Shown: positions 1 through 54,386 of the stretch, piece by piece | Position numbering within the stretch: the first letter of the stretch is position 1 | Layout: every line of letters starts with the position of its first letter | Source: Candidatus Peribacteria bacterium | GTDB taxonomy: Bacteria; Patescibacteriota; Gracilibacteria; Peribacterales; Peribacteraceae | DNA length: 54,386 nucleotides | Assembly (NCBI GenBank): GCA_009691405.1 | Contig: SICN01000007.1 | Location: 1-54,386 of the forward strand | Direction: 5' to 3' | Translations under genes and position numbers: made by a program | The notes under the pieces: generated by a model | Databases searched by the model: none | The model's input: the letters and a program-made list of their open reading frames with translations, nothing else | Told to the model about the DNA's origin: nothing

Positions 1-391
1 GGTACTCTTCGGTCACAGGATCGGGTTCGTACGAGAAAATGTTCGCATGTGGGGATTTCTTTGCCGCATATAGCGAGAATGCTCCAATGTGTGCACCGAT
101 ATCGATGATCGTTTTGGCATCGTTCCATGCGATGTCTTGGTGGTCGTAGACAGCATTCAACCACACGGCAATGTAGGGATTGATATTGGTGGATCCTGCC
201 GGAATCGTGAGGGAGAAACCCGAACGGAAATGGTACGTTACGTCGGAGGTCTCGGGAATGTCCGTGAAAAACAGTCGCCAATTCTTCGTCGTCAGCATGA
301 AGGCGATCGGTACATACACTTTCCAATTGAGAAACGCACAGATGCGCCTGAGGAGTGAGCGGATCCGGTATTGGAGTGAGGGAGTAGTCAT
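1..391 (-). CDS. FkbM family methyltransferase, N-terminal part (cut by window edge)
   Basis: The reading frame opens with ATG at 391 and runs off the left edge, so only about 130 residues are visible. They include the FkbM-type SAM-binding entry at about residues 100-115 (KTIIDIGAHIGAFSLYAAKK), followed by SYEPDP, where an acidic residue would contact SAM. The same arrangement (TIVDIGANIGVFTLFAA, then EAEP) occurs in the complete FkbM protein at 23352-24134, so the two are paralogues. FkbM enzymes usually O-methylate sugars or polyketides. The gene is last in a minus-strand group with a GT4, a cupin and a C-methyltransferase, which points to sugar decoration. No Shine-Dalgarno sequence is visible. 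Confidence 0.8.
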   Translation of the reverse strand, partial: MTTPSLQYRIRSLLRRICAFLNWKVYVPIAFMLTTKNWRLFFTDIPETSDVTYHFRSGFSLTIPAGSTNINPYIAVWLNAVYDHQDIAWNDAKTIIDIGAHIGAFSLYAAKKSPHANIFSYEPDPVTEEY

Positions 392-402
392 GCGCAGCCG
401 GA

Positions 403-1569
403 TCATACGTGAAGAGATGTCTTTTCATACACAGTATCGAGCAGATCGACCATTCGTTCGATCGAGAATGTCGATTCCATTCTGCTTCGCCCTCTCTTTC
501 CCATCTCTCGGAGTTCCGGTAGATGTTCGGTGCACCACAGCAAGCGACTTTGCCATGCAGATTCGTTCCACGGATCGATGATCCATCCCGTGTCACCCTC
601 GAGAACAGCTTCTTTCGCTCCTCCCATGCTTGTTGCGAGCACGGGGCGCTCCATCGCCATGGCTTCAAGACAGACAGTGGGGAAACAGTCGAGACAGCGT
701 GAAGGCACCAGGACTGCATCGCAGGCACTGTAGTGCAGCTTCATCTGTTCTGCGTTTTGGTTTTTATAGACATGCATGCGATTTCGTACCGGTGCAAATT
801 CATCGCTGACATTGTCGCCGGCGATGATTAAGTCCGCATTCTCTGGAAGAGTTGCAGCGATGAGTGTCGATCCCTTATCAAATCCCATCCGACCAGCGAT
901 GAGGAAGAGGAATCGATCCTTCGGCAATTGCAATTGTTCCCTCGCTTCCAACTGGGACATGGCCGGTTTCCAGTACGTGAGATCGATGCCGTTATGAACT
1001 GTCCTCGCTTCGGGTATTCCTCGTCTCAAGAGGTACTCTTTCAAGGCATCGCTCACCGTGAGGATAACATCGGCGTTCTTGAGATACTTTTTGATCATAA
1101 AGGTGCGAAGCGGGTTCCATGCCCAGCGATAGCGAAGCATCTCTGTGAGCCATAGATTTTTTTCGTTTCCGAGTACCTTCCCGTATGAGACGTGCGAGAC
1201 ATCGTGACACGTGACGATCAGACGTATGTCCTGTTTCTTCACTTCTTTCATCCATCGATAGCCGCATTGACGTGAGATGGTATGGGCATGGATGATATTC
1301 GGAGAAAACTCTTTTATTTTTTGGAGCATTTCTTGCTCGCGGGAACGAGAGAAGACCGTAGAAAAATGGATGAAGCGTTTTGCTATGCGAGGGACGGTTA
1401 GGAGTCGTATTCCTTGATGTTCTTTTGGAAGCATTTCCGGATCTGCCGCAGAAAGAATGCCGACAGATTCTCCGTTTCGCAGTTGTCGCACGGCGATTTC
1501 CATTACGATTCTTCCCGTTCCCCCGAGAGTGGCAGGCGGAATGCCGTCAACGATGTGCAGGATTCTCAT
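403..1569 (-). CDS. Glycosyltransferase family 4 (GT-B fold)
   Basis: This 388-residue protein has the two-domain layout of GT4 retaining glycosyltransferases. The N-terminal glycine-rich loop is at residues 12-20 (PATLGGTGRI), and HAHTISRQCGYRW near residue 95 fits the acceptor domain. The C-terminal domain has FLIAGRMGFDKG and the donor-binding stretch PSRCLDCFPTVCLEAMAMERPVLATSMGGAKE near residues 280-310, a degenerate form of the usual E-x7-E motif (ExMAxxxPV). It probably adds a sugar to a surface polysaccharide at the cytoplasmic face. It follows the cupin gene by 15 nt. Donor and linkage cannot be read from sequence. Confidence 0.9.
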   Translation of the reverse strand: MRILHIVDGIPPATLGGTGRIVMEIAVRQLRNGESVGILSAADPEMLPKEHQGIRLLTVPRIAKRFIHFSTVFSRSREQEMLQKIKEFSPNIIHAHTISRQCGYRWMKEVKKQDIRLIVTCHDVSHVSYGKVLGNEKNLWLTEMLRYRWAWNPLRTFMIKKYLKNADVILTVSDALKEYLLRRGIPEARTVHNGIDLTYWKPAMSQLEAREQLQLPKDRFLFLIAGRMGFDKGSTLIAATLPENADLIIAGDNVSDEFAPVRNRMHVYKNQNAEQMKLHYSACDAVLVPSRCLDCFPTVCLEAMAMERPVLATSMGGAKEAVLEGDTGWIIDPWNESAWQSRLLWCTEHLPELREMGKRGRSRMESTFSIERMVDLLDTVYEKTSLHV

Positions 1570-1584
1570 GTGTGGAGGATCATC

Positions 1585-1965
1585 TTACAGCGGTTCCACT
1601 CGAAACGTATCTTCTTCGTAGAGTTCGCTGCTTCTTTTGAGTGTTGTGAGGCAGAGCATCGAAGACGGTTCCAGTGCCCGGTATGAATGGATCGTGAATG
1701 GTGGAATCGTTGCGAGATCCCCCGGTTCGAGGAGAAACTTTTGGACGGGGGCATCCGGATTCTTTGCATCTTTCGTCTTCAGTTCCACTTTTCCCATCGT
1801 GATGTACGTATATTGGGTTTGCTTCTTGTGATAGTGGTTCGCTCGCACGGCGTCTCCGGAGAACGTGATGATGCCCGTGTGGTGCACTTCTTCTTCAAGA
1901 ACATCGATGATGGCTCCTCGGTCGTCGCTGAAAGCCGGTTTTATTTTCGTGACGGTGACGCTCAT
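1585..1965 (-). CDS. Small cupin-fold protein, WxcM/FdtA-like or sugar epimerase-like
   Basis: This 126-residue single-domain cupin has its first motif near residues 42-65 (ANHYHKKQTQYTYITMGKVEL) and its second near residues 82-97 (PGDLATIPPFTIHSYRALE). The histidines H44 and H46 and the later H93 could bind a metal or line the sugar site. Proteins like this in polysaccharide loci are often dTDP-sugar 3,4-ketoisomerases or 3,5-epimerase relatives, but the length and motifs do not settle which. Its start overlaps the stop of the upstream methyltransferase by 4 nt (ATGA type), so the two are translationally coupled and probably act on the same sugar nucleotide. Confidence 0.75.
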   Translation of the reverse strand: MSVTVTKIKPAFSDDRGAIIDVLEEEVHHTGIITFSGDAVRANHYHKKQTQYTYITMGKVELKTKDAKNPDAPVQKFLLEPGDLATIPPFTIHSYRALEPSSMLCLTTLKRSSELYEEDTFRVEPL

Positions 1966-3224
1966 ACGATGTGGGGAGAGGGAATGGGGATGATGAACTT
2001 TCCTCCTTGTTCTTTGTAGGCGCGAAGATTCGCCATGATCTCCGGTGCAAAATTCCAGGCGAGAATCAACGCGTACTCGGGTTTCACTCGAAGGAGTTCT
2101 TTGTCACTAAGAATGGGAATGTGCGTTCCCGGGGTGAAGCGACCCACCTTGAGAGTATTTTTCTCGGTCACGAAGTCGAGCAGTGAACCGTTGATGCCGC
2201 AGAAATTGAGGAGTGTTGATCCTTTTGCGGGTGCTCCAATGCCTGCGAGGCTCTGTCCTTTGTTCTTGAGCTCAACGAGAAGAGTGATGAGTGCGAGACG
2301 GTGCGCGCGCACATCGTCTGAGAAGCGATGCATGCGAGCAGTCGTCAGGAGTCCGCTTGCGGATTCCTGCTTCATGATCTCGCTAACGATCGGTTGCACT
2401 GTCTTCACGCCTTTACGGGCAACAAAGAGTCGGATGCTCCCGCCATGGATCGTCGTCTTCTTGGTGTCGAATAGCTCCATGCCAAAGCGCTTGAAAAATC
2501 GTGCAAGTGGCGAGACGGCGAAGTACGAAAGGTGCTGGTGGTAGACCGTGTCGTATTCCAGTTTATCGATCAGTTCCCCAAGATATGGCGCTTCGATGAC
2601 GAGAATTCCCTCCTCAGCAAGCAGACAGTCGACTCCTGTCATGAAATCATCCAGATCGTCGATGTGTGCGACGACATTGGTCCCCGTGATCACCATTGCT
2701 TTGCCTTGCTCGGAGGCGATTTTGCGCGCAACCGTCGTAGAGAAGCATTCCTGGATCGTCGGCAGTCCGTTTGCAATGGCAATTTCTGTCATGCGAGGAG
2801 TCGGATCGATGCCTTGCACCTTCATTCCTTGTTCACGGAAACCCGACAGCAAGAGTCCGACATTGGAGCCAATGTCGACCGTCAGACTGTTTTTTGGGAT
2901 ACCGTGCTCGGTCACGATTGTCTGCGCCATCCCCAGAAAATGCTTTCGACCGGTGTCGGTAATAGTTGAGTCGTAGAGATAATCGTGTCCATACAGATAG
3001 AGAGGATCGACGACAAAGTGAATCTGCACTTGACCGCACTCCGTGCAGAATTGCATGGCGAGAGGGAAGTATGGTTCCGGTTCGAGAAGCCGATCTGCGG
3101 GCACAAATCCGTCGGAATGAGGATGCATGCCGAAATCCAAAAAAATATCGAGTGCGGTGCTGTGGCACAAACGACAATCCTGGCGAAAATAGCCCTTGGG
3201 ATATCCTTGCGTGAGCGGCTGCAT
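1962..3224 (-). CDS. Zinc-binding SAM-dependent sugar C-methyltransferase (TylC3/NovU type)
   Basis: At 420 residues this matches the usual length of deoxysugar C-methyltransferases. The N-terminal zinc domain shows CRLC at about residue 17 and CTEC near residue 59. The central Rossmann domain has VDIGSNVGLLLSGFREQG near 115-132, then GIDPTPRM. The C-terminal domain carries the family-typical GIGAPAKGSTLLNFCGI near residue 330. Known relatives add a methyl group to C3 of a dTDP-4-keto-6-deoxysugar. It is the first gene of the minus-strand group (C-methyltransferase, cupin, GT4, FkbM). The cupin partner suggests the group makes a branched or modified deoxysugar. No Shine-Dalgarno sequence precedes the ATG. 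Confidence 0.88.
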   Translation of the reverse strand: MQPLTQGYPKGYFRQDCRLCHSTALDIFLDFGMHPHSDGFVPADRLLEPEPYFPLAMQFCTECGQVQIHFVVDPLYLYGHDYLYDSTITDTGRKHFLGMAQTIVTEHGIPKNSLTVDIGSNVGLLLSGFREQGMKVQGIDPTPRMTEIAIANGLPTIQECFSTTVARKIASEQGKAMVITGTNVVAHIDDLDDFMTGVDCLLAEEGILVIEAPYLGELIDKLEYDTVYHQHLSYFAVSPLARFFKRFGMELFDTKKTTIHGGSIRLFVARKGVKTVQPIVSEIMKQESASGLLTTARMHRFSDDVRAHRLALITLLVELKNKGQSLAGIGAPAKGSTLLNFCGINGSLLDFVTEKNTLKVGRFTPGTHIPILSDKELLRVKPEYALILAWNFAPEIMANLRAYKEQGGKFIIPIPSPHIV

Positions 3225-3325
3225 TGTTCGAGTGGTCTTGAGGGTAAAATAGTACGCAGAGAGAGTATCGTTTGCCCTCCTGGATGTCTAGCAGCCGTGT
3301 TCTCTACAAGTGCAAGAGAAGCTGT

Positions 3326-3331
3326 TACCAT
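3326..3331 (+). promoter_or_regulatory. Candidate -10 (TACCAT) for leaderless SDR gene
   Basis: TACCAT ends 6 nt before the ATG at 3338, the spacing seen at many starts in this window. The hexamer is off consensus, so this site is weaker evidence than most of the others. Confidence 0.4.
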
Positions 3332-3337
3332 GACCGC

Positions 3338-4045
3338 ATGAATCTCTCTGGGGCAGTCGCTATCATCACCGGTGGAAGTCGTGGGCTGGGGCTGGAACTT
3401 TGTCTTGCACTCGATGCTGCCGGTGCAACGACCATTGCGTGTGCCTCGAATCCTTCGAAAGAATCGGGGATTTTTGCAGTCGATATGAGGAAGCAGTCGG
3501 AGGTGCAGTCATTCGTTGAGGGAGTACACAAGAGGTTTGGGAAGATCGATATCCTGATCAACAACGCGGGTTGGGTCGAGCAGATGCAATCGATTGATTC
3601 GATGTCACCAGATGATATCGATCGGTGCATCGACACGAATGTGAAGGGACCCTTGTATGCGATACAGGCGGTGCTTCCGTTCATGAGAAAGAAGCGTTTC
3701 GGCACCATCGTGACGATCGGTTCCAGGGCGGGGACGTTTGTGCATCCTGGGTTTGCGGTGTACTCGGCAAGCAAGTTCGCCGTCCGTGGTTTTACCGAGG
3801 CGATAGCAAAAGATATGGAGCAAGCGTCGCTTCCGATTCGGTGTTTCTCGGTTTCTCCCGGCGGGATCGACACAGCCATGCGTGCGTCACTTTTCGGTGA
3901 GGAAGACAGTAAGAAGCAGCAACGACCGTCTGTCGTCGCAGCGCTCATTGTCGGGTGTTTGCAGGATCATCCTGTCATTCCAAACGGCGCCGATGTCCAT
4001 ATCACCTCGGAGAAAATTTCTGCGATACTTTCGCCGAAGACGTAG
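3338..4045 (+). CDS. Short-chain dehydrogenase/reductase (SDR)
   Basis: This 235-residue classical SDR has the NAD(P) loop TGGSRGLG at residues 10-17, NNAG near 72, the catalytic serine in IGSRAG and YSASK near residue 140 with the active-site Tyr and Lys. The frame extends upstream to 3272, but the conserved fold starts at MNLSGAVAIITGG. A possible -10 hexamer sits just before ATG 3338, so I use that start. It is a lone plus-strand gene between two minus-strand polysaccharide groups. Its 3' end overlaps the 3' end of the convergent GT4 gene by 44 nt. A role in reducing a sugar or lipid intermediate is an inference from location. Confidence 0.88.
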   Translation: MNLSGAVAIITGGSRGLGLELCLALDAAGATTIACASNPSKESGIFAVDMRKQSEVQSFVEGVHKRFGKIDILINNAGWVEQMQSIDSMSPDDIDRCIDTNVKGPLYAIQAVLPFMRKKRFGTIVTIGSRAGTFVHPGFAVYSASKFAVRGFTEAIAKDMEQASLPIRCFSVSPGGIDTAMRASLFGEEDSKKQQRPSVVAALIVGCLQDHPVIPNGADVHITSEKISAILSPKT

Positions 4046-5177
4046 GCAGCACACTTCGGTAGCACATCTCGATCTGATCAACTTGTTTTGAAATGCTATG
4101 GAATTCCGCCCACCGGCGGCATTCCGCTCTGTCGATGCGCTTTTCATCGAGTACCCAATGCATGCGCTCGACGATCATCTTTTGGTCAAAAGCATCGACC
4201 ACGTATCCGGATTTCCCTTCGTCGATCGCTTCCGCGCAGCCGGAGTCTCTGGAGCCGATGACCGGAATGCCGTGTGCGTTTGCTTCGAGGAACACGAGTC
4301 CGAATCCTTCGAAGTAGATGCCATCGGTCTTACTGAGCATCATGAAGAGATCACTTTTTCGAAAGAGTTCAGAGAGCTTCTCTTCGGATGTTTGTCCGTA
4401 GAATGTGACGATGTTCTGAAGGCCCTGTGTCTCTACCAATGTCCGAAGTTCTTTCATGTAGGGACTTTGTTCCGTCGTATTGCCGACGATCGCGAGGTGC
4501 AGAGGCACCGATGATTCCTTCGCATACTCCACGCATGCAAGCACGAGTTCTTTGACACCCTTCCTCGGTTTCACTTCGCCGACGAAGAGGATAGTACGGC
4601 TGTTTTTCTCAGATGTTTCGCTCTCTGCCTGGATAGGTGCGTTGATGCCGAAACGAAACAGATGTGTGCGTTCCTTGAGACTTCTGACTGCTTCTTTCGA
4701 TGCATACTGAGTTGCAGCGTCGAGCGTTTTATTCCACGTGTACCGACTGCAAGCAAGAAACGCAGCTGCTTGTCTGCATGCCAGATCCATAAGCAGGCGA
4801 CTGTGCCTTCGCACGAACGGGAAAACGCTGTAGGTTCCGTGCAGGTTCATGACCCACGGAGGTAGTGCCACGAGAAAACGAGCGAGCGGCATGGCGATGA
4901 CGTACGGTTCGATGAGAACATGAATGACATCCGGATGGTGTCTGCGTACAGCTTTTGCGATCACCCATGATGATCGGAGCAGTGACAGGTAGGATGTGAG
5001 CACATGGAGAGGTGCTGGAAGTACGGCAGCTTCGACTGTCATGGGATTCTCCGATTGTTGATGCGTGAGTATGCTCACGCGATGCCCGCGTTCTAGAAAT
5101 CCTTTTACCGTGTTTCTGCTGTACGTTCCCCACCCGCTTTTGGGATCGAGAGTCGACGTGATGAAGAGGATGTGCAT
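4002..5177 (-). CDS. Glycosyltransferase family 4 (GT-B fold)
   Basis: This 391-residue protein begins MHILFITSTLDPKSGWGTYSRN, the N-terminal loop of GT4 enzymes. The C-terminal donor domain shows ILFVGEVKPRKGVKELV near residue 195 and the E-x7-E region EGFGLVFLEANAHGIPVIGSRDSGCAEAI near residues 290-315. It is a retaining cytoplasmic glycosyltransferase, presumably for the surface glycan. It lies 12 nt behind the flippase gene and is third in a three-gene minus-strand operon (amidotransferase, flippase, GT4). Its tail overlaps the convergent SDR gene. Donor sugar is unknown. Confidence 0.92.
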   Translation of the reverse strand: MHILFITSTLDPKSGWGTYSRNTVKGFLERGHRVSILTHQQSENPMTVEAAVLPAPLHVLTSYLSLLRSSWVIAKAVRRHHPDVIHVLIEPYVIAMPLARFLVALPPWVMNLHGTYSVFPFVRRHSRLLMDLACRQAAAFLACSRYTWNKTLDAATQYASKEAVRSLKERTHLFRFGINAPIQAESETSEKNSRTILFVGEVKPRKGVKELVLACVEYAKESSVPLHLAIVGNTTEQSPYMKELRTLVETQGLQNIVTFYGQTSEEKLSELFRKSDLFMMLSKTDGIYFEGFGLVFLEANAHGIPVIGSRDSGCAEAIDEGKSGYVVDAFDQKMIVERMHWVLDEKRIDRAECRRWAEFHSISKQVDQIEMCYRSVLPTSSAKVSQKFSPR

Positions 5178-5189
5178 GAGAGAGCGATG

Positions 5190-6509
5190 TTACTTCTCTT
5201 CACGGTGGATCAGCAATCTCTTGAAGATGTACCATGTCAGTGCGAGTGGTACCGTTGTGCCGATCAAGTAGGTAATGAGGAACACAGGGAGCGGAGGGAG
5301 GAAATGTACCAAGATGAGGAGGTTTCCGATCATGAGTGTCCAATTCACGATGCCTGCGAGGATCGAGTACTGCGTTTTACGGTACAGTCGAAGAAGGGGA
5401 GAATTCGCGATGGAGAGTGAGCTGAGGAGGTGGATCAGCAGGAGCCAGAGCATGACCGGAATCGCTTCGAGATACTGCACGCCGTAGAAGAACAGAACGA
5501 CCGGAGGGAAGACGATGGCAGCACCAAGCGAGAGCAGCGCGTGGAATGCGAGTGCGTGCTTGATGAGTTTTGCCGCGTTCTTTCGAAGAACGGTCACTCC
5601 TTCCGTTTTCATTCTTGCAAAAGCCGCTGTGGAAAGATCACCCGCTTGCGGCAGAAGAATATTCCTTGGGACATTCGCAAGCTGTACGGCGATGCGTGCG
5701 ATGCCGACGAACGAGGCCGGGACGAAGAGGCTCAAGAAGAAGAAGATCCCCTGCGGAAAGAAGTTACCGATCGTTTTGTCTGCGGTGATGAGAATCCCTT
5801 GCCCCAAATACTCTTTGCTCTCTCTCCAAGGAATCCGGAGAACTTCTCGTACTCCGGGGAGCCCGAAGCGACGTGCCGTTATCGAGAGTGCGATGATCGA
5901 TACGGGGACGAAGAACAGACTCACACCGAGTTGTGTCAGAAGCACGGCATGAATTTTTCCTCCGAAGCAGAGTACGGCAACTGCAAGCCCAAGGTAGGAG
6001 AGATTTGCCGATTGTTCGAGGATGACCTTGAGGCGGATTTGCCTCATAGATTGGAGGAGGATCAGTGTCATGCTGTTCAGGATCTCGCTCATCTGGAAGA
6101 AGCAGAGAATGCGTGCGAGTCGACCGATCTCGGGTGAGTCATAGAATTTCATGGAGAGCATCGGCATGATCAAGGCCAATATCAGCAGGAGAACGATGTT
6201 CACGCTTGCGACTGCAGTGAAGTTTGCGATCACTGCCGCCATCGCGTGTCGATTTTTTTGTCCATAGGCTTCCGAGAAGAAGACGTAGAGCGATTGTCCC
6301 TGACCGATATTGAAAAATGCCGTAAATGTTCCCGAGAATGCGAGGATGACGGCGTAGAGACCGTACGTTTCTTTGCCGAGGAAACGGGCAAACGCAATAG
6401 AGCTGACAAAACCCGCCGCCATCAGAACCATCGATCCGACTTGGATTGTTGCGACATCACGCACGAACGGGATGCGCCGCAGGCCGATGATGGAACGGAG
6501 GAACTTCAT
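5190..6509 (-). CDS. Polysaccharide/oligosaccharide flippase (Wzx-like, MOP superfamily)
   Basis: This 439-residue, very hydrophobic protein has about 12-14 predicted membrane segments and the Wzx-like start VGSMVLMAAGFVSSIAFARFLGKETYGLYAVILAFSG (residues 26-62). Such proteins move lipid-linked sugar repeat units from the cytoplasmic to the outer face of the membrane. Its ATG overlaps the end of the asparagine-synthetase-like gene (6506) by 4 nt, so the two are coupled. It is the only flippase visible in the window, so it may serve the whole 1-28 kb glycan locus. No polymerase (Wzy) is obvious unless one of the later membrane proteins plays that part. Confidence 0.88.
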   Translation of the reverse strand: MKFLRSIIGLRRIPFVRDVATIQVGSMVLMAAGFVSSIAFARFLGKETYGLYAVILAFSGTFTAFFNIGQGQSLYVFFSEAYGQKNRHAMAAVIANFTAVASVNIVLLLILALIMPMLSMKFYDSPEIGRLARILCFFQMSEILNSMTLILLQSMRQIRLKVILEQSANLSYLGLAVAVLCFGGKIHAVLLTQLGVSLFFVPVSIIALSITARRFGLPGVREVLRIPWRESKEYLGQGILITADKTIGNFFPQGIFFFLSLFVPASFVGIARIAVQLANVPRNILLPQAGDLSTAAFARMKTEGVTVLRKNAAKLIKHALAFHALLSLGAAIVFPPVVLFFYGVQYLEAIPVMLWLLLIHLLSSLSIANSPLLRLYRKTQYSILAGIVNWTLMIGNLLILVHFLPPLPVFLITYLIGTTVPLALTWYIFKRLLIHREEK

Positions 6510-8329
6510 GCGTGATCGTAGACAGTGTCGAACCAGTACGAGAGCTGCACGATCATCTGGAGCGTGTGCAGTCCGTACTTCTTATGTTCTCTGTGTTCCG
6601 TGAAGATACGCTTGAGTGTCTCCGTGTCGAACAGTTCGCGGATGCGGGGATGAGCCAGAGCATGCTCGACAAGAGGAGCGCATTCTCTCCTGAACCACTT
6701 GGCAAGTGGAGGATAGAACGAGGCTTTATCGATGGAACGAATGCAGTCGGGGAGGATCGGATAGTACGTGTCTTTGAGCAGTGCTTTCGTTCGCTTCGGT
6801 CCCGTATGCCATGAAGTGTTTGTTCCGTGGGACGCGCTGATCACGAGCGGGTCGAGGAAAGGGACTCTGCACTCGAGTCCGCTTGCCATCGTGACGGCAT
6901 CGGCGAGACGCAGAGACTCATCTACGAGCCACAGTTCGCGATCGAATTCCATGAAGGCCCGAACAGGATCATTCTTGAAACGGCCTGCTTCAAATCTTTT
7001 CCTGAAGAGTTCAGTCGTCACGTCCGGTCGGTACCAGTGACCCGACACGATGCCGTTCGTTTCTGTTTCTGATCGTGCAAGCAGTCGCTCCGCGAGTGCG
7101 GGTCCCGTACTCATACGCAGCACATCTTCCGGGTATCCCAGAAGTTTGCCGGCGGCACCGCGCAGCGGCGCAGGAATGAACTGCAGAAGCGAGAGGATCC
7201 GTGCAATGCGATACCGCGGATAGCCGCCGAAGAGTTCGTCGCCGCCGGAGCCCGTGAGCACGACATCGACATGCTTCTTCGCTTCTCTCGCCAGCACGAA
7301 CTGTGCCATGGCGACCGAGTCGGCATTGGGCTGATCCAAAGCTTTCGCCGTGTCTCTGTAGACATCACGGCACAGTGCTGCCGTGAGTGTGATCTCGCGG
7401 TGATCCGTCCCGTAGTGAAGCGCAGTCTTCTTCGCGGTGTCCGCATCGCGGTTGAACCTTGCCGCATCTTCTTCTTCCTTCGCTTCGAACCGGACCGTGA
7501 ATGTTTTGACGGGTTTCTGTGCGTGTCTGCACATGTGATGGAGCACGATCGATGAATCCATGCCGCCGCTTAAGAAAATTCCGACCGGTTTGTCCGATAC
7601 GAGATGATCTTTTACCACCATATCCATCAGATCCGGGAAATGCTGACTGAAGTCTGTTTTCGAAGCGTATGCAATCGGTTCGATTGCCGTTTTAAATGCT
7701 TGCCTCTGCTCGCGTCCGTTCGTGTACGAGAGAATCGTGCCTGCAGGCAGAGACTCGATGCCCTCGCAGAGCGTTTCGGGTCCGGGAACATAGTGCAGAC
7801 GGACGTAGTGACTCAGAGCCGCGAAATTCAGCTTCGGTTTCTCGGGCAACGCTTTCATAAGTGCGCGCATTTCGGAAGCAAAAGACAACGTTCCGCCGAG
7901 TCTTGATACGAAGAGCGGTTTGATCCCGCTGCTGTCGCGCGTGAGGAAGAGTGTGTTCTTCGCAGTATCGAAGAGTGCGAATGCGAACATACCGCGGAGC
8001 AACTTCACACATTCGATACCGTACTTTTCGTATAATTTCAGAATGACTTCGGTGTCACTTGTCGTTCTGCATGCGAATTGTTCCGCACGCGCCAATGCTC
8101 TGTAATTGTAGATTTCACCATTGTAGACAATCACAACGGTTTTCTTGTCATTCCACATCGGCTGATCGGCTTCAGGCCCCGGGTCGAGGATCGCGAGCCT
8201 CGCATGTCCGAGAGAGACCCCGTTTCCGACATACCGCGCATTGCCGTCCGGTCCGCGGTGAACCAGCGCATCCGTCATGCGATCGATCCGTCCACGGTCT
8301 TCGCCGATAAAACCTGCGATGCCGCACAT
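6506..8329 (-). CDS. asnB: Asparagine synthetase-like glutamine amidotransferase (copy 1)
   Basis: The 607-residue protein starts MCGIAGFIGEDRG, so Cys2 becomes the N-terminal nucleophile of the class II glutaminase domain. HRGPDGNARYVGN and the ATP pyrophosphatase loop FLSGGMDSS (near residue 258) follow. The frame is open upstream to 8569, but family conservation requires Cys at position 2. A TACCAT hexamer 6 nt before ATG 8329 also supports this start. Family members make asparagine or, in surface-glycan loci, amidate sugar carboxyl groups (WbpS-like). The location beside a flippase and opposite a second copy favours glycan amidation, but asparagine synthesis cannot be excluded. Confidence 0.9.
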   Translation of the reverse strand: MCGIAGFIGEDRGRIDRMTDALVHRGPDGNARYVGNGVSLGHARLAILDPGPEADQPMWNDKKTVVIVYNGEIYNYRALARAEQFACRTTSDTEVILKLYEKYGIECVKLLRGMFAFALFDTAKNTLFLTRDSSGIKPLFVSRLGGTLSFASEMRALMKALPEKPKLNFAALSHYVRLHYVPGPETLCEGIESLPAGTILSYTNGREQRQAFKTAIEPIAYASKTDFSQHFPDLMDMVVKDHLVSDKPVGIFLSGGMDSSIVLHHMCRHAQKPVKTFTVRFEAKEEEDAARFNRDADTAKKTALHYGTDHREITLTAALCRDVYRDTAKALDQPNADSVAMAQFVLAREAKKHVDVVLTGSGGDELFGGYPRYRIARILSLLQFIPAPLRGAAGKLLGYPEDVLRMSTGPALAERLLARSETETNGIVSGHWYRPDVTTELFRKRFEAGRFKNDPVRAFMEFDRELWLVDESLRLADAVTMASGLECRVPFLDPLVISASHGTNTSWHTGPKRTKALLKDTYYPILPDCIRSIDKASFYPPLAKWFRRECAPLVEHALAHPRIRELFDTETLKRIFTEHREHKKYGLHTLQMIVQLSYWFDTVYDHA

Positions 8330-8335
8330 GAGACC

Positions 8336-8341
8336 ATGGTA
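8336..8341 (-). promoter_or_regulatory. Candidate -10 (TACCAT) for leaderless asnB copy 1
   Basis: On the minus strand TACCAT is followed by exactly 6 nt and then the ATG at 8329, which would place the transcript start on the A of the start codon. It faces the plus-strand promoter at 8372-8380, so the two large genes are expressed from back-to-back promoters. Confidence 0.5.
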
Positions 8342-8371
8342 CCACGTTTCATGGTAAATAAGCCGTTTTTC

Positions 8372-8380
8372 TGCTATAAT
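8372..8380 (+). promoter_or_regulatory. Extended -10 (TGCTATAAT) for the 1,360-residue protein
   Basis: A perfect extended -10, TGC followed by TATAAT, ends at 8380. Transcription would start near 8387-8388, at the second of two close ATG codons (8382 and 8388). The first ATG would lie upstream of the transcript, so 8388 is the likely leaderless start. Confidence 0.65.
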
Positions 8381-8387
8381 CATGAGA

Positions 8388-11300
8388 ATGCCTCCAGACG
8401 AATCAACACCGGAAAGGTCATCTCTCGATGGTTTCTGGGATGAGGAAAAACCTGCACTTGCAAAAGCAGATCCTGCCGGCAAGAAGACATTGTCGTTCTC
8501 CTCTGTTCCCGTTGGAGTTCGCAAGGTTTGGGATGCGATTGCGAACATGGTGATGGGCAAGAAATCCAAACCTGCCGATGTTTCTTCGGAGGAGGCGACC
8601 GGAGAAACGGAGCCTGCTCAGACGCATCTAGCGGAAGAACCAGTGGAGGATACCATTCTGCCGAACGAAAGAGTGCTGACGTCGGTGGATATGAATCAGT
8701 GTGAAGCCGGTATCATTCATATACTTCGAAGATCACCAGCACGTGAACAAGACATTGCAGAAGTGATGGAAACAATCCGGGACATCGCATCGCCACAACG
8801 CATTGAGCTTCTGCGAACAATCTATCATCACCTCAATAGATTTACGTGCGGTAATACTTTGCATGAACGTTGTGTGGCCATCGAAAGAGCAAATCAATGC
8901 GTCAAAAAATGCGGCATTTCAGACGCAGACAATGCACAGGCATTGGCAAAAATTGTCACTGATGGGATGCATATGTTTGGTCACAGTGACGATGTCATCT
9001 ATGCAATGGTCGGTGGCATTGCTTGCCATCGGGAAACCGCACAAAAAGTATCCGATGAAGTCCGACATTGTTTGCCCGAGACGCTGGAGGGGAGGGGGAT
9101 GCCGAGTGGCAATCGTCTGCATTTCTATAAGCGGGTTCAGCATTCACTCGGTTCCGAAGTGACTGGAGAAGAGATCAGAGCTGCAAAATACACAGTGGTG
9201 AAAAATTTATTGACACGGAACGATCGGACAAATAGTACTGACATGCAGAAAGCCATGGAACTGGCCGGACCCGAGCCCAATTTTTTTGTTGCGCCTAAGG
9301 ATCAGGCTTTCCCGGAAGATATGATCATGACGGATGACTTGCGGACGCTCGCAACGAAGAAATTACGCTTCATCGTTTCCACATGCGACAAAAAAACTCT
9401 GAAGAAATTCATGCAAACATTCGGTATTGCTGAAGCGACCGTACAGGGGGAAGCCATATTGATGATCGGAGAATTTTTAGAGCGAATAAAGGTAGGTGCA
9501 ACCGATAAAGAAAATATTTATCAGCTTACTCTAAGTATTAAACGCATCATGGAGAAGGCAGATGTATCCGCAACTTCTATCGAATCACTGGCACGCGAAT
9601 CTGTTGATTCGATACTCGATCGTACGTCGGGACTTCATGTCCCTTTTCTTGTGGAAGATCTCGGTATCAATCCTGATTTCCTCTCACAGGATCCTTTCAG
9701 GGAAAGGGTGGCACATTCTCTCGGTAACCATTTGTCGATGGCAGCGGGAGGGAACAGGGATTTGGATCAGTACTTTGCCTACTGGACGAATTGTCTTGGC
9801 CAATGTCCCGTGTACCAGGAAGAACTTCGGAAACATTTGATTCGCTACATGAATGAGGACACTGCAGCTCTCGCTACATCTGGAGCTGCATACTTACCTT
9901 CGGAAAGCGGTGTTCGGAAAACATTTTCTGCCATCAAGAAACTTCCTCCAGAGATGGAGATCACTCCGGAGCTTGCGCATGCAGCGCAGTGTTGGATGGA
10001 CGCACAAGTCGGCAACGGTTCGTATCAAGAAACACTGGATTTCGGTGGAGCAATGGGTGCAAAAACCGATATTCCTTCTTTTGGGGAAGCCGGCAAAAAT
10101 GGTTTGATCGCCTTGCTTCGTCATTCAAATGACGACTATCGCCTCATTGGGAAACTCGTTGCTTTCGTGTATGCGATCAAGCCCGATATTGATGTTGCGA
10201 TGCAGGACTCTGTTCTCAGAGATTCTGCGGCAGCGCTCTTGTATCGACAATTGAAATCTGCGGATGGAGACAATGCAATGCTGCTTCGTAAACTTCTTCA
10301 TCTCGATACCGAATTTTCTTCGCAGCTGGCTCACGATGCGGCGATGGAAGGCTGTGTGTTTCACATGATCAACAAACGATTCGATGCCATGATGGATTTT
10401 GCAAAATTCGCGAGAATCAGGGATGTCGACTTGGTCCAGAAGATGAATGAATCCATTGTCGATGGCAAATTGCGCTTGAAGGATCTCGTTGAAGAGATGT
10501 TTATTGTACCGGATCGCATTCTCGAGAAACTCGAGACGAAATACTGCTTGCCGGATTATAAGCAGGACGTCGGCATCGCATCATCTACCATCTACGAACT
10601 CTACTTGCGCTGTCGGAACGACAACGGTGCAGCCGCTGCGAAAAGTTTTGCCGAGAGCATCCATCGGCAGCAAGCCTCGATGATTTCAGGGGATGCGCAG
10701 GATCCGGCGATATGCGACTCGCCTGTCTATCGTGATCTTGTGGAAGCGACATTCCCTAGCCATACGGGCTATTCGCATTACGATGGGAATGAATCCTGTC
10801 CGGATCGCACAGATGATCTGTCTGCGTACAAAGTGCGACTCGAGTACAGCTTCATCGTCAAACCCGGATCCGAGATGAGGATCAAAGCCGGAGAGGAGCA
10901 GGACCGTGACGCAATCGTACGTGTGGAATATCCTCTGCAGTATGCGGGCTATAACGAGCCTGATGGAAGAAATACGGAGCGTGCAACGCTTCTTCTTGAA
11001 CGGAACTTGCGTGAGATCGGGGAGAGAGTGCAACTCGAGCCATTCTATACAACCGTCGAAGAGCAGATCTTCGGATTACTCCTCAGGAACAGAACGGGGG
11101 AAGTATCGGCTGAAGAAATGCGGATCCTACTTGTGGGTTATCACCTTGCCCATACTCCCGAAGCTCAGCAGTATATCGAAGGAACACGCGACAACGTCGA
11201 GCGGGCAAAGAATACGGATTATCAGCATCTGTTGGAGTTGAGTGAGTTCTACGCGGATCGGATGAAAGATACGACGAGAGACGTCTGCGATACAGCTCTC

Positions 11301-12470
11301 AAAAATGCTGAAGTACGATCGCAGCTTCCCGCTCTGTTTCAGAAACTGAATGCAACAGAAGTATCGAAAGAGAAAGTGCAGTCTCCTGCGCTCTCGCTTG
11401 ATGCAATCGGTCTTTCTCTGGGTTTCATCAGGCAGATCGGCAGAACGATGAAGCGGGACTCGGGCAGAGAGCATTCGGCAGATGAAGTCAGGGACACGGT
11501 GAGAAGCTATGAACAAACAACCGGAGGATTGGAATCCGCAAAGCTGCCGTCAGACACAGAACTCAGCCCTGCTGTGTACGGCCAGATTCGTGCGCAGAGA
11601 TCCAAGACAAGGCAGGCACTACGAACACTCACCGGCAATGCTGCGTTTGATATTCCTCTTCATCTCGAAGAAGTCCGGATTCCGGAGGCGGTCACTCCGG
11701 AAAATGAAACGGCAGCGGTCTACGACGAAACGCTCTTTCTTGCTTCCATCGCGGCAAGCGCAAAGAAGATTCTCTTCGAACCTCTCGAAGATATCAAGCA
11801 TGAACTTGATAAGTACGAGCCGGTCGATAGCGAGAAGATCGGTAAGATCAAAAAAGTGGAGGCGTACATCACGAAAAATCATACGTCGGCGCATGCCCGC
11901 GGTGTGGCAGGCGTGTGCGTTTCCTCTGACAATCCTGCAAGGTTTCAGGAGAAGAGCATGTGGAACAATCCAAAATATCTTCAACTTGTGTTGCGGGACG
12001 GGAAAACGAAAGTTTGTCAGGGATTGGTTCTTCTGCATGTTGAGGATCACGGTGACAAGAGAATTCTCACAGCTTCCATGAATCCTTCGAGTACGTATCT
12101 GCTGAGCGTCAATCAGCAGGAAATGTTCGACGGGCTTCGCGACCAGCTCATCGCGTTTGCAGAAGATAACAAGATCGACGCCATCGGTTTCTCGCGCACT
12201 CGAAACGTGAGGACCAACAGGACGGAAACAGAATTTGAAAAGGCGATGGTGCGGGCCTTGAAAGCATTCGGGCGGGAGGTGATCTTCGATACACAAAGAC
12301 CTTTTTCGGCATTCGGGCCTCATGTCCAGAAAGAGATCGATCTTATCTGGGCGAAAAATCCGGAGGATTTCGATGCCAATACGTCAGGTGAGATGTTCGA
12401 GAAAACTCCGGCAATAGCAGGTGCGGTTCAACCTCCGGATCAAGCGCAGCTGGCGGGAGATATCTTCTAG
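8388..12470 (+). CDS. Very large mostly helical protein of unknown function (1,360 aa)
   Basis: I do not recognise this protein. It has no signal peptide or membrane segment, so it is probably cytoplasmic. Residues 1-90 are polar and low complexity. Residues 90-780 read as a long run of amphipathic helices resembling a repeat solenoid, without an obvious repeat consensus. Residues about 800-900 contain a more beta-like stretch (YKVRLEYSFIVKPGSEMRI). Residues about 1150-1320 form a compact alpha/beta-looking domain with WNNPKYLQLVLR, CQGLVLLHV, MNPSS and IGFSRTRNVR. This C-terminal block is vaguely like a GNAT or similar fold, at low confidence. It lies between two asnB-like genes in a glycan locus. 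Start chosen from the promoter at 8372-8380. Confidence 0.8.
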   Translation: MPPDESTPERSSLDGFWDEEKPALAKADPAGKKTLSFSSVPVGVRKVWDAIANMVMGKKSKPADVSSEEATGETEPAQTHLAEEPVEDTILPNERVLTSVDMNQCEAGIIHILRRSPAREQDIAEVMETIRDIASPQRIELLRTIYHHLNRFTCGNTLHERCVAIERANQCVKKCGISDADNAQALAKIVTDGMHMFGHSDDVIYAMVGGIACHRETAQKVSDEVRHCLPETLEGRGMPSGNRLHFYKRVQHSLGSEVTGEEIRAAKYTVVKNLLTRNDRTNSTDMQKAMELAGPEPNFFVAPKDQAFPEDMIMTDDLRTLATKKLRFIVSTCDKKTLKKFMQTFGIAEATVQGEAILMIGEFLERIKVGATDKENIYQLTLSIKRIMEKADVSATSIESLARESVDSILDRTSGLHVPFLVEDLGINPDFLSQDPFRERVAHSLGNHLSMAAGGNRDLDQYFAYWTNCLGQCPVYQEELRKHLIRYMNEDTAALATSGAAYLPSESGVRKTFSAIKKLPPEMEITPELAHAAQCWMDAQVGNGSYQETLDFGGAMGAKTDIPSFGEAGKNGLIALLRHSNDDYRLIGKLVAFVYAIKPDIDVAMQDSVLRDSAAALLYRQLKSADGDNAMLLRKLLHLDTEFSSQLAHDAAMEGCVFHMINKRFDAMMDFAKFARIRDVDLVQKMNESIVDGKLRLKDLVEEMFIVPDRILEKLETKYCLPDYKQDVGIASSTIYELYLRCRNDNGAAAAKSFAESIHRQQASMISGDAQDPAICDSPVYRDLVEATFPSHTGYSHYDGNESCPDRTDDLSAYKVRLEYSFIVKPGSEMRIKAGEEQDRDAIVRVEYPLQYAGYNEPDGRNTERATLLLERNLREIGERVQLEPFYTTVEEQIFGLLLRNRTGEVSAEEMRILLVGYHLAHTPEAQQYIEGTRDNVERAKNTDYQHLLELSEFYADRMKDTTRDVCDTALKNAEVRSQLPALFQKLNATEVSKEKVQSPALSLDAIGLSLGFIRQIGRTMKRDSGREHSADEVRDTVRSYEQTTGGLESAKLPSDTELSPAVYGQIRAQRSKTRQALRTLTGNAAFDIPLHLEEVRIPEAVTPENETAAVYDETLFLASIAASAKKILFEPLEDIKHELDKYEPVDSEKIGKIKKVEAYITKNHTSAHARGVAGVCVSSDNPARFQEKSMWNNPKYLQLVLRDGKTKVCQGLVLLHVEDHGDKRILTASMNPSSTYLLSVNQQEMFDGLRDQLIAFAEDNKIDAIGFSRTRNVRTNRTETEFEKAMVRALKAFGREVIFDTQRPFSAFGPHVQKEIDLIWAKNPEDFDANTSGEMFEKTPAIAGAVQPPDQAQLAGDIF

Positions 12471-12492
12471 AGAATCATGACTTTAATGCCGC

Positions 12493-12498
12493 TATACT
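12493..12498 (+). promoter_or_regulatory. -10 (TATACT) for leaderless asnB copy 2
   Basis: GCTATACT ends 6 nt before the ATG at 12505, which itself encodes the mandatory MCG start of the enzyme. Because Cys2 fixes the start codon independently, this is one of the best proofs of the leaderless spacing. Confidence 0.7.
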
Positions 12499-12504
12499 CG
12501 GTTC

Positions 12505-14388
12505 ATGTGCGGTATCGCGGGCATCATTCGTTTCGACGGCTCTCCGGTTGATTCAGACGATTTGGACCGTCTCACCGACGGTCTTGCCCATCGCGGACCC
12601 GACGGCAGAGGGACGGTGATTGCGGCAAACGTCGGACTCGGACACCGGCGACTCTCGATTCTCGATCTGAGTGTCGCAGCGAGCCAGCCGATGATCACGG
12701 AAGATCAGTCGCTTGCGATTGTCTTCAACGGTGAGATCTATAACTTTCAGGAACTGCGATCGGCATTGCAGAAGAAAGGCTATACGTTCCGATCGACCGG
12801 AGATACGGAAGTGCTGCTCGCTCTCTATCGTGAGTACGGTGAGCAGTGTCTGGATCATTGTCGCGGCATGTTCGCGTTTGCGATTCACGATCGCACAAAG
12901 CAGACGTTGTTTCTTGCACGCGACAGAGTCGGCAAGAAACCGCTGAAATATTTCATGAACGGATCAATGTTTGCGTTCGCGTCGGAGCTGAAAGCACTAC
13001 GAACACTTCCGGAATGCCCCAAAGGAATGAGCGAAGAAGCGATCCATCACTACCTGACGATGATGTACGTGCCTTCGCCGGAGACAGGCATTGCAGGTAT
13101 CAGGAAGCTTCCTGCCGGACACTCGCTCATGATCGATCTGAAAACCGGAAAGCATACACTCAAAAAATACTGGTCACTTACGTACAAGACCGACCGATCG
13201 AAATCCTTGGATCAGTGGAAGAAAGAAATCTTAGAAACATTTCAGGAGAGTGTGCGGCTTCGCATGATCGCCGATGTTCCGGTCGGCGCGTTTCTCAGTG
13301 GCGGTATCGATTCTGCCGCGGTCGTGTGTGTGATGTCGCAGCTCAGCAGTCGACCCGTAGAAACCTTTTCGATCGGCAGCCCCGAGGAAACGCATAACGA
13401 ACTTCCCGACGCGGAGCGTATCGCGAAGCTTTTCCGGACGAACCATCACCCGATCGAACTGCGAGCCGACATCGTCCATTTGCTTCCCGAGATTGTGAGG
13501 ACATACGAAGAACCATATGCCGATCCGTCCGCGATTCCGACCTATCTGCTTGCGAGAGAAACAAGAAAATTCGTCACAGTTGCCTTGAATGGCGACGGTG
13601 GAGACGAAAATTTCGCCGGCTACCACCGCTATCCTATTCTGCAGTTTTCGGAGGTTTGGCGTCGTCTGCCGATTCATTTTCTCATGCGTCCTCTGCTCAG
13701 AGGTCTTCATGTGTGCTCAGGGACGACACTCAGTTACCGCATGCAGCGATTCGAATCGACGATCGGTCTTCCGTGGGCCGAGAGATTTTTGCAGTACATC
13801 AGTTTTTTTACCGAAGACGAGAAGCGAGCTCTGTATCGATCAGGTTTTGCGCACAAATTTCCGGCGACGGGTTCGTGGTATGCACAGACAACATCCGATG
13901 CGAGGTCGTCTGCGGATACGATGCTGCATCAGGCGATGAACATGGATCTCTCGACGTACCTTGCCGATGATCTTCTCCCTAAGGTCGATCTCGGTTCCAT
14001 GGCAAGCGGGCTTGAGGCAAGGTCGCCGTTTCTCGATCACAAACTTCTCGAGCTGACTGCAACACTGCCTTCGGAGTATCAATTACGAGGGTGGAATACG
14101 AAAAAATGGATCCTCAAAGAAATCTTGAAAGATTATTTGCCGGCGGAGACGCTCGCGAAGAAGAAATCGGGGTTTCGTCTTCCGCTCGATCGTTGGTTCC
14201 GAAGCGATTTGAAGTCGTTTGTCACAGATCGACTTCTCTCGGAGCATTCTCCTCTCTGGAGGATTTTCGATCGCGCGGCGATGAAAATATTCCTCACGGG
14301 ATACTTCGCATCCCGCGTCGATTTCAGCGATCACATCTGGTCGCTTCTGTACCTGGATGAATGGCTGGTACAGTATGGGAACGATTGA
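12505..14388 (+). CDS. asnB: Asparagine synthetase-like glutamine amidotransferase (copy 2)
   Basis: This 627-residue protein starts MCGIAGIIRFDG with the catalytic Cys2. It has HRGPDGRG near residue 31, NGEIYNFQELR near 75, and the ATP pyrophosphatase loop FLSGGIDSAA near residue 258. The C-terminal KVDLGSMASGLEARSPFLDH is the standard aspartate/substrate-binding block of AsnB. It is a clear paralogue of the gene at 6506-8329 but is better matched to canonical AsnB length. It heads a plus-strand run; the next gene starts inside its stop codon (TGATG). A role in amidating a glycan residue is inferred from context. Confidence 0.92.
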   Translation: MCGIAGIIRFDGSPVDSDDLDRLTDGLAHRGPDGRGTVIAANVGLGHRRLSILDLSVAASQPMITEDQSLAIVFNGEIYNFQELRSALQKKGYTFRSTGDTEVLLALYREYGEQCLDHCRGMFAFAIHDRTKQTLFLARDRVGKKPLKYFMNGSMFAFASELKALRTLPECPKGMSEEAIHHYLTMMYVPSPETGIAGIRKLPAGHSLMIDLKTGKHTLKKYWSLTYKTDRSKSLDQWKKEILETFQESVRLRMIADVPVGAFLSGGIDSAAVVCVMSQLSSRPVETFSIGSPEETHNELPDAERIAKLFRTNHHPIELRADIVHLLPEIVRTYEEPYADPSAIPTYLLARETRKFVTVALNGDGGDENFAGYHRYPILQFSEVWRRLPIHFLMRPLLRGLHVCSGTTLSYRMQRFESTIGLPWAERFLQYISFFTEDEKRALYRSGFAHKFPATGSWYAQTTSDARSSADTMLHQAMNMDLSTYLADDLLPKVDLGSMASGLEARSPFLDHKLLELTATLPSEYQLRGWNTKKWILKEILKDYLPAETLAKKKSGFRLPLDRWFRSDLKSFVTDRLLSEHSPLWRIFDRAAMKIFLTGYFASRVDFSDHIWSLLYLDEWLVQYGND

Positions 14389-15623
14389 TGTCCCGCACCA
14401 CCATCCTCGTCGGCAGTGTCGTGTACCTCTTGTGTTGCATCGCCATTATCCTTTTTTGGTTGCCGAAAGATTTGACGTTCGTCGGTGACAGCAAGACCTA
14501 CAGTTTGGGTGCGGTGAACCTTTTGGAGATGGGGACGTACTCGCAGGACGGCATTCATCCCTTCATCGAACGCGAGCCTCTCTACAGTGCATTTGTCGCC
14601 GCGATCTACAGTGTCTTCGGGCTCTGGAACGGTCTTGCTGTTTTTGTAGTACAGGCGGTGTTGTATTGGTTTCTTTCGCTTTTCCTGTCTCAAAAACTTG
14701 TCCCGATCCTCGGGAAGCGTACTGCCAGCATTTTCCTTTTTCTGCTCCTGACTTCACCTTCGGTGTTCCATGGCATCTTCATTGTGTACCGCGAAGCATT
14801 TGCACTCATACTCCTTCTCGGGTTGTCGATTGCCATCCTTTCAATCCTTGAACGGTATTGTTTGCGTACCGCGATTCTTCTTGGCGTTCTTCTTGGATTA
14901 TTGCCACTCGCGTACTACTCCTTCATTTTCCTCCCACTCATTGTTGTCTTGTATTTGTGGTACCGGAATGTACCGAAGAAGGCGTTGATGTCGATGTTCG
15001 TTGTGACGGCACTCATCCTCTCCTTCTGGGGTTTTCGCAATCAGCGCATTGACGGACATTTTCGCATCATCGGTTCGGATCGCACAACCGTGATGCTCTA
15101 TGCAAGAGGCGAGCAAGCTGAGAGGTTGCACGGAGTCGAACCGTTCCTTTGTCTCTGGTCGGAGTATGTCTCGAGGGATTGGACGGGGAGGTCGGACGCG
15201 TGCAGCGTAAATTCTCTGATGCATCGCATATGGCCAAGCGACGCACCCTCGGTGGATACCGCGCTCGCGCCCCTTGCCTTGAAGAAGATTCATTCTCACT
15301 TTGGTTGGTATCTCTGGGATTCTCTTTTTCAGATTCTGGAGTTGCATTTGCCGTTTGTCGGTGGGGGATGGCCGTTCCTCTTCAACCTTTTTGCAGCCAT
15401 CGGATCTGCAATCGTCTACCTCGGTTGTCTTGTTGCCTTCAGATCCCTCTTTGATCGGCGTATGTTCTTCTTCGTTGTTTTGATTGCATACAATACGGCT
15501 TTCTTCGCTCTCATCGCGGCAACGCCTCGGTATTTGATCCCCGTAAGTTTCTGCTACGCCATGTTTGCAGCCATCGGATACGATCGGCTGCTGACCCGTC
15601 TCGGTTTTCCTTCTGCTCGATGA
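14388..15623 (+). CDS. Multi-pass membrane glycosyltransferase-like protein (GT-C, PMT/GT39-like)
   Basis: This 411-residue protein has about 10-11 hydrophobic segments. Its first outer loop contains FVGDSKTYSLGAVNLL (acidic residue after TM1) and the REPLYSAFVAAIYSVFG segment, as in lipid-phosphate-sugar-dependent GT-C enzymes. Known relatives transfer sugars from polyprenyl-phosphate donors on the outer membrane face. The frame is open back to 14361, but ATG 14388 overlaps the preceding stop by one base and gives a sensible membrane start, so I choose it. It is paired with another GT-C-like gene 1 nt downstream. No Shine-Dalgarno sequence is present; coupling is the likely start mechanism. 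Confidence 0.75.
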   Translation: MSRTTILVGSVVYLLCCIAIILFWLPKDLTFVGDSKTYSLGAVNLLEMGTYSQDGIHPFIEREPLYSAFVAAIYSVFGLWNGLAVFVVQAVLYWFLSLFLSQKLVPILGKRTASIFLFLLLTSPSVFHGIFIVYREAFALILLLGLSIAILSILERYCLRTAILLGVLLGLLPLAYYSFIFLPLIVVLYLWYRNVPKKALMSMFVVTALILSFWGFRNQRIDGHFRIIGSDRTTVMLYARGEQAERLHGVEPFLCLWSEYVSRDWTGRSDACSVNSLMHRIWPSDAPSVDTALAPLALKKIHSHFGWYLWDSLFQILELHLPFVGGGWPFLFNLFAAIGSAIVYLGCLVAFRSLFDRRMFFFVVLIAYNTAFFALIAATPRYLIPVSFCYAMFAAIGYDRLLTRLGFPSAR

Positions 15624-15624
15624 T

Positions 15625-17349
15625 ATGAAGAATATTTCCTACTCGCTTTCGGTCGTTCTGCTCGGATTTTTGTTTGCACTCACAGTGCTTTTGCCTCACA
15701 TCCTGCAGCGGATGGATGATGCGTATCCGTTTCAGGGTATTGCGATCATGGCGACGGATGCAGAGTCGCACTACGCCGCTCGCTACCATGAAATTCTCGA
15801 CGGTCATCCGGAACTCGGGAATACGTACTTCTCGGCACCCAAGGATCAACCGTCTATCCAGCCGCCGCTTCCCGAGTGGTCGCTTGCGATGGCCTCCCGC
15901 ATCCTTCCGTTTGATCCGATTGTCAGTTTCGTACTGCTGACCGGACTCTGTGCTCTGCTCGTATTCTGTGCTGCGGTTCTTGCTACATTTGCAATCACCG
16001 GAAAACGATATGAGTCTCTTGCGGCCGTCACCGTCATGCTCTTTGCCGCCGCCGCATTCGGTACTCCGTGGAATCTGATGCATGCATTATCGAGCGGATC
16101 TCTCGCTGATTTCGGCTGGCTGCGCTTCGCACGCCCCGTCAATCCGCTCTGGACTTCGACATGGTTTTTCCTGACTGTGTTTTTTCTTTCCAAGTGGGTG
16201 CGAAAGGCAGAGATGCTATGGATGATTGTTGCAGCATGTACGACAAGCATTCTTCTCTACTCTTATTTCTATGGATGGACGTATCTTCTTGCGACCTGTG
16301 GCGTTCTTTTTCTCTGGTACGCATCGAGAAAAGATACAAAGAGGCTTGCTCATCTTCTCGCGTTTCTCCTGATCTTTGTAGTGCTCGGAATCCCGTATTT
16401 CCTGCATCTTTCAGCACTGATGCATCATGAGTGGTATCCCGATGCATCCATGCGTTATGGTTTGATTCCTTCGCGTGCACCCGTGCTCGGTGTATGGGTT
16501 ATTGTTCTGATCTTTCTGTCTTTGTTTGCCAGACGAATCGCCTGGAAAGAGCAATTTCCGCTCGTGCTCTCTCTCGCATGCGGAGGTTGCATCGCAATGA
16601 ACCAAAACATGATCACCGGTTCTTCTCTCTTCCCCGAACATTACCATTGGTACTTCATTCAGCCTCTCGGCACTCTCTTTCTGTCATTCACGTTGATTCT
16701 TGTATGCGAACAATACATGAGGGTCCGACTGTATCGTTGTGTTCTCTTGATGACGATGATTGTTTCTCTTGCCTTTGGATTTGTGGAGCAGCGGGATACG
16801 TACGAAGTCTATCGACAGGATTGGGGAAACGCCCAGCATCTTGCATCTCTCTTCAGATATGCCCGTGAGCATCTGCCTCCGGATTCGGTGGCGTATTCTT
16901 TCGATCCGTTTCTGACTGAACTTTTACCCGTGTATACGGCGATGAATGTCTATACTTCCACGCAGGCTGGAAATTATCTTGTCCCGACGGCGAGGATGAG
17001 AGATGTGTGGTTCTTCACGTTCTGGCTTCAGGGCATCACGCCGCAGAGTGCACGTGTGCAATTTCCGACGACACTCCGCAAGACTCTTGGAAGCGGTATC
17101 TATGGCAGTCATTTTCGTCGGCTGCGGGGTGACTATGCGGCCGTGCCGGAGGAGATTGTCCTGCAACTTGTAAAGGAGTATGAGAGCTATTACGCTCTGT
17201 CCTTCCGGGAGAAGACCAGTCGCTATCCACTCGACTATTTCATCACTTCAACGACGGACGTCCAAACGAAAGAGCTTCGAATGCTGCTTTCCGGAGGCAA
17301 GAATCTCTTCTCGGACAGTGGCTACCGCATCATCGCACTCAGGAAATAG
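15625..17349 (+). CDS. Large multi-pass membrane protein, GT-C glycosyltransferase-like
   Basis: This 574-residue protein has about 11-12 membrane segments. After the first one there is a long outer loop with ATDAESHYAARYHEILDG (residues 48-65), then QPPLPEWSL. This acidic residue plus arginine/tyrosine arrangement is typical of GT-C enzymes that use polyprenyl-phosphate sugars. The soluble C-terminal 150 residues carry no motif I recognise. The gene begins 1 nt after the stop of the preceding GT-C gene. It likely works in the same glycan, perhaps with the GtrB-like donor-making enzyme downstream. A polymerase or ligase role is also possible. Confidence 0.7.
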   Translation: MKNISYSLSVVLLGFLFALTVLLPHILQRMDDAYPFQGIAIMATDAESHYAARYHEILDGHPELGNTYFSAPKDQPSIQPPLPEWSLAMASRILPFDPIVSFVLLTGLCALLVFCAAVLATFAITGKRYESLAAVTVMLFAAAAFGTPWNLMHALSSGSLADFGWLRFARPVNPLWTSTWFFLTVFFLSKWVRKAEMLWMIVAACTTSILLYSYFYGWTYLLATCGVLFLWYASRKDTKRLAHLLAFLLIFVVLGIPYFLHLSALMHHEWYPDASMRYGLIPSRAPVLGVWVIVLIFLSLFARRIAWKEQFPLVLSLACGGCIAMNQNMITGSSLFPEHYHWYFIQPLGTLFLSFTLILVCEQYMRVRLYRCVLLMTMIVSLAFGFVEQRDTYEVYRQDWGNAQHLASLFRYAREHLPPDSVAYSFDPFLTELLPVYTAMNVYTSTQAGNYLVPTARMRDVWFFTFWLQGITPQSARVQFPTTLRKTLGSGIYGSHFRRLRGDYAAVPEEIVLQLVKEYESYYALSFREKTSRYPLDYFITSTTDVQTKELRMLLSGGKNLFSDSGYRIIALRK

Positions 17350-17358
17350 ACAAGTGTC

Positions 17359-17367
17359 TGTTATAGT
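17359..17367 (+). promoter_or_regulatory. Extended -10 (TGTTATAGT) for leaderless GT2 gene
   Basis: TGT followed by TATAGT ends 6 nt before ATG 17374. It gives the GT2-methyltransferase-methyltransferase run its own promoter within the longer plus-strand cluster. Confidence 0.6.
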
Positions 17368-17373
17368 GTACCT

Positions 17374-18312
17374 ATGCGTCTCTCCATCATTCTTCCGGTT
17401 CATAATGAACGTGAAAATCTGAGGCCTCTCCTCGAGGAACTTTCTGGCGTGCTCTCGGCATATCCGGACAGTGAAGTGATTGCTGTCGATGACGGTTCGA
17501 CGGACGGAAGCCATGAGGTTCTTGAGCAGCTTTCGGCAAATTTCCGGTTCATTCGCGTGATCTCGCTCGCAACGAATTACGGTCAAACCGCTGCCATTGC
17601 CGCAGGTATGGATGCAGCTTCCGGTGAGGTTCTTCTGCCGATGGATGCAGATTTACAGAATGATCCTGCCGATATTCCGACATTCATGCAGAAGATCGGG
17701 GAAGGGTATGACATCGTCTCGGGTTGGCGTCGTGATCGACACGATGCATGGCTTCGGTCGTTTCTTTCACGTCTCGCAAACAAGATGATCCGCGTGGCTT
17801 CGGGTCAATCGATTCACGATTACGGCTGCACGATGAAGGCGTACAGAAAGAGTGTCGTCGAACATCTCGGCTTGTACGGGGATATGCACCGGTTTCTTGC
17901 AGCGTATGCAGCCGTCAACGGTGCAAACGTCAGCGAGATCGTCGTTCACCACCGTCCGAGGACGCGGGGGCTCTCGAAGTACGGATTCGGGCGTGTATGG
18001 CGTGTGCTCCTCGATCTGTTCCTCCTGACATTCTTTCTTCGCTCGTTCACGAGGCCTATGCAATTCTTCGGTGCCATCGGTCTCTCGTCAATCGTACTTG
18101 GGATGCTGACGATTGTCGGAGCGGTGATCTGGCGTGAGATCGGCGGTCCGACGCTCATCGAAACACCTCTCCCCGTTCTCTCGGCTCTCTTCGTCATCGT
18201 TGGCATCCAGTGTGCTCTCATGGGCCTTCTTGCCGAGATGCTCATGCGGACCTATTTCCAGTCGTCGCAGAGAAAACCTTATTTAATTCGAGTTCCTTCT
18301 CCTCAAAAATAA
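17374..18312 (+). CDS. GT2 family glycosyltransferase, GtrB/DPM1-like polyprenyl-phosphate sugar synthase
   Basis: This 312-residue protein has the GT-A start SIILPVHNERENL (residues 4-16), AVDDGSTDGS near 38 and the DADLQNDP metal-binding region near 91-98, with TNYGQTAAIAAGMDAASG between them. Two C-terminal membrane segments (near residues 230-255 and 265-295) match the GtrB/ArnC layout. Such enzymes move a sugar from a nucleotide to a polyprenyl phosphate, producing the donor used by GT-C transferases. The two GT-C-like proteins immediately upstream and GtrA at 25125 make a coherent donor-transferase set. Confidence 0.9.
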   Translation: MRLSIILPVHNERENLRPLLEELSGVLSAYPDSEVIAVDDGSTDGSHEVLEQLSANFRFIRVISLATNYGQTAAIAAGMDAASGEVLLPMDADLQNDPADIPTFMQKIGEGYDIVSGWRRDRHDAWLRSFLSRLANKMIRVASGQSIHDYGCTMKAYRKSVVEHLGLYGDMHRFLAAYAAVNGANVSEIVVHHRPRTRGLSKYGFGRVWRVLLDLFLLTFFLRSFTRPMQFFGAIGLSSIVLGMLTIVGAVIWREIGGPTLIETPLPVLSALFVIVGIQCALMGLLAEMLMRTYFQSSQRKPYLIRVPSPQK

Positions 18313-18313
18313 G

Positions 18314-19126
18314 ATGGCTTTCTCCGGTTCGCTTGCTGCCCTGCTCGACCCCTCCTGTTCAGCTCAGGCTGTTCGGGGAAACATCCCTTTCTACCTTTCG
18401 CCCCGCGAAGTGCAGACTTCAGCGTCATTGTGTGACGAGACGGGCGAGAATGCCTGGAAGAATTTTTTCAAACGATGGCCCGTTGTGTACGATATTTTGG
18501 TCTTTCTGATTGCTCCGTGTTTTTTCACCGGTCTCACACCGAAGAAATTCATTGCACGGTTCGTGCCTGTCGGCATCATTCTCAATGCCGGTTCGGGAGT
18601 GCGGCGTTTATCGCCCCGTTGTCTGAATGTCGATCTTTTTCCGTTTGAAGGCGTTGATGTCGTATCGGATCTTCAGTCACTTCCGTTCCGTGATTCAGTA
18701 TTCGATGCCCTCACATGCGATCAGGTGCTCGAACATGTGCAGCATCCGACAGCCGTCTGTCGCGAGCTTTCCCGTGTCGTGAAATCGGGCGGCCTTCTGC
18801 ACATCGCATCTCCATTTATGTTTCCGTGGCATCCTTCACCGTCCGATTTTACGCGTTGGACGCAGGAGGGCCTTGTATCGCTTTTTCCCGGATGTTTGTT
18901 GGTCGAGCAGGGAGTGCTTGCAGGTCCGTTTTCCGCGTTGAATGGATTGCTCCCTGCATTTTTTGCGACGATTCTCTGCTTCGGTTCGCATTCATTGCAG
19001 ATTGTATTGCAGTATCTTTTTCTCGTGCTTCTGTTTCCGCTTAAATTCTTCGATATGATTTTTGCCCGTCTGCCCGGTGCAGAGTTATGCAGTGCAAATT
19101 TTTACGTGGTTCTTCGAAAGGCATGA
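18314..19126 (+). CDS. Class I SAM-dependent methyltransferase
   Basis: This 270-residue protein has a degenerate SAM motif I at ILNAGSGVRRLSPRCLNVDLFP (near residues 92-113) and the motif-II-like CDQVLEHVQHP (near 136), then RVVKSGGLLHIASPF. This is the Methyltransf_11/25 pattern. A hydrophobic C-terminal stretch (LQIVLQYLFLVLLFPLKFFDMIF, near residues 230-252) could sit on the membrane. It follows the GT2 gene by 1 nt and overlaps the next methyltransferase by 4 nt. The target is unknown; a lipid-linked sugar is plausible given the neighbours. Confidence 0.82.
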   Translation: MAFSGSLAALLDPSCSAQAVRGNIPFYLSPREVQTSASLCDETGENAWKNFFKRWPVVYDILVFLIAPCFFTGLTPKKFIARFVPVGIILNAGSGVRRLSPRCLNVDLFPFEGVDVVSDLQSLPFRDSVFDALTCDQVLEHVQHPTAVCRELSRVVKSGGLLHIASPFMFPWHPSPSDFTRWTQEGLVSLFPGCLLVEQGVLAGPFSALNGLLPAFFATILCFGSHSLQIVLQYLFLVLLFPLKFFDMIFARLPGAELCSANFYVVLRKA

Positions 19127-19953
19127 ACACGGTGGGTGTACGATCACTGTATTCTTTGATATTCTCGAGTTCTATGGATACGTCCGCTATCAGTTTTTCA
19201 CATTCGGAGTCGGGGGAGCAGCCAGGCGGCAGACGAACATTTTTTTACCGGTTTCTGCAGCTCCCGAGAGATATTCTCGCACGTGACATGTTTCGGGCGA
19301 TTGCACAGTATGCCAGGGGAGAGATCCTCGATGTCGGTGGCTGGGACTTCTATCTGCAGATGAAAAAGAGAGGTTTGCAGTACACGCACTGGACGATTCT
19401 CGACAATTCGAAAGACAAGCTTCTGCAGATTGATGACGAAAAGTGCAGCTGTGTGCTCGGTGATGGTTGCAATATGACGTTTCCATCGAATACGTTTGAT
19501 ACGGTCATCAATATTCAGGTTGTTGAACATGTTTTTGAACCGATCAAAATGGTGGAGGAAATCGGGAGAGTACTGAAACCCGGAGGCCACGCTGTTTTCC
19601 TCATTCCGCAAACCGCGTATATGCATTTTGCTCCTTATCATTACTACAATTTCACCCGTTTCTGGATCGAGGAAGCCATTGCGCGTGCGGGGATGGAGAT
19701 CGTTGAATTACAATGTATCGGGGGATTATGGTCTTCCATGGCCATGCACTCGATTTTCTTCTTCATCCAGTCTCTACGACTCAAAGGATATTCCGTCCCC
19801 GAATGCCGTAGGCGTACACTCTTTTACCTTCTCTGGCCTTTCATGGCATTGCTTGCTCTGATCACGATTCCTCTCGGTTTTCTATTCAGCATTGCTGATT
19901 TGACCGAATCTGCAAACAATCACCTTGTTGTCGCACGAAAGAAAGTTTCCTAA
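19123..19953 (+). CDS. Class I SAM-dependent methyltransferase
   Basis: This 276-residue protein has EILDVGGWDF (motif I, near residue 70), NIQVVEHVFEPIKMVEEIGRVLKPGGHAVFLIP (near 125-160) and a C-terminal hydrophobic segment (LLWPFMALLALITIPLGFLFSI). It is related in layout to the methyltransferase just upstream. The frame extends back to 19087, but ATG 19123 overlaps the upstream stop as ATGA, the coupling style used across this cluster. It is the last plus-strand gene before a convergent GT2. Function is probably methylation of a glycan or lipid intermediate. Confidence 0.82.
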   Translation: MNTVGVRSLYSLIFSSSMDTSAISFSHSESGEQPGGRRTFFYRFLQLPRDILARDMFRAIAQYARGEILDVGGWDFYLQMKKRGLQYTHWTILDNSKDKLLQIDDEKCSCVLGDGCNMTFPSNTFDTVINIQVVEHVFEPIKMVEEIGRVLKPGGHAVFLIPQTAYMHFAPYHYYNFTRFWIEEAIARAGMEIVELQCIGGLWSSMAMHSIFFFIQSLRLKGYSVPECRRRTLFYLLWPFMALLALITIPLGFLFSIADLTESANNHLVVARKKVS

Positions 19954-19958
19954 TGGGG

Positions 19959-20633
19959 TCATGAGTACCGTATCCTGATCATCGTCAGGATGCCCTTCAC
20001 GGCATCTCTCCAGTTGATTTTTTTGCCTTCCTCGAACGAACGTGGCCGGTAGCTGATCGGACACTCACGGATTTGATGTCCGAGCTTCAGAGGATAGGCC
20101 GTCAATTCGGCTTCCAGCTCGAAGCCGTTTGCACTGAGAGGTAACGTTCGGAGAAGTGCGGTCGGGAAGAGTTTGTAGCAGGTGTAGGCATCCGTCAGGT
20201 TGCCTGCAAAAAGCATATTCAGAATGCCTGTCAGTGTTTTGTTTCCGAGAAGATACAGCGGATAGATGTTCGGATTGCGTCTGAGAAATCTCGATCCGAA
20301 GACGATGCTCTGCGGATGTGCCTGTGCCTCGGACAGGAGCAGCAGTATTTCTTTCGGGTCATACTCCAAATCAGCATCCTGAATAACACAGTACTGCCCG
20401 TTTGCATGTTGAATCCCTTCGCGTATCGCCGATCCCTTTCCGCCGTTTTCTTTGCTGAGCACAATGTCCTGTGGTCTCTTTTCCCGCATCAGGATCTGAT
20501 GCGAACGGTCCTTCGATCCGTCATCGATATAGACGATTTCAGAATCAGGAAGTGCCGCACTGAGCTCCTGCATCAGCTTTGCAAGCGTGCGTTCTTCGTT
20601 GTAGATCGGAACGAGGATGGTGAGTAGAGGCAC
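19959..20633 (-). CDS. GT2 family glycosyltransferase (DPM1-like, no membrane tail)
   Basis: This 224-residue protein starts at GTG 20633 and has LTILVPIYNEERTL (residues 4-17), YIDDGSKDRS near 35 and the metal-binding DADLEYDP near 89. It matches the catalytic domain of dolichyl/polyprenyl-phosphate mannose synthase-like GT2 enzymes and lacks the C-terminal membrane helices seen in the GT2 at 17374. GTG 20633 is fixed by a GCTATTCT hexamer 6 nt upstream, giving a leaderless GTG start. It is a single-gene unit, convergent with the methyltransferase ending at 19953. Confidence 0.9.
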   Translation of the reverse strand: MPLLTILVPIYNEERTLAKLMQELSAALPDSEIVYIDDGSKDRSHQILMREKRPQDIVLSKENGGKGSAIREGIQHANGQYCVIQDADLEYDPKEILLLLSEAQAHPQSIVFGSRFLRRNPNIYPLYLLGNKTLTGILNMLFAGNLTDAYTCYKLFPTALLRTLPLSANGFELEAELTAYPLKLGHQIRECPISYRPRSFEEGKKINWRDAVKGILTMIRIRYS

Positions 20634-20639
20634 AGGTGG

Positions 20640-20645
20640 AGAATA
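20640..20645 (-). promoter_or_regulatory. -10 (TATTCT) for leaderless GTG-start GT2 gene
   Basis: On the minus strand GCTATTCT is followed by 6 nt and GTG 20633. It shows that the same spacing is used with a GTG start codon. Confidence 0.6.
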
Positions 20646-20655
20646 GCGAAAAACA

Positions 20656-20683
20656 TTGACTAAAAATACAGGTTTGCTATACT
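20656..20683 (+). promoter_or_regulatory. Sigma70-type promoter of a small RNA unit (TTGACT-16-TATACT)
   Basis: A near-consensus -35 TTGACT (20656-20661), a 16-nt spacer and an extended -10 TGC TATACT (20678-20683) predict a transcript from about 20690. A strong intrinsic terminator follows 35 nt further on, so the unit is very short. It is divergent from the GT2 gene promoter. Confidence 0.7.
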
Positions 20684-20689
20684 GAGTGT

Positions 20690-20750
20690 GTCGAGTCCTT
20701 CGTACCCCTCTGGGGAAAAGAATCCCACCCCTTTACGGGGTGGTTTTTTT
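20690..20750 (+). ncRNA. Putative ~60-nt small RNA with tRNA-complementary 5' end
   Basis: Between the promoter at 20656-20683 and the terminator at 20725-20750 lies about 35 nt. It begins with a stretch (20689-20702) identical to 20808-20821, that is, complementary to the anticodon arm of the minus-strand tRNA-like gene at 20771-20841. A small CCCC/GGGG hairpin follows. No Rfam family comes to mind. A GTG-started open frame crosses the terminator into the tRNA region, but it is not protein-like. A regulatory RNA or the remnant of a duplicated tRNA are both possible. Confidence 0.5.
20725..20750 (+). terminator. Intrinsic terminator of the small RNA unit
   Basis: CCACCCC (20725-20731) pairs with GGGGTGG (20737-20743) around a 5-nt loop and is followed by seven T residues. 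No plus-strand gene ends nearby, which supports a dedicated short transcript. Confidence 0.85.
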
Positions 20751-20770
20751 GTTACAAAAAATTACCGAGC

Positions 20771-20841
20771 TGGTGGACCGTGGGGGAATCGAACCCCAGC
20801 GAAGGAATGTCGAGTCCTTCGCACCAACCTGGTCACGGCCC
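20771..20841 (-). tRNA. Aberrant tRNA-like gene, apparent anticodon CGA, possibly tRNA pseudogene
   Basis: On the minus strand a 7-bp acceptor stem (GGGCCGT with ACGGTCC), discriminator A, encoded CCA and a normal T-loop (GGTTCGATTCC) are clear. The rest is unusual: the D-arm is only about 12 nt (ACC/GGT stem). The anticodon arm is an 8-bp perfect stem (GCGAAGGA with TCCTTCGC) around an 8-nt loop CTCGACAT. Total length is 68 nt plus CCA. If U33 is the loop T, the anticodon is CGA (Ser), but the long serine variable arm is missing and position 37 is C. It could be a noncanonical tRNA, a pseudogene or a tRNA-like regulator. Confidence 0.6.
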
Positions 20842-20891
20842 CCGTGCTCGGTAGTACGATCGTACACCCATGTATGGAATTTACCAATTCT

Positions 20892-22043
20892 TCATGCGAG
20901 CGTGAAAGGATGAATCTGTAACATGAGGCCGATACCTGTCCCGATGCCGAGGAGCAGGATCGACAACGTCAGAAGTTTTGCGGAGAAAGTTCTGTGCTTG
21001 CACAGTGCGAGCAGCGTGAGCGGGTACACGGGTGTGATCACGCGACCGATACTCGTGATCGATCCCCAGATGTAGTCCGGCATGATGAGCATGAGACAGA
21101 GGAAGGCGAAAGCACCGAAAGGAAGCAGATCCAGACTGCGGGTTTTCAGGATTTCGCGGCCTGTCCACAGCAGTGCGGGCAGTACGAAGCCGAGCAGGAG
21201 CGCGACTGAAGAGAGTGTGTATCGATCGTAGCCGCGGTGTCCGACAAGAACATCGTATGCCGCCTGACCGGGGAACTGATGTGCCCCTGTACTGATGAGG
21301 AACGGGATATCACCGAAGATTGCGTAGATCAGGCTATGGAGCAGCAAGAAGCTTCCGACAGGAATGAGAAGCACGATTGCGTGTCTCCAGTGTTTTTTGA
21401 AAAGAAAGTATCCGATCAGGAACAGGATGAAGAGAATGTTTACTTCTCTGGCCCAGACAAGGAGTGAAAGCAGTGCAATCGTGACGGCATCGATCTTCTT
21501 TGTCTTATCGATGCGCAGCAGTGACACGGTGATGAGCAGCAGTGTCAGTGGTTCCGCGAGAGTGAAGTGTATGGCGACCATTGCTGTCGGCGAGAGTGCG
21601 AGAGCCAGTGCCGTGAGCGGATGTCCTTTGTTCCATCGGAGGACGACTGTCGCCGTCAGGAGCAGGGCTGCGATATTGATCAGCACAAATGCCCACGGGA
21701 GTGTTTCTTCCTGTCCCAGTGACAGCATGTAGGCTGCAAGCGGCAGTAAAAACCGTTGATACGCATAGGAAACAGGACTGGTGTTTCGGAGTTCGTTCCA
21801 CTTGCTTGGCTGAAAGACGATCGGAATATTTCTCGCGATTTGGTAGTACTGTGCGCCGTCGTATGCCGGCACACCGAGGACCACAAAATCTTTCGGCATC
21901 GCATGCGCATCGTGAATGACGTGATCCATGTGAAACACGGCGGTGATATTCCAGCCGTACGGGCGAATATTCATTGCAACAATTGTCGCAAGTGCCAGAG
22001 CGAGGAGCGCAGTGGGCCAGTACCGTCTGAGCGTTGCGTTCAT
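20892..22043 (-). CDS. Multi-pass membrane protein, GT-C-like
   Basis: This 383-residue protein has about 9-10 membrane segments. After TM1 the loop contains YGWNITAVFHMDHVIHDAH and DFVVLGVPAYDGAQYYQIARNIP (near residues 53-75), an acidic/aromatic pattern (YDGAQYYQIA) recurrent in bacterial GT-C-like and mannosyltransferase-type proteins. Enzyme activity is not proven by sequence. Its ATG overlaps the stop of the nucleotide-sugar dehydrogenase gene by 4 nt, so it is second in a two-gene operon. It is probably a membrane glycosyltransferase of the same glycan pathway. Confidence 0.72.
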   Translation of the reverse strand: MNATLRRYWPTALLALALATIVAMNIRPYGWNITAVFHMDHVIHDAHAMPKDFVVLGVPAYDGAQYYQIARNIPIVFQPSKWNELRNTSPVSYAYQRFLLPLAAYMLSLGQEETLPWAFVLINIAALLLTATVVLRWNKGHPLTALALALSPTAMVAIHFTLAEPLTLLLITVSLLRIDKTKKIDAVTIALLSLLVWAREVNILFILFLIGYFLFKKHWRHAIVLLIPVGSFLLLHSLIYAIFGDIPFLISTGAHQFPGQAAYDVLVGHRGYDRYTLSSVALLLGFVLPALLWTGREILKTRSLDLLPFGAFAFLCLMLIMPDYIWGSITSIGRVITPVYPLTLLALCKHRTFSAKLLTLSILLLGIGTGIGLMLQIHPFTLA

Positions 22044-23323
22044 AACGAAAGATATGTCATTGCACTTTCTTCAAATTTCTTCTCATTCCACACGGACTTC
22101 AGATCGTAGAATATTCCTTTCGGCTTGAGAGCACCGATGAAATCCGATTCGTGGAGTTTCAAATACTCTGCGTGCGGGACGGCTGCGACGATCACGTCGT
22201 ACGGTCCGTTTTCAATCGAGCCATGCTGAAACCCAAGTTTCTCAGTTTGCTCTTTCGAGAGCTCTGGATCATCTGCAAGGACAGTGCAGCCGGCTTTGGA
22301 GAGAGCACGAATCAGATCGTGCACTTTCGCATTTCTGGTATCGGGAATATTTTCCTTAAATGTCAGTCCGAGGACAAGAACGCGTGCGTTCTTCGGAGAA
22401 CCGGTCTTCTTCAGAGTTTTGAGAATACGGTTCGCAACGAATGCGGCCATACCGTCGTTGATCTTCCTTCCTGCCGAAATCACTTCCGTCTTCATCCCGA
22501 GTTCTTTCGCTTTCTCGACCAGATAGTACGGATCGACACCGATGCAGTGGCCGCCGACTAAACCGGGCATGAATTTAAGAAAATTCCACTTCGTGCCGGC
22601 GGCTTTCAGCACGTCACCCGTTTTAATTCCGAGGAGGTCGCAGAACATTGCGACCTCGTTCATGAGTGCGATGTTGATGTCTCGCTGCGTGTTCTCGAGC
22701 GCCTTCGCGAGTTCTGCCACTTTGATGTTCGGTGCGCGGTGGATGCCGGCTGTTACGATTCTTCCATACACCATTGCCAGCCAATCGGTCGTTTCTTTGT
22801 CCTGCCCTGCAACAATCTTGATGATCTTGTCGACGGTGTGTTCTTTGTCACCCGGATTGATACGCTCGGGGGAGTACCCGACGGTGAAATCTTTTCCGCA
22901 AATCAAGCCTGATTCTTTTTCGAGGATCGGAGCGCAGACATCTTCGGTGACGCCCGGGTAGACCGTCGCTTCGTAGACCACGACAGATCCTTTTGTCAGA
23001 TGTTTTCCGATCATCGTGCTCGATGACACGAGTGGAGAGAGGTCCGGCTTGTTGTTCGCATCGACCGGTGTTGGTACCGCGACGATGATCGTATTCGATT
23101 TCGAAATCACCGTCGGATCCGTGCTGTACTCGATGGCGGTTTCTAAAAGTTGCTTTGCATTGAGTTCATGTGTCCAATCGTTCCCCGATCGTAAGTTCTT
23201 GATGCGTTCCTCATTGATGTCGTAGCCGTACGTTTTCCATCCGGTTTTGCCGAAGGCGGCCGCGAGCGGCAGGCCGACGTACCCCAGCCCTACAATACAG
23301 AGAATCGGTTCTTTCAATTGCAT
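22040..23323 (-). CDS. UDP-sugar 6-dehydrogenase (UDP-GlcNAc/GalNAc type, TviB/WbpO-like)
   Basis: This 427-residue protein has the N-terminal NAD fold CIVGLGYVGLPLAAAFGKTG (residues 9-28). The centre has FMPGLVGGHCIGVDPYYL near residue 255 with the catalytic Cys in GGHCIG, and the C-terminal domain has VLVLGLTFKENIPDTRNAKVHDL near 320. The wording of the Cys motif and the length resemble WbpO/TviB UDP-N-acetyl-hexosamine dehydrogenases more than UDP-glucose dehydrogenase (inference). The product would be a uronic acid. That gives a carboxyl group for the two AsnB-like amidotransferases, a link worth noting. The start is supported by TACACT 6 nt upstream. Confidence 0.9.
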   Translation of the reverse strand: MQLKEPILCIVGLGYVGLPLAAAFGKTGWKTYGYDINEERIKNLRSGNDWTHELNAKQLLETAIEYSTDPTVISKSNTIIVAVPTPVDANNKPDLSPLVSSSTMIGKHLTKGSVVVYEATVYPGVTEDVCAPILEKESGLICGKDFTVGYSPERINPGDKEHTVDKIIKIVAGQDKETTDWLAMVYGRIVTAGIHRAPNIKVAELAKALENTQRDINIALMNEVAMFCDLLGIKTGDVLKAAGTKWNFLKFMPGLVGGHCIGVDPYYLVEKAKELGMKTEVISAGRKINDGMAAFVANRILKTLKKTGSPKNARVLVLGLTFKENIPDTRNAKVHDLIRALSKAGCTVLADDPELSKEQTEKLGFQHGSIENGPYDVIVAAVPHAEYLKLHESDFIGALKPKGIFYDLKSVWNEKKFEESAMTYLSL

Positions 23324-23329
23324 GCCGAC

Positions 23330-23335
23330 AGTGTA
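23330..23335 (-). promoter_or_regulatory. -10 (TACACT) for leaderless UDP-sugar dehydrogenase
   Basis: TACACT on the minus strand is followed by 6 nt and the ATG at 23323. No Shine-Dalgarno sequence could fit in this space. Confidence 0.65.
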
Positions 23336-23351
23336 CTGGATCTAACGTACT

Positions 23352-24134
23352 CTATCTACGGAGTGCGTAGAAGAACGATTTCTTCGGTTGTATGACATCA
23401 AATCCACGTTGCTCCAAAAACGCACGCAGTGCCTCGGGCTGATGCGTCCTCTCCGATGAAAAATGATGGTATTCGATTGCCATGAAGCGGATGCGGCTCA
23501 TCGTCGATTCAGGCAATGCATAGAGGATGTCATATTCCGCCCCCTCGCAGTCGAGTTTCAAGTAATCGCACGTCTCGATCTTCTGTTCCTGGAAGAGTTC
23601 TTGAAGTGAAATCATCGGTACGGTGATTTTTGGAGATCCTTTCGCGTACTCAAACATCGAGTTGCCTCCGCTGTTTCTCGTCGAGAGAAACAATTCGAGT
23701 GTTCCGTTTTTTTTGCCGCAAGCTTTCGGGGTGACCGTCACGCGGTTTTCGAGATTGTTCTGCTCTACGTTCTTCTTCGCGCATGCGGCATTCGACGGTT
23801 CGGCTTCGACTGCGATAATTCTGCTCTGCGGTGCTTTCCATGCCGCAAAGAGCGTGAAGACGCCGATGTTGGCGCCGATATCCACGATTGTTTTGCACTG
23901 GTTCCAATCGAAAGGTATTCCGTATGCGTTCGGTTCGTAACTTTGGTCAAACCATACGTCGTTTAAGGGTCCTCGATCGAGAGCGAACGATCGACTGGTG
24001 AGCTTGAGACCATTTCTCAGTTTGTAGGTCGTTTCTCCGTGCACCCATCCAAATCGATCGAGGAAATACAGAGGCCAATTCTTCACTGCTCGGATGAGAC
24101 AGAGAAGCGTACGCAAGCGGAGGCTGAGTTTCAT
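23352..24134 (-). CDS. FkbM family methyltransferase
   Basis: This 260-residue protein has TIVDIGANIGVFTLFAAWKAP near residue 83 (SAM motif I), AVEAEPSNAACAKKNVEQN (motif II acidic residue) and YLKLDCEGAEYDILYALP near residue 190, the FkbM signature region. It is a paralogue of the truncated gene at the left edge. It is probably a sugar O-methyltransferase for the surface glycan. It is a single-gene unit divergent from the epimerase at 24177. An extended -10 lies 7 nt before its ATG. Confidence 0.9.
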   Translation of the reverse strand: MKLSLRLRTLLCLIRAVKNWPLYFLDRFGWVHGETTYKLRNGLKLTSRSFALDRGPLNDVWFDQSYEPNAYGIPFDWNQCKTIVDIGANIGVFTLFAAWKAPQSRIIAVEAEPSNAACAKKNVEQNNLENRVTVTPKACGKKNGTLELFLSTRNSGGNSMFEYAKGSPKITVPMISLQELFQEQKIETCDYLKLDCEGAEYDILYALPESTMSRIRFMAIEYHHFSSERTHQPEALRAFLEQRGFDVIQPKKSFFYALRR

Positions 24135-24141
24135 GAAATAT

Positions 24142-24147
24142 AGCCTA
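24142..24147 (-). promoter_or_regulatory. Candidate extended -10 (TGC TAGGCT) for leaderless FkbM gene
   Basis: On the minus strand TGC then TAGGCT ends 7 nt before ATG 24134. The hexamer departs from consensus, but the TGC extension and spacing fit the window pattern. Confidence 0.4.
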
Positions 24148-24162
24148 GCATAGATTGTTTGC

Positions 24163-24168
24163 TGTACT
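24163..24168 (+). promoter_or_regulatory. Candidate -10 (TGTACT) for the epimerase gene
   Basis: GCTGTACT ends 8 nt before ATG 24177. It would start transcription at, or a base or two before, the start codon. Confidence 0.45.
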
Positions 24169-24176
24169 CTCCATCC

Positions 24177-25106
24177 ATGATCAATTGGAAGGACAAGCGC
24201 GTGGTCGTCACTGGTGGCACGGGCTTTGTAGGAAGCATCCTCGTCGAAGCTCTCCTAGAGCGGGGTGCCGTTGTTCGTGTTCCCACCCGTAGCGAGAACT
24301 ATCGGTCGCTTTCGAAGCTCCGTTCGAAGATCGAATGGATCGATGGTGACTTGCGAGATCCGACGTATTGCACGAGGCTCGTCACCGGGATGGATCACGT
24401 ATTTCATTTGGCGGCGCATCGCAGGAATGTCGGTTTCCATCATGATCACTGTGCCGATGTGCTTACAGGCAACGTCGAGATGACACTGGCACTCGTCCAT
24501 GCAATGAAGGAGTACCCGCATGCGCATGTGACGTTCTTCAGCTCGGCGAATGTTCCACCCGAAATCGATGTGATTCGTCTCGCTCAGCAGTCCTCGACGG
24601 ATGGATACGTGCTAGGCAAAGCGCTCTCGGAAACGCTCTGGCTCACGGCCTCGAGGCAGTACGGATTTCCTTTGCTCATCGTTCGACCTGTGGGAGTGTA
24701 TGGAGAACGGGATACGTTCTCGGAGGAGGGGAATGTTATCCCTTCTCTCATGGTCAAAGCCGAGGCTGCAACGAAGGAGCTTTTGGTCTGGGGTTCGGGG
24801 AAACAGGAGCGTGTCTTTCTCTACAGCACGGATCTGATCGACGTTGTGTTTCGATTGCTCGACCATCAGGTGGCTTCCGTTCAGTACGTCTGTCCGCCTG
24901 ATGCCACGAATGTCAAACATCTTGCGGAAATGATTCGTGATCTCGTGCATCCTGGTCTTGAACTTGCCTTTGATACTTCCAAAGCCGAAGGATCTCGTTC
25001 CATGCCTGTCCTTCCGCCTCATGACTGTCTGAAAGATTTCCCATGGACACCACTTTCAGAAGGTCTTCGGAGGACATACGAGGGGTGGAAGGCAAAGGGG
25101 AAGTGA
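24177..25106 (+). CDS. NAD-dependent epimerase/dehydratase (extended SDR)
   Basis: This 309-residue protein has VVVTGGTGFVGSILVEALLERG (residues 8-29) for NAD binding. HLAAHRRNVGF near residue 77 and a YVLGKALSE block near 143 replace the usual YxxxK active-site pattern: Tyr is followed by VLGK, which satisfies YxxxK. Family members interconvert or dehydrate nucleotide sugars. The frame is open to 24159, but conserved sequence and the promoter favour ATG 24177. It is first of a plus-strand run (epimerase, GtrA, flavoprotein, acetyltransferase). Confidence 0.88.
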   Translation: MINWKDKRVVVTGGTGFVGSILVEALLERGAVVRVPTRSENYRSLSKLRSKIEWIDGDLRDPTYCTRLVTGMDHVFHLAAHRRNVGFHHDHCADVLTGNVEMTLALVHAMKEYPHAHVTFFSSANVPPEIDVIRLAQQSSTDGYVLGKALSETLWLTASRQYGFPLLIVRPVGVYGERDTFSEEGNVIPSLMVKAEAATKELLVWGSGKQERVFLYSTDLIDVVFRLLDHQVASVQYVCPPDATNVKHLAEMIRDLVHPGLELAFDTSKAEGSRSMPVLPPHDCLKDFPWTPLSEGLRRTYEGWKAKGK

Positions 25107-25108
25107 AG

Positions 25109-25117
25109 TGCTACAAT
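25109..25117 (+). promoter_or_regulatory. Extended -10 (TGC TACAAT) for leaderless GTG-start gtrA
   Basis: TGC TACAAT ends 7 nt before GTG 25125. An in-frame TTG at 25119 would lie upstream of the expected transcript start, so GTG is preferred. Confidence 0.6.
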
Positions 25118-25124
25118 CTTGCGC

Positions 25125-25616
25125 GTGCAAACACTGCGCTCCCGTTTCCGTCGGCATTTCAAGCAGGGGATGAAGTTCATCGTCTGCGGCATCATGGGTG
25201 CTCTGATGGAATTTTTGATTCTCTACGTGCTCGTCGGTCTTTGGCACGTGACCCCGGTCGTTTCGTATATTTTCTCGGGCGGTATTCCTGCGTTCTTCGT
25301 CTTTCTCTTTAACCGAAATGTCACGTTTCGCGTTACGTCAGGCAGTTCGAAGGCTCAGAGCAGGCGTTTTATTCTTGTGTACACACTCACCTTTATCCTG
25401 AACTACTGCCTTTCTTCCTCTTTCTATCTTCTCGGTTTGCACATCATTCTTCCGCTTCCGATTGCGGCGTTGTACGGTCTCACGTTGCTCGATATCACGT
25501 ACATAGCCAAGGTTTGTGCGATTGGAATCACCGCAATTGTGAATTATACATTCTCGCATTTGTTCATCTTTAAGAAAGAACCTGTACCAATGGAGGCGCA
25601 GCTTGCTGTGTTTTAG
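25125..25616 (+). CDS. GtrA-like membrane protein
   Basis: This 163-residue protein has four hydrophobic segments typical of the GtrA/DPMS family: FIVCGIMGALMEFLILYVLV, VVSYIFSGGIPAFFVFLFNRNVTFR, FILVYTLTFILNYCLSSSFYLL and the C-terminal GITAIVNYTFSHLFIFKK. The FNRNVTFR and FSHLFIFKK ends are hallmark GtrA pieces. GtrA proteins accompany GtrB-like enzymes (here 17374-18312) and are thought to help flip or handle polyprenyl-phosphate sugars. A REP-like hairpin follows the stop codon. Confidence 0.9.
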   Translation: MQTLRSRFRRHFKQGMKFIVCGIMGALMEFLILYVLVGLWHVTPVVSYIFSGGIPAFFVFLFNRNVTFRVTSGSSKAQSRRFILVYTLTFILNYCLSSSFYLLGLHIILPLPIAALYGLTLLDITYIAKVCAIGITAIVNYTFSHLFIFKKEPVPMEAQLAVF

Positions 25617-25620
25617 ACTC

Positions 25621-25676
25621 CCACCCCTAACCCCTCCCCCGAGGGGGGAGGGGAACGCCTGAGGATGGGGGTCGTT
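25621..25676. repeat. GC-rich REP-like hairpin
   Basis: CCCCTCCCC (25631-25639) pairs with GGGGAGGGG (25645-25653), and an outer CCACCCC/GATGGGGG pair flanks it. The style (CCCTAACCCCTC ... GAGGGG ... GAGGATG) matches intergenic REP-type elements seen in many bacteria. It could also stop transcription after gtrA, although there is no T-tract. Confidence 0.7.
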
Positions 25677-25679
25677 CCA

Positions 25680-25688
25680 TGCTATTCT
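25680..25688 (+). promoter_or_regulatory. Candidate extended -10 (TGC TATTCT) for flavoprotein gene
   Basis: TGC TATTCT ends 8 nt before ATG 25697. The upstream in-frame ATG at 25679 overlaps the hexamer and is therefore unlikely to be the start. Confidence 0.5.
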
Positions 25689-25696
25689 CCTCACGC

Positions 25697-27352
25697 ATGT
25701 CTCAGAAAATCGCCATCATTGCCGGTGCAGGGCCCGCAGGTCTCACTGCTGCATACGAACTCCTGAAGCGGACGGATATTCATCCGATTGTGTGCGAGTC
25801 GACAGACAGCATCGGCGGCATTGCGCAGACGTACAATTACAAAGGCAATCGCATCGACATCGGCGGACATCGGTTCTTCTCTAAGAGCGATCGCATCATG
25901 AAATGGTGGTTCAATATTCTGCCCCGTCAGGGGAGTCCTGCTGCGGATACTGTCGAGAAGGGGCACGAAATCGAGTATGCGGCTGAAGCGATCGTCGAGT
26001 ATCTCTGCCCCGCCTGCGCCAAGGCTCCGGTGGGCAAGCCCGAATGCAGTACCGCTCCTACGCGTCGTCCTGCTCCAAACCCGGAGCTTGAGGACGATGT
26101 CATGTTGCAGAGACCGAGAGTATCTCGCATTTTTTACCGCAAAAATTTCTTTCCGTATCCGATCGGCATCACCCTGACCGTTGCAAAACGTCTCGGCTTC
26201 TTCAATACGGCGATGATCGGTCTCTCGTACATCTGGCGTCATGCGTTCTCGCTGAAAGACGAAACATACCTCGATGCGTTCTACAAGAACCGCTTCGGTG
26301 ATCGCTTGTATCGTACGTTCTTCGAGGCGTACACCGAGAAAGTCTGGGGTGTGCCCTGCAGCCAGATTAGAGCCGACTGGGGTGCGCAGCGCGTGAAGGG
26401 ATTATCCCTCAAGCGCGCGGTCATTCATGCCGTCAAAGATCTCTTGAGCAGTGATTTCAAGAAGCAGCAGGAGAAGCGCGAGACCAGTCTCATCACTCGC
26501 TTCTTCTATCCGAAGTTCGGTCCGGGACAGATGTGGGAGAAAGTGACGGAGCAGATTAAAGCGTGCGGAGCTGATGTGCGCATGCATACGCGCGTGTCGG
26601 GTGTGCACATGAAGGATGGCAAGGTGACGAGTGTTACGCTTGAGAATACTGCGACGGGAGAAACGCAGGAAGTCGTCTGCGACTATTTCTTCTCGACGAT
26701 GCCGATCAAGCATCTGTTCGGAATGATGCATCCTCGTCCAGATAGCCGTGTGCTCGAAGTCGCTGAAGGACTGCAATATCGTGATTTTTTGACAGTCGGA
26801 TTACTCCTGAAGAAGTTGCACGTGCAGGAGAAAGGCAAGCTTCCTCAGACCGATGTTCCGGATAACTGGATCTACATCCAAGAGGGTGGGGTGCGGGTCG
26901 GTCGCGTACAGATCTTCAATAACTGGAGTCCGTACATGGTGAGCGATAGGAAGAACACGATCTGGATCGGACTGGAGTACTTCGTGAATGAAGGAGGGGA
27001 TCTGTGGGTCATGGAAGACAAGAAGCTCATTGAGCTTGGCATTGCCGAAATGGAGAAGATCGCAATGATTCGTCGCGAGGATGTGCTCGACGGCTGCGTA
27101 CTCAGGATGCCGAAAGCCTATCCCGCGTACATCGGCAGCTACACGCAGCTTCCGGTGGTTCGAGAGTACGTTGAGAAGATCCCAAATTTGTTTCTGATCG
27201 GCAGGAACGGCATGCATCGCTATAACAATCAGGATCACAGCATGCTCACAGCGATGTTTGCGGTGGACAACATCGTCTCAGGTCGAACGGACAAGTCGAA
27301 CTTGTGGGAAGTGAATCTTGATGATGACTATCACGAAGAAAAGAAGGCGTAG
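25697..27352 (+). CDS. FAD-dependent oxidoreductase, UDP-galactopyranose mutase/protoporphyrinogen oxidase-like, with insertion
   Basis: This 551-residue protein has [19 protein letters not shown] (residues 4-22), the FAD GxGxxG loop, and [22 protein letters not shown] near 50-70. [12 protein letters not shown] lies near residue 210, and the C-terminal [21 protein letters not shown] is the FAD-contact end block. This family occurs in polysaccharide clusters and may carry out ring contraction or sugar oxidation. Between the GGHRFF block and [16 protein letters not shown], where I expect a short loop from the family, there are about 55 extra residues with [14 protein letters not shown] near residue 103. 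ATG 25697 is chosen from conservation. Confidence 0.85.
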
Positions 27353-27362
27353 CGTTTCTTTC

Positions 27363-27368
27363 GATACT
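27363..27368 (+). promoter_or_regulatory. -10 (GATACT) for leaderless acetyltransferase gene
   Basis: GATACT ends 7 nt before ATG 27376, only about 10 nt after the previous stop codon, so this gene may have its own promoter. Confidence 0.45.
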
Positions 27369-27375
27369 TCTCACT

Positions 27376-27945
27376 ATGACCATGGGATTGCCGTATACAA
27401 AGAAATTGCTGGATCCGAAGTATGATATCGGAGAGTACACTTATGGTCACCCGCGTGTTCTCACATGGCATGCGCACGAGAAGCTTCGTATTGGGAAATT
27501 TTGTTCGATCGCCGAGAACGTGACGATCATGATCGGCGGACACCATCCGACCGAGAGCGTGACAACGTATCCACTGGAGTTCGCACTCAAGGAAGTCGCA
27601 CAGATACCCTTCGAGTATCCGGATGTTCCTTATTTCAAGAATAGCGTAACGATCGGCAACGATGTTTGGATCGGTTTCGGCGCGACGATTCTTCCAGGTG
27701 TGACCGTCGGCGACGGTGCGGTGATCGGGGCATGCGCTGTTGTCACGAAGGATGTCGAACCGTACGCAATCATCGGCGGGAATCCCGCCCGTCTCATTCG
27801 CAAGAGATTTTCGGACGAGACGATTGCCGAGCTTCTCCGCATCCGCTGGTGGGAATGGCCGTTCGAACGCATTGAAGAATTTATTCCGTTGCTGCAGTGT
27901 CCACCCGAGGAGGGATTTTTTGGGAAAGCACTTGCATCGGTGTAA
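27376..27945 (+). CDS. CatB/xenobiotic-type acetyltransferase (left-handed beta helix)
   Basis: This 189-residue protein has hexapeptide repeats, clearest at [22 protein letters not shown] (residues 36-57) and [57 protein letters not shown] (92-150). The GGHH segment contains the catalytic His region of CatB-like enzymes. It probably O- or N-acetylates a sugar, since it ends a glycan-related plus-strand run. The C-terminal helix ([16 protein letters not shown]) is standard for the family. A chloramphenicol-type substrate is less likely here but not excluded. Confidence 0.9.
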
Positions 27946-27954
27946 CACCTATGT

Positions 27955-27960
27955 TACACT
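27955..27960 (+). promoter_or_regulatory. -10 (TACACT) for leaderless antitoxin-toxin operon
   Basis: TACACT ends 6 nt before ATG 27967. Two close TGTAACAC / TGTTACAC words (27941 and 27953) lie around it and could be an operator for the antitoxin. Confidence 0.6.
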
Positions 27961-27966
27961 GTATGC

Positions 27967-28188
27967 ATGCCTACTCTCAAAAAGCGTCTGAACATGAGTT
28001 TGCCGGACGATATCGAAGAAGCATTGTCGAAACTTTCGAAGCGTGACCACATGCCACAGGCAACAAAGGCTCTGTATCTTCTTCGAATTGCATTGGAGAT
28101 CGAAGAGGATGATGTCTGGAATGCTATTGCGGAGAGACGTGACAGGAAGGATTCTACATTTGTCTCTCATGAGAAAGCATGGCGATGA
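27967..28188 (+). CDS. Putative antitoxin, ribbon-helix-helix/RelB-like
   Basis: This 73-residue acidic protein begins with a short strand and helices (KKRLNMSLPDDIEEALSKLSKRDHMPQATKALYLLRIALE), the ribbon-helix-helix pattern of DNA-binding antitoxins. Its C-terminal tail (DRKDSTFVSHEKAWR) is typical of RelB/StbD-type toxin-binding tails. It overlaps the toxin gene and is preceded by its own promoter. It likely neutralises the RelE-like toxin and represses the operon. Confidence 0.82.
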   Translation: MPTLKKRLNMSLPDDIEEALSKLSKRDHMPQATKALYLLRIALEIEEDDVWNAIAERRDRKDSTFVSHEKAWR

Positions 28189-28460
28189 GTTTTTCCATTC
28201 TCTATGAGCAGGAAGTTGTCGATATCGATATTCCTGCACTCCCAAAAAGAGAGAAACAGAGAATCAGTAATGCTATTGCAGAGAAGTTAACGAGTTCTCC
28301 CGATACTTTTGGCAAACCTCTCCGTCGTTCTTTGAGGAGCTACCGAGCGCTTCGAGTAGGGGATTATCGTATTATTTTTCGAATCGAGCAGAAGACTGTA
28401 AAAATCTTTGCGATTGGACACAGGTCTATGATTTATGAAGCATACATGCAGAGATTTTGA
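28185..28460 (+). CDS. RelE/ParE superfamily toxin
   Basis: This 91-residue protein has the RelE fold pattern: FSILYEQEVVDIDIPALPKREKQRISNAIAEKL, then KPLRRSLRSYRALRVGDYRIIFRIEQKTVKIFAIGHRSMIYE. The RALRVGDYRIIFRI and GHR segments are the conserved strand and C-terminal region of RelE-type mRNA interferases. ATG 28185 overlaps the antitoxin stop (ATGA); ATG 28179 is the alternative. It sits at the boundary between the glycan locus and housekeeping genes. Confidence 0.88.
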   Translation: MSFSILYEQEVVDIDIPALPKREKQRISNAIAEKLTSSPDTFGKPLRRSLRSYRALRVGDYRIIFRIEQKTVKIFAIGHRSMIYEAYMQRF

Positions 28461-28463
28461 ATC

Positions 28464-29129
28464 CTACTTCGCAAGTAAGCACTGAAGCGTCACCTCTCCA
28501 ATCAGCCTGTTCGTTTTCCCGCGTTCAATCACAATCGGTGTCGTATTTGGGATTTTCAGTCTGCAGGCTTCTTCTTTGGTGAGGCCGAGGAGCCGATGCA
28601 GGAGCACACGCGAAACATGCAGGTGGGAGACAACGAGTATTTCACCGTTTTCGCCGTTCAGGTGCGGTTCCAGATCCTTCAATCGTTCTCCGATATCCGC
28701 ATAGTTTTCGCCATCCGGTGCTTTTTGTTCGAAGTCTCCTCTCCAGTTCATGAAATCCGGATTCTCGAAAAATTCAGGATGTTCTCTTCTCATCTCTTCC
28801 TCCGTTTTTTCTTCGAATGATCCGTAACTGATCTCTCTTAGCACGGGTATTGAGACGACCGGAATATTCTGTGCCTCTAATTCTTTGAGCACGAGATCCC
28901 TCGTCATCACTGCTCTCTCAATATCGGAACTCACGGCAAGCACAATATTGTATGGCATCGTTGCAATCCGTTTTCCCGCCTGTACGGCATCTTCGATGCC
29001 TTCATGCGTAAGGGGGCTTTCGCGTTGCCCGCCGATCCTCTTCGCGGTCGGATTCTTTTCATTCCATTCGTTAATCTCGGTCTTGCCGTGTCGCAGCAGA
29101 ATAAGATGATGTGCGGCTGTTTCTTGCAT
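28464..29129 (-). CDS. Histidine phosphatase superfamily (phosphoglycerate mutase-like)
   Basis: This 221-residue protein carries the catalytic LLRHGKTEINEWN motif near residue 10, with RHG, and the second conserved His in VVSHLHVSRVLL near residue 173. SSDIERAVMTRDLV near 63 and the acidic EISYGSFEEKTEEEM near 100 fit the family. Members include cofactor-dependent phosphoglycerate mutase and broad phosphatases; at this length and with this divergence, a phosphatase role is safer to state. Its start follows AATACT by 6 nt. It is a single gene, convergent with the toxin. Confidence 0.85.
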   Translation of the reverse strand: MQETAAHHLILLRHGKTEINEWNEKNPTAKRIGGQRESPLTHEGIEDAVQAGKRIATMPYNIVLAVSSDIERAVMTRDLVLKELEAQNIPVVSIPVLREISYGSFEEKTEEEMRREHPEFFENPDFMNWRGDFEQKAPDGENYADIGERLKDLEPHLNGENGEILVVSHLHVSRVLLHRLLGLTKEEACRLKIPNTTPIVIERGKTNRLIGEVTLQCLLAK

Positions 29130-29135
29130 GCCGCC

Positions 29136-29141
29136 AGTATT
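29136..29141 (-). promoter_or_regulatory. -10 (AATACT) for leaderless histidine phosphatase gene
   Basis: GCAATACT on the minus strand ends 6 nt before ATG 29129. Confidence 0.55.
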
Positions 29142-29302
29142 GCTGTATCAACAGAATCAGGAAATCTATGCAAGTACCGAAGTCGGGGCATAGCAAATGA
29201 ACAGCGGGGGAAAGCCGAAATGATGCGTCCTCCGATCCCGCTTCCTGTGCTGATCTCTTCTCACAATCGTCATTTCACAGTATTCTGGTTCGGCTGCTCT
29301 TT

Positions 29303-29377
29303 GCGGGTGTCGTATAATGGTTATTACCCCAGGTTTCCAACCTGGTGACGACGGTTCGATTCCGTTCACCCGCTCCA
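29303..29377 (+). tRNA. tRNA-Gly(UCC)
   Basis: The acceptor stem GCGGGTG pairs with CACCCGC, followed by discriminator T and an encoded CCA. The anticodon arm CCAGG-TTTCCAA-CCTGG gives anticodon TCC, and GGTTCGATTCC is the T-loop. Total length is 75 nt with CCA. A TATTCT hexamer at 29281-29286 could be its promoter. Confidence 0.95.
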
Positions 29378-29405
29378 TTGACAAAATTTCACAAATATAT
29401 ACAAT
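29378..29405 (+). promoter_or_regulatory. Consensus promoter (TTGACA-16-TACAAT) for leaderless orphan gene
   Basis: A perfect -35 TTGACA (29378-29383) starts right after the tRNA-Gly CCA. After a 16-nt spacer comes TACAAT (29400-29405), which ends 6 nt before ATG 29412. It is the clearest two-box leaderless promoter in the window. Confidence 0.75.
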
Positions 29406-29411
29406 ATCATC

Positions 29412-29969
29412 ATGGATTATGTCACGGATGGAATGAAAATTCGTTGGCAGCCAGGTGTGAAACCAGATCATCACGTAGAACTGGATCTAGATTTGACGAT
29501 TGATAATTTTCTTTATGGCAGAAACATTCCTTTTGAACTGGCAACAAAAGAGCTTGAATTACGCAAACAATTATTTAATATAATTCTCAATAGAGTTCTT
29601 CGCAGCGCAGTGCAGCAAGCAAGGATTCCATGGCATATTGAAACGTCATGGAAGGCAGAAATTGAAGGCGATCACAAATATAACTGGACGATCACTGATC
29701 CAACGGTAGCAGGTGAATCTGTCAAATTACGCAGTAAAATGAATTTAATTTTTGATATCAAAGTAAACATACCTGTGAATGCGATGCAAGCGGTTCGTGC
29801 CGCTAATCATTCTATCGCAACTGCGGTAGTAGATAATGTCATTCATGCCTTGAAGGATCGTTATGTCGGGATTACATCCACTCATACTAATACCATAAGC
29901 AACATCGAGGATGGTGTACCTATGCAGTTTGATGTTACAAATAACGGTCAATCTTCAACACATAATTAA
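29412..29969 (+). CDS. Hypothetical protein, low-GC orphan next to tRNA-Gly
   Basis: I do not recognise this 185-residue protein. It has no signal peptide or membrane helix. Residues 1-80 mix strands and helices (MKIRWQPGVKPDHHVELDLDLTID). The middle has DHKYNWTITDPTVAGESVKLRSKMNLIFDIKVNIPVN, a strand-rich block, and the C-terminus is polar. Its codon use is AT-rich compared with neighbours, and it sits directly behind a tRNA, a common landing site for acquired DNA. It has a strong leaderless promoter, so it is probably expressed. Function unknown. Confidence 0.75.
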   Translation: MDYVTDGMKIRWQPGVKPDHHVELDLDLTIDNFLYGRNIPFELATKELELRKQLFNIILNRVLRSAVQQARIPWHIETSWKAEIEGDHKYNWTITDPTVAGESVKLRSKMNLIFDIKVNIPVNAMQAVRAANHSIATAVVDNVIHALKDRYVGITSTHTNTISNIEDGVPMQFDVTNNGQSSTHN

Positions 29970-30031
29970 TTCGAGTAGCTCAGATGTCCTCTTATTTCGA
30001 ATTCAAGTATTTGAATCAATGAAGCTTTTGA

Positions 30032-30037
30032 TACACT
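30032..30037 (+). promoter_or_regulatory. -10 (TACACT) for leaderless HAD phosphatase gene
   Basis: GATACACT ends 6 nt before ATG 30044. Confidence 0.6.
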
Positions 30038-30043
30038 CAATAC

Positions 30044-30505
30044 ATGCACGTCGCCTTTCTCGATCGTGACGGTACGCTGATTCATGAGCCGCCTGACGGG
30101 CTTGTGAGACCGGAGGAGTTTCGAGTACTTTCGGGTGTCACTGAAGGACTGAGAGCTCTCAAGGCACAGGGCTTCACACTTGTAATGATCACAAACCAGA
30201 GTTTTCTTGGAAGCAGTGAGCGGCAGATGTGTTTCGAAAAGACGCAGGAGATGCTTTTCTCGGCCCTGAAGCACGCAGGGCTTGCGTTTGATTTTGTCTT
30301 CTTCTGTCCGCATAGCGAAGCAGAGGACTGCAATTGTCGAAAACCGAAGACGGGAATGGTCGATGAGTTTTTACGGGAGCATGAGATCAACAAAGCCAGA
30401 TCGTTTATTGTCGGTGATCGAGAGAGTGCAGACGGCGGACTTGCGAGGGCGATCGGTGTGAGGTATCTCAAAATGGAACCGAATGGGACGTTTCCGTTAT
30501 TCTGA
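30044..30505 (+). CDS. HAD-IIIA phosphatase, HisB-N/GmhB-like
   Basis: This 153-residue protein has FLDRDGTLIHEPP (residues 5-17) with both catalytic Asp residues, VMITNQS near 47 and CPHSEAEDCNCRKPKTGM near residue 87, a Cys/His zinc loop. FIVGDRESADGG near 126 completes the HAD site. The EPP after DRDGT and the loop wording resemble the histidinol-phosphatase domain of HisB, but GmhB heptose bisphosphatases share the same zinc loop. No other histidine or heptose gene is nearby, so the substrate stays open. Confidence 0.85.
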   Translation: MHVAFLDRDGTLIHEPPDGLVRPEEFRVLSGVTEGLRALKAQGFTLVMITNQSFLGSSERQMCFEKTQEMLFSALKHAGLAFDFVFFCPHSEAEDCNCRKPKTGMVDEFLREHEINKARSFIVGDRESADGGLARAIGVRYLKMEPNGTFPLF

Positions 30506-30525
30506 AGATCTCATATTTCTTTCGT

Positions 30526-30822
30526 TCAGAGTTTTCCAATCGTCGACTGCATCTTGTTGTCCGATACCTCTTTCCAAGGATGACAACTGAGGATTCTCTT
30601 TGCGATCAGAAGCAGTGCGAATGGGAACGATCGTGTCTTGAGAGTGTCGATTGCGTACATCGAGCACGTTGGGTTATGTCGGCAGCAGCCGTAGAGAAAG
30701 AAGTGCCGTATCGGTCCGTGATCTGGCGAGAGTGTGTGCTGATAGATTTTGATCAATATCACGGAAACTATTGCAGGGAGTGATGAAACGGTAGCCAGTG
30801 CTTTGCGCGGAAGAGAAGGCAT
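30526..30822 (-). CDS. yidD: YidD-like membrane protein insertion efficiency factor
   Basis: This 98-residue protein matches the YidD pattern: IKIYQHTLSPDHGP near residue 25, CCRHNPTCSMYAIDTLKT near 45 with the conserved PTCS, and AKRILSCHPWKE near 76 with the hallmark CHPW. YidD is a small membrane-associated protein that aids insertion by YidC. It normally sits beside rnpA and yidC; here it stands alone. ATG 30822 is the start consistent with family length; a TATCTT hexamer lies 5 nt upstream. Confidence 0.88.
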   Translation of the reverse strand: MPSLPRKALATVSSLPAIVSVILIKIYQHTLSPDHGPIRHFFLYGCCRHNPTCSMYAIDTLKTRSFPFALLLIAKRILSCHPWKEVSDNKMQSTIGKL

Positions 30823-30857
30823 GGAGTAAGATAGTGCATCATACACCTTCACGAGTT

Positions 30858-31127
30858 ATGCAGCTTTCACTCAATGACATTCTCTCACTTCTCTCCGTCA
30901 TTGCGGTCTTGATGTTAATCGTGCTGATCTACCACATGATCTTCGTGTCGGTCTCACTTCGTCGCATTGCCGACCGTATGGATGATCTCAGTAAGGAGAT
31001 CGAAGGCTTGGTCTTGAAACCGATCGGAGCGATCGAATATCTGATCGACTGGTTTGCCGGTGCTGTTGAGGGGATGAGAGCGGGAAAGGAGGTAGATGAG
31101 AAGAAGGCGCATAAACACAAGAATTAA
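30858..31127 (+). CDS. Small membrane protein, unknown (DUF948-like appearance)
   Basis: This 89-residue protein has one N-terminal membrane helix (ILSLLSVIAVLMLIVLIYHMIFV), then an amphipathic helix (SLRRIADRMDDLSKEIEGLVLKPIGAIEYLIDWFAGAVEGM) and a charged tail. This topology is common in small envelope or phage-shock-like proteins, but there is no motif to name it. ATG 30858 places the helix at the N-terminus; the longer frame from 30798 would add an unlikely polar extension. It is divergent from yidD. Confidence 0.65.
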   Translation: MQLSLNDILSLLSVIAVLMLIVLIYHMIFVSVSLRRIADRMDDLSKEIEGLVLKPIGAIEYLIDWFAGAVEGMRAGKEVDEKKAHKHKN

Positions 31128-31203
31128 GAATTACGAATTACGAATTATGAACGTCGTTATCTGTTTTGCGATATTCCATAATTCATAATTCTTGATTCCT
31201 AAT
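31126..31203. repeat. AT-rich palindromic repeat (GAATTACGAATTAC / CATAATTCATAATTC)
   Basis: Short direct repeats of GAATTAC on the left and ATAATTC on the right form an imperfect inverted repeat around about 30 nt. The composition is far from the local average. It looks like a small mobile-repeat remnant or a slipped-strand repeat between two plus-strand genes. Confidence 0.6.
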
Positions 31204-31231
31204 TCATCTATGAGTCATCTTTGCTTTCGCC

Positions 31232-31237
31232 TAAACT
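31232..31237 (+). promoter_or_regulatory. Candidate -10 (TAAACT) for leaderless transketolase gene
   Basis: TAAACT ends 7 nt before ATG 31245. Confidence 0.45.
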
Positions 31238-31244
31238 ATGGTTG

Positions 31245-33620
31245 ATGAGCATCCCCGACTTCAAGCAGTTCATCGGCAAGGACACGAAGGCTGTACCGAT
31301 GTCTCTGCAACGCATTGCTGCGGCGAAATTACCGATCGAGCGCTATTGGATCGGTCCTAAAGAGGCTACCGCGATTTCCAAGGAGGAAGCGGATGCCTAT
31401 AAGACAGCACACAGCATCATGATGCGTCTTTCGATCGAAGCTCCGCTCAAACACAAGTCAGGTCACCCGGGGGGACCTCTGTCTGCATTCACGTTTTGTT
31501 ATGAACTGTATCGACATCGAGATCCTGCCTACGACGAATCACTTCGGTTCAGTGCAGGGCATCTGTCGCTGCTTGCATACAATCTGCAGTGGCTGTTTGG
31601 TCGCGACCGAGGTGATGCGAGGCTTGCTACACCACAAGCGATCATGGATACGTTTCGCATAGTGTCAGGACTCCCGGGACACGCCGAGGCTGGTATCGGA
31701 GACATTCCGTTTGGTTCAGGACCGCTTGGGAAAGGACCGTCGAATGCGCTCGGCAATGCATTCGGTCGTAAGATTCTGAAGAAGAAAGGGATTGTCGATG
31801 TGCTTCTTGCCGACGGAGACAGTCAGGAAGGGCAGGTGCTTGAGGCATTTAGGCTCGCATCGCACTTGAAGCTCGACAATCTGATCGTGCACGGTGACTG
31901 GAACGATATCCAGCTTTCGGGAATTCCGAGTAAGACGATGGCGACGGACCTCGCGAGTATCGCAGCTGACATCGGTTTTGCCGTGATCGAAGTTCAAAAC
32001 GGTAACGATCAGGCTCAGGTCGCTGCAGCAATCGAGAAAGCCGACAGCTTAGTTGGGAAGGGTCGTCCGATTTTCGTCTGTTACTACACGACGATGGGAA
32101 GCGGTGTGGCGCTCATGGAGGAAGGCTCGAATACGGGGAAGAAAAATTATCACGGTGCGCCGCTCTCCGAAGCCGAAGCGAAGACTGCGTTGGATGCTCT
32201 GAATTTGCCGAGCATGGCAGAGCTTACGAAGGCATTCGAACCACTCCGCAGGAAGCATCGGGAAGGATTTGAGAAGGCAGTGAAGAAGCGTACGAGTCTT
32301 CGGTTACCGTTTTCGCTTCCTGCGTCGTACAAGCGTGCGATCACGAAAGAGGCTGGTGCGGCGCGCAAAGATTTTGGTGCCGTGCATCTCAAGTCACTCA
32401 TGGCGGGAGATTCTCGCATTGTTGTGCTGCATGCCGATCTTGCCGATTCGGGCGGATTCGGCGCAGTGGAGAAAGCATTTCCGGATCGCGTGATCAATGT
32501 CGGTGTCGCTGAGGCGAATATGTACATGATGGCAGCGGGTATGCGACAAGCGGGTCTCCTGCCAGTGACGTACACGTTCGCGGCATTCGGGATGAACGAA
32601 GCAAGAGCGAATGCACGCTTGATTGACATCAATACAGGACACGTTCCTCTCGGAGTTCTGCATGATTGCACGCATGCAGGCTTGAGTGTCGGCGAAGACG
32701 GCGAGACGCACCAGGAACGCAACTACGTGAATATTCCTTTCGATCACACACAGGTGTGGGTGACAGGGGATTCTAATCAAGCAGCTGCAATGGCAGAGCG
32801 CGCGATGCAGATTATCGCAGCGGGAACCGAGAGTATTTATGTGTTCTCCGGACGGTCGAATCATCCGCAGTTACTGACCGCAGCAGGAGAGGCTGTCTAC
32901 GGAGCCGATTATCAGTTCGACGGTCGTGCCACCGTTGTGCGTGGCAGCGGCGATACGCGGGATCAGGCGACGATCCTCAGTTACGGCGCGGCACTGCATG
33001 AGGCAGTAAAAGCGGCGGATATTCTTAGTAGCAACGACCGAGTTGTCCGTGTTCTCAACGTCGGTTGTATTCGTCCTCTCGATGCGTCGGCGGTGATCCA
33101 GGCGGCACTGGAGACACAGCACTTGATTGTCGTCGAAGATCACAACACCGAAGGCGGACTTGCGTCGCAGGTGGCAGACATCATCGCCGATCTCGTCGTT
33201 CCGTGCACCCTGCATCGGATGGGGGTTCGGCACTATTTCCCCTCGGGTCCTGCCGACCAACTGATGGTTCTCGCCGGTCTCGATGCCGAAGAGATCGCGA
33301 ACGCGGTGGAAGATCAGTTCGCGTATCGACTTGCAGGAGGAGAAGAGGCATTCGTCGCATGTGTGTACGCACTTGCGGGAAGAGTGCTCACAACGCGTTT
33401 TGCGGTAAGCGCTCAGCCTTTGATGAAGAGATTCCTCGCTGATCCAACCTATATCAAGTCTCTTCGGGAATTTTGGAAAGCACGCGAGTACGACAGGAAA
33501 AAATTGCCGACGAATGAAGAGTTGCTCTCGTCGCTTGGTGCTGTTGTGGATACGACAAAAACGTTGAATCCGCTCACGGGAACGGAGAGGGAGGAGCAGA
33601 AAGATATCGGAATGATCTAG
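31245..33620 (+). CDS. tkt: Transketolase (single-chain, long form)
   Basis: This 791-residue protein contains both transketolase halves. The ThDP-binding region KHKSGHPGGPLSAFTF is near residue 70, GPLGKGPSNALGNAFG near 168 and LLADGDSQEGQVLEAFRLASHLKLDNLIVHGDWNDIQLSG near 190-230. The pyrimidine-binding half has AEANMYMMAAGMRQAG near 425 and GEDGETHQERNYV near 485. Usual transketolases have about 620-700 residues; the extra length comes mainly from an N-terminal lead and a C-terminal tail past residue 730. It links pentose and glycolytic pools. It has its own candidate promoter and is convergent with the helical protein at 33617. Confidence 0.93.
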   Translation: MSIPDFKQFIGKDTKAVPMSLQRIAAAKLPIERYWIGPKEATAISKEEADAYKTAHSIMMRLSIEAPLKHKSGHPGGPLSAFTFCYELYRHRDPAYDESLRFSAGHLSLLAYNLQWLFGRDRGDARLATPQAIMDTFRIVSGLPGHAEAGIGDIPFGSGPLGKGPSNALGNAFGRKILKKKGIVDVLLADGDSQEGQVLEAFRLASHLKLDNLIVHGDWNDIQLSGIPSKTMATDLASIAADIGFAVIEVQNGNDQAQVAAAIEKADSLVGKGRPIFVCYYTTMGSGVALMEEGSNTGKKNYHGAPLSEAEAKTALDALNLPSMAELTKAFEPLRRKHREGFEKAVKKRTSLRLPFSLPASYKRAITKEAGAARKDFGAVHLKSLMAGDSRIVVLHADLADSGGFGAVEKAFPDRVINVGVAEANMYMMAAGMRQAGLLPVTYTFAAFGMNEARANARLIDINTGHVPLGVLHDCTHAGLSVGEDGETHQERNYVNIPFDHTQVWVTGDSNQAAAMAERAMQIIAAGTESIYVFSGRSNHPQLLTAAGEAVYGADYQFDGRATVVRGSGDTRDQATILSYGAALHEAVKAADILSSNDRVVRVLNVGCIRPLDASAVIQAALETQHLIVVEDHNTEGGLASQVADIIADLVVPCTLHRMGVRHYFPSGPADQLMVLAGLDAEEIANAVEDQFAYRLAGGEEAFVACVYALAGRVLTTRFAVSAQPLMKRFLADPTYIKSLREFWKAREYDRKKLPTNEELLSSLGAVVDTTKTLNPLTGTEREEQKDIGMI

Positions 33621-34144
33621 GTGCTCTTCTCTTTACTCACGCCGTCGCTGACGATAATCGGATGACGGTCGATAAAGATCGACACATAGAATCGTTTGAT
33701 CATCTCTGTCGATGCGGCAAGAAGCTCGCTGATAAGAGAACTGAGGCGGCGGATTTTGCGGTAGAGCTCGCTTAAGAGGTACGCGGAACCGGGGCTCTGG
33801 GATCTTCCGAGTTTCTTCGCCTGTTTCTCGACGGTACGCACTTCTTTTCGAATGTGTTCGACCAGCTTTTGCTGCATGATTTCCGGTGTCGGAATCTTTG
33901 CGATTGCCTCGTCCCGTGCAGTCGTTCCAGTCTGTCCCGTGCCTGTCCCAGCGGCAGCTGTTCCGGTGACCGGAAGATCGCCGCGTTTGTCTTCGCGTAC
34001 GCGGCTCGCCACCGTTCCCATCAGATCGATCACTTCGACGATCTCTCGAAGTTTCGGAGGTTGAAAAACTTTGTCAGAGATGACGTTGGGGCTGTTTTTA
34101 AGCGTGCTCTTTGGTGTTTCGGCGATTGGGCTTACTCCGTCCAT
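33617..34144 (-). CDS. Hypothetical helical protein with Gly/Thr-rich linker
   Basis: I do not recognise this 175-residue protein. An N-terminal segment (LREIVEVIDLMGTVASRVREDKRG) is followed by a low-complexity Gly/Thr/Ala linker near residues 62-78. A long helical region follows (EIMQQKLVEHIRKEVRTVEKQAKKLGRSQSPGSAYLLSELYRKIRRLSSLISELLAASTEMIKRFYVSIF), which could form a coiled coil. No membrane segment is evident. The frame is open to 34240, but TATAAT at 34154-34159 lies just before ATG 34144, which I therefore take as the start. Function unknown. Confidence 0.72.
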   Translation of the reverse strand: MDGVSPIAETPKSTLKNSPNVISDKVFQPPKLREIVEVIDLMGTVASRVREDKRGDLPVTGTAAAGTGTGQTGTTARDEAIAKIPTPEIMQQKLVEHIRKEVRTVEKQAKKLGRSQSPGSAYLLSELYRKIRRLSSLISELLAASTEMIKRFYVSIFIDRHPIIVSDGVSKEKST

Positions 34145-34153
34145 AATGCTTCT

Positions 34154-34159
34154 ATTATA
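34154..34159 (-). promoter_or_regulatory. -10 (GCTATAAT) for the helical protein gene
   Basis: On the minus strand GCTATAAT ends 9 nt before ATG 34144, giving a leader of only about 3 nt. Confidence 0.6.
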
Positions 34160-34188
34160 GCTTAGTTTGGCGGAAAAGTCATTCTCTG

Positions 34189-34236
34189 AAGGCAGGAAGG
34201 GCAGAAAGGTAAACTTCCTGCCTTTTCTGCCCTTTC
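34189..34236. repeat. Nested inverted repeat between divergent genes
   Basis: AAGGCAGGAAG (34189-34199) pairs with CTTCCTGCCTT (34214-34224). A neighbouring GGCAGAAAGG pairs with CCTTTTCTGCC. The element lies between divergent start regions, so it is not an ordinary terminator; it may be a REP-like element. Confidence 0.65.
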
Positions 34237-34294
34237 TCACATTTTTGCCTTTCCGCTTTATATTCTATTATCAGATCAATTATCTTTTATCCTT

Positions 34295-34624
34295 ATGCAC
34301 TCTCCCGACACCATTTTCCATAAAATCCTCCGCAAGGAGATTCCGGCAACGGTTGTCTACGAAGATGACGAGGTGCTCGTTTTTCATGATATTCACCCGA
34401 AGGCTGCGATACATCTCCTGTTCATTCCGAAGCACTTCGTTGCATCGATTGCAGACATCACCCCCGAGACCGCGCATTTGCCGGGACTATTGATTCTCAA
34501 AGCGCAGAAATTCGCGAAGGAGAAGGGGATCGACGGGTACAAGCTCACATTTCATGTCGGCAAGGGAGGAGGACAGGAGGTGCCATATTTGCATCTGCAC
34601 TTTCTGAGTGAGCAGAAGTTGTAG
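34295..34624 (+). CDS. HIT family nucleotide hydrolase/transferase (HinT-like)
   Basis: This 109-residue protein has the HIT layout: DTIFHKILRKEIPATVVYEDDEVLVFHDIHPKAAIHLLFIPKHFV (residues 5-49) and the active-site block near 85-105, GGGQEVPYLHLHFLSEQ. The histidine triad is HLHF with the preceding motif His replaced by Pro/Tyr spacing (YLHLHFL), giving His-x-His as in HinT. HinT enzymes hydrolyse purine phosphoramidates such as adenylylated intermediates. A TATCTT hexamer lies 8 nt before the ATG. REP-like hairpins follow the stop. Confidence 0.9.
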   Translation: MHSPDTIFHKILRKEIPATVVYEDDEVLVFHDIHPKAAIHLLFIPKHFVASIADITPETAHLPGLLILKAQKFAKEKGIDGYKLTFHVGKGGGQEVPYLHLHFLSEQKL

Positions 34625-34648
34625 GATTTTTTTCTGATTACGGACATT

Positions 34649-34690
34649 CCTCTCTCCAGCCGATGGAGAGAGGTGCCCCGCTCGGCGGGG
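34649..34690. repeat. Paired REP-like hairpins
   Basis: CCTCTCTCCA (34649-34658) pairs with TGGAGAGAGG (34664-34673). Directly after it, CCCCGC (34676-34681) pairs with GCGGGG (34685-34690). The first hairpin resembles those at 38136-38157 and 38190-38213, so it belongs to the same family. Confidence 0.75.
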
Positions 34691-34724
34691 CGGAGTGAGG
34701 ACCGTGGAAGGCGATGAGGCGCAA

Positions 34725-34750
34725 CAAAAAGAGACGCACTTTCGCACGTC
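34725..34750 (-). terminator. Intrinsic terminator of the S1-domain gene
   Basis: On the minus strand AGAGACG and CGTCTCT pair around a short purine-rich loop and are followed by a T-run (TTTTTG). It lies about 25 nt past the stop codon of the gene ending at 34777. Confidence 0.85.
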
Positions 34751-34776
34751 TCTAGCCTACTTTTTGTCATGTCGTC

Positions 34777-35994
34777 CTACTCTACCGTCTTCGCCTTCTT
34801 CTTCGGTTCTTTTTCCTCTTCATCTTCTTTCACTTCTTCTTTTTTGGCATTCTCTTGCTCCTTCTTGATGCGGGCGAGAGTGGCGGCATCGATCGGCTTG
34901 AGAGCCTTGATCGAGAGACCGATTCTGCGTTCATCGATGTCGATGTTGATGACTTGCGCCTCTACTTTCTGACCGATTTTGAGCACCTGAGCAGGATCCT
35001 GGATTTTCTCGTGGCTGATCTCCGTGACGTGCACGAGCCCCGTGATGTCCTTTTCGAGATTGAGGAATGCGCCGTAATCTGCGAAGCGTGCGATCGTTCC
35101 TTCCACTTTTTTGCCGACCGGGTAGCGCTCGGCGATTTCCTCCCAAGGATCTTTGGTCAGCTGCTTGATGGAGAGCGAGAGCTTCTCGCCGTCGATGCCG
35201 ATGATCTTTACCTTCACGCGGTCCCCGACTTGCGCAAACTCGGATGGGTTTTTCACGTGACCCCATGCAATTTCAGAGATGTGTACGAGTCCTTCGAGAC
35301 CGTCGAAGGCGACGAACAAACCGAACTTCACGATGCCGCTTACGATGCCGTCTTTGGCGCTGCCAATGGCGAGGTGTTCCAAAGCCTTGGATCGTTCCTC
35401 TGCCATGGCCTCGCGCTCGGAAACCACGATCTTTCCGGCTCCTTCATCGAGAGTGATAATTTTCACCGTGAAGGTGTGACCGATGAACTTCGCAAGTCTG
35501 CTAATGATCTCGGATGTGTCTGCATTGTTCACGCGCGGGTAGTTGCTCGGCGAAAGTTGGCTCACCGGCAGGAAGGTGCGGATGCCGTCGATGTTGGCAA
35601 GCAGTCCTCCTTTGTTTGCTTCCTGCGCCGTGAATTTCATTGTTTTGTCGTCTTCAATCATTTTGTGGAAACGATCCCATGCCTTCTGCTGACTTGCCAT
35701 GCGAAGACTCAGGACGATCATGCCTTCGTCGTTCTCTTCTTCGAGCACCAGTGCAGCGACGATGTCACCTTGGTTCAGTTCTCGAAACGTATTCATGCTG
35801 TCTCGGAGCTCTCTGCCGGAGACGATGCCCGTGGCAACGCCATTGAGGTCGATGAGCATTTTGTTCTTGCCCTTGAAGATGACTTTTCCTTCGATCAGCT
35901 CGCCTGGGCGTGCACGGAGAACTTGCGGAGCATCTTTGAGAAGCTCTAGCATGAGTTCGGACTGTTTCTCAACAGACTTTTTGGATTTGGTCAT
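34777..35994 (-). CDS. rpsA: S1 RNA-binding domain protein (ribosomal protein S1-like)
   Basis: This 405-residue protein has four S1 domains in tandem, starting near residues 30, 120, 200 and 285. Typical pieces are LIEGKVIFKGKNKMLIDLNGVATGIVSGREL, GIVSGIVKFGLFVAFDGLEGLVHISEIAW and VEGTIARFADYGAFLNLEKDITGLVHVTEIS. The C-terminus is Lys/Glu-rich. Four-domain S1 proteins bind mRNA on the 30S subunit; this one is shorter than the six-domain E. coli protein. With few Shine-Dalgarno sites nearby, S1's part in start selection is of interest. ATG 35994 is chosen since the extended frame to 36108 lies upstream of the promoter. Confidence 0.9.
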   Translation of the reverse strand: MTKSKKSVEKQSELMLELLKDAPQVLRARPGELIEGKVIFKGKNKMLIDLNGVATGIVSGRELRDSMNTFRELNQGDIVAALVLEEENDEGMIVLSLRMASQQKAWDRFHKMIEDDKTMKFTAQEANKGGLLANIDGIRTFLPVSQLSPSNYPRVNNADTSEIISRLAKFIGHTFTVKIITLDEGAGKIVVSEREAMAEERSKALEHLAIGSAKDGIVSGIVKFGLFVAFDGLEGLVHISEIAWGHVKNPSEFAQVGDRVKVKIIGIDGEKLSLSIKQLTKDPWEEIAERYPVGKKVEGTIARFADYGAFLNLEKDITGLVHVTEISHEKIQDPAQVLKIGQKVEAQVINIDIDERRIGLSIKALKPIDAATLARIKKEQENAKKEEVKEDEEEKEPKKKAKTVE

Positions 35995-36070
35995 AAAAAA
36001 CTTGGGGTGCAAGGGGAGGAGTAAGAACTTGTTCGGGCTCTTGCACGAGCAGCACGAAGGAAGTGGTGCT

Positions 36071-36079
36071 ATTTTAGCA
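36071..36079 (-). promoter_or_regulatory. Extended -10 (TGC TAAAAT) for the S1-domain gene
   Basis: On the minus strand TGC TAAAAT predicts a start near 36064 and a leader of about 70 nt before ATG 35994. This is one of few long leaders in the window and could host S1 autoregulation. Confidence 0.5.
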
Positions 36080-36101
36080 GCCAGCGCCGTTCTGTCAATT
36101 T

Positions 36102-36566
36102 TTACCATCGAATTCCGGCCATTCCCAAAAGTTTTCTAAGTTGCTTCATAACTTCTGCTGTCATTGTTTTTGGGAGATTTCGCGGATCAGAACCTTGTAT
36201 AAGTAATTCCCTTGGCAACCACACGTGAGTGTGTGACCAGCATAATTCCCTTGTCAGTACAACGCTTAATCTTACTTCATTTTCTGTCGTATTTTTTCTT
36301 GCGTCCATCGGAGGGCCCCATATCAGAACGTCATTTTCTTGTACTTGCCTCAGGATTTCTGCGTACAGCGTTTCTTCTAAGTCTTTGTCATTTCCTTTCG
36401 ATAAACGACCACGATATTTTTTTAGGGCATCAGGCGAATCTTTGAAAGCTTCAAAAATAATCCATGCAGCTTTTTTCTTTGCTTCCTCATTCGAACGTAT
36501 GTGATATTTAAGATGGTTTTTTGGTACTGATTCAGCCCATTCTTTCATAAGATCCTCGGCACTCAT
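36102..36566 (-). CDS. Hypothetical protein, low-GC orphan
   Basis: I do not recognise this 154-residue protein. It has no membrane segment. The first half is helical and charged (EEAKKKAAWIIFEAFKDSPDALKKYRGRLS). The second half contains NEVRLSVVLTRELCWSHTHVWLPRELLIQGSDP, which looks strand-rich. Its base composition is clearly more AT-rich than the flanking S1 and TraC-N genes. It separates the T4SS-like pair (36589-38039) from the rest and occupies the place where a VirB4 ATPase gene might be expected. A CATACT hexamer lies about 9 nt before the ATG. Confidence 0.65.
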   Translation of the reverse strand: MSAEDLMKEWAESVPKNHLKYHIRSNEEAKKKAAWIIFEAFKDSPDALKKYRGRLSKGNDKDLEETLYAEILRQVQENDVLIWGPPMDARKNTTENEVRLSVVLTRELCWSHTHVWLPRELLIQGSDPRNLPKTMTAEVMKQLRKLLGMAGIRW

Positions 36567-36588
36567 ATGGTACGAAGTATGATAATGG

Positions 36589-37347
36589 CTAAAACAGCGC
36601 CGACTTCCCTACATTCAAATCCTCGTTGCTGTTGAATTTTTGCTTTTGCGAACTGATCGGGTTGTAGATCGTGTAGTACAGCTGCACGAGTTCATCGGTG
36701 CGAAGCCTTCGCATCGTGATGCCGACGTTCTCGAGTCCGGATTGGATGAGCGTGATGCGGTCGCGGAGGATTTTGCTGTATGAGTGGAATTCGTGACTGC
36801 GCACGAGAGCTTTGCTGCGGGAATCGTCGACATTCATCCAGTCGAAGAACCTCGAAAACATGCCTCGCTTTATCTTGGTCGGCGAATCCACCGGAACGAT
36901 GATGTAGAAATTTTTCTGCATGATGTCTGCGATGTCCACGAGTTTTTCCATGAAGCCGATGTAGTCGATCGTCTGCTCTTTGATGAGGGGATTCGTCTGT
37001 CCATCGATTTTGTCGCGGAGGCTCTTGAGGTACGGGTCGATATTGAGGCGTGTGGAACGAATGAGAATCTGGATCGGAAAGATCAGGGTGTTGATGAATC
37101 CTTGGTAGCCCGCGATGATTCCCTGCTGTTCGATCTCGCTTTTCAGGTTGAAGTTGAGAGAGTTTACCTTGAGTACCGCCCGAAGACCGCCGTTCTTCAA
37201 GATGACCGTGTCTTCTTTGATTTCGGCAATGGGCAGGTATCGTTGCGTGGAGACGCTGTATGGCTTCTTCTTCCCGCGCACGCTGTCTTTGACAGCACTG
37301 CCTTGGTGACTGACCTTCGAGCCTGCAGGTGTGAGAGTCGGGTCCAT
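36589..37347 (-). CDS. TraC/VirB4 N-terminal-like protein without ATPase domain
   Basis: This 252-residue protein has the sequence pattern of the N-terminal domain of TraC/VirB4-type T4SS proteins: YLPIAEIKEDTVILKNGGLRAVLKVNSLNFNLKSEIEQQGIIAGYQGFINTLIFPIQILIRSTRLNIDPYLKSL (residues 38-110). No Walker motif is present. In CPR genomes such a protein often sits between PrgI and a full VirB4 ATPase. Here it directly follows the PrgI-like gene (5 nt apart), but no ATPase gene follows. It may be the partner of a VirB4 coded elsewhere. Confidence 0.75.
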   Translation of the reverse strand: MDPTLTPAGSKVSHQGSAVKDSVRGKKKPYSVSTQRYLPIAEIKEDTVILKNGGLRAVLKVNSLNFNLKSEIEQQGIIAGYQGFINTLIFPIQILIRSTRLNIDPYLKSLRDKIDGQTNPLIKEQTIDYIGFMEKLVDIADIMQKNFYIIVPVDSPTKIKRGMFSRFFDWMNVDDSRSKALVRSHEFHSYSKILRDRITLIQSGLENVGITMRRLRTDELVQLYYTIYNPISSQKQKFNSNEDLNVGKSALF

Positions 37348-37352
37348 GGGAA

Positions 37353-38039
37353 TTATGCTTGTTTGGCGATGAGTCGCTCATAGATGGAGTTCTCGTGTGC
37401 GATACCGTCGATCGATCGCTCGAGATCCAGACCGTCGGTCTGAATTTTCGTCGGATTGACTGGCAGCGTCGTTGCTTGAGAGCTCTCGGTCTTCGCTGCT
37501 TCGATGGTATCGACGCGTTCCTGATTTTTTCTGTCAACTTTCTCGATTTGGGTCTTCACGGGTTCGAGTGCATCGGGACTTGGAAGGTCGTGTGCCGAGA
37601 GGTGGTTTATTGCTTCTTGTCTCTTCTCCATCTGACGCGTGATTTCGGCGAGTCGGCTCGCGTTCGTCGTGATTTTTTTGTTTGTAATCGCGATTTCTTT
37701 CGTTGCCTGCGTGGTGATCAAATTGATCGAGAGCCCCGTGTGCGGACTCCAGTACCTCTCCTTCGGCTTATTGAGGCTTTCAATGAATAGAAGAATCAGA
37801 CGGAGGAGTGACAGATCGTTGATCTTGAGGAATGCGAAGGCGATTGCCATCACCGTTGGGATCCAGCATGCACCGAGTCCGATGATATTTCGGACACCGT
37901 TTTTCACTGCGATTCCGTAGAACATGTATCCGATACCGGCGCCGATACCGGTGATCGCGAGCTGTCGAAGTGAGAACGGACCGATGATCTTGTCCTCCAC
38001 GTAGACGTTCTGCGGGATTTTGACGGCTTCGATAGGCAT
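37353..38039 (-). CDS. PrgI family membrane protein (T4SS-like)
   Basis: This 228-residue protein begins IKIPQNVYVEDKIIGPFSLRQLAITGIGAGIGYMFYGI-like sequence (MPIEAVKIPQNVYVEDKI), the PrgI start. Two membrane helices lie near residues 30-50 and 55-75. The remainder is a long polar, probably coiled region (NKKITTNASRLAEITRQMEKRQEAINHLS). PrgI-like proteins are found in Gram-positive and CPR T4SS-type loci. It is first of a two-gene operon with the TraC-N protein. A leader of about 45 nt separates it from the promoter at 38088. Confidence 0.82.
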   Translation of the reverse strand: MPIEAVKIPQNVYVEDKIIGPFSLRQLAITGIGAGIGYMFYGIAVKNGVRNIIGLGACWIPTVMAIAFAFLKINDLSLLRLILLFIESLNKPKERYWSPHTGLSINLITTQATKEIAITNKKITTNASRLAEITRQMEKRQEAINHLSAHDLPSPDALEPVKTQIEKVDRKNQERVDTIEAAKTESSQATTLPVNPTKIQTDGLDLERSIDGIAHENSIYERLIAKQA

Positions 38040-38087
38040 AGAATCGAGGGTTTGGGTCTGGGGTTAGGGTTCTTTGAAATCTCATAA

Positions 38088-38096
38088 GTATAGCAG
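38088..38096 (-). promoter_or_regulatory. Extended -10 (TGC TATACT) for the PrgI/TraC-N operon
   Basis: On the minus strand TGC TATACT gives a predicted leader of about 40-45 nt before ATG 38039, unlike the leaderless units elsewhere. Confidence 0.6.
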
Positions 38097-38116
38097 AAAT
38101 CAGGCAAAAATGCCAG

Positions 38117-38229
38117 AGCCCTCACCTCCCGACCTCCTCTCCAGAGCGCTGGAGAGGGGGAGATCTTGGTTTTCTGTATAGCAGAGCTTCCTTCTCCAGA
38201 TCGCTGGAGAAGGATTGAGGATGAGGGCT
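38117..38229. repeat. Compound REP/MITE-like element with two inner hairpins
   Basis: Outer arms AGCCCTCA (38117-38124) and TGAGGGCT (38222-38229) enclose two hairpins. CCTCTCCAG/CTGGAGAGG spans 38136-38157 and CCTTCTCCAG/CTGGAGAAGG spans 38190-38213, each with a 4-nt loop. The whole resembles a paired REP (BIME-like) or a small non-autonomous element, and it sits just past the clpC stop. Confidence 0.8.
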
Positions 38230-38244
38230 GTATGTGCTTTCGCC

Positions 38245-40851
38245 TTATGCAACAGCCGCTTTCCTCTCTTTTTCCTGCGGCTTGAGAGCAGGTTCGGTTC
38301 CGTGCATCAGCATCAGCTTATCGTCGGTTTTGCCGACGACGCGGATGACGTCGCCTTTCTTGAACATCCCTTTCAGAATGCTTTCGGCGATCTCGTCTTC
38401 CAGATGTTCCTGGATCGTGCGACGGACGGGGCGTGCACCGTACTCCGGGTCGAAGCCGAGCTTCGCGAGGATGGAGACAGCTTTCGTATCCGGATTCAGC
38501 CCGAATCCCTGTTCCTTTAGGCGCTCACCGAGTTGATCCAGATGGATCTGCACGATTTTGCGAATGGATTCCTGCGAGAGTGCGTTGAAGATGATGACTT
38601 GGTCGATGCGGTTTAAGAACTCCGGTTTGAAATTCTCTTTGAGTTCGCTCATCACTTCCTGCTTTTTCTCTTCGTAGATTTGTTCCTCTCGCTTGGCTTC
38701 TTCTCCGAGTTTAAAGCCTATTTTCCCTGCTTCCTTCGTGAGTTTGTCGGCTCCGATGTTGCTGGTCATCACGATGATCGTATTGCGGAAGTCCACGGTC
38801 TTTCCCTGACCGTCGGTCAGCTGTCCGTCCTCCATGATCTGAAGCAGGATATTGAAGAATTCGGGGTGCGCTTTCTCGATTTCGTCGAAGAGGACGACGG
38901 AGTACGGCTTCCTGCGAACGGCTTCGGTGAGCTGTCCACCTTCTTCGTATCCGACGTAGCCTGCCGTCGTTCCGGTGAGTCTGGAGACATTGTGGCGTTC
39001 CATGAACTCGGACATGTCGATTTTAATCAGTGCATCATCGCGTTGGAAGATTTCCGTTGCGAGTGCCTTCACAAGCTCTGTCTTTCCGACGCCCGTGGGA
39101 CCCATGAACAGAAACGAGCCGATAGGGCGCTTCGTATCGGCGATGCCGACTCTGCTCCTGCGGATGGCGCGTGCCACTTTCACGAGGGCTTCGTCCTGTC
39201 CGATAATGTGCTTTCGGAGGACGTTTTCGAGCGATGTGAGGCGCTTGCTCTCGGATTTCATCAGTCTCGACACGGGGATGCCGGTCATGCGGGCGATCAC
39301 AGCATTGATGTCGTCTTCGCCGATCTCTACCGGCGTTCTGATATCGCCGTCGACCCGACTGAGGAGCGTCTTCTTCTCCTGTTCGAGGTCTTCCTCTTCT
39401 TTGCGAAGCTTGAGCGCGTGTTGATACTTCTGCTCATGAACCGCGAGTTGCTTCTTGGCTTCGATGTCTTTGAGCGCTTTCTCGATTTCGGTGATGCGAG
39501 GGGAGTGGTCTTCTTTATGGAGAACGCTCTTTCCGGCGGAGGCTTCATCGAGAATATCAATCGCTTTGTCGGGGAGGAACCGTTCCGTGAGGTAGCGCTT
39601 GCTCAGTTTTACGGCCGTTTCGATAGCGAGATCCGTGATGTGCAGGCGGTGGAATGTTTCAAAGGTTCCTTTGAGACCCTTCAAGATCGCAATCGCATCT
39701 TCGATGCTCGGTTCCTCGACCATGATGGACTGGAACCGTCGCTCGAGTGCGCGGTCTTTCTCGATGCTCTTCCTGTACTCGTTCGTGGTCGTGGCACCTA
39801 CGACTTGCAGTGCACTCCTGCTGAGTGCAGGCTTCAAGATATTCGCCGCATCCAGAGAGCCTTCCGCGGATCCGGAACCGACGACGGTGTGGAGTTCGTC
39901 GATGAAAAGGATGATTTCACCTTTGCTTTCAGTTGCTTCCTTGATGATGTCGTCGAAGCGCTGTTCGAATTCTCCGCGGTACTTCGTGCCGGCGACGATG
40001 GATCCCATATTGAGTTGCAGCACTCGCTTTCCGCGCAGTGCAACCGGCACGGTGCCGGCAGCGAGACGTTGTGCGAGTCCTTCGACGATAGCCGTCTTTC
40101 CGACACCCGATTCTCCGATGAGCACGGGGTTATTTTTCGTTTTGCGGTTCAAGATATGGATCAGTCGTTCGATTTCCTTGTCGCGTCCGATGATCGGATC
40201 GAGTTTTTTCTCGCTCGCTTTCTTCGTCATGTCTTCACTGAAATAATCGAGCACGGGAGTCTTGCTCTTTCCTTCCGATTTTCGGCGTTTCAGATTTTCG
40301 GGATCCTGTGCGGCACCCGTTCCCTGCATGCCGGCAAGCGCACCTTGCAGTCCATGGAAGAAGGATTCGAGTGACGATTCGAGATTCTTATTCTGGCTCC
40401 TGAACTGATTGATCTGTCCGAACATCTCTTCGATGTGCACTTTGAGGTCATCAGGATTGATCTGCATGCTCTCCAGGAGCGCCGTTGCGGCATTCTTACC
40501 GCTGCTGAGGAGGGCATAGAGAAGATGCTCTGTTCCGATATTCGCATGACGAAATTTGTGTGCAATGAGGACGCTCTGCTCGATCGCCGTATTCAGCGAG
40601 AGTGAGAGACCGTGTTTCACATTCTGACCTTCGGTGTCTTCTCCTTTGCTTGCCTTCAGAAGAATCCGAATGTTCTCATGCGTAACACCGGCGCCGGTCA
40701 AAATCGAGAAGCCGAGAGATTTCGGGATGCCGAGAAGTCCGAGGAGGAGGTGCTCCGTTCCGATGTACTGTGCTTTCATGTTCTTTGCCTCTTGCTCCGC
40801 AAGTTGCAGGGCAAGCTTTGCATTCGGAGTGAATCGGTCGAACGGGTGCAT
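38245..40851 (-). CDS. clpC: Clp AAA+ ATPase, ClpC type
   Basis: This 868-residue protein has two N-terminal Clp repeats (residues 1-150, starting FDRFTPNAKLALQLAEQEAKNMKAQYIGTEHLLLGLL). AAA-1 has Walker A GESGVGKTAIVEG near residue 240 and Walker B ILFIDELHTVVGSG. A short UVR-like coiled middle (KALKDIEAKKQLAVHEQKYQHALKLRKEEE) follows, and AAA-2 has GPTGVGKTELVKAL near 578. The KIGFKLG loop near residue 730 matches the IGF/VGF loop that docks ClpP, so it is a protease partner rather than a ClpB disaggregase. A CIRCE-like operator lies upstream. ClpP is not in the window. Confidence 0.93.
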   Translation of the reverse strand: MHPFDRFTPNAKLALQLAEQEAKNMKAQYIGTEHLLLGLLGIPKSLGFSILTGAGVTHENIRILLKASKGEDTEGQNVKHGLSLSLNTAIEQSVLIAHKFRHANIGTEHLLYALLSSGKNAATALLESMQINPDDLKVHIEEMFGQINQFRSQNKNLESSLESFFHGLQGALAGMQGTGAAQDPENLKRRKSEGKSKTPVLDYFSEDMTKKASEKKLDPIIGRDKEIERLIHILNRKTKNNPVLIGESGVGKTAIVEGLAQRLAAGTVPVALRGKRVLQLNMGSIVAGTKYRGEFEQRFDDIIKEATESKGEIILFIDELHTVVGSGSAEGSLDAANILKPALSRSALQVVGATTTNEYRKSIEKDRALERRFQSIMVEEPSIEDAIAILKGLKGTFETFHRLHITDLAIETAVKLSKRYLTERFLPDKAIDILDEASAGKSVLHKEDHSPRITEIEKALKDIEAKKQLAVHEQKYQHALKLRKEEEDLEQEKKTLLSRVDGDIRTPVEIGEDDINAVIARMTGIPVSRLMKSESKRLTSLENVLRKHIIGQDEALVKVARAIRRSRVGIADTKRPIGSFLFMGPTGVGKTELVKALATEIFQRDDALIKIDMSEFMERHNVSRLTGTTAGYVGYEEGGQLTEAVRRKPYSVVLFDEIEKAHPEFFNILLQIMEDGQLTDGQGKTVDFRNTIIVMTSNIGADKLTKEAGKIGFKLGEEAKREEQIYEEKKQEVMSELKENFKPEFLNRIDQVIIFNALSQESIRKIVQIHLDQLGERLKEQGFGLNPDTKAVSILAKLGFDPEYGARPVRRTIQEHLEDEIAESILKGMFKKGDVIRVVGKTDDKLMLMHGTEPALKPQEKERKAAVA

Positions 40852-40876
40852 ACGTGTGGTGGGGAGCGAAGTGGGA

Positions 40877-40903
40877 TTATCACTCAGTGCTGAAGAGTGA
40901 TAA
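40877..40903 (-). promoter_or_regulatory. CIRCE-like HrcA operator upstream of clpC
   Basis: TTATCACTC (40877-40885), a 9-nt spacer and GAGTGATAA (40895-40903) form a perfect inverted repeat. The CIRCE consensus is TTAGCACTC-N9-GAGTGCTAA; each arm here differs at one symmetrical position. It lies 26 nt upstream of the clpC start. HrcA binding to this site would repress clpC and release it on heat stress (established for CIRCE, inferred here). Confidence 0.85.
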
Positions 40904-41022
40904 GATCATCGACTGATCGAGAATACTACCACAAGAAGACACGGTTCCGACAGGAGATTCCGTTGTTTTTTACTATGTGTGAACTTGAATAGATAAATGT
41001 AATCTTTGATTAACAACCCTGA

Positions 41023-42285
41023 TTACTTTCTCCTTCGCAATGCGTAGTAGTCCTGTACGAAGATAGTGATGACGGCTGTGGTTGGGACCGCGAGGATGAT
41101 ACCGAGGATCGGGTGAACGGTGCTCGGGAAGCTGATGCCCACCATCATGCCGAAAAGGATGACGATCGGGGAAAGACCGACCGCATGTTTCATGATCAGC
41201 GGAACGAGGAGATTATTTTCGCAGAGCTGGATCACGTAGTAGACGGCCATGACGATCAGTCCCCAGACGAAGCCCGCCTGCGTCAGTGCCACAAAGACCG
41301 CCGGCAGCGCTCCGAGGATCGGACCTGCGTAGGGGATGAACTCGGTGAATGCGGCGAGGAGAGCGAGTGTTACGGCGTACGGCATGCCGAGGATCTTGAG
41401 AGCGATGAACACGAGAATGCCGATCGTGAGACAGAGAAGGAGTTGTCCTTGGAACCACTGCGACACTTTCTGGTGAATGGCTTCGGCTTTCGTGTCGTAG
41501 TAACTGCGCCAGTTTCTGGGGAGCAGGACGCGGATGAAGTCTGCGACTTTTTCGCGCTCCATTTGGACGAAGAATGCGAGGAATAGAATGAGGATGAGAT
41601 TGACGATGAAGTTGAACACGGATCCGGCGATTTGCACGGTCAAACCGAGTGAACTCTGTGCGACTGCCGACAAATTCTGTCCAAACTGGAACAGCGCGGA
41701 TGCTCTGTCTTTGATGCCCATCGATTGCAGCGCTTGTTGCATCATCTCCGTGAGTCTTTCGTTCATGCCATCCGACAGGAACGCAAATTGCACATGGGGA
41801 CTTGCGAGAAACGAATCCGCACTGTGGTTGATGAATCGAGCAATGTCTTGGATTTGCGTTGCGACAATCGGAATGAGTGAGGCGACGAGGAAGACCGCAA
41901 TCGAGAGGAAGATCAAATAGAGGACGACGACGGCAATGCCTCTCGGGACGCCGTAACGCTCGAGTCTGCGCACATGCGAGTCCATCACGAGCGCGAGGAA
42001 GAGAGACAGAAACAGAATGAATATCTTGTCTCTGATGATGTAGAGGATTGCGGCAAAGATGCATACGATGAGAACGGTCATCGTGGTTTTGGTGACGGCG
42101 CTCGCCGTGACATCGACGAAGACCACCATGCGATTCTTCTCTTCCGGAGGGAGAGTCGATTTCGAGAACGTGTTCTTCTCCTGACCGGTTTGCATGCGAG
42201 ATTTGGCTTTCGCCCAGAGCGACTGCGCCTTCGCACTCAGGATTTGTATCGAGACGAACGGATCGGATGGGATTTTCTTTGGCAT
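41023..42285 (-). CDS. AI-2E family (PerM-like) membrane transporter
   Basis: This 420-residue protein has about 8 membrane segments in the PerM/AI-2E order: ILYIIRDKIFILFLSLFLALVMDSHVRRLERYGVPRGIAVVVLYLIFLSIAVFLVASLIPIV (near residues 85-145), then a soluble stretch, then FNFIVNLILILFLAFF near 245. The rear has the family block ALLAAFTEFIPYAGPILGALPAVFVALTQAG near 330-360. Substrates of this family vary (quorum signal, Na+/H+ and others). It starts 4 nt after the pilin gene stop, so they share an operon. ATG 42285 is chosen from spacing. Confidence 0.9.
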   Translation of the reverse strand: MPKKIPSDPFVSIQILSAKAQSLWAKAKSRMQTGQEKNTFSKSTLPPEEKNRMVVFVDVTASAVTKTTMTVLIVCIFAAILYIIRDKIFILFLSLFLALVMDSHVRRLERYGVPRGIAVVVLYLIFLSIAVFLVASLIPIVATQIQDIARFINHSADSFLASPHVQFAFLSDGMNERLTEMMQQALQSMGIKDRASALFQFGQNLSAVAQSSLGLTVQIAGSVFNFIVNLILILFLAFFVQMEREKVADFIRVLLPRNWRSYYDTKAEAIHQKVSQWFQGQLLLCLTIGILVFIALKILGMPYAVTLALLAAFTEFIPYAGPILGALPAVFVALTQAGFVWGLIVMAVYYVIQLCENNLLVPLIMKHAVGLSPIVILFGMMVGISFPSTVHPILGIILAVPTTAVITIFVQDYYALRRRK

Positions 42286-42289
42286 GGGA

Positions 42290-42676
42290 TTAGAGGGTAA
42301 CGTTTCTGATGATTGTATCAAGAATGATATAGGAAAGCAGGGAGAGAACGACACCGAGGAGAGCCGCGCCGATTCCTTTCTTCGCCGCATCCGAGCTTCC
42401 GCCGGGGATCGCAGGGCCGATCATGTACCGAAACCCGTTGATGATGAGCATGATGAGACTGAGGGTTGCCGCGAAGGCGATGACGACGAAGGTCAAATTC
42501 GCGATGTATTCGCTGATGCAGTTGAAACCGGCTCCGGGAGCATTCAATCCTCCGTTGCCGAAAATGGTGTTACAGGAAGGAGTAGCCGGATTCAGACTCG
42601 CGGGTTGCGCGTATACAACGGATATCAGAAGATCGCGAAGCAGTGTAAGCACGGGGAAGAGTATGCGCGCTCTCAA
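42290..42676 (-). CDS. VirB2/TrbC-like pilin (TTG start)
   Basis: This 128-residue protein has a signal-like start (ARILFPVLTLLRDLLISVVYA), a short periplasmic part with two Cys (NPATPSCNTIF, GAGFNCISEY) and two membrane helices (LTFVVIAFAATLSLIMLIINGFRYMIGP and GIGAALLGVVLSLLSYIILDTIIRN). That is the VirB2/TrbC fold. No ATG is available before the helix region; TTG 42676 begins the conserved sequence. It could form a T4SS-type pilus or DNA-uptake conduit with PrgI and TraC-N, which are about 4 kb away. It is divergent from dusB. Confidence 0.75.
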   Translation of the reverse strand: MRARILFPVLTLLRDLLISVVYAQPASLNPATPSCNTIFGNGGLNAPGAGFNCISEYIANLTFVVIAFAATLSLIMLIINGFRYMIGPAIPGGSSDAAKKGIGAALLGVVLSLLSYIILDTIIRNVTL

Positions 42677-42701
42677 GCCGAAAAGAAAATCCTTTTTGCG
42701 C

Positions 42702-42707
42702 TATACT
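42702..42707 (+). promoter_or_regulatory. -10 (GCTATACT) for dusB
   Basis: GCTATACT ends 10 nt before ATG 42718, giving a leader of about 3-4 nt. Confidence 0.6.
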
Positions 42708-42717
42708 GCCCTGCCGT

Positions 42718-43782
42718 ATGCCTTTCTCTTGGTCCACCATTCGTCGACCGATCCTTGCTCTCGCGCCTATGGCGGGAGTCACGGACGCGTCGTATCGTCA
42801 GCTCATCAAGCGCGTGGCTCCTGAGACCATCGTCTTCACGGAGTTTCTGAGCAGCGATGCGCTAGCCTACGGTGCCGAGAAGACCCTCAAGATGCTCGAG
42901 TTCGATCCCGCGATCGAACGTCCATTCATCGTGCAGATTTTCGGTGCGAGTCCCGCGAAGTTTCTCGAGGCATGCAAAGTGATCGAGCAGATCGGTGCCG
43001 ACGGCATCGATATCAACATGGGGTGTCCGGCCGCGAAGATCGTTTCATCGTGTTACGGTTCGGCGCTCATTCGAAACCCTAAGCTCGCCGCCGAGCTCGT
43101 GCACGCGGCAACGAATGCAGTCAGGATTCCGGTTAGTGTGAAGACGAGACTCGGCTGGGACAAGACGGAGGAATTGATTCCCTTTTGCCAAGGATTGGTA
43201 GAGGCCGGAGCAAAAGCACTCTCGATTCACGGCCGAAGATATCACGATAAATTTGCCGGTGCCGCGAACTGGGATCCGATCTATGCTCTCAAACGAGAGG
43301 TTTCCGTTCCCGTGATCGGCAACGGCGATATCGCCTCTGCTTCGGACGCGTTGCAGAAGATCGGCAATTTGGACGGCGTGATGGTGGGTCGCGGAACATT
43401 CGGCAACCCGTGGATCATGAAGGAGATTAGTGAGGCGTTTGCATTGTTTGATGTGAGGGATGAAGTGACAGGCGAGTGGGCTTTTCTCTCGCGCGCGAAT
43501 CATCGCGCTCCTGAAAACAATGAACAAGGGGAGCGGCATGCTTGCCGCGTGGATGAGAATTCTGCGGCAGATCGCCTGAATATTTTCCGCGAGCGTCTTC
43601 CGTTCATTCTCGAGCATTGCGATTTATCGGTGAAGACGAAAGGCGAGAAGAGGGGAGTTCTCGAAATGCGTCGGCATCTGAGCAGTTACATCAAAGGATT
43701 TGACGGAGCAAAAGAGCTCCGGATGCGCGTCCTCACGCTCGAAAGCCTCGATGACGTGAAGACGGCGTTGCAGGCGGTCTAA
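42718..43782 (+). CDS. dus: tRNA-dihydrouridine synthase (DusB-type), with insertion
   Basis: This 354-residue protein has ILALAPMAGVTDASYRQL near residue 12, VQIFGASPAKFLEACKVIEQIGADGIDINMGCPAAKIVSSCYGSALIRNP near 75-125 with the catalytic Cys in CYGSAL, and RLGWDKTEELIPFCQGLVEAGAKALSIHGR near 145. IPVIGNGDIASASDALQ is replaced by VPVIGNGDIAS. It reduces uridines in the D-loop of tRNA using FMN. Residues about 245-285 form a hydrophilic extra segment (FLSRANHRAPENNEQGERHACRVDEN) that I do not expect in Dus proteins. Confidence 0.9.
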   Translation: MPFSWSTIRRPILALAPMAGVTDASYRQLIKRVAPETIVFTEFLSSDALAYGAEKTLKMLEFDPAIERPFIVQIFGASPAKFLEACKVIEQIGADGIDINMGCPAAKIVSSCYGSALIRNPKLAAELVHAATNAVRIPVSVKTRLGWDKTEELIPFCQGLVEAGAKALSIHGRRYHDKFAGAANWDPIYALKREVSVPVIGNGDIASASDALQKIGNLDGVMVGRGTFGNPWIMKEISEAFALFDVRDEVTGEWAFLSRANHRAPENNEQGERHACRVDENSAADRLNIFRERLPFILEHCDLSVKTKGEKRGVLEMRRHLSSYIKGFDGAKELRMRVLTLESLDDVKTALQAV

Positions 43783-44481
43783 CTAGATATCGAGCTTGAT
43801 GCCCGGTCCCATCGTCGGATTGATCGAAACGCTCAGGATGTACGCGGCTTTGATGCCGGTTGGCTGCGCATCTTTCACCGCTTGGAGCAGAGCTTCGAGA
43901 TTCTGTTGTAGCTTCGCTTCTCCAAAGCTGACTTTTCCGAACGATGAGTGAATGATCGATTGCTTGTCCATCTTGAACTCAATGCGGCCTTTCGTGAGTT
44001 CAGCGATCACTTTGGCAGGCTTATCCGACACCGTTCCGGATTTCGGGCTTGGCATCAAGCCTTTGGGTCCGAGGACTTTGGCAAGTTTTCCGAGATCCTT
44101 CATGAGTTGTGGCATGGCAACCGTGATGTCGAAATCGAGCATGCCTCCTTCGATTTGCTTGATGAGGTCCGCTCCTCCCGCAAACGATGCACCCGCCTTC
44201 TTCGCTTCATCGACGAAGTCATCCGTCACGAACGCCGCGATGCGGACTTTCTTTCCCGTCCCATGGGGGAGGCTCACCGTGCCGCGAACCAATTGATCGG
44301 CCTGTGTCATGTCGGCGCCGATGCGGATATGCACCTCGGCGGTCGCGTCAAATGTGACAGATGACACTTTCGTCAAGAGTTGTACGGCTTCAGGGAGAGG
44401 ATACGACGCCTTCGTGAGTAGCGCTTTTTTCTCCTTGTACTTCTTGCCGCCTCGTGCGGCCATTGCATGCAGAGTTTTCAT
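43783..44481 (-). CDS. rplA: 50S ribosomal protein L1
   Basis: This 232-residue protein has KKYKEKKALLTKASYPLPEAVQLLTKVSSVTFDATAEVHIRIGAD (residues 14-60) and LPHGTGKKVRIAAFVTDDFVDEAKKAGASFAGG. The central GKLAKVLGPKGLMPSPKSGTVSD is the L1 signature. Length matches the usual 229-235. L1 binds 23S rRNA at the L1 stalk and usually represses its own operon. It is separated from L11 by an unrelated membrane protein gene. A leader of roughly 90-100 nt precedes it. Start ATG 44481 chosen by family length. Confidence 0.95.
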   Translation of the reverse strand: MKTLHAMAARGGKKYKEKKALLTKASYPLPEAVQLLTKVSSVTFDATAEVHIRIGADMTQADQLVRGTVSLPHGTGKKVRIAAFVTDDFVDEAKKAGASFAGGADLIKQIEGGMLDFDITVAMPQLMKDLGKLAKVLGPKGLMPSPKSGTVSDKPAKVIAELTKGRIEFKMDKQSIIHSSFGKVSFGEAKLQQNLEALLQAVKDAQPTGIKAAYILSVSINPTMGPGIKLDI

Positions 44482-44510
44482 CTTGGTTGGGGGGAACGTG
44501 GTAGAAAGAG

Positions 44511-44535
44511 GTCGCCCTGAGCAACGTCGAAGGGC
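44511..44535. repeat. Short REP-like inverted repeat (CCCTGAGC...GTCGAAGGG)
   Basis: CCCTGAGC and GTCGAAGGG face each other around a few bases, an intergenic repeat wording known from many bacterial genomes. It lies within the L1 leader region. Confidence 0.5.
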
Positions 44536-44580
44536 TCCCACGAGCCGAGGCATTCTGCCTATTTGTGACGAGGTGCGCAA

Positions 44581-44586
44581 GTATAA
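44581..44586 (-). promoter_or_regulatory. Candidate -10 (TATACT) for rplA
   Basis: On the minus strand TTTTATACTT places the transcript start near 44574 and leaves a leader of about 90 nt, long enough for an L1 autoregulatory structure. No clear -35 at optimal spacing was found. The remainder of 44482-44787 holds the REP-like repeat at 44511 and a GTACTTTTC-type palindrome near 44598-44630, and no gene. Confidence 0.45.
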
Positions 44587-44787
44587 AAGTCGAAAAGTAC
44601 AAAGGAACTTTTGTACTTCGGTACTTTTTCACTTTGAGACTCTTTGACCGCTTCCTCTAACCTAAAATTGGTAAAGACGGATCGAAATTACGCTGGCGAA
44701 ACTTCTTTGTCAAGACACTGCAACGTGGGGACAAGATCCTCTCATCGAAAATCGCTATCTATCATTTCTTATTACAGATACGAACGA

Positions 44788-45342
44788 TTACCGTCTCTTC
44801 TTCGCAGCCTTGCCGTACCGTACGCCGCCGTTCGCATGCACCGAAGATGAGAGAGAGAGAAGCAAACCGAGCATCAGGAGTGTGACTGGCATCGCAGATC
44901 CGGAGAAATCGCCCGTGAGAACGAAACTCAAAAGCAGGGAGAGACCTGCGAGGGTGGCGATCAGACATCCGATCACTCTGCAGGAATGTGAGAAAACGAG
45001 GTTTGGGACGCTTGCAGAAGCTTTTTCGATATGCGCAGCCATGCGACTCTCGTGGAGCATGAGACCGGCACCGATCACGAAGAGAAGAATGAGTGCAAAG
45101 AAAGACGGTGACATCTCGAGTGTCATGCTGATAAGCCCGTAGGTTAGTTGCACGAGACTCAAGCTGACGAGAATCAGTCCGAGCGCTTTCACCACCATGC
45201 ATCCGATCGCTTTTGCAACACCTTCCGGCTTCGCTCCACTCACATGGAGCCCCGCGGTCATCAAGAGTGCAAACGTGAGAAAAACACCCAATGGGACGTA
45301 CACCATGAGTGAAGATTGAAAGAGACTCGGAAGTGTGTTCAT
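44788..45342 (-). CDS. Membrane protein of unknown function between L11 and L1
   Basis: This 184-residue protein has about five hydrophobic segments: MVYVPLGVFLTFALLMTAGLHV, AIGCMVVKALGLILVSLSLVQLTYGLIS, FFALILLFVIGAGLMLHES, VIGCLIATLAGLSLLLSFVLTG and AMPVTLLMLGLLLSLSSSVHA. A basic C-terminus (GKAAKKRR) probably faces the cytoplasm. I do not recognise the family. An overlapping longer frame (44762-45412) is Arg/Ser/His-rich and looks like a shadow. It breaks the usual rplK-rplA adjacency. Confidence 0.78.
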   Translation of the reverse strand: MNTLPSLFQSSLMVYVPLGVFLTFALLMTAGLHVSGAKPEGVAKAIGCMVVKALGLILVSLSLVQLTYGLISMTLEMSPSFFALILLFVIGAGLMLHESRMAAHIEKASASVPNLVFSHSCRVIGCLIATLAGLSLLLSFVLTGDFSGSAMPVTLLMLGLLLSLSSSVHANGGVRYGKAAKKRR

Positions 45343-45445
45343 GAAAAATTGGGGAAGCGTGGATCGAATCGTAGCGTAACCACTTCGAAAAATCTGTTGA
45401 TAGAGCGCTCATTCAGTGATGTAGCAGTCGGGAGACGAACTTCCC

Positions 45446-45871
45446 TTACTCGCTCACGGTCACCCCCATGTTCTTGGCGGTACCCGCGATGGAACGCTTT
45501 GCAGACTCGATATCGGTGGTATTGAGGTCGGGCATTTTCACTTTGGCGATCTCTTCGATCTGCTGCATCGTGATTGAACCGATCTTCTCTTTATTCGGCT
45601 GACCACTGCCCTTTTCTTTACCGATTTTCTGGAGAATCAGGAAGGATGCCGGCGGTTGCTTGAGGATGAAGGTGAAACTTCTGTCGTCGTAGATCGTGAT
45701 CTCGGCCGGGATGACCTGCCCCATCTGACCTTTCGTCTTCTCGTTGAATTTGAGACAAAATTCCTGAATGTTGATACCGGCTTGTCCGAGCACGGGTCCG
45801 AGTGGCGGGGCGGGATTCGCCTGTCCGCCTCGTGCCTGCACTTTGATGACTTTCATGACTTTCTTCGCCAT
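45446..45871 (-). CDS. rplK: 50S ribosomal protein L11
   Basis: This 141-residue protein has [40 protein letters not shown] (residues 7-46), the N-terminal L11 domain with the proline-rich thiostrepton-region, and the C-terminal RNA-binding domain ending [17 protein letters not shown], which contains the IAGTAxxMG signature. It binds the GTPase-associated centre of 23S rRNA. It has its own promoter and no secE/nusG gene upstream in this window. Confidence 0.96.
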
Positions 45872-45880
45872 AGCCGCGAC

Positions 45881-45909
45881 ACTTTAGGGACAGCAAGCTC
45901 ACTCGTCAA
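45881..45909 (-). promoter_or_regulatory. Promoter of rplK (TTGACG-17-TAAAGT)
   Basis: On the minus strand TTGACG (45904-45909), a 17-nt spacer and TAAAGT (45881-45886) end 9 nt before ATG 45871. It overlaps the stop region of the upstream gene. Confidence 0.65.
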
Positions 45910-45911
45910 TC

Positions 45912-46574
45912 TCACTTCGACAATTCCGCAATCAGCGCACTGACCGCTTCCGCTCCTTTCTCTGCGATATGGAACTCGTAGAGCCGGTCGCGCACGCGGA
46001 TGAAGATCACTTTCTCCGAACTGATCGCGGGATCGGAGAAAGCGAGCATGTCGATGGGAGGACCGTTCTCTGAGGTAAGAGTTTGGTCGATGAGTCCAGT
46101 GACTTTCGGCGAGAACTGTTCCTGGAGAGCCTGCTTCACGCTCTGGAAGATCATCTTGGTGTTGTCGCCTTCGATCCATGAAAAGAGTGCCGCACGATCG
46201 TTATTGAGGAGGAGCACCATCGTCTGCGCGTTCGATCCTTGCGTGATCAGTTGGAGGAGACTCGCTTCACTCGTCTGTGTCGGCATGAATTGGAAAGAAG
46301 TCAGCAGTGCACCGACGTCGACACTGGTTTTCTTCTTTGTCGATACTCCTTTCTTCACGACGCGTGACGATGACGACGATCCGGTTGTCGCAGGAGTCCC
46401 TTGTGCGGGGATGACGGCAACATCGGAAGAAGCCGATGCACTTGGGTTCGCAGTGTCTTCGACAGCCGGTGTGTCGGTGAACTCCGGTCGTTCCTTGAAA
46501 TAATAATCGGCGCCACCGAGTGCCAGTGTGACGACAACGAGGAGAGCTGTGAGAAGAGGAGCGGCGGAAGACAC
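45912..46574 (-). CDS. Membrane-anchored protein of unknown function (GTG start)
   Basis: This 220-residue protein has an N-terminal membrane anchor (PLLTALLVVVTLALGGADYYF). A Ser/Thr/Ala-rich spacer (residues about 30-75) and a globular C-terminal part follow (LTSFQFMPTQTSEASLLQLITQGSNAQTMVLLLNNDRAALFSWIEGDNTKMIFQSVKQALQEQFSPKV). The C-terminal block does not match a family I know. The spacer suggests it reaches out from the membrane. GTG 46574 lies 7 nt after TACAAT, a leaderless start. Confidence 0.72.
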   Translation of the reverse strand: MSSAAPLLTALLVVVTLALGGADYYFKERPEFTDTPAVEDTANPSASASSDVAVIPAQGTPATTGSSSSSRVVKKGVSTKKKTSVDVGALLTSFQFMPTQTSEASLLQLITQGSNAQTMVLLLNNDRAALFSWIEGDNTKMIFQSVKQALQEQFSPKVTGLIDQTLTSENGPPIDMLAFSDPAISSEKVIFIRVRDRLYEFHIAEKGAEAVSALIAELSK

Positions 46575-46581
46575 GACGCAG

Positions 46582-46587
46582 ATTGTA
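46582..46587 (-). promoter_or_regulatory. -10 (TACAAT) for leaderless GTG-start anchored protein
   Basis: On the minus strand GATACAAT ends 7 nt before GTG 46574. Confidence 0.6.
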
Positions 46588-46591
46588 TCAC

Positions 46592-47047
46592 CTATTTCGT
46601 ATAGCCTATAACCTGCCTCCGCTGGAGCTGCGCATCTCTCTGGCAGGTTGCGCGCGCATGCGTATGAAGTTTTGCGCAGCGTATGGGGTGTGCGCTCATC
46701 CCGCGTTTGACGAGTCTCTCTCTGTCAACGATCAGCTGAGGATTCACGTACTCGGTACTCGTACTGAAGAGCACAGGTTTACCTGCACTCTTGGGAGTAC
46801 CGAGGGTGCGAGTCTGCGCACGGATATTTCGTTGTATCTTGGCACTGATTGCCAGCTGAGTACGCTGCTTCTTTGTCAGAAAACGAGGTACAGGTTGTGA
46901 GTGAGCTCCCATGGTTGTGAGTGCACCGGCGGCAAACGGAGTGCGTGCCTTATCCTTGCTACTCAAGCCTCCCGCAATTGCGAGACTGCCGGAGAGACAT
47001 GCAATGACAGTAGAGACTGTGACTATGGCTTTGAGCGACCGGTTCAT
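46592..47047 (-). CDS. Small exported basic protein of unknown function
   Basis: This 151-residue protein starts with a signal peptide (NRSLKAIVTVSTVIACLSGSLAIAGG, cleavage likely after AIA). The mature part is Arg/Lys/Gln/Thr-rich (RFLTKKQRTQLAISAKIQRNIRAQTRTLGTPKSAGK) with two Cys near the end (PIRCAKLHTHARATCQRD). I do not recognise it. ATG 47047 is preferred over the open frame to 47113, since the promoter at 47076-47103 lies between. The consensus promoter suggests strong expression. An envelope or nucleic-acid-binding exported role is speculative. Confidence 0.68.
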   Translation of the reverse strand: MNRSLKAIVTVSTVIACLSGSLAIAGGLSSKDKARTPFAAGALTTMGAHSQPVPRFLTKKQRTQLAISAKIQRNIRAQTRTLGTPKSAGKPVLFSTSTEYVNPQLIVDRERLVKRGMSAHPIRCAKLHTHARATCQRDAQLQRRQVIGYTK

Positions 47048-47075
47048 ACGATTGAGGTGGAGGGTGAATGTTAAT

Positions 47076-47103
47076 ATTATATCACTTTTTATTAATATGT
47101 CAA
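47076..47103 (-). promoter_or_regulatory. Consensus sigma70 promoter (TTGACA-16-TATAAT) for exported small protein
   Basis: On the minus strand a perfect TTGACA (47098-47103) and a perfect TATAAT (47076-47081) are separated by 16 nt. The leader before ATG 47047 is about 22-28 nt with no Shine-Dalgarno sequence. It is the closest match to consensus in the window. Confidence 0.8.
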
Positions 47104-49181
47104 ATACTCTCAAGTGACGTCAGTACCACTTTTGCATCTACAACGACAATCCTGTCCCCGGAGACCAGTACAGGGTTCAGGTCGATTTCGGAGATGTTCG
47201 GGCAGTCGTGCATCATCGCGGAAACGTTGACGATTGCTCCCGCGAGACTCTCGATGTCGAGTGCTTCTTTCCCGCGCATACCGATGAGGAGTTTCCAGCT
47301 CTTGAGCGAACTCAGCATGTCGTATGCTTGATGCATCGTGACAGGCGCAAGTGCGAAACAGGTATCGCGAAAAAGCTCAGTATAAATACCGCCAAGCCCA
47401 ACCATCACGATCGGTCCGAAATTTTCATCGCGGATGCCGCCAACGATGAACTCGTTTCCGATGGGAAGAAACTGCTGGATGAGCACACCGCGGATGCCCG
47501 CACTCGGTGAAGCTCTGCCGCAGTTCTTCAGTATCTCGTCGTACGCTGACTTCACTTCTTTTTCGTTTTGCAGATTCGTTCGAACACCACCGATGTCAGT
47601 TTTATGGAGAATATTGGGGGAGCTGACTTTTGCGATGATGGGATAGCCGATGCGCTCTGCAAATTCGGTTGCTTCACTCACCGAGCGTGCGACAGCTGCT
47701 TCGGGAGTAGGCAGCTGATACAGACCAAAAAGATCTTCGGTTAATTCTTCCGGCAACAGTCCTGCTCGTCCTTTCAATATTCCGACTGCAGCGGAGGAGC
47801 GGTCGTCACGGTCACCTTCTTCTTTTGCAGCGCTGTGTGGAGTTTTTTGCAGGAGTGCAGCCATCGCATGGAGTGCTTCTTCCGGCGCATCGAAGCAGGG
47901 GAGCCCTGCTTTCGAAAAGAGTGCGCGCGCCTTCACAACATGCGGTCCGCCCATGAAACAGGGAATGATCGGCATGAGTCGATGATTTTTTTTGGTTGCG
48001 ATGATCGCTCGTGCGATGTCTTCGCATGGCGTCATGACCTGAGGCGTGAGAATCACCACAATGCCATCGACGTTTCTGTCGGATGCACAGGCTTCCAGAG
48101 CCGCAACGTACCTCTCGGCTTTTGCATCGCCCAGCACGTCAACCGGGTTCCCGATGCTCGCCGCTTCGGGCAGAGATTTCTTGAGCTTCGCTTGCGTCTT
48201 CGTTTCGAGATCCACAAGGATGAGTTTCTCTTTTTCCGCCGCGTCGGTAGCAAGCACTCCGGGCCCGCCCGCGTTCGTGATCACGGCAATCGATGATGAG
48301 ACGAGAACCGGCTCACTACTCAGGACGGAGAGGAGACTTAGAAACTCTTCGGTTGAATGTGCGCGGTGAATGCCTGCTGCGTCTGCGGCGGCATCGAGTG
48401 CTGCATTCGAGCCTGCGAGTGCTCCGGTATGCGATGACACGGCTTTCGCGCCACGCGTGGAGATTCCCGCTTTCAGGAGGACGATCGGCTTTTTCAGACT
48501 GACGCGCTTCGCAGTTTCTATGAATGTCCTACCGTTCTCGATACTCTCGAGGTAGAGACCGATGACCGTTGTCTTCTTGTCGTGTTCGCAAATTTCTAAG
48601 AAGTCAGATTCGTTCATCGTTGCTTTGTTGCCGATGCTTGCGACAAGTGAGAACGCGAGTCCCGCTTCTTCACTGCGATCGAGAAGTGCGACAGCCATCG
48701 CACCGGATTGGCTGATGAGTGCGATCGATCCTGCACTACTCGGACTTGCGGCAAACGATGCGTTCAATCCGAGAGAGGGTCTCAGGATCCCCAGACAGTT
48801 TGGTCCGACAAGACTCATGTTGTACTTTTGAGAGATGCCTGTCAGTTGCTGCTCTCGCTCCCTTCCTTCCTTTGTCCCAAGTTCCTTAAATCCCGCAGAG
48901 ATGACGACAAGGGTCTTCACTTTTTTCTTTCCACACTCTTCCGCAATCCCAGAGACCGTTGCTGCCGGCGTCACGATGATCGCAAGATCGACTGCATCAG
49001 GGATGGCACCGACCGATGCAGAGCACTTTCTGCCCATCATCTCCGTGTGTTTCGGATTCACAGGATAGACCTCTCCTTTATAGCTGCCTCCGAGAAGATT
49101 TTTCAGGATCGAGCATCCGAGCTTGGTTTCATCATCACTTGCACCGATGAGGGCGACGGACTTTGGTTCGAGAATGTACAT
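47100..49181 (-). CDS. Acyl/acetyl-CoA synthetase (ADP-forming), fused alpha-beta
   Basis: This 693-residue protein joins both subunits. The N-terminal CoA-binding domain has PKSVALIGASDDETKLGCSILKNLLGG (residues 6-32). SLVGPNCLGILRP lies near 130 and the phosphorylated-His region SSHTGALAGSNAALDAAADAAG near 252. The C-terminal ATP-grasp domain has ELTEDLFGLYQLPTPEAAVARSVSEATEFAERIGYPIIAKVSSPNILHKTDIGGV near 480-530 and FGPIVMVGLGGIYTEL. Relatives convert acetyl-CoA, ADP and phosphate to acetate, CoA and ATP, a source of fermentative ATP. Start fixed by TACTAT 7 nt upstream; divergent from ruvB. Confidence 0.92.
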   Translation of the reverse strand: MYILEPKSVALIGASDDETKLGCSILKNLLGGSYKGEVYPVNPKHTEMMGRKCSASVGAIPDAVDLAIIVTPAATVSGIAEECGKKKVKTLVVISAGFKELGTKEGREREQQLTGISQKYNMSLVGPNCLGILRPSLGLNASFAASPSSAGSIALISQSGAMAVALLDRSEEAGLAFSLVASIGNKATMNESDFLEICEHDKKTTVIGLYLESIENGRTFIETAKRVSLKKPIVLLKAGISTRGAKAVSSHTGALAGSNAALDAAADAAGIHRAHSTEEFLSLLSVLSSEPVLVSSSIAVITNAGGPGVLATDAAEKEKLILVDLETKTQAKLKKSLPEAASIGNPVDVLGDAKAERYVAALEACASDRNVDGIVVILTPQVMTPCEDIARAIIATKKNHRLMPIIPCFMGGPHVVKARALFSKAGLPCFDAPEEALHAMAALLQKTPHSAAKEEGDRDDRSSAAVGILKGRAGLLPEELTEDLFGLYQLPTPEAAVARSVSEATEFAERIGYPIIAKVSSPNILHKTDIGGVRTNLQNEKEVKSAYDEILKNCGRASPSAGIRGVLIQQFLPIGNEFIVGGIRDENFGPIVMVGLGGIYTELFRDTCFALAPVTMHQAYDMLSSLKSWKLLIGMRGKEALDIESLAGAIVNVSAMMHDCPNISEIDLNPVLVSGDRIVVVDAKVVLTSLESI

Positions 49182-49188
49182 GGAGAAG

Positions 49189-49197
49189 ATAGTAGCA
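49189..49197 (-). promoter_or_regulatory. Extended -10 (TGC TACTAT) for leaderless acyl-CoA synthetase
   Basis: On the minus strand TGC TACTAT ends 7 nt before ATG 49181. The ruvB promoter lies about 50 nt away on the other strand. Confidence 0.6.
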
Positions 49198-49242
49198 CGG
49201 TCATCTTGACCGTGTCCTTGAACACTGGCTGGAAGCCCGTGC

Positions 49243-49248
49243 TACACT
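49243..49248 (+). promoter_or_regulatory. -10 (TACACT) for leaderless ruvB
   Basis: GCTACACT ends 6 nt before ATG 49255. An in-frame TTG at 49249 touches the hexamer and is unlikely to be used. Confidence 0.65.
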
Positions 49249-49254
49249 TTGCCT

Positions 49255-50295
49255 ATGGTCATAAAACGTCAGCAGCGCAAGGATGAGGCTCTCGAGAAAG
49301 TTCTCGTCCCCGAGGAAGCCGCCGAAGCCGAAGCGTCCCTGCGTCCACTGAGTCTGGACGAGTACATCGGTCAGAGTGATTTGAAGCAGCATCTGATCGT
49401 CTATTTGCAGGCGGCGAAGAAGCGTACCGAGCCGCTTGGACATACTATTTTGCATGGACCTCCGGGGCTCGGGAAAACAACGCTCGCCTATATTCTTGCG
49501 AAAGAAATGAATGCGCAGATCCGGGTGACATCGGGACCTGCGATCGAGAAGCCGGGGGATCTCGCGTCACTTCTCACGAATCTGCAGGCGGGGGACATGC
49601 TGTTTATCGACGAAATTCATCGCCTGCGTCCTGCGATCGAAGAAGTGCTTTATTCGGCGATGGAGGATTACGCGCTCGATCTTGTGATCGGCAAAGGGCC
49701 GTCCGCGCGCTCGATGCGCATCGACCTTCAGCCGTTCACGCTGATCGGCGCCACCACGAAGATCGGAGCCGTGAGCATGCCGCTTCGCGATCGGTTCATT
49801 CACAATTTTAAACTTGCGTTTTACCAGGTCGACGAACTGAAAAAGATTGTCTCGCGAACGGCAGGGATTCTTTCTGTTGCGATGGATCACGATGCTGCCG
49901 ATCTTCTCGCACGTGCGAGTCGCAGTACGCCGCGCATCGCAAACAGGCTCGTCCGGTCCGTGCGTGATTTCGCGCAGGTCAATAACGAAGAGACCGTCAC
50001 GCACGCACGCGTGAAGGCGACACTTACGTCACTCGGGATCGATGCGCATGGCTTGGATACGACTGACCGTCTGATTTTACTGTCGATCATCGAGAAGTTC
50101 TCGGGTGGACCTGTCGGGCTTTCTGCACTCGCAGCCATGCTCAGTGATGAACAGGAAACGCTTGAAGACGTCTACGAACCGTATCTCCTCCAGTGCGGCT
50201 ATCTGCAGCGGACGCCGAAAGGACGCATTGCGACGAAGATGGCGTATGAACTTTTGGGCATGAAAATGCCGGAGAGTCAGGGAGGGATGTTTTGA
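49255..50295 (+). CDS. ruvB: Holliday junction branch migration helicase RuvB
   Basis: This 346-residue protein has SLDEYIGQSDLKQHLIVYLQAAKKR near residue 32. Walker A is ILHGPPGLGKTTLAYILAKE near 65, Walker B MLFIDEIHRLRPAIEEVLYSAMEDY near 115, and sensor/arginine finger segments are LIGATTKIGAVSMPLRDRF near 165-183. The C-terminal winged helix ends near EDVYEPYLLQCGYLQRTPKGRIAT. It drives branch migration with RuvA in recombination. RuvA and RuvC are not adjacent. It is a single-gene leaderless unit. Confidence 0.96.
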   Translation: MVIKRQQRKDEALEKVLVPEEAAEAEASLRPLSLDEYIGQSDLKQHLIVYLQAAKKRTEPLGHTILHGPPGLGKTTLAYILAKEMNAQIRVTSGPAIEKPGDLASLLTNLQAGDMLFIDEIHRLRPAIEEVLYSAMEDYALDLVIGKGPSARSMRIDLQPFTLIGATTKIGAVSMPLRDRFIHNFKLAFYQVDELKKIVSRTAGILSVAMDHDAADLLARASRSTPRIANRLVRSVRDFAQVNNEETVTHARVKATLTSLGIDAHGLDTTDRLILLSIIEKFSGGPVGLSALAAMLSDEQETLEDVYEPYLLQCGYLQRTPKGRIATKMAYELLGMKMPESQGGMF

Positions 50296-50314
50296 TGTTT
50301 TTTGTGTGTGATAC

Positions 50315-50806
50315 TTATCTCAATCCGTATCGACTCTTTTGAAGGTGATTGTCGGCATTTTTTGATAGCAATCCCATTAATCGATCTCTTGTCTCACTTC
50401 TTCTGTCGAGCAATGCTTCAATAACGCACATAAAGTGTCCTTTGCCCACTAACTCCCTTTTTCGTACCCACTCATTGAATGCAAGTATGCTTTCCATAAC
50501 GATTCGATCCCTACTCAAAAGAAAAGGTTTATCCATTGGTAGCACTTGCGTTATTCGTCGATCAATTTCCCAGCCGAAAGCCTCACCATACATTTTGTCA
50601 TCAAATGCATCAGCTCCAAGCGCATCCGCAAGTCTTTTGGGGCCTCCTCCACCATATCCCCAATTAAAATCCTGGGATCGATCCAATGATTTCAGTTCAT
50701 AATCATCCAAGCTATCTTCTTTCACAATGACCTTCCTATAACCGGTTTGCGGAATAAGACCTTGGTATGTTCTTTTTTCGGGGCCTATTGGGGTTTCTCC
50801 GAACAT
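50315..50806 (-). CDS. DUF6166-like protein, low-GC orphan
   Basis: This 163-residue protein contains FNWGYGGGGPKRLADALGADAF near residues 48-70, resembling the WGYGGxGPxxLA core of DUF6166. The N-terminus (TYQGLIPQTGYRKVIVKED) also fits that family. The second half is helical and ends SETRDRLMGLLSKNADNHLQ. DUF6166 proteins are often found on mobile elements, though their function is unknown. Base composition is clearly AT-rich relative to ruvB and the following GT4. The AT-rich stretch 50807-50912 behind its start shows nothing else. Confidence 0.72.
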   Translation of the reverse strand: MFGETPIGPEKRTYQGLIPQTGYRKVIVKEDSLDDYELKSLDRSQDFNWGYGGGGPKRLADALGADAFDDKMYGEAFGWEIDRRITQVLPMDKPFLLSRDRIVMESILAFNEWVRKRELVGKGHFMCVIEALLDRRSETRDRLMGLLSKNADNHLQKSRYGLR

Positions 50807-50912
50807 TCTTGAAAAGAAGTAAATAAGGGAGAATTCTAATAATTTTTTTATTCAGTCAAATTTTTCTTTATGCGAATTCAGATCTAATCGGCAAAAACAT
50901 TTCGAAGGTGGT

Positions 50913-52031
50913 CTACCCGCGGTTCTTCATCAATGTATTGACTGCATCTTTTATTTTTTTCTCAAACTCCTCTCTCGAAAACTTCTTCGACTGTTCTCTA
51001 CACGCATTACGCGAATATTTTTTGCCATCAAACGTTGTGAGAACTTTTTGCAGAGATTCCGCCGTCGAATCATCGAAAAATTCTCCGGTCACGTGCTCGA
51101 CCATCGTTTCCAGCGCTCCTCCCGATCGGTATGCGATCACGGGTGTACCGCAAGCCATGGATTCAAGCGGTACCAAGCCGAAATCTTCGTCTCCGGGGAA
51201 GATCGTCGCCTGCGCACTTGTATATAGATCTGCAAGCTCGTCGTTCTGTCGCCATCCGTAGAATTCAATGGTCGGACCCGCAAGTTTTTTAAGACGCTCT
51301 GCATCGGGCCCTTCACCGATAATTTTCAGGTGCAGTTTCAGCGCATTGCAGGCTTCGATAGCCAGATCAATTCGTTTGTAACGGACGAGGGAAGACACGA
51401 TGAGGAAGTAGTGTGGGTTTTGCATTTGATCGTTGATCGGTTTTCGTTCCTGCAGCCAGAAATTGTCGATCGGTGGGTACACGACATCGCTTTCTCTCCG
51501 CCAGTACAATTCGATCCTTCGCTTCACGATCTTGGATGCCGCAAGGAGCTTGTCCGGTCTGTCCGCCGTTTCGCTGTCCCAGATACGGAGCTTGTGAAAA
51601 ATGTGTGAGAGATAGTGTTTCTTCAAAAATCCAAACATACCTTTCGATGCTTCGCGCAGCACATCATGCGTGCGATCCCACAGATAGCGAGCGGGGGAGT
51701 GGACGAAACACAGGTGCTTGGGCTTTCCGTTCGTGATGATGCCATGTGCGAAGGCCGAAGAAGTGGAGATCACGAGGTCGAACTCCGAGAAGTCCCATGC
51801 TTCGACCGCACGTGGGAATTGTCGAAGGTAGAGATGATGATTGTAGGAGCCAAGCAGAGGTCGGATGGTGCTCGTACGTACGCGTTCTTTCGGAAACCAG
51901 TCCGAAAGCTTCTTCTCGTCATACAGAAGAGTGTAGATCGGTGCCTCAGGAAACATCTCCGCAAGGATCCGCAGTACCCGTTCCGCACCGCCGCGCATTG
52001 TCAAAAGTTCATGAACAAGGGCTATTTTCAT
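50913..52031 (-). CDS. Glycosyltransferase family 4 (WbaZ/PimB-like)
   Basis: This 372-residue protein begins MKIALVHELLTMRGGAERVLRILAEMFPEAPIYTLLYD, with the GGAERV loop typical of GT4. The C-terminal half has FLIVSSLVRYKRIDLAIEACNAL near residue 205 and GDEDFGLVPLESMACGTPVIAYRSGGALETM near 280-310, the donor E-x7-E region. HSPARYLWDRTHD near 110 is typical of mannosyltransferase-like members. ATG 52031 is preferred over the longer frame since TATGCT lies 7 nt upstream. It is isolated from the main glycan locus by 20 kb of mostly other genes. Confidence 0.92.
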   Translation of the reverse strand: MKIALVHELLTMRGGAERVLRILAEMFPEAPIYTLLYDEKKLSDWFPKERVRTSTIRPLLGSYNHHLYLRQFPRAVEAWDFSEFDLVISTSSAFAHGIITNGKPKHLCFVHSPARYLWDRTHDVLREASKGMFGFLKKHYLSHIFHKLRIWDSETADRPDKLLAASKIVKRRIELYWRRESDVVYPPIDNFWLQERKPINDQMQNPHYFLIVSSLVRYKRIDLAIEACNALKLHLKIIGEGPDAERLKKLAGPTIEFYGWRQNDELADLYTSAQATIFPGDEDFGLVPLESMACGTPVIAYRSGGALETMVEHVTGEFFDDSTAESLQKVLTTFDGKKYSRNACREQSKKFSREEFEKKIKDAVNTLMKNRG

Positions 52032-52038
52032 CGGAAGA

Positions 52039-52044
52039 AGCATA
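52039..52044 (-). promoter_or_regulatory. -10 (TATGCT) for leaderless GT4
   Basis: On the minus strand TATGCT ends 7 nt before ATG 52031. Confidence 0.5.
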
Positions 52045-52096
52045 CAGTGTTTTTTTCTTGACTTTGGATGAAAAATAGCGAAAATGCCGCTCTCTG

Positions 52097-52285
52097 AGTC
52101 TTTCCACCATTCCATTCACCGGCGAAGCAGATCCACTGCAAGAAGATGACAGCTTCTCTGTATCGGTAAGGGATCGGCAGGAGCGTGACCCTGCCCGTGG
52201 AGAAAGTGACGTCAGGTTGCTTCCTGAATCGGTGAGAGAATTGCGTCTACAACAGAGAAAGTTGCTCGAGCAGAGGATGTATTAG
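52097..52285 (+). pseudogene. Open frame without start codon, possible broken gene
   Basis: The 341 nt between the GT4 and the SDR contain a protein-like plus-strand frame ending IPFTGEADPLQEDDS... and RELRLQQRKLLEQRMY, closed by TAG 52283-52285. No ATG, GTG or TTG opens it. An ATG at 52084 lies in the neighbouring frame and would reach this one only after a +1 shift. A TTGACT about 25 nt before that ATG suggests a promoter. It may be a recently frame-shifted gene, a non-AUG start or chance. The rest of the stretch shows no clear feature. Confidence 0.35.
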
Positions 52286-52372
52286 GAATGTGGCGACGCA
52301 AAAAGAGCCGCCGAAGGATCTATTCGTAATAGGGATGATTTAAATATTCAGCGTTACGGGATGTAAGTACGT

Positions 52373-53146
52373 TTATTTCTGTGCCTGCACGCTCCGCGCT
52401 ATTTTCGCTGCGAGCATTCTCGGGATGAACCGTGTCATGAACGCTCCTATTTTGTTCTTGAGTCCTGCGACGACGAGCGGTTTGCCGCACTTCATTGCTT
52501 CGTAACCGATTCTTGCGACTGTTGCCGCGTCCATCGAGCCGAGTGTGAACAGACGGGAATTTCCCATGTGAGCATTTATTTCAAAGCCGGTCTTTGTGGG
52601 TCCAGGGCAGAGACACGTGACGGTGATGCCTGTCCCCCGCAGTTCTTCGGTGAGTGCGAGTGAGAGGTTCATCACGTATGACTTACTCGCAAAGTACACC
52701 GCCATGAGAGGACCTGGTTGGAACGCAGCGGTCGAGGCGACGTTGAGAATCTTTCCACTCTTGCGTTTCACCATTGCAGGCAGAAGGTTCTTCGTAAGTT
52801 CCGTGAGAGCCGCGATATTCACGGCGATCAGGCTTTTCTCTTGCTCATACGCTGTTTCATGAAACAGTCCATAGGCACCGAATCCTGCATTGTTAATGAG
52901 TACCGTCGGTTCGATGTTCCTGTTCCTCAGTTCGTCGGTCAGTGTCTTCACTGCATCGGGAAGGCTTAGGTCACAGGGGAGGACGGTGACACGTACTCGA
53001 TGCTTTTCTTCCAATTCTTTTGCGAGCTCCTCAAGCTTTCCTCTGCTGCGCGCGACGAGAACGAGATTGTTGCCATCCATTGCACAGAGTCTCGCAAATT
53101 CTTCGCCCAGTCCTCCGCTTGCGCCGGTGATGAGTGCAGTATCCAT
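52373..53146 (-). CDS. Short-chain dehydrogenase/reductase (SDR, DltE/YqjQ-like)
   Basis: This 257-residue protein has ALITGASGGLGEEFARLCAMDGNNLVLVARS (residues 4-34), with TGASGGLG for NADP binding. LINNAGFGAYGLFHE is near 85 and the catalytic ILNVASTAAFQPGPLMAVYFASKSYV near 132-157 with Tyr and Lys in YFASK. LCPGPTKTGFE near 183 is also typical. The substrate is unknown; relatives include membrane-associated ketoreductases. ATG 53146 is chosen because TATGCT lies 7 nt upstream. It stands alone. Confidence 0.9.
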   Translation of the reverse strand: MDTALITGASGGLGEEFARLCAMDGNNLVLVARSRGKLEELAKELEEKHRVRVTVLPCDLSLPDAVKTLTDELRNRNIEPTVLINNAGFGAYGLFHETAYEQEKSLIAVNIAALTELTKNLLPAMVKRKSGKILNVASTAAFQPGPLMAVYFASKSYVMNLSLALTEELRGTGITVTCLCPGPTKTGFEINAHMGNSRLFTLGSMDAATVARIGYEAMKCGKPLVVAGLKNKIGAFMTRFIPRMLAAKIARSVQAQK

Positions 53147-53153
53147 CGGGTGG

Positions 53154-53159
53154 AGCATA
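53154..53159 (-). promoter_or_regulatory. -10 (GCTATGCT) for leaderless SDR
   Basis: On the minus strand GCTATGCT ends 7 nt before ATG 53146. Confidence 0.55.
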
Positions 53160-53309
53160 GCGGAAGAGAGGCGATTTTGTTGAGACACCACTTCGATACC
53201 CCCGATTTCGATTCATTGTCATGAGCAAAAAAGCTTCTCGTGTCACTTCGTCTGCCAGTCGTCTGTCCCTTTTCATGGTTTTTTTCAATACTGCGTCAAC
53301 GTACTTCCT

Positions 53310-53666
53310 ATGATTCACTCTCCTGCTTCGGTCACTCATACGACGATTGATGAACTGCCGATGCATGAAGTGTCTTTAAATCCGAGTTTGCTTCGGGAGG
53401 AGTCGGACAGGCATCGGATTGTGTTCACTGATACCGTTTTCAGTGTGCAGGAGGAAGTGAAGAGTGTGCTTGCAGCAAAAAAAAGCTCCGAGCGTACGGT
53501 CTTACCAGAGCCTGCGTGGGTCGATGAACTGATGGACTTTGGCAGTTTCGATCCGAGAGCGGCGATGAAGGCTTCTCTCGGGGAGCATCGCTATAAGCGC
53601 TTGAAGCCGAATCTCGGTGCTCTCGATCGTTTGCTTCCGAAGGCAGGTACGGTGAATCATTCGTAA
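53310..53666 (+). CDS. Small hypothetical protein
   Basis: I do not recognise this 118-residue protein. It is polar, with no signal peptide or membrane helix. A middle segment (FSVQEEVKSVLAAKKSSERTVLPEPAWVDELMDFGSFDPRAAMKASLGEHRYKRLKPNLGAL) could form two or three helices with a charged, possibly nucleic-acid-contacting end. Composition matches the neighbourhood. It is read from its own region, with no clear -10 at the leaderless distance; AATACT at 53287-53292 would give a leader of about 10 nt. Confidence 0.6.
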   Translation: MIHSPASVTHTTIDELPMHEVSLNPSLLREESDRHRIVFTDTVFSVQEEVKSVLAAKKSSERTVLPEPAWVDELMDFGSFDPRAAMKASLGEHRYKRLKPNLGALDRLLPKAGTVNHS

Positions 53667-53689
53667 ATGCCCTTTTCTTTTGATGTAAA

Positions 53690-53701
53690 GTTTGCTATAC
53701 T
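53690..53701 (+). promoter_or_regulatory. Extended -10 (GTTTGCTATACT) upstream of tRNA-Lys region
   Basis: TTTGC TATACT (hexamer 53696-53701) shares 13 identical bases with the small-RNA promoter at 20672-20684. It could drive a short transcript that runs into the tRNA-Lys gene at 53859. Confidence 0.55.
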
Positions 53702-53751
53702 GGTTATGTCATCGAGTGAATAGAGTTCATCCTTTACTCCTTCGGTGGCCA

Positions 53752-53797
53752 AAAACAAACACCGTCCCGGTAGCAATACTCGAGGCGGTTTTGTTTA
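53752..53797. repeat. Intergenic hairpin upstream of tRNA-Lys
   Basis: AAACAAA followed by ACCGTC (with one bulged C) pairs with GGCGGT and TTTGTTT around a GC-rich loop. It is not followed by a T-tract, so an intrinsic terminator is doubtful. It may be a structured 5' part of the tRNA precursor. No protein-coding gene is seen in 53667-53858. Confidence 0.5.
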
Positions 53798-53858
53798 TGG
53801 GGCAGAAAAGAGCGGATGATCTTCACTGTTTTACTTTCCTCCTGCATAATCGAATTGT

Positions 53859-53934
53859 GGGTCGGTAGCTCAGTTGGTAGAGCAGTGCCCTTTTAAGGCA
53901 TTGGTCGAGGGTTCAAGTCCCTCCCGACCCACCA
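53859..53934 (+). tRNA. tRNA-Lys(UUU)
   Basis: The acceptor GGGTCGG pairs with CCGACCC, followed by A and an encoded CCA. The D-arm has GCTCAGTTGGTAGAGC and the anticodon loop CTTTTAA gives TTT. GGTTCAAGTCC is the T-loop. CATAAT at 53845-53850 could be a promoter immediately upstream. The minus-strand frame across it (ending in GRDLNPRP) is a well-known spurious tRNA-derived ORF. Confidence 0.97.
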
Positions 53935-53937
53935 TGA

Positions 53938-53943
53938 TAGAAT
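53938..53943 (+). promoter_or_regulatory. -10 (TAGAAT) for leaderless hydrolase gene
   Basis: TAGAAT ends 6 nt before ATG 53950 and begins just after the tRNA-Lys CCA. Confidence 0.55.
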
Positions 53944-53949
53944 CCGTCC

Positions 53950-54386
53950 ATGGTCAACGTTTTCATCTTCCACGGCGTCGGAGGGAGTAGCAGCGAGAAC
54001 TGGTTTCCGTGGATGAAAGCGGAGCTGCAAGCAGCAGGACACACGGTGATCGTTCCAGATTTTCCTCATCCGAACAGGCCGCAGCTTGATGAATGGCTGA
54101 AGAGTTTTGAGCAGTACAAACATCTGCTCAGTGAAGATTCGGTTCTTGTCGGCCACAGTCTCGGCGGTGCTTTTGCGCTTCGCTTGCTTCAGTCATGGAA
54201 CGTCCGTGTTCTTGCGACGTTTCTCGTCGCTTCCGTCTGGGGTGTCATGGACAACGAGTTTGATCCGCTGATGAGGACTTTTACCGAAACATCGTACGAT
54301 TGGCAGAGGATCAATCAGTACGCTGGAGAGATACATATTCTTCATTCGGACAATGATCCGTATATCAAACTTGCGAAGGCTGAAGA
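53950..54386 (+). CDS. Alpha/beta hydrolase, RBBP9/YdeN-like (cut by window end)
   Basis: The visible 145 residues begin MVNVFIFHGVGGSSSENWFPW, as in RBBP9/YdeN serine hydrolases. The nucleophile elbow VGHSLGGAFALRLL is near residue 66-79, and a later IHILHSDNDPYI contains the Asp that would join the triad. The C-terminal His lies beyond the window. Substrate is unknown. The leaderless promoter at 53938-53943 fixes the start. Confidence 0.88.
   Translation, partial: MVNVFIFHGVGGSSSENWFPWMKAELQAAGHTVIVPDFPHPNRPQLDEWLKSFEQYKHLLSEDSVLVGHSLGGAFALRLLQSWNVRVLATFLVASVWGVMDNEFDPLMRTFTETSYDWQRINQYAGEIHILHSDNDPYIKLAKAE

Follow-up and report, generated by a model that had tools for sequence, protein, structure and literature searches.

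The window, by which we mean the whole stretch of 54,386 nucleotides analysed here, carries what is probably a two-RNA module, in which a mimic of transfer RNA (the tRNA-like RNA, TLS) is silenced by its own antisense small RNA (sRNA); transcription, alanylation, and the role of the sRNA as inhibitor are inferred. Five components of this proposal are strongly supported: the TLS structure, the covarying complementarity between the two RNAs, the placement of promoters, the mostly pair-specific matching, and the syntenic presence or absence of the module. A bolder reading, on which we judge the balance to tip neither way, is that these RNA-only modules are phylum-wide, that each alanine-charged mimic acts on translation as a toxin or stress brake, and that each is guarded by a mostly specific antisense RNA unfolding it via the anticodon loop and D-arm; charging and toxicity are inferred.

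The TLS of the window, an alanine-type tRNA mimic of 71 nt, lies on the minus strand at positions 20771..20841, with G3.U70, A73, and an encoded CCA, and is matched by a covariance model at 97.5 bits (E 2.8e-19). Positions 20768-20848 fold as a cloverleaf (-40.1 kcal/mol, z = -3.2) with an 8-bp acceptor stem, a short D-region (ACCA-GGT-TGGT), a TTCGATT T-arm, an encoded ACCA end, and an arm consisting of an 8-bp anticodon-like stem topped by the 8-nt loop CTCGACAT. The whole TLS is enclosed by an outer stem (CCGAG/CTCGG), identified as an inverted repeat and by folding, the 5' half of which (TACCGAG) is found at 20847..20853 and the 3' half (CTCGGTA) at 20763..20769, both on the minus strand; a U-rich tract follows the 3' half on the same strand (20756-20762). 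The window TLS is reported neither by ARAGORN nor by the Rfam tRNA model, and no Rfam 15 family reaches its gathering score in the window module. The weak Rfam matches of the TLS include mascRNA-menRNA (RF01684), which scores best among them (16.7 bits against a cut-off of 42.5), and tmRNA (11.8 bits).

On the plus strand, an sRNA transcription unit extends from promoter to terminator (20656-20750) and would yield an RNA of ~60 nt. Its sigma70-type promoter (20656..20683) combines a -35 TTGACT, a 16-nt spacer, and an extended -10 (TG) TATACT; a start at ~20690 is predicted, transcription being inferred without expression data. The strong terminator (20725..20750, CCACCCC-TTTAC-GGGGTGG-TTTTTTT) looks terminator-like on the minus strand too. 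The 5' end of the sRNA is a seed (20689..20702) that is the perfect complement of the TLS loop and the 5' strand of the anticodon stem; the complementary TLS segment (20808..20821, minus strand) takes in the 5' strand of the stem plus the greater part of the 8-nt loop. The 14-nt repeat that underlies this complementarity (20689-20702 = 20808-20821) is exact and belongs to a larger repeat of 25 nt (20689-20713 / 20808-20832) that has 84% identity and reaches the D-arm. The weaker antisense extension into the TLS D-arm (20703..20713, plus strand) rests on this larger repeat and on duplex prediction, and also forms part of a small hairpin. RNA co-folding gives -69.2 kcal/mol for the window duplex versus -58.1 kcal/mol for the sRNA and TLS apart, and the duplex is predicted to run from the TLS loop via the 5' stem strand to the D-arm.

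A preliminary description of the locus, made from the sequence alone, had named a TTGACT-16-TATACT promoter, a strong terminator, and a ~60-nt transcript, all of which held as sequence features. Its 14-nt identity held exactly, and the weaker similarity that it saw continuing into the D-arm held as the 25-nt repeat. The complementarity that it claimed to the anticodon arm was upheld in part, as the pairing takes in the loop, only the 5' side of the stem, and some of the D-arm. The minus-strand tRNA-like gene also held, refined to a tRNA mimic that probably accepts alanine and is not an evident decoding tRNA.

A DNA search revealed a second, different module (G000:C9) in the 1.01-Mb genome of the window (G000), as well as relatives in other genera. 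A covariance model of the TLS (R1), built from seven sequences, found TLSs throughout the class, with strong matches across numerous families, and a single genome often has two to seven; the weak tail of R1 matches consists largely of real tRNAs, judged by length. Since R1 was seeded with members carrying G3.U70, it is biased toward finding such members. We extracted 111 TLS loci for comparison. Where the matched genomes are named, they are MAGs of Candidatus Peribacteria and Peregrinibacteria, and groundwater is the source of several. Sampling of 20 loci beyond the class showed an arm copy at the promoter start in 19, in tandem and shortly after the TLS (two of these copies are short, at 8-9 nt). 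The module recurs across the phylum, and the TLS is found in many Patescibacteria, often with several in a genome.

Across these loci, the RNA-RNA pair is very likely under selection for complementarity, with the proviso that transcription is inferred in the absence of expression data. At 94 of the 111 loci, the 5' half of the arm is repeated exactly for >=9 nt no more than 300 nt away, and at least eight further loci have an imperfect copy in the correct place; approximately nine of the 111 TLSs have no recognizable sRNA, two of them at contig edges. The cognate arm match has a median length of 13 nt, compared with a mean of 7.3 nt when arms are swapped among the 111 loci, and matches of >=11 nt are found for 70% of cognate arms, 0.8% of swapped arms, and 1.9% of non-cognate arms from the same genome. 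Arms vary between loci, even inside one genome, and the copies change along with them. Ranked by duplex energy, 79 of 93 sRNAs pair best with the TLS of their own locus. Cross-pairing within a genome remains possible to some degree; the second sRNA of G000 scores -40.1 kcal/mol against the window's TLS.

Past the exact seed, the first mismatch is G.U in 51 cases, A.C in 16, and a transversion in 31, and Watson-Crick pairing continues at 47.5%, versus 28% in shuffled comparisons. This combination of a G.U-biased first mismatch and continued pairing is unlike the expectation for a neutral DNA duplication. Taken alone, the wobble excess past the first mismatch (0.59 versus 0.55 shuffled) is inside the shuffled range.

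The copies are also flanked by transcription signals. A strong -10 hexamer is located upstream of the copy at 76% of 86 loci, mostly 4-7 nt ahead, versus 7% of random positions, and a T-run is located downstream at 92%, versus 46% at random positions; as arms were scanned for the best copy, these promoter figures hold only where one was found. The unit takes one of three layouts, being placed on the 3' side of the TLS and directed toward it, on the 5' side and directed away, or in same-strand tandem, and the RNA is antisense to the TLS in each. The sRNAs of one family (f1) have in addition a WTCGAAYCCC-like motif complementary to the TLS T-arm, the core of which, CGAAY, stands just before the terminator in 19 of 28 f1 sRNAs (1.7 expected) and in 2 of 66 sRNAs elsewhere. 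Pairing of CGAAY with the T-loop is possibly a second, invariant TLS contact, with support in family f1 only; it is not evident in the window's own sRNA.

The TLS itself is maintained as a structure. In 102 aligned sequences, 94.5% of cells are paired, 600 cells show double changes (203 when shuffled), and the covariation score is 0.709, versus 0.179 after shuffling and no more than 0.093 after sliding. Despite this variability, G1-C72, G2-C71, G3.U70, and A73 are nearly invariant (G3.U70 is present in 107 and G2-C71 in 108 of the 111 loci), whereas pairs 4-8 vary; an NCCA-type 3' end with A73 is found in most of the 111 loci, and the tRNA-like elbow is kept. Bacterial alanine identity is determined by A73, G2-C71, G3.U70, G4-C69, and G20 (PMC9976931). 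The TLS meets the criterion of an alanine-type acceptor (A73, G2-C71, G3.U70), toward which the model seeds are biased, and we infer from these identity elements that AlaRS can charge it; alanylation as such is inferred. An arm with a stem of ~8 bp and an 8-nt loop is commonest across TLS loci, and the loop consensus at the 49 loci with a clear 8-nt loop, N-U-Y-G-N-C-A-N, is a YUNR-type U-turn. Such loops speed sense/antisense pairing, as in hok/Sok and RNAII/RNAIII (PMC6562991), and the TLS loop may likewise be shaped for recognition by the sRNA.

The two RNAs appear to be controlled differently. The predicted TLS promoter of the window (20859..20887, minus strand) has a -35 TTGGTA (20887-20882), a 17-nt spacer, and a -10 TACGAT (20864-20859), and a palindrome, GTACGATCGTAC, covers the -10 box (20854..20865) as a probable operator. 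The same arrangement characterizes the window's family, in which the TLS promoter is TTGNNN-16/18-TACGAT with GTACGATCGTAC across the -10; a TTG is found 16-18 nt ahead of the TAC hexamer at 14 of 17 loci, versus a background of 8%. Because the palindrome spans the -10 box, a repressor is suggested. Other families have 11-bp direct repeats upstream of the TLS (lag-11 identity 0.413 versus 0.309, with lag 22 also elevated). Direct repeats of 11 bp are typical of PhoB/OmpR-type regulators, and the PhoB/PhoP-like repeats therefore suggest induction by a response regulator. The sRNA promoter appears from its sequence to be constitutive in most loci; at L014, L120, and L125, the palindrome overlaps it. 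By analogy, a constitutive antisense RNA with a regulated target would follow the common logic of antisense-guarded toxins.

Several observations concern these control elements individually. Outside f1, the TLS promoter has PhoB/PhoP box-like tandem repeats of 11 bp ahead of it, for example at L098, L107, and L116. The palindrome resembles a lux box. Near-copies of GTACGATCGTAC are found at G000:C13:33230-33241 (L026) and G000:C1:76907-76918 (L025); of the near-copies in this genome, one precedes a membrane-protein-like frame and one is at a contig end, and they are possibly further sites of the same regulator. A LexA-type reading of GTACGATCGTAC was considered and rejected, as no recA/lexA-like gene was seen at the other genomic near-matches (reading frames were judged by eye).

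Pfam scans of 179 neighbouring proteins returned mostly unrelated housekeeping genes and no recurrent protein partner. One narrow pattern scan of viral contigs for phage carriage gave no match, by which carriage is not excluded. At L007, the TLS is directly before a FemX-like frame, recognized by sequence only, which we take to belong to a family using aminoacyl-tRNA; such a frame is not a recurrent neighbour at other loci. Two congeners of the window's organism are informative. In G001, the same two flanking genes are only ~30 nt apart and the whole module is absent, and in G002 the module is present at the syntenic site; with one site empty and the other occupied, both RNAs come or go together. 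The arm in G002 differs from that of the window by a wobble-compatible change, and a covariance search found no convincing TLS anywhere in G001.

In this view, RNA 1 is the TLS (minus strand), a regulated mimic of ~71 nt with the alanine acceptor identity set and a tRNA elbow, in which the normal D-arm and anticodon arm would be replaced by a smaller D-region and a long arm that evolves freely and is topped by a U-turn loop. RNA 2 is the sRNA (plus strand), a short transcript from a consensus sigma70-type promoter. The 5' end of the sRNA would contact the U-turn loop, invade the 5' strand of the anticodon stem, and proceed into the D-arm, thereby destroying the tRNA-like fold; degradation of the duplex would be the likely next step. 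The sRNA would hold the mimic off until the latter is induced, putatively through the operator or the 11-bp repeats, and the free mimic may then load on AlaRS, EF-Tu, or SmpB and disturb or pause translation. We regard the TLS as the effector because it has conserved functional features, whereas the sRNA conserves little except seed and terminator; that control runs from sRNA to TLS, and not the reverse, is inferred from this conservation.

The preliminary description had offered two readings of the repeat. For one of them, an antisense RNA that targets the anticodon arm of a tRNA, the support is strong and comes from phylum-wide covariation, from where the promoters lie, and from mismatches that preserve wobble pairing; the other, a duplicated tRNA half, may describe how the sRNA arose and not its present constraint. 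Two outcomes had been named in advance as refuting: a close relative with the tRNA-like gene and without the repeat, and a repeat that drifts while the tRNA stays fixed. Neither was obtained, as G002 keeps both RNAs, G001 has neither, and arms and copies change together. Of the checks that it had proposed, a search of relatives found the promoter-repeat-terminator unit beside the TLS in many Patescibacteria, and covariation between the two copies is evident from cognate versus swapped arms at the 111 loci. Its remark that no such family was known held as well: the open-access literature searched, with preprints and closed journals outside the scope, describes no tRNA-like effector paired with a dedicated antisense RNA that covaries with it. 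Control by antisense RNA has long been known; a tRNA mimic as the target of an antisense RNA that covaries with it is, to our knowledge, new. If the proposal is true, a large and little-studied phylum carries an unannotated class of RNAs, either regulatory or selfish, of which one genome may have several, and tRNA mimicry joins the RNA-only control systems. It would also make available a large natural collection of RNA-RNA pairs, most of them specific, and offer a tangible way into the study of how translation is controlled in Patescibacteria.

Known classes of RNA accommodate the module only partly. A decoding tRNA was rejected, since the ~8-bp stem and 8-nt loop do not fit the 5-bp anticodon stem and 7-nt loop expected of one, and both ARAGORN and Rfam missed the window TLS; the few relatives that ARAGORN called have inconsistent anticodons, and in an Rfam scan of 17 related loci a single TLS reached the generic tRNA cut-off. 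The tRNA-like domain of tmRNA shares with the TLS an alanine-type acceptor, a reduced D-region, a T-arm, and the lack of a normal anticodon arm. In contrast to tmRNA, the TLS has no reading frame, is 71 nt long, and has a closed arm with a variable loop, and it does not meet the tmRNA criteria (the RF00023 match is weak and there is no mRNA-like domain with a tag frame). A tmRNA replacement or split tmRNA was rejected because the genus itself and most relatives have full, tag-bearing tmRNAs, and SmpB is present in 56 of 58 relatives; because most relatives have complete tmRNA and SmpB, the TLS is not the tmRNA of these organisms. In the 94%-complete assembly G000, no full tmRNA was found, though SmpB is present and congeners have tmRNA; an assembly gap is the likely reason. 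SmpB contains TGA codons in some families of the class, and in-frame TGA codons are expected in Gracilibacteria. The mascRNA/menRNA family resembles the TLS in being small and tRNA-like with a reduced D-region; these RNAs derive from mammalian long RNAs and are not known to have an antisense partner.

Antisense-regulated systems offer closer parallels. In type I toxin-antitoxin and plasmid copy-control RNAs (hok/Sok, pIP501 RNAII/RNAIII), the antisense RNA likewise contacts a YUNR U-turn loop (PMC6562991), but the targets are mRNAs, whereas the module's target is a non-coding tRNA mimic. CreTA is RNA-only and its toxin acts on tRNA supply (PMC8501985), as in the proposed module. However, CreA needs Cascade/Cas6 and acts on a promoter, and CreT carries a mini-ORF, whereas the module's effector is itself tRNA-like and its guard a plain antisense RNA; the criteria for CreTA are not met, as there is no Cas family within the 25 most frequent neighbour families and the TLS is not a mini-ORF RNA. 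SdsR/RyeA also comprises two mutually acting small RNAs of one locus, of which the antitoxin is transcribed from a sigma70 promoter and the toxin from one under different regulation (PMC6610125). It differs from the module in that SdsR does not resemble a tRNA and the two RNAs are encoded in cis to each other; the module RNAs are separate units in any orientation, and their copies covary phylum-wide.

Among the readings of what the module does, our first choice, albeit one that we are slightly inclined to doubt, is an RNA-only toxin-antitoxin system in which the free alanylated mimic would be toxic, through misdirected alanine or through occupation of AlaRS, EF-Tu, SmpB, or ribosomes, and the sRNA would be the antitoxin; toxicity is inferred. 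In its favour, the modules are stand-alone, multi-copy, mostly pair-specific, and patchy, without a protein partner and with a clean empty site; the antisense RNA has a consensus promoter and the TLS a promoter with operator or 11-bp repeats; and SdsR/RyeA of E. coli is a known small-RNA toxin/antitoxin pair (PMC6610125). Against it, some TLSs seem to persist without an sRNA. The architectural criterion (two RNAs, one locus, antisense complementarity) is met, and we have not filed the module as toxin-antitoxin because only this half is met, toxicity being inferred.

A second choice, which remains possible, is that the TLS is of benefit to the cell as an inducible donor of alanine or modulator of translation, with the sRNA setting a threshold that confines its activity to stress; examples would be tRNA-dependent alanylation of cell wall or lipids and ribosome rescue with SmpB. 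The conserved alanine identity set and elbow, the regulated-looking promoters, the frequency of SmpB among relatives, and the FemX-like frame after the TLS at L007 speak for it. However, no neighbour from any such pathway recurs, a single donor function would not call for two to seven modules per genome whose arms differ, and G001 has no convincing TLS.

A third reading, which we consider unlikely, is that the sRNA regulates mRNAs in trans via its 5' seed and that the induced TLS titrates it as a sponge. The free 5' seed and terminator do resemble those of trans-acting sRNAs, and tRNA-derived sponges exist (e.g. 3'ETS-leuZ in E. coli). Yet seeds differ among related species and among the modules of one genome, so mRNA targets would have to follow, and conservation of G3.U70, A73, and the elbow would be unnecessary for a sponge.

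A DNA duplication or recombination scar beside a tRNA-like pseudogene, without RNA function, is all but excluded: direct repeats beside tRNA genes are commonly attachment-site scars, which favours it, but the fixed promoter distance, the terminator, the antisense relation kept in all three orientations, the wobble-type first mismatches, the strong TLS covariation, and the recurrence across the phylum oppose it. A chance repeat is ruled out by cognate versus swapped-arm matches, promoter placement, the mismatch pattern, and the second module in G000.

Within the TLS loci, a minor structural variant was seen at L074 and L110, where a short hairpin is apparently inserted in the 3' acceptor strand of the TLS and CTCCACCA resumes afterwards.
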